Positions 1 through 20,568 of a stretch of DNA of 20,568 nucleotides are shown here, in pieces. The notes beneath the pieces are model-generated. The model saw nothing but the letters and a program-made list of their open reading frames with translations, was not told where the DNA came from and did no database searches. Both the position numbers and the translations under genes were made by a program. The stretch is taken from IMG/VR virus record IMGVR_UViG_3300005264_000093, positions 1 to 20,568 of that record. One strand, given 5' to 3'. Each line of letters begins with the position of its first letter. The first letter of the stretch is position 1. The stretch comes from a virus.

Positions 1-413
1 AGGGGATACCCTACGCCCGGAGGTGTAAGCAAAGCCCTTGCGTCACGGATAGTCTTACCCGGAGAAAAATACCAAGGATCATGCACATACACATCAAACC
101 CCGCCGCCCTCAACACCGCCTGGACTCCGTGTGGCGACTGTACGCCCCCGCCAAGCCAAGCCGCGGCAAGCGCCGCCCGCCTGTCTGCTTCTACTGCGGT
201 ATTGGGTATGATGCCGAACTGCCGCTCCCACGCCTCGATGTCGCGGGAGGTTTGTGGCCATAGGTCAGACCAAATATCGTCAATAAAATTCCGCACGTCA
301 TCAGGTAGCCCAGATATTCCCTCGAAGAATTTTCGAAGCATGCCGTCTATCACTAATGACCACGCTCTACCCTTCGGTAGTAAGTGCTTGTATATTCGTA
401 AAAATAGATCCAT
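1..413 (-). CDS. Mu gp48-like baseplate protein, 3'-truncated by window edge
   Basis: The frame is open from ATG at 413-411 to the left edge, giving 137 codons with no stop, so the C-terminus is missing. The protein begins MDLFLRIYKHLLPKGRAW and continues with FFEGISGLPDDVRNF, DIEAWERQFGI and AALAAAWLGGG. This is the usual pattern of the Mu gp48/YmfQ (DUF2313) family: an N-terminal LLP-G-AW segment, then a segment in which the protein is matched to a preceding baseplate gene. Mu gp48 is a small baseplate protein acting with gp47 at the wedge and is normally around 180-200 residues, so roughly two thirds is present. Its ATG shares one base with the TAA of the upstream gp47 gene (TAATG), which suggests coupled translation. 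Family assignment rests on sequence look and gene order; both agree. Confidence 0.85.
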   Translation of the reverse strand, partial: MDLFLRIYKHLLPKGRAWSLVIDGMLRKFFEGISGLPDDVRNFIDDIWSDLWPQTSRDIEAWERQFGIIPNTAVEADRRAALAAAWLGGGVQSPHGVQAVLRAAGFDVYVHDPWYFSPGKTIRDARALLTPPGVGYP

Positions 414-1597
414 TATGAAAAGCTCATTGTGTCAAGCTTGGCTTTTTGCCCTTGCGTCATTATGTATGTTGTTATGGGGATTGACGACCCATGGAAAGTG
501 ACAACGGCAGACGTAAACGTCCCGCTCGCAGCACTAACATAGTCATCTACAATGCCCGTTATGTTACTCGCGGTAATACTGTCCGTTCTGGGGGGTGTTG
601 TTAGGCCATCAATGAATGGATCTCGCGCCAAGAAAAACGCCGTCAAACCGTCCTCGATGTCTTGCTGTACTTGCGCCTCGTTATCAACGATCATGCCATA
701 CACTGACACATCGAACCCCTGTCTCGTAATCGGGTATGTGTTGACGTATGCGGTCAGAGGTCGCCTGGTAGCAAGACCGTCTTGGTCTTGCTCGATTGCG
801 TCCGCCACTGCCGTGAGCTGGGCGCTTGTCGGTATGCCGTCTGGGTCGCCACTACTTGCCACGGTGGCCTCCGCGTAAACGTCAACCTCCCCCGGTGTCG
901 CCCCCGCGTATGGGTACACGGACACAATGCCCTCGACTTCCTCCCCCCACGCCTCATAGTCTGCCGTGGCTCCACCCTGCGGTCGCTTCTGGAACCTGTC
1001 AATCACTCTCTGTCTGTACGCGGGAGGGGTCTCGCCGTCCGCCGCTGTCACTGCCTGCGCCGTGACTTCCGCGTCCCTTGCCACGTCTGCAACCGGATTA
1101 ACAAAAGATACCGCCGATCCCACGTCCAGATTCCCCACAGTGCCTGGCTCACTCACTGCAATTATGGTGGCACTAACTGTGGCCGAACTTAGTGCCGTGG
1201 ATGTTTTGGTCGTATAAATCACGCCGTTTAAATTGCTGGTGAGTTGCGTGGATGCAGGCAGCGTCCCGCCCTGCGTGGTTACTGTTATGTCAATGTCAAG
1301 TTCGGCGCTGGTTGGCGCTGTTGGGTCTCCCGCCCCGACCAGGCGACCCCATTCTTTTAGTGGGCTAACTGTCTGTCCGTTGATCTCCACGTCTTCGAGA
1401 GTCGCGGTCTTTACAAACATCTGCAAGGCAATGAACCCGCAGTATTTGTAAAGTAGTATATAGACGGCGGCCAGTGCTTTAGCCAAGACACGCAAGAAAG
1501 CTTTAGGCAGCAAGGGTATGGTTTGCCCCAGGCTCGCCTCAAGTTGTGTTATTATCGCAGCTTCTAGTTGTACGGTTGTCGGTGTGCCAAGTGCCAT
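413..1597 (-). CDS. Baseplate J-like protein (Mu gp47 family)
   Basis: This 394-residue protein matches the Baseplate_J (Mu gp47, P2 gpJ) family, a structural subunit of the contractile-tail baseplate wedge. The segment around residues 84-170 (GRLVGAGDPTAP, then beta-rich sequence ending VGNLDVGSAVSFVNPV) is the characteristic core, and DGETPPAYRQRVIDRF at about 187-202 corresponds to the conserved segment that follows it. I place the start at ATG 1597-1595 (MALGTPTT), not at the in-frame TTG at 1612, because this ATG overlaps the gp46 stop codon as TAATG, the same arrangement as at the downstream gp48 junction. Residues 188-195 (GETPPAYR) are encoded by a 23-nt stretch that also occurs exactly in the tail sheath gene. 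N-terminal residues 32-60 are hydrophobic and helical, but they do not look like a true membrane anchor. Confidence 0.93.
   Translation of the reverse strand: MALGTPTTVQLEAAIITQLEASLGQTIPLLPKAFLRVLAKALAAVYILLYKYCGFIALQMFVKTATLEDVEINGQTVSPLKEWGRLVGAGDPTAPTSAELDIDITVTTQGGTLPASTQLTSNLNGVIYTTKTSTALSSATVSATIIAVSEPGTVGNLDVGSAVSFVNPVADVARDAEVTAQAVTAADGETPPAYRQRVIDRFQKRPQGGATADYEAWGEEVEGIVSVYPYAGATPGEVDVYAEATVASSGDPDGIPTSAQLTAVADAIEQDQDGLATRRPLTAYVNTYPITRQGFDVSVYGMIVDNEAQVQQDIEDGLTAFFLARDPFIDGLTTPPRTDSITASNITGIVDDYVSAASGTFTSAVVTFHGSSIPITTYIMTQGQKAKLDTMSFS
1014..1036 (-). repeat. 23-nt exact repeat, copy in gp47-like gene
   Basis: This stretch is identical base for base to 8617-8639 in the sheath gene. 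Both copies are on the same strand and in the same reading frame, and both encode GETPPAYR (gp47 residues 188-195). Flanking bases differ on both sides. Confidence 0.9.
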
Positions 1598-2022
1598 TAT
1601 GCGGCCCCCCAATTTTCGGTGTATTCAAAAGGTATGTCGTCAATGCTACCGGAAATACTTATTTTTTTATAGTCAGGTATGGATGCGGTTACGGTCACAC
1701 TCTTAGCTATCCCCTCGTCGGTAAGCCACCGCAAGTCCTGCCGTGCTGCCTCCTCCACCCGCCTCAAGTTAGCAGGTGAGGCGGGCAGCCCTTTCAGTAA
1801 ACTTTCAGTCAGTGAAGTGATGCGCCTCTCTGGCTTTAGTTCCTCAGCATCCCCCCACCACGCGGTGTCAACGCCCCCGAATAGCGAAATATAGACCGCA
1901 GTATCAAGACTGCCTGTCATCTCAACCAAGCCGCCCTCGACGTTGATAGTGCCATTATTAACTTGCTGGTGCAATAACACATCGCCCTGATCCCACAGCG
2001 TAGCTCCTGCCTGAATGCTCAT
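1597..2022 (-). CDS. Mu gp46-like baseplate wedge protein
   Basis: The 141-residue product begins MSIQAGATLWDQGDVLLHQ and contains GTINVEGGLVEMTGSLDT, YISLFGG and WWGD, the signature of the phage GP46 family, a T4 gp25-like lysozyme-fold baseplate wedge component. The second half (ESLLKGLPASPANLRRVEEAARQDL, then a beta-rich end) fits the family's helical hairpin and strand. I chose ATG 2022-2020 because it lies four bases after the gp45 stop and has a G-rich ribosome binding sequence, CCGGGG, just upstream. A longer in-frame start at 2103 would overlap gp45 by 77 bases and add 27 residues unlike the family. It lies between the spike (gp45) and gp47 genes, as in Mu. Confidence 0.9.
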   Translation of the reverse strand: MSIQAGATLWDQGDVLLHQQVNNGTINVEGGLVEMTGSLDTAVYISLFGGVDTAWWGDAEELKPERRITSLTESLLKGLPASPANLRRVEEAARQDLRWLTDEGIAKSVTVTASIPDYKKISISGSIDDIPFEYTENWGAA

Positions 2023-2030
2023 AAGTTTAC
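2020..2030 (-). repeat. 11-nt stop/start junction repeat, gp45-gp46 copy
   Basis: The sequence GTAAACTTATG, which contains the gp45 TAA stop and the gp46 ATG start, also occurs at 3236-3246, where it joins the gp44-like hub gene to the inserted LamG gene. Both copies have the stop and start in the same relative positions. Confidence 0.75.
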
Positions 2031-2476
2031 CCCGGTATCGGTAGCCCTGTGCCAGGGTCGTGTTTGTGTGTTGATAGTTTAACGCCTGTAAGTGATACCA
2101 CATCGCCCGCAGGCGTTATGGTAGCACCGTTGATCTCTGCCACTCCGCTAGGCTGTAGCGTAATGCTCCCCGCGCCATTAACACAAACTATTGTGCCGTC
2201 CGACTGTAGCCAAACTGTAGCCGCCACGCCACCGGAACCGTCCCGCGAGTATAGCCGCTTTTCGCCGGGAGCTGCGCCCGTCTCGTTAACCACGCCGAGG
2301 CAAGCTTTGCCCCCGGTTGACTCCATGCGCCCCAGGTATCCGGTATCATCCGGAAGGGGTGGGCTGTCGTCTCCCGCAGGGCCAAACAGAGGTGCGTGTA
2401 GGACTTCGCCCTTGTGCGCCTCCGCTTTAACCTCGCCCGTGCTCAGTGCTTCAATAATTCTCGCTAAAATGCCCAC
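2027..2476 (-). CDS. Baseplate central spike protein (Mu gp45/gpV family)
   Basis: A 149-residue protein matching Mu gp45, the trimeric beta-helical needle at the tail tip that pierces the outer membrane. An N-terminal OB-like region (GEVLHAPLFGPAGDDSPPLPDD, ESTGGKACLGVVNE, APGEKRLYSRDGSG) is followed by short repeated strands (TIVCVN, SITLQP, VAEINGATI) that would form the helix. The C-terminal tip holds H137-K138-H139-D140. In the structures of Mu gp45 and P2 gpV an HxH motif at this place binds an iron ion on the trimer axis, so iron binding is expected here. Start is GTG 2476, seven bases after GAGG; no ATG is suitable. The ribosome binding sequence overlaps the TAG of the upstream LamG gene. 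Confidence 0.92.
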   Translation of the reverse strand: MGILARIIEALSTGEVKAEAHKGEVLHAPLFGPAGDDSPPLPDDTGYLGRMESTGGKACLGVVNETGAAPGEKRLYSRDGSGGVAATVWLQSDGTIVCVNGAGSITLQPSGVAEINGATITPAGDVVSLTGVKLSTHKHDPGTGLPIPG

Positions 2477-2479
2477 TGT

Positions 2480-3238
2480 CTACCTCGGAATAAAGTTAGT
2501 ATTTATGAAATTGGACACTGCCACACTCTCGGCTATCACTATGTCAGACGGGGGCGCGGGGGGTGCGCATGAGTACGGGGCTGTGGGTGGGGTGAAGTTG
2601 CTTGTCCATTCGCACACCCCCTTTTGCACCCTGATTTCATCAAGTGGTGCCATTATGCCCAGAGACGAGCCGGGCTTACTCCCATGCCTCCAGCCGATTA
2701 TCAAGTCACTTGTCGCTTCCCACTCTAGCGATGCACAAGTCCCTGTATGTATTAATACGCCCCCTTGAAAAAGGCGGACATTTGTCCCATCACAGGTTAC
2801 AGCAATGTGTGTCCATATCGCTAATGGGACAAGCGTGCCAACCGCTGTATGGGAAACCCCATGGCTACGGACTGTCAATTCCTGGCTGTTCGTGGTGGAT
2901 ATAATAAAGCCATTTCCAGATGCTTCTTTGCTTATTATATCCCTTGTCCAGGCTACGGCATCCTCTCGATACATCCAAAAATCAATAGTCGAGAGTGCCG
3001 TTCCGTCAGTCTCCAAATTAAAATCTGGGGATGTCGGAATTTTCAGATTCCTATAATACTCTCCCGCTAAATCGGACGATAAATCAATCCCGGTTGCCCC
3101 GAATTTTGATTGACTAGTTGAATGTTCCGCACCCTCAAATGGTGTTATCGGATGATTCCCAGGGCTACTATCAACAAAGGTATTATCTCCGTCAAACGTA
3201 TCTGAATGGATCAGTAATTTAGTAAATTCACATGCCAT
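2480..3238 (-). CDS. LamG/concanavalin A-like lectin-fold protein inserted in baseplate cluster
   Basis: The 252-residue product is a single LamG-like jellyroll domain. Visible marks are IDFWMYRED (about 85-93), DIISKE (100-105), FIISTT (111-116), IWTHIAVTCDGTNVRLFQGG (141-160), and MAPLDEIRVQKGV..WTSNFTPPTAPYS (196-224), the standard ending of this domain in phage proteins. Such domains bind glycans or other ligands, or serve as structural jellyrolls. In phages they are common in virion-surface and tail-fibre proteins. There is no signal peptide or collagen-like shaft. The last 20 residues (IVIAESVAVSNFINTNFIPR) may be an attachment peptide (inference). I chose ATG 3238 because it follows the hub gene by four bases with GGAGG upstream (in GGGAGGAGT); an in-frame start at 3325 would overlap the hub. 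Mu has no gene here, so this is an accessory insertion. Ligand and virion location are unknown. Confidence 0.85.
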   Translation of the reverse strand: MACEFTKLLIHSDTFDGDNTFVDSSPGNHPITPFEGAEHSTSQSKFGATGIDLSSDLAGEYYRNLKIPTSPDFNLETDGTALSTIDFWMYREDAVAWTRDIISKEASGNGFIISTTNSQELTVRSHGVSHTAVGTLVPLAIWTHIAVTCDGTNVRLFQGGVLIHTGTCASLEWEATSDLIIGWRHGSKPGSSLGIMAPLDEIRVQKGVCEWTSNFTPPTAPYSCAPPAPPSDIVIAESVAVSNFINTNFIPR

Positions 3239-3246
3239 AAGTTTAC
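3236..3246 (-). repeat. 11-nt stop/start junction repeat, gp44-LamG copy
   Basis: Second copy of GTAAACTTATG (see 2020-2030). It contains the TAA of the hub gene and the ATG of the LamG gene and may mark where the LamG gene was joined in. Confidence 0.75.
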
Positions 3247-4265
3247 TCCTCCCACGGTGCTGTTGCTGGTGTGCTGCCGTCATAAGCCCCTGGCATAACC
3301 AAGGATAGTGTGGCCGTATCTCCACCCTGCGTGGCTCTCTTTAACGCCACCGATTTAATCATAAAATCATACTCCTTGTAAACCATAGCTCCGGGCGCGA
3401 GTAATGACACAATATCACCAGGTTGCCACAACTTGCCGATATTGTCTGTCCGCCACCCTTGTACTGTCACACTATACGCCGCTGCGCTTGCGTACATGCG
3501 CCCCATCTTAGCTTTCACGAGATCCTGAATATCAACGCCCTTAGTGTCCTCAATCGTGAAGACGTGCGGACGGTACACGTCAGCAAGCAGAGGGTTAACG
3601 ACCTCGAAATCCTCACTAAACTTGGCTATACTGTGCGGTGATAGCCCTCGGATAGACGAGTAGTATTTTTGTTGATCAAAAGTAGGCTTAACACTCAGGC
3701 ATCGGTCATCATCTTGGTGGATAGCCGCCACGCTGTCTCCCGCCACAGGCTTAAAGAACCGCAAGCCCCCGGACGGTGTGTCAGTAAGTAGCAAGCCTCG
3801 TTGTTTGGCTAAACCTATCAGAAATTTTAGCGCTTTGCTGTTTGGCTCGCAAGCCACACGGTCGAATTTTGCGCCCGGCGAGTCACTGAACGTCACTGGC
3901 AAACCGAAAGCCCCCGCCACTTGGTCTGCTATCGCCTTAAGATCTACGTCTTCAAATACCTTTGGCCACTCACAGTCGTTGAGCACACCCGGCGCACCAT
4001 ATCCCCCGCATGACACGGTGGCACTCTTGGCGCTAACCTCCGGCGTTACGAACATAGGTCCTGTAATTATCGGCTCGTTGTCTATCTCAATACGCGCCCG
4101 TTGGTAACTGAATGGCTTAAAAGTATCACGCAATATTGGTACGTTTGGATCAAATGGGCTACCGAAAGAATACGAGCCAAAAGAGTCTATGTGTCTGTTG
4201 ATCTCTAAGCTAGTCCAGTATTTAAACTCTTTACTACCAACCAGCAAAGTTACATCGTTATTCAT
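3243..4265 (-). CDS. Baseplate hub protein (Mu gp44/gpP family)
   Basis: This 340-residue protein matches the Mu gp44 (gpP) hub family, equivalent to P2 gpD and T4 gp27, which links the tail tube to the spike trimer. The N-terminus (MNNDVTLLVGSKEFKYWTSLEINRHIDSFG) is the usual first tube-like domain. Further supporting segments are NDCEWPKVFEDVDLKAIADQVAGAFGL (about 116-142), LIGLAKQRGLLLTDTPSGGLRFF (about 169-191), and a C-terminal half with WQPGDIVSLLAPGAM and a late VMPGAYDG. The start codon overlaps the end of the gpN-like gene by eight bases, and the gene follows that gene as in Mu. In Mu the next gene would be gp45, but here a LamG gene intervenes. Confidence 0.92.
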   Translation of the reverse strand: MNNDVTLLVGSKEFKYWTSLEINRHIDSFGSYSFGSPFDPNVPILRDTFKPFSYQRARIEIDNEPIITGPMFVTPEVSAKSATVSCGGYGAPGVLNDCEWPKVFEDVDLKAIADQVAGAFGLPVTFSDSPGAKFDRVACEPNSKALKFLIGLAKQRGLLLTDTPSGGLRFFKPVAGDSVAAIHQDDDRCLSVKPTFDQQKYYSSIRGLSPHSIAKFSEDFEVVNPLLADVYRPHVFTIEDTKGVDIQDLVKAKMGRMYASAAAYSVTVQGWRTDNIGKLWQPGDIVSLLAPGAMVYKEYDFMIKSVALKRATQGGDTATLSLVMPGAYDGSTPATAPWEE

Positions 4266-5496
4266 AATACCGTAGCTCCCTACCCCTCGGCACTTCCAGG
4301 ATCTCCGTACCTACCAGCGCATTACTTGAGATAAAAAAATCCAGTTTGGCATCAACTTCCCCGTATAGTTCGGCAGTTAGATCAATTATCGTGCGTGGCG
4401 CTTGCAATATAAACACATGCTCCTGCAATAGCGTAAACGATAGATCCACCAGTTTTCCGGCGGCAATACTAGTGCCGTCAAGCATAGCTTGGTAGGTATC
4501 CCCCGTGTCTATCACGCCAAGTGTGGCACGGTTGGTGTCCCCCCAGTCTCGAACCTGGGCGAACCTGCCGAGCGTGACCTCCGCCGCGCTTATCGCGTCG
4601 GGTTTGGCTTCAAACTCCGCCTCCGTTACTGCCTCAATGATAGCCATTTGCGCTGCTTTGGCTATCAGGTCAGTTATAGCCAGGTCGTTCTGTGGCTGGT
4701 TGTCGTGCGAGGGTTGCGGGCTGTTGCCTGTCATGCTGTCAATTATGTTGCCGTATGCGTCTAGCTTGTCCTCGATGAGTGCGAGCGCCCTGCCCGGCAT
4801 GCCCACGAGTGTGTTGATCTCAGTGGCAAGCAGTAGCGGTGCTCCTATGAGCGCATTCATATTGTCCATTACCGCATCGTAGGCCGCGTCAAACTGTCGC
4901 TTAACGTCTGCCGTAACGGCTGCAACCTTGTTGAGTGCGCCCCGTACTGCTTTAAGCCTCGCCTTGGCCGCGTCAATCGCGCCCACTTCTTCACTGCTAG
5001 ATGTTACGTCTAAAGCTTCGTCAAACTCCGCTGGTGCTTTTTCTTCGTAGTCTGCGAGGGCATCATCTACCGCCTGCTCTGCGCTACTGTCAGCCACCGG
5101 AAAGGCTAGATCTATAATGGACTCCCAGAAAGTAACCTCAATAACTGCTTGATTGCCCGCTGTTTTTAACTGATCGACTTGGCGTATTGAGCCAGTCGGA
5201 ACCACGTTTTTTCGGCCATATGCAGGGTGCTCAAGTACGCCCCCGCCCCGCTCTTCGAGCGCATCATAAAACGCCTGGGCTTCCGTGTCGTAATTTTCGC
5301 CCCAGAAAAAAATCTTGAGGGGGTAACGTCTGCCCCCACGTCCGAGATCCTGCACATACGCGCCGTCCTTGCCTGGGAACGTAAAGACCGAAGTTTTTTT
5401 ATCTGTCTCACGGGTTACATCCTCGTAAAAAAATACAATACGTTCGCCACTCGGTGGGGTATACGCAGCTTCTTTTAGTCTGTCGGTCCAACTCAC
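4258..5496 (-). CDS. DNA circularisation / tail protein (Mu gpN family)
   Basis: A 412-residue protein whose N-terminus MSWTDRLKEAAYTPPSG, followed by VYVQDLGRG-like sequence (GAYVQDLGRGGRRYPLKIFFWG), is typical of the Mu gpN family. Databases often call it a DNA circularisation protein because of its N-terminal domain, but in Mu gpN is a baseplate or tail component, and that role fits its position between tape measure and hub. The middle (about 145-290) is acidic and helix-rich; the C-terminus is less conserved. I chose GTG 5496 because it lies one base after the tape measure stop with GGGGG eight bases upstream, and because family members begin with MSW. A TTG start at 5520 would add eight residues inside the tape measure gene. 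Confidence 0.88.
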   Translation of the reverse strand: MSWTDRLKEAAYTPPSGERIVFFYEDVTRETDKKTSVFTFPGKDGAYVQDLGRGGRRYPLKIFFWGENYDTEAQAFYDALEERGGGVLEHPAYGRKNVVPTGSIRQVDQLKTAGNQAVIEVTFWESIIDLAFPVADSSAEQAVDDALADYEEKAPAEFDEALDVTSSSEEVGAIDAAKARLKAVRGALNKVAAVTADVKRQFDAAYDAVMDNMNALIGAPLLLATEINTLVGMPGRALALIEDKLDAYGNIIDSMTGNSPQPSHDNQPQNDLAITDLIAKAAQMAIIEAVTEAEFEAKPDAISAAEVTLGRFAQVRDWGDTNRATLGVIDTGDTYQAMLDGTSIAAGKLVDLSFTLLQEHVFILQAPRTIIDLTAELYGEVDAKLDFFISSNALVGTEILEVPRGRELRYYE

Positions 5497-5497
5497 G

Positions 5498-7282
5498 CTA
5501 AAAACCCCCACTTGCGGCAAGTGCTAAATTAATGCCCGGCCCTGTGTTGTCCTCAAGCTCGCCTCGCCCGGACTTATCGTTAATAGTCAAAGTGGCATTA
5601 CTCGTTGTGCTTCTTTCTTCTATGGTCTTGGCTATACGTTCCTGCGGTGACACTACCTGCGGTGCGCCATCCGCCGTTGCTGTCTCATCGTCACCACCAA
5701 CACCAAAGAAATTTAGTGCTTTTTTAGCGCCCGCAAACGCAAGCCCCGCTGGTGTGTACTTAGCGACCTTCTTGAATACGTCAACTATCATTAGCGCTTT
5801 GGCTATAATCGCATCCAGGCCCTTGATAAACACATTCTTCCAAAATGCCCAGGCGGTCTTGAATACTGCCGTTACTTTATCCCAATTCCTAATCAGTAGG
5901 GGGGTAATTGCGATGAGCGCGGTGAGTCCTGCCACCACGAGGCCAAAGGGCGTAACTGCCATGGCTAAACTCCACGCAATTGTCGCGATTTTTAGCGCCA
6001 CGAATAGCGCCACGACCTTGGAGACTCCCGCCGCCATTTCTAAAATTACGGGGATGGTTTCTTTATTTTTTTTCAGGAAATTATCTACCGCGCTTACGAA
6101 AGATGTTACTTTTTCCACGCCAGAACGTATCGCAGGGCCAAAATTTTCAAATATCGTTAGTCCCAGACCGTCTAAGGCGCTCATTGCCACCTTGAAGGAT
6201 ACCCCCAGTGTGTCACGCATCGTGGTTGCCATGCTCTTACTTGCGCCCTTGGAGTTTACCAGCTCTGCTCTGTACGACCTTAAACTGTCTGCGCCCTCAT
6301 TCAATAACACATTGACTCCGGCTAGTGGGATCTTGCCAAAAACAGTTTCAATGGCCGCGAGTCTGTCCGCACTTCCTAAGTCGTCAAGTCCTTTGGTGAG
6401 ATCCCCGAATATGTCTATAACGTCTCGCGCTTCGCCTGTGGCCATGTCTTTTGTTTTTACGCCCATGCGGTCGAGCATGTCCGCCGCGTCCCCCACGGGC
6501 TTAGTGAGTCGCACAAATACATTTTTAAGCGTTGTGCCTGCGACACTGCCCTTGACACCCGCATTAGCTAGTTTTCCGGCAAGCGCGGCGAAAGTCTCCA
6601 TGCTTGCCCCCGCTGCGGTGGCTACTGGGCCCCCCTCTTTGATCGTCTCAAAGAGCATTTCCATGTCGGTATTAGCGGTGGTAACAGTCTTAGCAAGAAC
6701 ATCATTTACGCGCGTCAAGTTTTCTGTAAGTTTTATGGGATCTTTGGTGGCCAGACCGAAAGCACCGAGCGTATCACTGGCAATATCGGTGGCGCGTGCG
6801 AGATCAATATTTGATGCTGTGGCTAAATCCACAACCAGGGGTAATGATGCAATCGACTGTTCGGCATTGAATCCCGCCATAGCCATAAAATTAAGCGCTT
6901 CCGCACTCTCGCCCGCCGTAAATTCTGTGGTCGCACCAGTGGCCCGTGCCGCCTCTTCCAGCGCCTTAAATTCTTTAGTGCCTTTCTTGATGCCTTCTGG
7001 GAATTTCGCAGCTGCATTGACTAGCGCCTGCTCAAAGCCGACGGCGGACGTGACCACTGAGGTCATGGCCATGCCGAGGGCTGCGACACCTCCGGCGACA
7101 CCCGCCGCACCAAGGGCGGCGCTAAACGTACCACCGAGTTTTCCGGTGGTACGATCTAGTTGTTTTAAGCTTGCTGTAGAATTGCGTGCGAACTTCCGGA
7201 CGCGGTTCTCCATTCGAGTAACGGGGGCAGAAAGCTTGTCTATCGCGGAAAAAACCGCTTCAACTGAAAATCTGTTAGCCAT
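5498..7282 (-). CDS. Tail tape measure protein
   Basis: At 594 residues this is the longest tail gene, and it lies between the tail chaperone and the gpN-like gene, the fixed position of tape measure proteins. Residues 1-50 are basic and helical. Residues 51-80 are Ala/Gly-rich and hydrophobic. Residues about 85-330 carry the TP901-type core (FEQALVNAAAKFPEG, AARATGATTEFTAGESAEALNFMAMAGFN, and the GSVAGTTLKNVFVRL region). Residues about 411-465 contain strongly hydrophobic helices (ALFVALKIATIAWSLAMAV, LVVAGLTALIAI), which in this family may help DNA pass the inner membrane. By the usual rule of about 0.15 nm per residue the tail would be about 90 nm (inference). ATG 7282 lies within the last codons of the frameshifted chaperone frame, overlapping by eight bases. 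Confidence 0.92.
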   Translation of the reverse strand: MANRFSVEAVFSAIDKLSAPVTRMENRVRKFARNSTASLKQLDRTTGKLGGTFSAALGAAGVAGGVAALGMAMTSVVTSAVGFEQALVNAAAKFPEGIKKGTKEFKALEEAARATGATTEFTAGESAEALNFMAMAGFNAEQSIASLPLVVDLATASNIDLARATDIASDTLGAFGLATKDPIKLTENLTRVNDVLAKTVTTANTDMEMLFETIKEGGPVATAAGASMETFAALAGKLANAGVKGSVAGTTLKNVFVRLTKPVGDAADMLDRMGVKTKDMATGEARDVIDIFGDLTKGLDDLGSADRLAAIETVFGKIPLAGVNVLLNEGADSLRSYRAELVNSKGASKSMATTMRDTLGVSFKVAMSALDGLGLTIFENFGPAIRSGVEKVTSFVSAVDNFLKKNKETIPVILEMAAGVSKVVALFVALKIATIAWSLAMAVTPFGLVVAGLTALIAITPLLIRNWDKVTAVFKTAWAFWKNVFIKGLDAIIAKALMIVDVFKKVAKYTPAGLAFAGAKKALNFFGVGGDDETATADGAPQVVSPQERIAKTIEERSTTSNATLTINDKSGRGELEDNTGPGINLALAASGGF

Positions 7283-7472
7283 CTTTGGTAGCCCCTATCA
7301 ACTCGTTAGTTAAACCACTATAGAAAAATTTGATCTCCCCTAGGCTCAAAGTCCTGGGGTCTGGTAGCCCTGCATAGTCGCGGCTAATCTGCAATACCAT
7401 TTCGGATATTGCAGACACTCCGCGCTCGTTGACTACCTCTCCGAGCCGTACCAGTGGCACAGCTACGAAGCT
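7275..7472 (-). CDS. Tail assembly chaperone, C-terminal part reached by -1 frameshift
   Basis: This frame has no convincing start of its own: the first GTG lies inside the predicted stem-loop and has no ribosome binding sequence. It is in the -1 frame relative to the upstream chaperone gene. A -1 slip on the heptamer at 7478-7472 would continue as SFVAVPLVRLGEVV to a stop at 7277-7275, adding 65 residues and giving a fusion of 199 residues from ATG 7873. Pairs of this kind upstream of the tape measure gene (lambda G/GT, P2 E/E', and equivalents in Mu-like phages) make a minor extended chaperone that binds the tape measure and recruits tube subunits. The position here, overlapping the tape measure start, fits exactly. 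The segment contains SLGEIKFFYSGL, consistent with a small helical domain. Confidence 0.82.
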   Translation of the reverse strand, partial: SFVAVPLVRLGEVVNERGVSAISEMVLQISRDYAGLPDPRTLSLGEIKFFYSGLTNELIGATKDG

Positions 7473-7478
7473 AAAAAA
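7444..7478 (-). promoter_or_regulatory. -1 ribosomal frameshift signal: slippery heptamer plus stem-loop
   Basis: Reading on the minus strand, the zero frame is ACA CTT TTT TTA GCT TCG TAG. The heptamer T TTT TTA (7478-7472) is a canonical X XXY YYZ slippery site. Seven bases further begins a stem AGCTGTGCC / GGTACGGCT (arms 7464-7456 and 7452-7444) with loop ACT: nine pairs including two G-U. The zero-frame TAG (7465-7463) lies between them. Slipping back one base enters the downstream frame exactly. Confidence 0.85.
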
Positions 7479-7873
7479 AGTGTTACTACCGCCATGCAGA
7501 ACTTCATATCTCGGCCATCCATGTTGCTAAAAAGCTTCACGGGCTGGCCAGACATATCCGCCATATAGGCCATCAGTTTGTGCATATTCTGGCGGTCTTT
7601 GTAGCGATCCATGGCCATGTATGATGCGCCACGTGGTATCTTTAATTTTATGGTACTTACGCCATTAACTTCATCAATCAGGGTGTACCCTAGCGCCCCG
7701 TCATCTTCGACACACGCCCGACCCTTACGGATAGCACGGACGATCCGTCGCGCCTGGTCTTCAAAACCCGCGCGGTCATCATCGTCCATTTCTTCCGTGT
7801 CGCCGTCAATATCCCATAGATCAACGAATTTATTAAACTCGACCATTGCCGTTTTTTTATCTACCTCACCCAT
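7463..7873 (-). CDS. Tail assembly chaperone, zero-frame product (Mu gp41-like)
   Basis: A 136-residue acidic N-terminus (VEFNKFVDLWDIDGDTEEMDDDD) leads to VNGVSTIKLKIPRGASYMAMDRY, SGQPVKLFSNMDGRDMKFCMAVV. This layout of a beta strand pair with L-x-x-P and a terminal helix is the Mu gp41-like tail assembly chaperone type. It acts in the cytoplasm as a scaffold for the tape measure and tube and is absent from virions. It lies between tube and tape measure genes, the standard place. I chose ATG 7873, eight bases after GGGAG; the GTG six bases earlier is too close to that site. The coding sequence ends with the slippery TTT TTA and a TAG three codons later. Confidence 0.85.
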   Translation of the reverse strand: MGEVDKKTAMVEFNKFVDLWDIDGDTEEMDDDDRAGFEDQARRIVRAIRKGRACVEDDGALGYTLIDEVNGVSTIKLKIPRGASYMAMDRYKDRQNMHKLMAYMADMSGQPVKLFSNMDGRDMKFCMAVVTLFLAS

Positions 7874-7889
7874 GATCACAACTCCCTGC

Positions 7890-8270
7890 TTACTGCTTGG
7901 TTAATTTTCCAGACCCCGCGAGATTTACTGTCGCTGTCGCGGCGTTAGTGCCATACTGCAAGTCACCTGTTATCTGCCCGGTTCCCTGCCACACTGCGCC
8001 ACTGGCCAAGGTCATTGTCACAGGCCAGAAATCTTTAGTGTCTGCAAGATCTTGCAAAAATTCGTGGTCGCCACGGTCGTCATCAACGCCCACGGTTAGA
8101 CCTTCAATTGATAACGGAACGCGGGTCTTGATGAGTCTTGCAGTCCCGTCGCCGTTTGCTTGCACCTCGTTTTCAAAGCCACCGAGCTTGCGGTTTGCTT
8201 CCGCATCCGCTGCAACCGAGAAGGTACGCCCGTTTAATGTGACCGATTCTATACTGCCGCCTACACTCAT
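7890..8270 (-). CDS. Tail tube protein (Mu gpM family)
   Basis: The 126-residue protein begins MSVGGSIESVTLNGRTFSVAADAEANRKLGG, continues with NGDGTARLIKTRVPLSIEGLTVGVDDDRGDHEFLQDL, and ends with SGAVWQGTGQITGDLQYGTNAATATVNLAGSGKL. This is the recognisable pattern of the Mu-like tail tube (Phage_tube) family: a beta-barrel subunit that stacks as hexamers to form the inner tube through which DNA passes. It directly follows the sheath gene (three bases between stop and start), the usual sheath-tube pairing. The gene is followed by the chaperone, whose ribosome binding sequence lies within or just after this stop. Length is normal for the family. Confidence 0.93.
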   Translation of the reverse strand: MSVGGSIESVTLNGRTFSVAADAEANRKLGGFENEVQANGDGTARLIKTRVPLSIEGLTVGVDDDRGDHEFLQDLADTKDFWPVTMTLASGAVWQGTGQITGDLQYGTNAATATVNLAGSGKLTKQ

Positions 8271-8273
8271 GGT

Positions 8274-9755
8274 CTAGCCCCCGAAGTAAAACCCGAAATT
8301 GAAATCTACGGATATAATGTTAGTGTTACCGCTTATTTGCACAGTGTACGTGCAATCTAAACGCTTAGGATTCGAGCTATTTATCTGTGCTTGAATCGTG
8401 CTTTTCGCCGTCTCTGGATCACTGATAATAGCATGTAGCGCGAGATTGTCAATCAGTGATGCAATTTCCGCCGCCGCATCCTTTGGCTTTTTGGCTGTCG
8501 GGTTGACGGTCGGTGTATCATCTGATAGCAAGGGTGCTCCCTTCCATTCGTCCGAAGCAAAAATAAGATCCGTATTAAACAAGATGTTACTGATTTTTGC
8601 TATGTCCACAACGTACCTGTACGCGGGAGGGGTCTCGCCTGCCGGATGGTACATTGTGATAGTGTCGCTCAATTCTATAGTTGAGTCCACTAATTCCGTA
8701 GTGCCAAGCCCTTTAGTTACTGCGTCGTTGCGGGTTATGTAGTCCCACTGTACGCCGTCCGCGCCTGGAACAAGCCCCGTCAATCTCTGACCTGCGTAAT
8801 CTTGAGGCGGGTTATCGTTGGCCACAGTCGCCACTCTTGCAACAGCACGAGCCGCAATAACAAAAGGCAGTTCCCGGCTTCCCGCCGCCGCGATCATGAC
8901 GTTTGTACGGTCTGCGGTACGTGCGTCCGTGATTGTGGTCCCTGCTCCGCTGGTGCTCTCTGCGTACCCACAAAAGGCCCCAATAATTGGTTTACGGATC
9001 AAAGGCGACCAGCGCCCTTCATTGTAAACGTCAAATTTGCCAAGACTTACGGTGTCGTCATACTCCATGGCGTTAATAAGCAAAGTTTCCCACGAGTCGC
9101 CGATCATAGCCAGCGCGTCGTCAACATCCGGATTAGTTGCGCCAGAGCCTACTTGCGTAACACTAAAAACGATGCCCGCCGCGTCGCCTTCGACTTCCAT
9201 AAAAATTTGGTTGCTTGATGCTCCCGCCCATTTAGCAGTCACAGGCAAAACGCCCGCAGCCACCGTGCCTGTGGTGACAGGCGCTTCAATGACTGCATCA
9301 ACTGCGGTCTTGAATTTGGCGAGTGCTTGGTCTGCGGTCTCACCTACGAGAACTGTCGCATACGCCACGATCTCATTGATTTTAACGGTGTAGCTCTTGG
9401 TCGCTGTTTGTGTGCCTGTAGCATCGAGCGAACCCGCTGCCGCAACGCCACTGCCGTCATCCTCAAGGGGGTAGATGGTCACAGGTATAGTGCCAACGCC
9501 GTCCCCACTCGCAGGTAGCAGCTGGTTGACTATACGTTCAATCGGGCTACCGTAGCCGAAAGTGTCGCCCGCCTCTTTGCGACTTAATACCGTTTTTTTC
9601 TCCAAAGTGTAGGTTGCTGCGGTGTTGCCCTGAGCAATTACGCCCACCCTCTGCGGTAAAAAAACAAGTCTCCCGCCACGTAAATTTTTAAATGCTGTTT
9701 TGATGCCGACCACACGAGCCACGGCTCCGGCCTGCACTGCTGTACTAACTGTCAT
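8274..9755 (-). CDS. Contractile tail sheath protein (Mu gpL family)
   Basis: A 493-residue protein of the Mu gpL sheath family. Supporting segments are the N-terminal VVGIKTAFKNLRGGRLVFLPQRVGVIAQG, FGYGSPIERIVNQLLPASGDGVGTIPVTIYPLED, then LLINAMEYDDTV, YNEGRWSPLIRKPIIGAFCG (about 247-266), RELPFVIAARAVARVA, LTGLVPGADGVQW, and the C-terminal IISVDFNFGFYFGG, which carries the linker strand that joins neighbouring sheath subunits. ATG 9755 has GGAGG upstream. The sheath contracts on infection and drives the tube through the envelope. Residues 373-380 are GETPPAYR, encoded by a 23-nt stretch shared with the gp47-like gene. Confidence 0.94.
   Translation of the reverse strand: MTVSTAVQAGAVARVVGIKTAFKNLRGGRLVFLPQRVGVIAQGNTAATYTLEKKTVLSRKEAGDTFGYGSPIERIVNQLLPASGDGVGTIPVTIYPLEDDGSGVAAAGSLDATGTQTATKSYTVKINEIVAYATVLVGETADQALAKFKTAVDAVIEAPVTTGTVAAGVLPVTAKWAGASSNQIFMEVEGDAAGIVFSVTQVGSGATNPDVDDALAMIGDSWETLLINAMEYDDTVSLGKFDVYNEGRWSPLIRKPIIGAFCGYAESTSGAGTTITDARTADRTNVMIAAAGSRELPFVIAARAVARVATVANDNPPQDYAGQRLTGLVPGADGVQWDYITRNDAVTKGLGTTELVDSTIELSDTITMYHPAGETPPAYRYVVDIAKISNILFNTDLIFASDEWKGAPLLSDDTPTVNPTAKKPKDAAAEIASLIDNLALHAIISDPETAKSTIQAQINSSNPKRLDCTYTVQISGNTNIISVDFNFGFYFGG
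8617..8639 (-). repeat. 23-nt exact repeat, copy in sheath gene
   Basis: Identical to 1014-1036. It encodes GETPPAYR at sheath residues 373-380, in the same strand and frame as the gp47 copy. Confidence 0.9.
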
Positions 9756-9770
9756 TTTAAACGCCTCCGT

Positions 9771-10418
9771 TTAAGTGTAGTCGAACTCAGACACGGCTAT
9801 CACCCTGCCATCCTCCGCCCTGGTTGTTTCGATTTGTACCATTTCTAACGTCTCCGGTGTCACCTGGGGGCTAAACTCGTTAAACTCGACCCTAAGCACC
9901 ACCCGCGCCGCTATTAGATTTTCTACATGTCTGTCACTTTGGGCTGGCTGAAATTGTGTTATTCCTTGAATTGCCCTTCTGACGACCACGCCCCTTAGTT
10001 GCAGGTACGTATTTTCGCCCGCCATTAGAATATTGCGGACTAGCCTAATTACTCGCTGTAACTCCCTTGCTGCAAGTTCGTCTCCGGACGAATACCCTGC
10101 CCCTAGCTGTTTGCTGTTTGCTTGGCCATAGCAATCAATATTAATTGTGGTCTCGGAAGTTTGGCGCTCTACTGTGTCGCCCTTATTGCCTGGAAATGTC
10201 GAATTGTCATAGGACACGTTGACTAAAGGCACATCTTTTGCTGCTTCCCATGGTCTGAATCTCTCAAGATAAACCGAAAATGCCCACAACGCCGAGTCCT
10301 TCCCCGCCGCCGTGGCAAGCGCCATCTGGTTTGCGACCTCATCGGACAGAATCGCGGCCACTTGGTCGCGCACTATCTCGAAGTTATCGCTTTTATCTAT
10401 GAGAGTATCAAGTGTCAT
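9771..10418 (-). CDS. Probable tail terminator / tail completion protein
   Basis: The 215-residue product is not one I can place in a named family with certainty. It has a helical N-terminus (DTLIDKSDNFEIVRDQVAAILSDEVANQMALA), an alpha/beta middle (VPLVNVSYDNSTFPGN, TSETTINIDCYG), a long helix (ELAARELQRVIRLVRNILMAGEN), and a strand-rich end (AARVVLRVEFNEFSPQ). That mixture of a helix packed on strands, directly upstream of the sheath gene and after the connector genes, fits a tail terminator of the lambda gpU / Mu gpK kind, or a Mu gp37-like protein. Start is ATG 10418, overlapping the previous gene by 11 bases; the stop is 15 bases before the sheath start. The functional call is mainly from position. 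Confidence 0.6.
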   Translation of the reverse strand: MTLDTLIDKSDNFEIVRDQVAAILSDEVANQMALATAAGKDSALWAFSVYLERFRPWEAAKDVPLVNVSYDNSTFPGNKGDTVERQTSETTINIDCYGQANSKQLGAGYSSGDELAARELQRVIRLVRNILMAGENTYLQLRGVVVRRAIQGITQFQPAQSDRHVENLIAARVVLRVEFNEFSPQVTPETLEMVQIETTRAEDGRVIAVSEFDYT

Positions 10419-10779
10419 AAGCTTCTAAAAGTATGGTTATGATTCCCAAAGTCCTGTCGGGCCTTGCTTCTTCTACAATAAAATTTTGTTCTTGAAAAGT
10501 AATAACCCAAGGATCGCCCGCGTCGTCCGCAATCGCTTCCGGTACGCCAAGTCCGAGATCCGCAAGGGTGGCTAGTCGCAGAGAGACGTGCGCCACTCTG
10601 CCACTGACCGCTTGCCCTGTGTCGGGGTCGATAAGAAAATGTATGTCACCGGACTGGCCGACAACATCTTCTTTACGCCCGACTGGGTTAGTGATGGTCA
10701 TTGACACACCCCAACCCATTTCCGAATCTTCCAACGTAGCGGAGAGATCCGCCTCGGCTATTTCTCGTAAGCCCGGCAC
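10408..10779 (-). CDS. Probable head-tail connector (lambda gpFII-like stopper)
   Basis: A 123-residue, mostly beta protein. The N-terminal helix (GLREIAEADLSATLED) is followed by VSMTITNPVGRKEDVVGQSGDIHFLIDPDTG, RVAHVSLRLATLADLG and DPWVITFQEQNFIVEEARPDRTLGIITILL. A segment asserting a parameterised region followed by a strand pair with the pattern W-x-[IV]-x-F-x-x-x-x-[FY]-x-V-x-x is the layout of the gpFII/stopper family, which closes the head and receives the tail. It starts at GTG 10779, whose first base is the last base of the preceding TAG (TAGTG), suggesting reinitiation; no strong ribosome binding sequence is present. Position between the FI-slot gene and the tail terminator supports the call. 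Identity is not certain. Confidence 0.6.
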   Translation of the reverse strand: MPGLREIAEADLSATLEDSEMGWGVSMTITNPVGRKEDVVGQSGDIHFLIDPDTGQAVSGRVAHVSLRLATLADLGLGVPEAIADDAGDPWVITFQEQNFIVEEARPDRTLGIITILLEAYDT

Positions 10780-11258
10780 TACTCGCCGATCCTTGGCAAG
10801 ACGTAAATACCTTCGGTGCTTCCCAGCCCTTCTAGGTACTCACGCGCTTGGCTCTCGTCATCAAGCACTCTTAGTGCTGAATCACGACCCTCTTTCATGA
10901 TCGCATACTCTGCGTCAAGGTCAAGGTCAAGCACTTTGGTGGCGTAAGCTTCCAACGCTGTCATCACGTCTTCGCCACTGAGTTTTTCGGCAATAGATCC
11001 GGCGATAGCTTCAAGCCCTTCACCGTCTGTTGCAACTGCAATGCCGTTAAGATACCCCTGTGATACGCTCACGACTGCCGGGTCGTCCATGTTCGGCGCT
11101 TCATAGTTAAGCACTTTTCCTGATTTAAGCCAGCCTTTCAAGACCGACTCTGGGTCAACGTGCGACAAGTCGCGGGCGGTAATAATACCCCCCTCGTGCG
11201 CCATGCCCCGTTTGGCCGTGCCAACGCTACGGCCAGGGGAAACTATATACTTTTTCAT
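10779..11258 (-). CDS. Protein in the gpFI slot, possible head completion or packaging accessory
   Basis: The 159-residue protein begins MKKYIVSPGRSVGTAKRGMAHEGGIITARDL, a small N-terminal domain containing a conserved-looking VLKGWLKSGKVL at about 39-50. It continues with an acidic helical C-terminal half (EGLEAIAGSIAEKLSGEDVMTALEAYATKVLDLDLDAEYAIMKEG). I do not recognise a named family. It follows the major capsid gene directly, where lambda has FI (packaging accessory) and other phages have a head completion or adaptor protein. The ATG at 11258 is preceded by a run of eight G, one base away, with the MCP stop codon just before; this is an unusual ribosome binding sequence. Confidence 0.5.
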   Translation of the reverse strand: MKKYIVSPGRSVGTAKRGMAHEGGIITARDLSHVDPESVLKGWLKSGKVLNYEAPNMDDPAVVSVSQGYLNGIAVATDGEGLEAIAGSIAEKLSGEDVMTALEAYATKVLDLDLDAEYAIMKEGRDSALRVLDDESQAREYLEGLGSTEGIYVLPRIGE

Positions 11259-11266
11259 ACCCCCCC

Positions 11267-12352
11267 CTATATTTTAGTGTCAATAACGGTGTATGAGTCA
11301 ATTTGCGTCGGGATGCACAACGGTGCAGACTTAACGCCAACCTCGACATCCACAGCCCTGTCATCAACGTGAGCATACGGGTGGAAATCCGCCGCGATAG
11401 TCGCGGGAACAGAAGGTAGTCCCAGTGCTTGTAAGCGAGGATCAACCTTGCGTACCATGTCCGGGATACCAGCAAACACCAAGTCCATACGCGCCGCACT
11501 TGACATAACAGCCACTTTATCGGTGGGCACGTAAGGAACTAAAGTACCCTCATTTGCCAAGCCGAAACCCGTAGGCACTTTATAAAACTGCGGGTATGTC
11601 CAGATTTGCAAGCGATAAGAACCAACCGAAACTTCCCCGTGGAATTTAGCACCCGCGTCATTTGCAACAGGCGGGGTGATGTCCATGCGGTTAATTCTGC
11701 GGAAATCACCAAACTTTTGAACTTGAGCATTGTCCAAGAAATCCTTAACGGCCTGAGCGCCCATGATCACAATGTCTGATTCTACTTTACCATCTTTGCG
11801 GTTTAAGTCGCAAGCGGTCTCAAGGTCTGCAAGCGGTGTACCACTTGCGTTGTCCCAATCCGTAGACACTGTGAAATTGTGCGTTGACTTTTGCTTGAAG
11901 TCCACGGTGTCTGCGTTGATGAGTGGCACTGTTCCGGTGAAAATGGCATCCGATGCCTGCTTTTCAATAGCACGAAGAATGTGCGCTTGGTTCTCGGCCT
12001 GATCGTCGGTAATACGTGCGATAAGCTCCGCAACATACGCAGGGTCTGCGTACTCTGTTTGTCCAACGCCACGATCCATTAACTCCTCTTCGTTCATTGA
12101 GCTGGACTCATCATACATCGGTGGTAGGTATTCTTTAGTCGTAAAACGCTTATTCTCGTTCTTCCGGCTACCTGCTCCACGAACAATGTCAACGGCTATA
12201 AGCTCGTCATTGCGTTTAACGTCGATTACAACCTTCCGGCTGCGTGTAATATTCCGTGCTGGAGTCTTGAAGAAACCAGAGAGGAACATAGTCGGGCTTT
12301 TTTTCTGCTTAAAAGCCTCCAACATGGTCTTTCTTCCTAATTCTGTAGTCAT
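11267..12352 (-). CDS. Major capsid protein (lambda gpE family)
   Basis: A 361-residue HK97-fold capsid protein of the lambda gpE type (lambda E has 341). Characteristic segments are PTMFLSGFFK near the N-terminus, KVVIDVKRNDELIAVDIVRGAGSR (about 40-63), FTTKEYLPPMYDESSSMN, GTPLADLETACDLN, FRRINRMDITPP, GEVSVGSYRLQIWTYPQFY, GTLVPYVPTDKVAVM and, near the C-terminus, DIVMGA-like FLDNAQVQ helix sequence. ATG 12352 lies seven bases after GAGG; an internal ATG at residue 10 has no better site. It follows the decoration gene, as in lambda (D then E). It forms the icosahedral shell and is assembled on the scaffold encoded within the protease gene. Confidence 0.95.
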   Translation of the reverse strand: MTTELGRKTMLEAFKQKKSPTMFLSGFFKTPARNITRSRKVVIDVKRNDELIAVDIVRGAGSRKNENKRFTTKEYLPPMYDESSSMNEEELMDRGVGQTEYADPAYVAELIARITDDQAENQAHILRAIEKQASDAIFTGTVPLINADTVDFKQKSTHNFTVSTDWDNASGTPLADLETACDLNRKDGKVESDIVIMGAQAVKDFLDNAQVQKFGDFRRINRMDITPPVANDAGAKFHGEVSVGSYRLQIWTYPQFYKVPTGFGLANEGTLVPYVPTDKVAVMSSAARMDLVFAGIPDMVRKVDPRLQALGLPSVPATIAADFHPYAHVDDRAVDVEVGVKSAPLCIPTQIDSYTVIDTKI

Positions 12353-12363
12353 TTTTTAGCCTC

Positions 12364-12756
12364 TTACTGGTTATCTAGTTCATCATTGCGGACGGCTTCT
12401 ATCGCCACAATGCTATAGTCGCGTAACTGATCCCGTACCGCCTGTGAGATCGCGCCACCTGCGTCAATCGAGATCGCGTCAAGTGATACTTCGCCACTTA
12501 TCAACACACGACTAAGCTTATCCCCCGCCGCTGTCGCAGTCACAGCCGTAGCCAAAACGCCTTTAGGTATCTCAGCGCCAGTCGCTGCGCCTGCCAGATA
12601 CGGAACCCATTTAGTTGGGGCCGCTGTTAGTCGCGCCATGATAGTCCCCGCTGTGTATGTCCCCGCTGCGGTAAAAGTTACGGTCGCGTCTTGATATTGG
12701 GGGTTAAACGCTGGCACTTTCAGGCAATCATTATTTGTGATTTCTGGATTCGACAT
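12364..12756 (-). CDS. Head decoration protein (lambda gpD family)
   Basis: The 130-residue protein matches the lambda gpD family (lambda D has 110 residues), trimers that bind the three-fold positions of the expanded capsid and stabilise it. Seen in the sequence: VTFTAAGTYTAGTIMARLTAAPTKWVPYL, IPKGVLATAVTATAAGDKLSRVLISGEVSLDAISIDAG and VRDQLRDYSIVAIEAVRNDELDNQ. The order GTIMARL, GVLA, VLISGEV, LRDYSIVAI is typical. ATG 12756 lies seven bases after GGAGG, and that ribosome binding site is embedded in the last codons of the protease gene, so translation is probably coupled to the scaffold frame. It is followed by E, as in lambda. Confidence 0.92.
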   Translation of the reverse strand: MSNPEITNNDCLKVPAFNPQYQDATVTFTAAGTYTAGTIMARLTAAPTKWVPYLAGAATGAEIPKGVLATAVTATAAGDKLSRVLISGEVSLDAISIDAGGAISQAVRDQLRDYSIVAIEAVRNDELDNQ

Positions 12757-12758
12757 TG

Positions 12759-13130
12759 CTAAACCTCCTCTGGGTCAAGAGCGTTTCCGCTTTTAGTGCT
12801 GCGGGACATAACGTCCGCAAGTAACGCCTTAGCATCAAGCTCTTCATCACCAGACGGCGCGTCTGCGTCCGCCGCGTCATCTTCTGGGTTATCTTCTTGG
12901 CGATTCTCAACGTCGTTTTTGTTTAGCCCGGCGCTCATATACTTGGCTACAACGGTTTGCTCGCTGAGATTTTTGCCGCCTGAAATGCACTCGTGCGCGA
13001 AATCCACAGCGCCCGAACTTTTAGCCATCTCGATATGGCCGTTCACTCTGTCGCGCTCTTGCGCCACGCCGTCCCCGAAAACTTCATTATAGAGGGCGGA
13101 GTGGTCACGCTTTAACGTTTCCTTGTCCAT
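12759..13130 (-). CDS. Nu3-like scaffold, internal in-frame start within protease gene
   Basis: An in-frame ATG at 13130-13128, codon 230 of the protease gene, is preceded by a perfect AGGAGG (13144-13139) at eight bases, far better than the site of the full-length gene. The product would have 123 residues: MDKETLKRDHSALYNEVFGD, a helical region with AQERDRVNGHIEMAKSSGAVDFAHECISGG, and a very acidic tail (DNPEDDAADADAPSGDEEL). Lambda makes its scaffold Nu3 in the same way from within C. Independent initiation would yield scaffold in excess over protease, as assembly needs. Existence of the product is inferred from the ribosome binding site and the lambda precedent. Confidence 0.82.
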   Translation of the reverse strand: MDKETLKRDHSALYNEVFGDGVAQERDRVNGHIEMAKSSGAVDFAHECISGGKNLSEQTVVAKYMSAGLNKNDVENRQEDNPEDDAADADAPSGDEELDAKALLADVMSRSTKSGNALDPEEV

Positions 13131-13817
13131 CTTCTTGACCTCCTGGTCACTATTACCGCCTGGGGCGGCTGGTTTATTATCACGGGGCTTACGCGCCCCG
13201 CTCGGCAACATGGCTGCTATTTTCGCCACGCTGTCCTTTTCTTCTTCATCCGCTTTCATTTTGGCTTTGCATCCAGCAAGTGACGCTTGCACTTTAGCAA
13301 CTGCGGTGGCTCTGTCCATGTCCGCGCCGTCTTCGGCTTGCGTGATCTCATCAATGAAGCCAGCTTGCTTCATTTCGTCTCCGAAATAATACGTTTCGTC
13401 ATCCATCAAGCCCCGGATCTCATCAAGATTACGTCCGGTTTTTTTAGAATACTCACGTGCAAGCATTTTTGTAAGTCCCTCGCATACGTCCGCCGCGTGT
13501 CGCAAATCTCGATGGTCTCCCATGCTTATATTCCAAACATTATGGATCATAAACACGGAATTTTCCTCCGCAGTAACACGGTCGCCTGCAAGGGCAATCA
13601 CCGTTGCCATGCTTGCAGCCTCGCCGATAATGTGCGTGTTGACTTTGCCCTTGTAGTTTCGGAGACGATTAAAGATCTCGATCCCGTCCGTAACATACCC
13701 ACCAGGGCTGGAAATATCAACTCGGACATCCTCTCCGCCCGCGTCCTGCAAAGCGCGTCGAATATCGCGCCCGTCAACCGTCCAACCTATTACGCCGTCA
13801 ATTGTGATTATTTTCAT
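12759..13817 (-). CDS. ClpP-fold (S49-type) prohead protease with scaffold C-terminus (lambda gpC-like)
   Basis: A 352-residue two-part protein. Residues 1-180 are the ClpP-like protease: RVDISSPGGYVTDG (32-45) is the oxyanion strand, GEAASMA (65-71) holds the likely nucleophile Ser69, VFMIHN (88-93) holds the likely catalytic His92, and DDETYYFGDEMKQAGFID follows. Residues 230-352 form an acidic helical scaffold. In lambda, gpC and its internal product Nu3 share this arrangement; gpC forms part of the early prohead and the scaffold is cleared before packaging. I chose ATG 13817 because it overlaps the upstream stop as ATGA; the in-frame TTG at 13832 is less likely. Its own ribosome binding sequence is weak, so translation probably depends on the upstream beta-propeller gene. 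Confidence 0.93.
   Translation of the reverse strand: MKIITIDGVIGWTVDGRDIRRALQDAGGEDVRVDISSPGGYVTDGIEIFNRLRNYKGKVNTHIIGEAASMATVIALAGDRVTAEENSVFMIHNVWNISMGDHRDLRHAADVCEGLTKMLAREYSKKTGRNLDEIRGLMDDETYYFGDEMKQAGFIDEITQAEDGADMDRATAVAKVQASLAGCKAKMKADEEEKDSVAKIAAMLPSGARKPRDNKPAAPGGNSDQEVKKMDKETLKRDHSALYNEVFGDGVAQERDRVNGHIEMAKSSGAVDFAHECISGGKNLSEQTVVAKYMSAGLNKNDVENRQEDNPEDDAADADAPSGDEELDAKALLADVMSRSTKSGNALDPEEV
13139..13144 (-). promoter_or_regulatory. Strong internal ribosome binding site for the scaffold
   Basis: AGGAGG on the minus strand, eight bases upstream of the internal ATG at 13130. A consensus six-base match in the middle of a coding sequence, correctly spaced and in frame, is unlikely to be chance. 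Confidence 0.85.
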
Positions 13818-15115
13818 TGTTCTAGTATCCAACCAAGCGTTAAACCGCCCGGAATATTTGCCGATCCTAGTGCCGACACCTGATTAACTGACACATTCAT
13901 AGACGTTGTTGCATTGTCATACCCTGGGGGCGCTTGCTCTAGCCTGTACCCGCCGTCCGGCACTGCGACTGTGTATGTCACTGTTGCCACGTTGCTTTGG
14001 ATTAACGCCATGACACGCCTGTTGCCGTAGTCAGCTGCGAGGGTCACGCCGTTTACCGTGTCGTAAATTATGCCTTTGACATCCCAAAGCTCATGTGGCT
14101 CGTTAGTCGGTGCGCTCCGTGCGTCCCACCCTGGTATACCACTAAACCACTGGAAAGCTCCCGTATCGAGGCTCACAGCGGCAATCGCTTTAAGCCCCGA
14201 AGCATACGCAATTAGCGTATCATTCGGCCCTTCACAAACGCATGTTGGGTTTACTCCGTCTGCGTTAATTTCTATTGGTTTTTTATACGAGCGCACCCAG
14301 TCAAAATTGCTGGAGTCAACATCGAATCTGCCGATCTCGTCACGCCCGATGCAACAAACGTAAGCTTGATCGTTCCACATCCCTAAGCCCGTGGGGTACA
14401 TGCACTCGCCACGCTTACAGTACCCTAGAGCGTCGCCGTATTCCAGCCTAATCTCAACTAACGCGCCTGTTGCCCCATCAAGCTCGACCACAAAACCGTA
14501 GGTATTGCTTCCTGTCGCGACTTCGCCCGTCCCGTTGTATGAGGACACTAGGAGGTTGCCGTTTGGTAGCCACACCGCATCGTAAGGATTATACAGCCTC
14601 CCGTCTTCGGCATTGCCGTTTGTGCCATCCCCAAATGTCCACATGACCGCGCCCGTTGTGTAATTAAACACTCTCACGCAGTCGTGGCCGTACATGACTA
14701 ATGCAAGCCTGGTATTATCAGCGTTTATGTCGCCGCCCCAAACATAGCGGTAGCCGTCAGCCTCAGTGAATGGGTTGGCATATCGTCCGAAAGGGATATA
14801 TCCCTTATAGACCCAATCCGATGAGTATATGCCCACTTGGCCGTTGTAACTTAAAAGTAGTCTGTCGCCGTTCAGCAATTGCAGTATTTTAGCAACTTGC
14901 CCCACACCCTCATTGTCGTTATAGTAGCTGACTTTAACGCCGAAATTTACATCATCCCATCCGACAGGTGGTGGGTACTCCCTGTAAACGCGAGTAGCAT
15001 CTAGCGCCGCCTCAGCTTTCAGGTTAGCCCACCCCTCTTCCCCGATGGACGGAAAAGAGCGTTTCAAATTCTCATTCACGGATAAATCATTTATAAACGT
15101 CTGTAAACACGTCAT
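13814..15115 (-). CDS. Predicted NHL/YVTN-type beta-propeller protein in head cluster
   Basis: A 433-residue protein. After an N-terminal 70 residues (MTCLQTFINDLSVNENLKRS...) come about six similar blades, each with a pattern of P/D-x-[AG]-hydrophobic, a strand, a polar turn such as NG or GHD, then V-x-x-[FV]-[DN]. Examples are NGDRLLLSYNGQVGIYSSD, DNTRLALVMYGHDCVRVFN, NPYDAVWLPNGNLLVSSYNG, YPTGLGMWNDQAYVCCIGRD, NPTCVCEGPNDTLIAYASG and VNGVTLAADYGNRRVMALI. The last 60 residues (VTYTVAVPDGGYRLEQAPPGYDN...) are a separate small beta segment. No signal peptide or membrane segment. Propellers bind ligands or glycans, or act as scaffolds. Here, between portal and protease and sharing ATGA with the latter, a virion-surface or decoration role is plausible. 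I know of no characterised phage counterpart at this locus. Confidence 0.75.
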   Translation of the reverse strand: MTCLQTFINDLSVNENLKRSFPSIGEEGWANLKAEAALDATRVYREYPPPVGWDDVNFGVKVSYYNDNEGVGQVAKILQLLNGDRLLLSYNGQVGIYSSDWVYKGYIPFGRYANPFTEADGYRYVWGGDINADNTRLALVMYGHDCVRVFNYTTGAVMWTFGDGTNGNAEDGRLYNPYDAVWLPNGNLLVSSYNGTGEVATGSNTYGFVVELDGATGALVEIRLEYGDALGYCKRGECMYPTGLGMWNDQAYVCCIGRDEIGRFDVDSSNFDWVRSYKKPIEINADGVNPTCVCEGPNDTLIAYASGLKAIAAVSLDTGAFQWFSGIPGWDARSAPTNEPHELWDVKGIIYDTVNGVTLAADYGNRRVMALIQSNVATVTYTVAVPDGGYRLEQAPPGYDNATTSMNVSVNQVSALGSANIPGGLTLGWILEQ

Positions 15116-15664
15116 TTACACAACCTCGTAATATCCTTGAACCATGAAGCGATGTTTTACTAAGCCGCTGAAATCATCTTGCAGCTCCACGCCCCATTCG
15201 TCGTTATTGTCGCCGTCTAGCCTCAAAAACTGCCCGGCTTTAGTGAGTGTCCACCGTGCTGTTAAAAATTGATTGCCGCTACCCCAAGACCTTAAATCCA
15301 GATCGTGACAAAATCCCGCCACGTCCCCGCTAGTCAAGATCGGCGGCTGTCCACCGCTCACGATATACTGTCTTACTCCGTTTCTTTCGACGTAGGGCTT
15401 AAGTCCGTTAGTCAGAGTCAGACCATTGCCGTAATACCCTGAATCAAAAGACCCCGAATCTTCGACCATCAAAATAAAACGCGCTATGCGTAATATCTGC
15501 CCCGCTCCAGGCACGACCTTAAAATCCGTTGGCGTAACGTAGTTTCCGTTAGCGTTAGCGTTTCCGGTGCCATCCCCAACCACGTCAGCATACCTAAAAA
15601 ATAAATTCTTTTGTGGGCCTACGCTTTGGTCGATCACTCCCCCCTGATTACCGTTGCCAATCAT
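15116..15664 (-). CDS. Beta-rich phage structural protein of unknown role
   Basis: The 182-residue product is glycine- and asparagine-rich and strand-rich: FFRYADVVGDGTGNANANGNY, DFKVVPGAGQILRIARFILMVEDSGSFDSGYYGNGLTLTNGLKPYVER, then DLRSWGSGNQFLTARWTLTKAGQFLRLDGDNNDEWGVELQDDFSGLVKHRFMVQGYYE. The pattern (V-x-D-T/S-G-x-F-D, YGNG, LTNG, then W-x-G-x-x-F-L-x-x-R-W, and a closing hydrophobic strand) resembles a group of small phage proteins that I recall from environmental tailed phages, without a proven function. It may be a decoration or fibre-base protein. ATG 15664 overlaps the previous stop as ATGA, with GAGGG upstream; the stop is directly followed by the ATG of the propeller gene. Confidence 0.65.
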   Translation of the reverse strand: MIGNGNQGGVIDQSVGPQKNLFFRYADVVGDGTGNANANGNYVTPTDFKVVPGAGQILRIARFILMVEDSGSFDSGYYGNGLTLTNGLKPYVERNGVRQYIVSGGQPPILTSGDVAGFCHDLDLRSWGSGNQFLTARWTLTKAGQFLRLDGDNNDEWGVELQDDFSGLVKHRFMVQGYYEVV

Positions 15665-15924
15665 AGATCTACCCTCACAAGCCCATCTTCGTCCATGGTC
15701 AGCATATACACATCAATCGCTTGATCCGCGCTTATCTCATCTGACACGCCTTCTATGGCCGCGCCCTCATTCGGATCTGTTGGTGCTGCACCGCCTGCGA
15801 CCCGGTACGTCTGTCGGTAGCGAGTGCTTGCTTGCAGGATGTGTACTTGCCCGGCAGTAACTGCCGTTGCAACTAGCACCCATGCGCCTTTAGTGATGCT
15901 GTGGGTTGTCGGATTCGTCGCCAT
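15661..15924 (-). CDS. Small beta-strand phage protein of unknown role
   Basis: An 87-residue protein beginning MATNPTTHSITKGAWVLVATAVTAGQVHILQ, continuing YRQTYRVAGGAAPTDPNEGAAIEGVSDEISADQAIDVYMLTMDEDGLVRVDL. The pattern of GAWV-x-VA, a strand, Y-x-x-x-Y-x-x-x-GG-A-P, and a final VRVDL is that of small strand-rich proteins found beside structural genes in several phages, usually uncharacterised. ATG 15924 is chosen because GGAGG lies upstream (in CGGGAGGACG); the in-frame GTG at 15996 would give 24 extra residues entirely inside the portal gene. Even so the start overlaps the portal end by 35 bases. It forms an ATGA junction with the next gene. Confidence 0.65.
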   Translation of the reverse strand: MATNPTTHSITKGAWVLVATAVTAGQVHILQASTRYRQTYRVAGGAAPTDPNEGAAIEGVSDEISADQAIDVYMLTMDEDGLVRVDL

Positions 15925-17536
15925 GGTATGTCCCGTCCTCCCGTAACGCTGTGATGCTCTCGGATTCAGCAGGTTTAAGTAGCCCTGCGTCCACAAGGGG
16001 CTCCAGGGCTGTTGCTAACTGTTCGTTTTCAGAGCGTAAACGCTTGACATTGGTGCTGTATTTAGTCCCAGTCAACTCTTTACTGGCCCTGTCGTTTGTA
16101 ATCCATCCTTTGCGCGTCATGCGCTCATAAGCCTTAACCTCTTTTTCTCGGTCAACGCTCGGCTTGATGGCCCCCGCCCATTCGCTCATTATCCACGCGC
16201 CCAGGATCTCAAATTTCAGAGGGTCACGCCATGCTTCCAGTAGCCCCGGTGCAGAAATGCGCCCCGCTAGTGCCATTGACACAAGCCACTCTGAGTATAC
16301 TGGTTTGTCAAAAGCAACGGAATTTTTGGTGCGCTGTGCGTCTAAATATATTTTAAATTCGTTGATCGCCGCCCTACTCGCGGAATAATTATTGCTGAAA
16401 CTCAAGCGCAATATTTCCGGGGGTATCTCGTTTGACCAGGCGATAGCCGAAATGATCATTTCCTCAAAAACGCCGAAATTAACATTCGGTCGGCGGGTGT
16501 CGAAGCTCACAGGTTCCTCGCCCTGTTGCAACTCTTCAATGGCCATGCCAGGAACCCACTTGGAGATGTCGAAATCCCTCGCGGATTGGTCGCCGTCTAC
16601 CACTGTCTCAGTGTCTCTGCGTACCGCGCCCCCGGCTATGGGTCGTGTGCCTGGTTTATCCTCGCCTTTTTTGACAAATAGCGCAAGCATGGAATTGATT
16701 ACCGCTGCTCTTTGCTCTGCGTCTTTGTACCTGTCAAGCTCTTTGAGGGCTTGTAGTACGCAAGCAAGTAAAGGCATGCCTCGCACATCGTCAAGCCTTT
16801 TTTCCCCGCCGTAAACTAGCCAAGCTATGCGCCTGCCGCTCTTGCTGCCCCAGGCAGGTACGCGCTTGTGGCTCCCGTCCGATTGACATATAAAAAAAGC
16901 AACGTGCCGCCCCGCTTTGTCTAGCTCAACGCCGTTAGTTATTTTATTTCCGCGACGATCCACCGCTCTAAGCAGCTTGTCGTCTGTTGGTGTGTCGATC
17001 TTAGCGCCATCAACTAGCTCAATTACTGGCAGTTTGGTAGTCTGCAATTGCCTAAGCAATACAAGTACATCGCCCGATAATATGGCGGTTTTCCGAACCT
17101 CACGCTGTAACTCGCTGTACGTCATGCGCTTGCGCCAATCACACATGCCCTGGTTGCTTCCCCAGATGGTGTAACGCGCTTCCACGTCCTCCGCCCAGTC
17201 GTTAAGCGCGGTGTCAGACATACCCAAGATAGCACCGTTGGGGGTGGCTTCGAGGGTCATGCCTGTATTTATCTCGTTTGTTAGCAAGCGTTTAACAAGT
17301 CCGCCCGCATACACGTTTTCTGTAAAAAGTTGATAGCTCCGGGTGCGGAGCGTGTGGAAATCTATGAAAGAATAATTTTTTGTTGGCCCAAAACCGCCCG
17401 CGAATTTATCGCCGTCAAAAGACGACTCGAACAAATCACGGACATACCCGCGCGGTTGCGCTTTGGCTTCCGGCTCGTCCAGACGGTCGTATGCACGTTT
17501 AATCTTGCCTATAAAGTTTTTGGCTTTTAAAAGCAT
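15890..17536 (-). CDS. Portal protein (lambda gpB family)
   Basis: A 548-residue portal of the lambda gpB type (lambda B has 533). Supporting segments are the N-terminal basic helix (AKNFIGKIKRAYDRL), NYSFIDFHTLRTRSYQLFTENVYAGGLVKRLLTNEI (about 53-88), the MCDWRKRMTYSELQREVRKTAILSGDVLVLLR block (about 135-166), LKELDRYKDAEQRAAVINSMLALFVKKG, GVFEEMIISAIAWSNEIPPEILRLSFSNNYSASRAAINEFK, and the late SEWLVSMALAGRI. The NEIPPEILRLSFSNNYSASRAA stretch is diagnostic. Portal dodecamers form the DNA entry vertex, bind terminase during packaging, and later bind the connector proteins. ATG 17536 overlaps the W-like gene by ten bases, as B overlaps W in lambda. Confidence 0.95.
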   Translation of the reverse strand: MLLKAKNFIGKIKRAYDRLDEPEAKAQPRGYVRDLFESSFDGDKFAGGFGPTKNYSFIDFHTLRTRSYQLFTENVYAGGLVKRLLTNEINTGMTLEATPNGAILGMSDTALNDWAEDVEARYTIWGSNQGMCDWRKRMTYSELQREVRKTAILSGDVLVLLRQLQTTKLPVIELVDGAKIDTPTDDKLLRAVDRRGNKITNGVELDKAGRHVAFFICQSDGSHKRVPAWGSKSGRRIAWLVYGGEKRLDDVRGMPLLACVLQALKELDRYKDAEQRAAVINSMLALFVKKGEDKPGTRPIAGGAVRRDTETVVDGDQSARDFDISKWVPGMAIEELQQGEEPVSFDTRRPNVNFGVFEEMIISAIAWSNEIPPEILRLSFSNNYSASRAAINEFKIYLDAQRTKNSVAFDKPVYSEWLVSMALAGRISAPGLLEAWRDPLKFEILGAWIMSEWAGAIKPSVDREKEVKAYERMTRKGWITNDRASKELTGTKYSTNVKRLRSENEQLATALEPLVDAGLLKPAESESITALREDGTYHGDESDNPQHH

Positions 17537-17787
17537 GGTCTCACTTGCGTTACGCCGTTGCCCGTCGCCCTCGCGTCAAGCGTGGACAGTCGGTTATACA
17601 GCCCATCCAGGCTATATTGCAGGTCTTTAATATTAAATCGGGTTACGTCTTGGACGCTCTGCCCTGTGTCGAGTCGGTATGACCGTGTGGGATTAGCTGC
17701 AAGAAAAGAAATAGCGTCCTCATAGAGAACGATCTGTTCCTTAGTTTTCGTGATTCTTTCTTGCAGAAATTCGCCCGACAGTCCCAT
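17527..17787 (-). CDS. gpW-like head-tail joining protein
   Basis: The 86-residue product has an N-terminal helix (FLQERITKTKEQIVLYEDAISFLAANP), a beta hairpin (SYRLDTGQSVQDVTRFN), a second helix (IKDLQYSLDGLYNRLSTLDARAT), and a short tail. This helix-hairpin-helix plan with L-D-T-G-Q-x-x-x-x-V-T-R matches proteins in the W slot of lambda-like heads; lambda W itself is shorter (68 residues). It binds the portal after packaging and is needed for tail joining. ATG 17787 is preceded by AAGGTG. It lies between terminase and portal, and overlaps the portal start. The family link to W is from layout and position. Confidence 0.7.
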   Translation of the reverse strand: MGLSGEFLQERITKTKEQIVLYEDAISFLAANPTRSYRLDTGQSVQDVTRFNIKDLQYSLDGLYNRLSTLDARATGNGVTQVRPCF

Positions 17788-17845
17788 GCTCGCACCTTAG
17801 AATTTTATGAAATATCCCGCATATTATATAATCACACAGGGTTGG
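17788..17845 (-). other. Intergenic gap between terminase and W-like gene
   Basis: At 58 bp this is the widest gap between genes in the window apart from the leader. It is AT-rich and holds the spacer and -10 of a promoter candidate at 17823-17849, the end of whose -35 reaches into the terminase stop, plus the W ribosome binding sequence (AAGGTG). No terminator hairpin seen. Confidence 0.7.
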
Positions 17846-17849
17846 TCAA
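17823..17849 (-). promoter_or_regulatory. Candidate sigma70-type promoter upstream of W-like gene
   Basis: On the minus strand TTGACC (17849-17844; five of six bases of the -35 consensus) is followed after 15 bases by TATAAT (17828-17823; perfect -10). Using TAATAT two bases further as -10 gives the ideal 17-bp spacing. It would start transcription near 17816, about 30 bases before the W ATG. The 15-bp spacing is short, so activity is uncertain. Confidence 0.4.
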
Positions 17850-19792
17850 GAAAAATATAACTTATTTTTTATTACGAACTCCCAGAACGCTTTATAGTTT
17901 ATACCTTCCTGTCCTAGATCATTCTCGCAAACGCTGTGGGCTATGATGTCCAGCGCCGCCATATTGTAAATCCGGCAATCCCACGCATGGTTAGGCTTGT
18001 TGGGCATCTTTACCCAGTAGAACCCTAGGCGCATGCCTGTTTTCTTGTTTTTCTTCTCGGCTTTATACTCCGCTTCATACTCCCGGAAGTAATCGTCTCC
18101 GTAATCCTGCGGGTAGTTTGGGTATCCCAGGGGCTGTAGTTCCCCCTCGTTCCAATCGCGCTTAAGCCACGCAGCCATGCGGTCTTTGTAAAGCGTGACG
18201 TTGATATTAAAAGCCCGCGTCCCGGCTTTGCTGGTGTACTCGTTAAACTCCCTCATTTTAGCATTACGGACGGGCGCGTCTCGACCCATCACCGGAAATA
18301 CTCCCGCGCTGTACTCCGCCGCGAACTGGTACACTGTGTCTGTCCGATAGCCCGCGTCAATCATAGTGACTTGCACACGGTACTGCTCCCCCGTGTCCGC
18401 CGTCCACACCTCGTGCTCGATTATGTCCCGCACTTTGTGCCATGGGCTGTTTCTCCCTGTGGTGTTGTCGGTGTCACCCTCCAGATGTCGCCAGTCGAGC
18501 GAGTATGACCGACCGTCTTTAGCCCAGCCGATAATCTCGCAATCTATGCGCTCTTTGTGAACGTCACAGGCCATGGTCACTATCTGCAAGGGCGCTCCCG
18601 ACTCCACCCTGATCAAGCGGTTGGGAATCTCGTTGCGGTCGTAACTCGCCCGGCGGTGGGCAATCACTCTTTCGTATTTCGGAGCCTCGCCCCGCTCTTC
18701 CCATGGCTCGCCTTTGACGGTATTGACGAAAGTTTTTAGCGCCTCAATGTCTTTGACTCGTTTAGTCAGGGGGTCGTATGCGTCGAACCAGTCGTAGACC
18801 GCGCCCGTCCAGGAGTACATCCCGGCGGGTGAGTAAAGCGAGTTTAGGTGATAGCTTCGGAAATTTTTTTCTTTCGGCTCAGAAGTTGGCCGCCACTCGC
18901 CCCTGTGGAGGAACCATGTTTTGTCGTAATCATGCCACATAATGCCGCACTGCCTGCAGACATACCCCACGCTTTCCTCAATCAACACACCCTTGTCGGT
19001 CGTCTTGTACACGATGCCGTAGGGCCTGCCGTCCGAGTGTTGCCCTTGCCAGACCAGGTGTTGCATGTGGCCACAGTCTTTGCAGGGGACATAAAATTTG
19101 CGCTGGTCGCCCTTCTCGTACAGCTTGGCGATCCTGCTCGTCTGCTTAACAAGTGGCGTGGACAAATACACAAGTTTGCGCGTGCGCTCGAATGCTTTAG
19201 TCCTTGCCTCTATGAGCTTTACGGGGTCGCCCTCAGATCCTAGCTTTTCCGGCATCCCGTCTACTTCGTCCAGTAACCCATTTTTGATACTCATTGACCG
19301 CAATTTACCAGGGTTACGTGCGCCAACGGCAATCAAGAAACCTCCAGGAAATTCTTTTTTTGTGCTTGTGTTACCTGTTTTCCGGCTGTTTTCTTCCGGA
19401 CTTCTGATCTTGTCAGTAAGTCCACAACTCTGCAACATCCGGTCAAGCTTGGCCTCCACACTCATCTTGACTAGCTCTTTGTCCGCCGAAATATACATCA
19501 TGGACGACGGCGCATGGTCGATGGTGTAGCCAATAAAATTTTCTATGACCCCTGTTGTGGCCGCGATCTGAGCGGCTTTCATCCACGCTAATTTCCGGAC
19601 TGGGCTATCTACGCTCAGGCAGTCCATTATTTCCCGCAGGAAAGGCACATAGTTATTATCCCAATAGCCTGGCTTGCTCGTAAGTTCCGGGGGCAGGTAT
19701 CTTTTTTCTGCCCATTCGCTAACTTGGATATTTATTTTTTCATCAGTAAGTTTTTCCACTTCTCCGATAATCCAGCCCACATCGCTAAGCAT
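17846..19792 (-). CDS. Large terminase subunit (lambda gpA / GpA family)
   Basis: A 648-residue packaging motor (lambda gpA has 641). The N-terminal ATPase has a variant Walker A around KAAQIAATTG (72-81) and Walker B LLDEVDG (173-179). Two CxxC pairs, C237/C240 and C279/C282, form a zinc-ribbon-like insert. The C-terminal nuclease has acidic residues in MACDVH (D410), IDAGYRTD (D479) and AWDCRIYNMAAL (D605). GpA-type terminases cut at cos sites, which suggests cohesive ends in this phage. ATG 19792 overlaps the small subunit gene by eight bases. With the small subunit it binds and cuts concatemeric DNA, then docks to the portal. Confidence 0.95.
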   Translation of the reverse strand: MLSDVGWIIGEVEKLTDEKINIQVSEWAEKRYLPPELTSKPGYWDNNYVPFLREIMDCLSVDSPVRKLAWMKAAQIAATTGVIENFIGYTIDHAPSSMMYISADKELVKMSVEAKLDRMLQSCGLTDKIRSPEENSRKTGNTSTKKEFPGGFLIAVGARNPGKLRSMSIKNGLLDEVDGMPEKLGSEGDPVKLIEARTKAFERTRKLVYLSTPLVKQTSRIAKLYEKGDQRKFYVPCKDCGHMQHLVWQGQHSDGRPYGIVYKTTDKGVLIEESVGYVCRQCGIMWHDYDKTWFLHRGEWRPTSEPKEKNFRSYHLNSLYSPAGMYSWTGAVYDWFDAYDPLTKRVKDIEALKTFVNTVKGEPWEERGEAPKYERVIAHRRASYDRNEIPNRLIRVESGAPLQIVTMACDVHKERIDCEIIGWAKDGRSYSLDWRHLEGDTDNTTGRNSPWHKVRDIIEHEVWTADTGEQYRVQVTMIDAGYRTDTVYQFAAEYSAGVFPVMGRDAPVRNAKMREFNEYTSKAGTRAFNINVTLYKDRMAAWLKRDWNEGELQPLGYPNYPQDYGDDYFREYEAEYKAEKKNKKTGMRLGFYWVKMPNKPNHAWDCRIYNMAALDIIAHSVCENDLGQEGINYKAFWEFVIKNKLYFS

Positions 19793-20444
19793 TTTTCTCG
19801 ACCTCTTTTAACTTTTTCGTGATCTCAGTCTTGGCATCTTTCAGCACTTTGCTTATCGGTTCCTGAATTAGCGCCCTAACATCTTTTTCCAGATGGCCCC
19901 CGCCGGACTGTACGCGGGCTATTACCTGTTGCACCATGCCATCCGGAATATCTGTAACCAAACGCCTAAACGCTAAATCCACAATGCTAAACAGCGTGGA
20001 GGCAGTCGTGGCTTTCTCTATCAGCTCCATACGGCGCGTCCGAGTGAGCAATTCTTTATTTTTGTAATCCGCCAAGCTCTTGAGCGCGTCAACATACGTC
20101 TTAAATTTAGCGGAACTTCCGTACCTCGCCACTACTTGCTGAACTGTGAGCTGTTCAAGATCCTGTATCTCATCCGTGGGCATCGGCTCTGGCACTGACA
20201 CACTCGGCTTGCCCTTCTTGCGCTTGGCTGCGTCCCTCGTTTTGGCTGCGTCCCGGTAGTTCTCCAGCGTGCCATCCTCTTGCTGGCTTCGCTTTTCGTC
20301 TATGTAAGCTACGACCAGGGGGTGCTCTGCGTCCATCTTCTTACCCACCATGGCATCCTTGAGCCTACCACGGGATGCTTTACTTAGCGCTGGCCCCGAA
20401 ACCCCCGCCAGCCGTGCGATTTCAGCTCTTGTGATCACGTTCAT
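19785..20444 (-). CDS. Small terminase subunit (lambda Nu1-like)
   Basis: A 219-residue protein at the start of the late cluster. Residues 5-31 (TRAEIARLAGVSGPALSKASRG) form a helix-turn-helix of the kind found at the N-terminus of Nu1-like small terminase subunits, used to bind the cos site. A lysine-rich linker (KTRDAAKRKKGKP) and a long helical region with LTRTRRMELIEKATTASTLFSIVDLAFRRLV follow, probably for oligomerisation and large-subunit contact. The C-terminus (ISKVLKDAKTEITKKLKEVEKNA) is helical and charged. It is longer than lambda Nu1 (181). ATG 20444 has an AAGG-type site upstream. The stop lies within the first codons of the large subunit gene. Confidence 0.85.
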   Translation of the reverse strand: MNVITRAEIARLAGVSGPALSKASRGRLKDAMVGKKMDAEHPLVVAYIDEKRSQQEDGTLENYRDAAKTRDAAKRKKGKPSVSVPEPMPTDEIQDLEQLTVQQVVARYGSSAKFKTYVDALKSLADYKNKELLTRTRRMELIEKATTASTLFSIVDLAFRRLVTDIPDGMVQQVIARVQSGGGHLEKDVRALIQEPISKVLKDAKTEITKKLKEVEKNA

Positions 20445-20490
20445 ATCTTAGTTACCTTTTTGGGTTATCTTTTTGAAAAGTTGGTTAAGC

Positions 20491-20508
20491 CTACGAAAAA
20501 GCACGTAG
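20491..20508. repeat. Hairpin copy 1 upstream of small terminase
   Basis: CTACG / CGTAG form five pairs around the loop AAAAAGCA. It shares the motif CGAAAAAG with the copy at 20526-20546; GAAAAAG starts are 36 bases apart. Candidate terminase-binding site or RNA hairpin. Confidence 0.5.
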
Positions 20509-20525
20509 AATTAACAACATAAATC

Positions 20526-20546
20526 GTAGCGAAAAAGTGCGACTAC
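20526..20546. repeat. Hairpin copy 2 upstream of small terminase
   Basis: GTAGCG pairs with CG-A-CTAC (six pairs, one bulged A) around the loop AAAAAGTG. Same loop and flanking motif as 20491-20508. Confidence 0.5.
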
Positions 20547-20568
20547 TGCCCTGAAGCTGAAATTACAC

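Follow-up and report, generated by a model that had tools for sequence, protein, structure and literature searches.

The structural module and the genes between portal and protease

The IMG/VR record was taken whole, and its 20,568 bp, "the window" in the following, are probably a genome fragment. On the minus strand are the structural genes of a phage with a contractile tail. The order is terminase, a lambda-type portal, the three genes w87, w182, and w433, a ClpP-type protease, a gpD-like decoration protein, and a lambda-type major capsid protein, followed by neck genes and then by sheath, tape-measure, and baseplate genes, with part of the tail gene roles assigned by eye. The region between portal and protease is called the slot. 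The features are as follows:

15890 to 17536, minus strand: portal, upstream border of the slot (PF05136, lambda family, E 4.8e-54; phrog_21, E 2.9e-70)
15661 to 15924, minus strand: w87, a small slot protein of all-beta fold and the proposed docking base (family matches, AlphaFold2, fusions)
15116 to 15664, minus strand: w182, mobile accessory domain (relatives in other phages)
13814 to 15115, minus strand: w433, probable six-bladed beta-propeller protein (one full-length relative, blade tests)
13955 to 14896, minus strand: part of w433 with six blade-like segments, residues 74 to 387 (blade positions)
14966 to 15115, minus strand: first 50 residues of w433, which lie outside the blades and are tentatively helical (low-confidence model; partly conserved in the relative L140)
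12759 to 13817, minus strand: ClpP-type head maturation protease, downstream border of the slot (PF00574, E 5.3e-26; phrog_94, E 1.8e-59)

The w87 gene runs from ATG to TGA, and its start overlaps the 3' end of the portal gene at 15890 by 35 nt. It is joined to w182 by an ATGA overlap, w182 is followed by w433 at a TAA-ATG junction, and w433 is connected by a further ATGA overlap to the protease gene, the ATG of which is at 13817. The original prediction of three such tightly packed genes, encoding proteins of 87, 182, and 433 amino acids, was confirmed from the sequence, as was the statement that the products are devoid of membrane segments (maximum 19-residue Kyte-Doolittle mean of 1.24 to 1.32); a signal peptide was found in none of them. 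The GC content of the three genes (0.49 to 0.55) matches that of the whole window (0.516), so there is no compositional break, and a horizontal insertion visible as a compositional island was ruled out. The three proteins had no match in Pfam, PHROGs, or NCBIfam, nor did Pfam and PHROGs link them to gpD, Hoc, Dec, or comparable decoration or Ig-like proteins.

The slot in related phages

The closest named phages, as judged by their portals, include Oceanospirillum phage PD0307, Shewanella phages SppYZU01 and SFCi1, Acinetobacter phage Scuro, Vibrio phage 367.14, and Pseudoalteromonas phage PY6. Scuro and Vibrio phage 1.223 have no gene between portal and protease. PD0307, SppYZU01, and 367.14, with portals 46 to 51% identical, carry in the same slot a single collagen-like protein, the C-terminal domain of which is exchangeable, and neither w87, w182, nor w433. 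PY6 and SFCi1 possess a gene for 80 to 90 amino acids, followed by one for 180 to 185 amino acids.

A total of 80 IMG/VR loci fetched by portal, together with the isolates, gave 63 nonredundant loci with both borders, of which 45 had a filled and 18 an empty slot. The filled slots contained collagen-like proteins, LamG/ConA lectins (as in locus L122), tail fiber-like proteins, or w87-type cassettes, with collagen, lectin, and fiber types as the commonest recognizable contents and a w87 relative in 10 of the 63 portal-seeded loci. Being empty in 18 loci and differently filled in the others, the slot is nonessential and variable, as are decoration proteins. The portal-protease junction is therefore a variable accessory slot in which surface-type proteins are abundant and other kinds also occur, which supports the proposal of an accessory cassette at this site.

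The richest adhesin-like set among the slots seen was that of L122 (4645 to 10083), with w87 followed by genes for 354, 178, 99, 432, and 668 amino acids, the last two of which have LamG/ConA lectin domains. Two slots of w87-containing phages harbored cell wall hydrolases, an M23 peptidase and an amidase (L097, 6439 to 6915, and L117, 7821 to 8267), an unusual place for such enzymes; owing to these peptidoglycan hydrolases, not all slot contents can be regarded as decoration.

Slot proteins sometimes carry an annotation as portal protein, and caution is needed. Six of them match PHROG families named portal protein (phrog_1289 and phrog_2271). In the GenBank entry of PD0307, "portal protein" is the name given to the 376-residue collagen-like slot protein (L003, 5378 to 6508), and the actual portal appears as "putative capsid protein." In view of this label, the assignment of slot proteins to portals is probably an inherited misannotation and was rejected.

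The w87 family

A profile search with w87 gave 64 family matches in the collected loci. The family comprised 43 nonredundant loci, and w87 belonged to a portal-adjacent gene block in all 41 with a readable context: immediately behind the portal gene (−52 to +91 nt) in 33 of the 43, elsewhere in the portal-protease slot in 2, and upstream of the portal in 6, here after the terminase where visible and with phrog_145 or phrog_146 portals. The remaining two loci were truncated. Two arrangements thus exist, portal-w87 and terminase-w87-X-portal, and the accompanying portals are from four families (phrog_21, phrog_145, phrog_146, and phrog_113). Because most loci had been fetched via w87 or the portal, the sample shows the position of the family, not its frequency. 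In addition to the portal-adjacent position, the members share a length of about 87 amino acids and the residues W15, PT48-49, D71, and Y73. The family is apparently absent from Pfam and PHROGs, in which its members yielded isolated marginal matches only. No match was obtained when w87 and two other members were compared with sequenced phage isolates, so that all sampled members come from metagenomes. A remote homology between w87 and the first slot genes of SFCi1, L020, and L069 (77 to 80 amino acids) was searched for and not found.

AlphaFold2, using 47 sequences, confidently predicted w87 to be a six-stranded all-beta domain (pLDDT 91.7, pTM 0.80). A search of the PDB with this fold gave no match with an E of ≤0.001; generic cupin-like folds were among the matches, and the matches listed contained no decoration or Ig-like family (gpD, Hoc, Dec, and similar). 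In the viral structure library, the top matches (best E 1.3e-4, TM 0.81) were small phage proteins with no assigned function. A further fold match with a TM of about 0.6 was I2FLS9 of Pseudomonas phage tf, judged by its length probably tf_60. This gene is in tandem with a second one, in the neighborhood of a short tail fiber and an esterase particle protein. Products of tf_60 and tf_61 are small beta proteins close to fiber genes with a predicted fold like that of w87; however, they have no sequence similarity to w87, and their genes are not portal adjacent.

The w87 domain forms the N terminus of two larger slot proteins, one of 617 (L081/L127) and one of 397 (L132) amino acids. These fusions are the main evidence for w87 as a mounting base. 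That a small partner may serve as attachment base, as originally predicted, is therefore supported for w87, a conserved beta domain that is usually the first in the slot and N-terminal in fusions, and a docking role may follow from these properties. In L128, L133, and L134, a pair of w87 paralogs is present per locus, in tandem in the latter two, which may point to hetero-oligomers or to docking at two sites.

Relatives of w182

Relatives of w182 were found in different surroundings. That of L010 (74% identity) is located between the terminase and an unrelated phrog_146 portal, that of L011 (69%) has a tail gene on either side in a podovirus-like record, and that of Vibrio phage 1.021 (31%) is upstream of a head-tail connector gene. 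Other distant relatives occur in L056, L064, L107, and L129/L130. Relatives of w182 and w87 co-occur three times, in the window, in L107, and in L129/L130, and some w182 relatives are without w87, beside unrelated portals or among podovirus-like tail genes. w182 is a mobile, mostly portal-adjacent module that moves between unrelated phages. Remote homology to the C-terminal domain of the collagen-like slot proteins was not found.

A MuF-like open reading frame of L010 (4124 to 5458, plus strand) has an apparent intein-like insert (CLPGDS...VVSNC), and a 304-residue reading frame resembling a homing endonuclease is on the opposite strand inside it (4442 to 5356, minus strand). Both were recognized only by eye, and an antisense endonuclease nested in an intein would, if true, be unusual.

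w433, a probable beta-propeller protein

In viral and genome collections, no relative was found with the whole of w433 or with its middle part as query, and a C-terminal stretch yielded L140, the sole relative. This 438-residue protein, from a 48-kb record (G051) that also has an integrase-like gene, is 48% identical to w433 over 411 residues, and the similarity extends into part of the N-terminal region. Its gene closes the virion module of G051, some 27 kb away from the probable portal, and is followed by genes for secreted, lipoprotein, and hydrolase-like products (roles assigned by eye). Directly upstream is a single open reading frame for 4,626 amino acids (G051, 22156 to 36036, also read as L142/L143). 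Neither w87 nor w182 is present in this record. Two other matches were discarded, the phage match H25, which lies in an apparent sugar transport operon without a propeller gene, and the Streptomyces match L139, a 24-residue stretch in an unrelated reductase-like protein.

Six blade-like segments, beginning near residues 77, 127, 180, 243, 292, and 346, have a spacing of 49 to 63 residues. In leave-one-out tests with blade boundaries set by hand, blades 2, 3, and 5 scored above 98.5 to 99.8% of the shuffles and blades 1, 4, and 6 above 83 to 89%. Curated propeller models did not agree with w433: there was no Pfam or NCBIfam match, and the NHL and PQQ_2 models were silent on the whole record. 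Against solved structures, the blade profiles and the L140 relative gave matches mainly to beta-propellers, all of them weak. The first blade profile matched the propellers of TRIM2/3 NHL, BamB, DrP35, and Pizza but also designed ankyrins; the likeness to the ankyrin repeats was gone once the L140 relative joined the profile. The combined profile gave weak matches to a neuraminidase, a YVTN S-layer protein, RACK1, a PQQ dehydrogenase, a tetrathionate hydrolase, and CIAO1, and also to nonpropellers such as MHC chains. Similarity to YVTN, NHL, WD40, PQQ, and neuraminidase propellers of the PDB is weak and at the level of blades, not of families. The L140 protein alone matched the YVTN S-layer propeller 1l0q with an E of 0.007. 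Weak genomic matches were to arylsulfotransferase and sorbosone dehydrogenase genes, and both families are propellers.

The AlphaFold2 model of w433 alone, without homologs, was helical for residues 2 to 46 and beta for most of the remainder, with a pLDDT of 34, and was for this reason left out of the fold search. Since weak matches converge on the same kind of fold, w433 is very likely, short of proof, a propeller, probably with six blades. Of the predicted features, the propeller with about six NHL/YVTN-like blades was supported as such, with blades 2, 3, and 5 clear and blades 1, 4, and 6 not, and the strand-rich character held well for w87 and for w433 only in a model of very low confidence.

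Since the L140 gene is far from the portal and without w87 and w182, the trio is an assembly of separately mobile modules and not a fixed unit. w433 itself is a mobile accessory protein of virion modules that is not head specific, and its mounting on w87 is unsupported. The suggestion that the three genes act as one unit was not supported, as relatives of w182 and w433 occur apart from w87, and no second example of the trio was found.

Possible function of the slot proteins

The best reading of these data, with about even probability, is that the slot products are mostly late-made virion surface proteins. w87 would anchor the cassette to the particle, its site being at or close to the portal vertex, the neck, or the capsid. 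w182 would be a mobile domain on or beside w87, and both w182 and w433 would face outward. The w433 propeller would bind a surface ligand, probably a glycan, resulting in weak, reversible adhesion to host cells or to the environment.

Capsid decorations that bind cell surfaces are SPP1 gp12, phi29 gp8.5, and T4 Hoc (PMC7602432). They resemble the cassette in proposed function and dispensability, and collagen-like members are also found in the slots of relatives, but no sequence relation of these decorations to w87, w182, or w433 was found. Propeller domains in accessory or adhesion proteins, as proposed for w433, occur in the receptor-binding proteins phi11 Gp45, PRD1 P2, and PhiKZ gp131C, which belong to the tail, the baseplate, or a vertex and have five or seven blades (PMC4901313), and a six-repeat NHL domain is found in the tail fiber of Nitratiruptor phages (PMC9723563). 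Unlike these, w433 is the product of a gene among head genes, and no stem or tail anchor domain can be recognized in it.

The main rival is that the slot is a permissive moron site, expressed late, and that the three proteins are not part of the virion but function inside the infected cell or during lysis. This is rather unlikely: the dispensability of the slot, the peptidase and amidase in L097 and L117, and the secreted, lipoprotein, and hydrolase-like neighbors of the w433 relative would agree with it, but the three proteins of the window have neither signal peptides nor membrane segments, the recognizable contents of other slots are most often collagen, lectin, and fiber types, and w87 accompanies the portal in four portal families. 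Alternatively, w87 and its partners may be neck or portal-vertex parts used in assembly or in a collar-like structure, with adhesion secondary or absent. The constant vicinity of w87 to the portal in both arrangements and the w182 relatives beside a connector gene and between podovirus-like tail genes fit such a role; however, many close relatives have an empty slot, so it is not needed for assembly, and its contents are too variable for a conserved assembly function, making this explanation unlikely. That w433 is a propeller enzyme acting, for instance, on a host polysaccharide or a small metabolite instead of a binding protein is very improbable, since the matches to the two enzyme families, which together with stretches strongly conserved in L140 (including PHELW and AADYGNRRVM) would suggest it, have E values of about 1 or more and span one or two blades, and no catalytic signature was recognized.

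The surface protein reading can be extended to w87 as an undescribed docking domain, a small beta module next to the portal in several phage lineages, onto which lectins, fibers, or a six-bladed propeller are plugged interchangeably, giving a new kind of portal-vertex or head appendage; this extension is possible but doubtful. The window also contains a LamG/ConA-like lectin gene (2480 to 3325, minus strand; Laminin_G_3, E 1.4e-14) among the baseplate genes, so that, in addition to the slot, the phage encodes another probable surface-binding protein.

Biological meaning

Of these results, the slot marked by the w87 family is the most useful, more so than the propeller alone. Head-borne adhesins are hard to recognize because they have little sequence in common. 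The genomic address, which is the portal-protease or the terminase-portal junction, in combination with the w87 marker offers a route to lectin, collagen, and propeller candidates across phages, and cultured phages whose slot is filled allow a direct test of docking. Accessory adhesins affect where a phage lingers and which hosts it meets.
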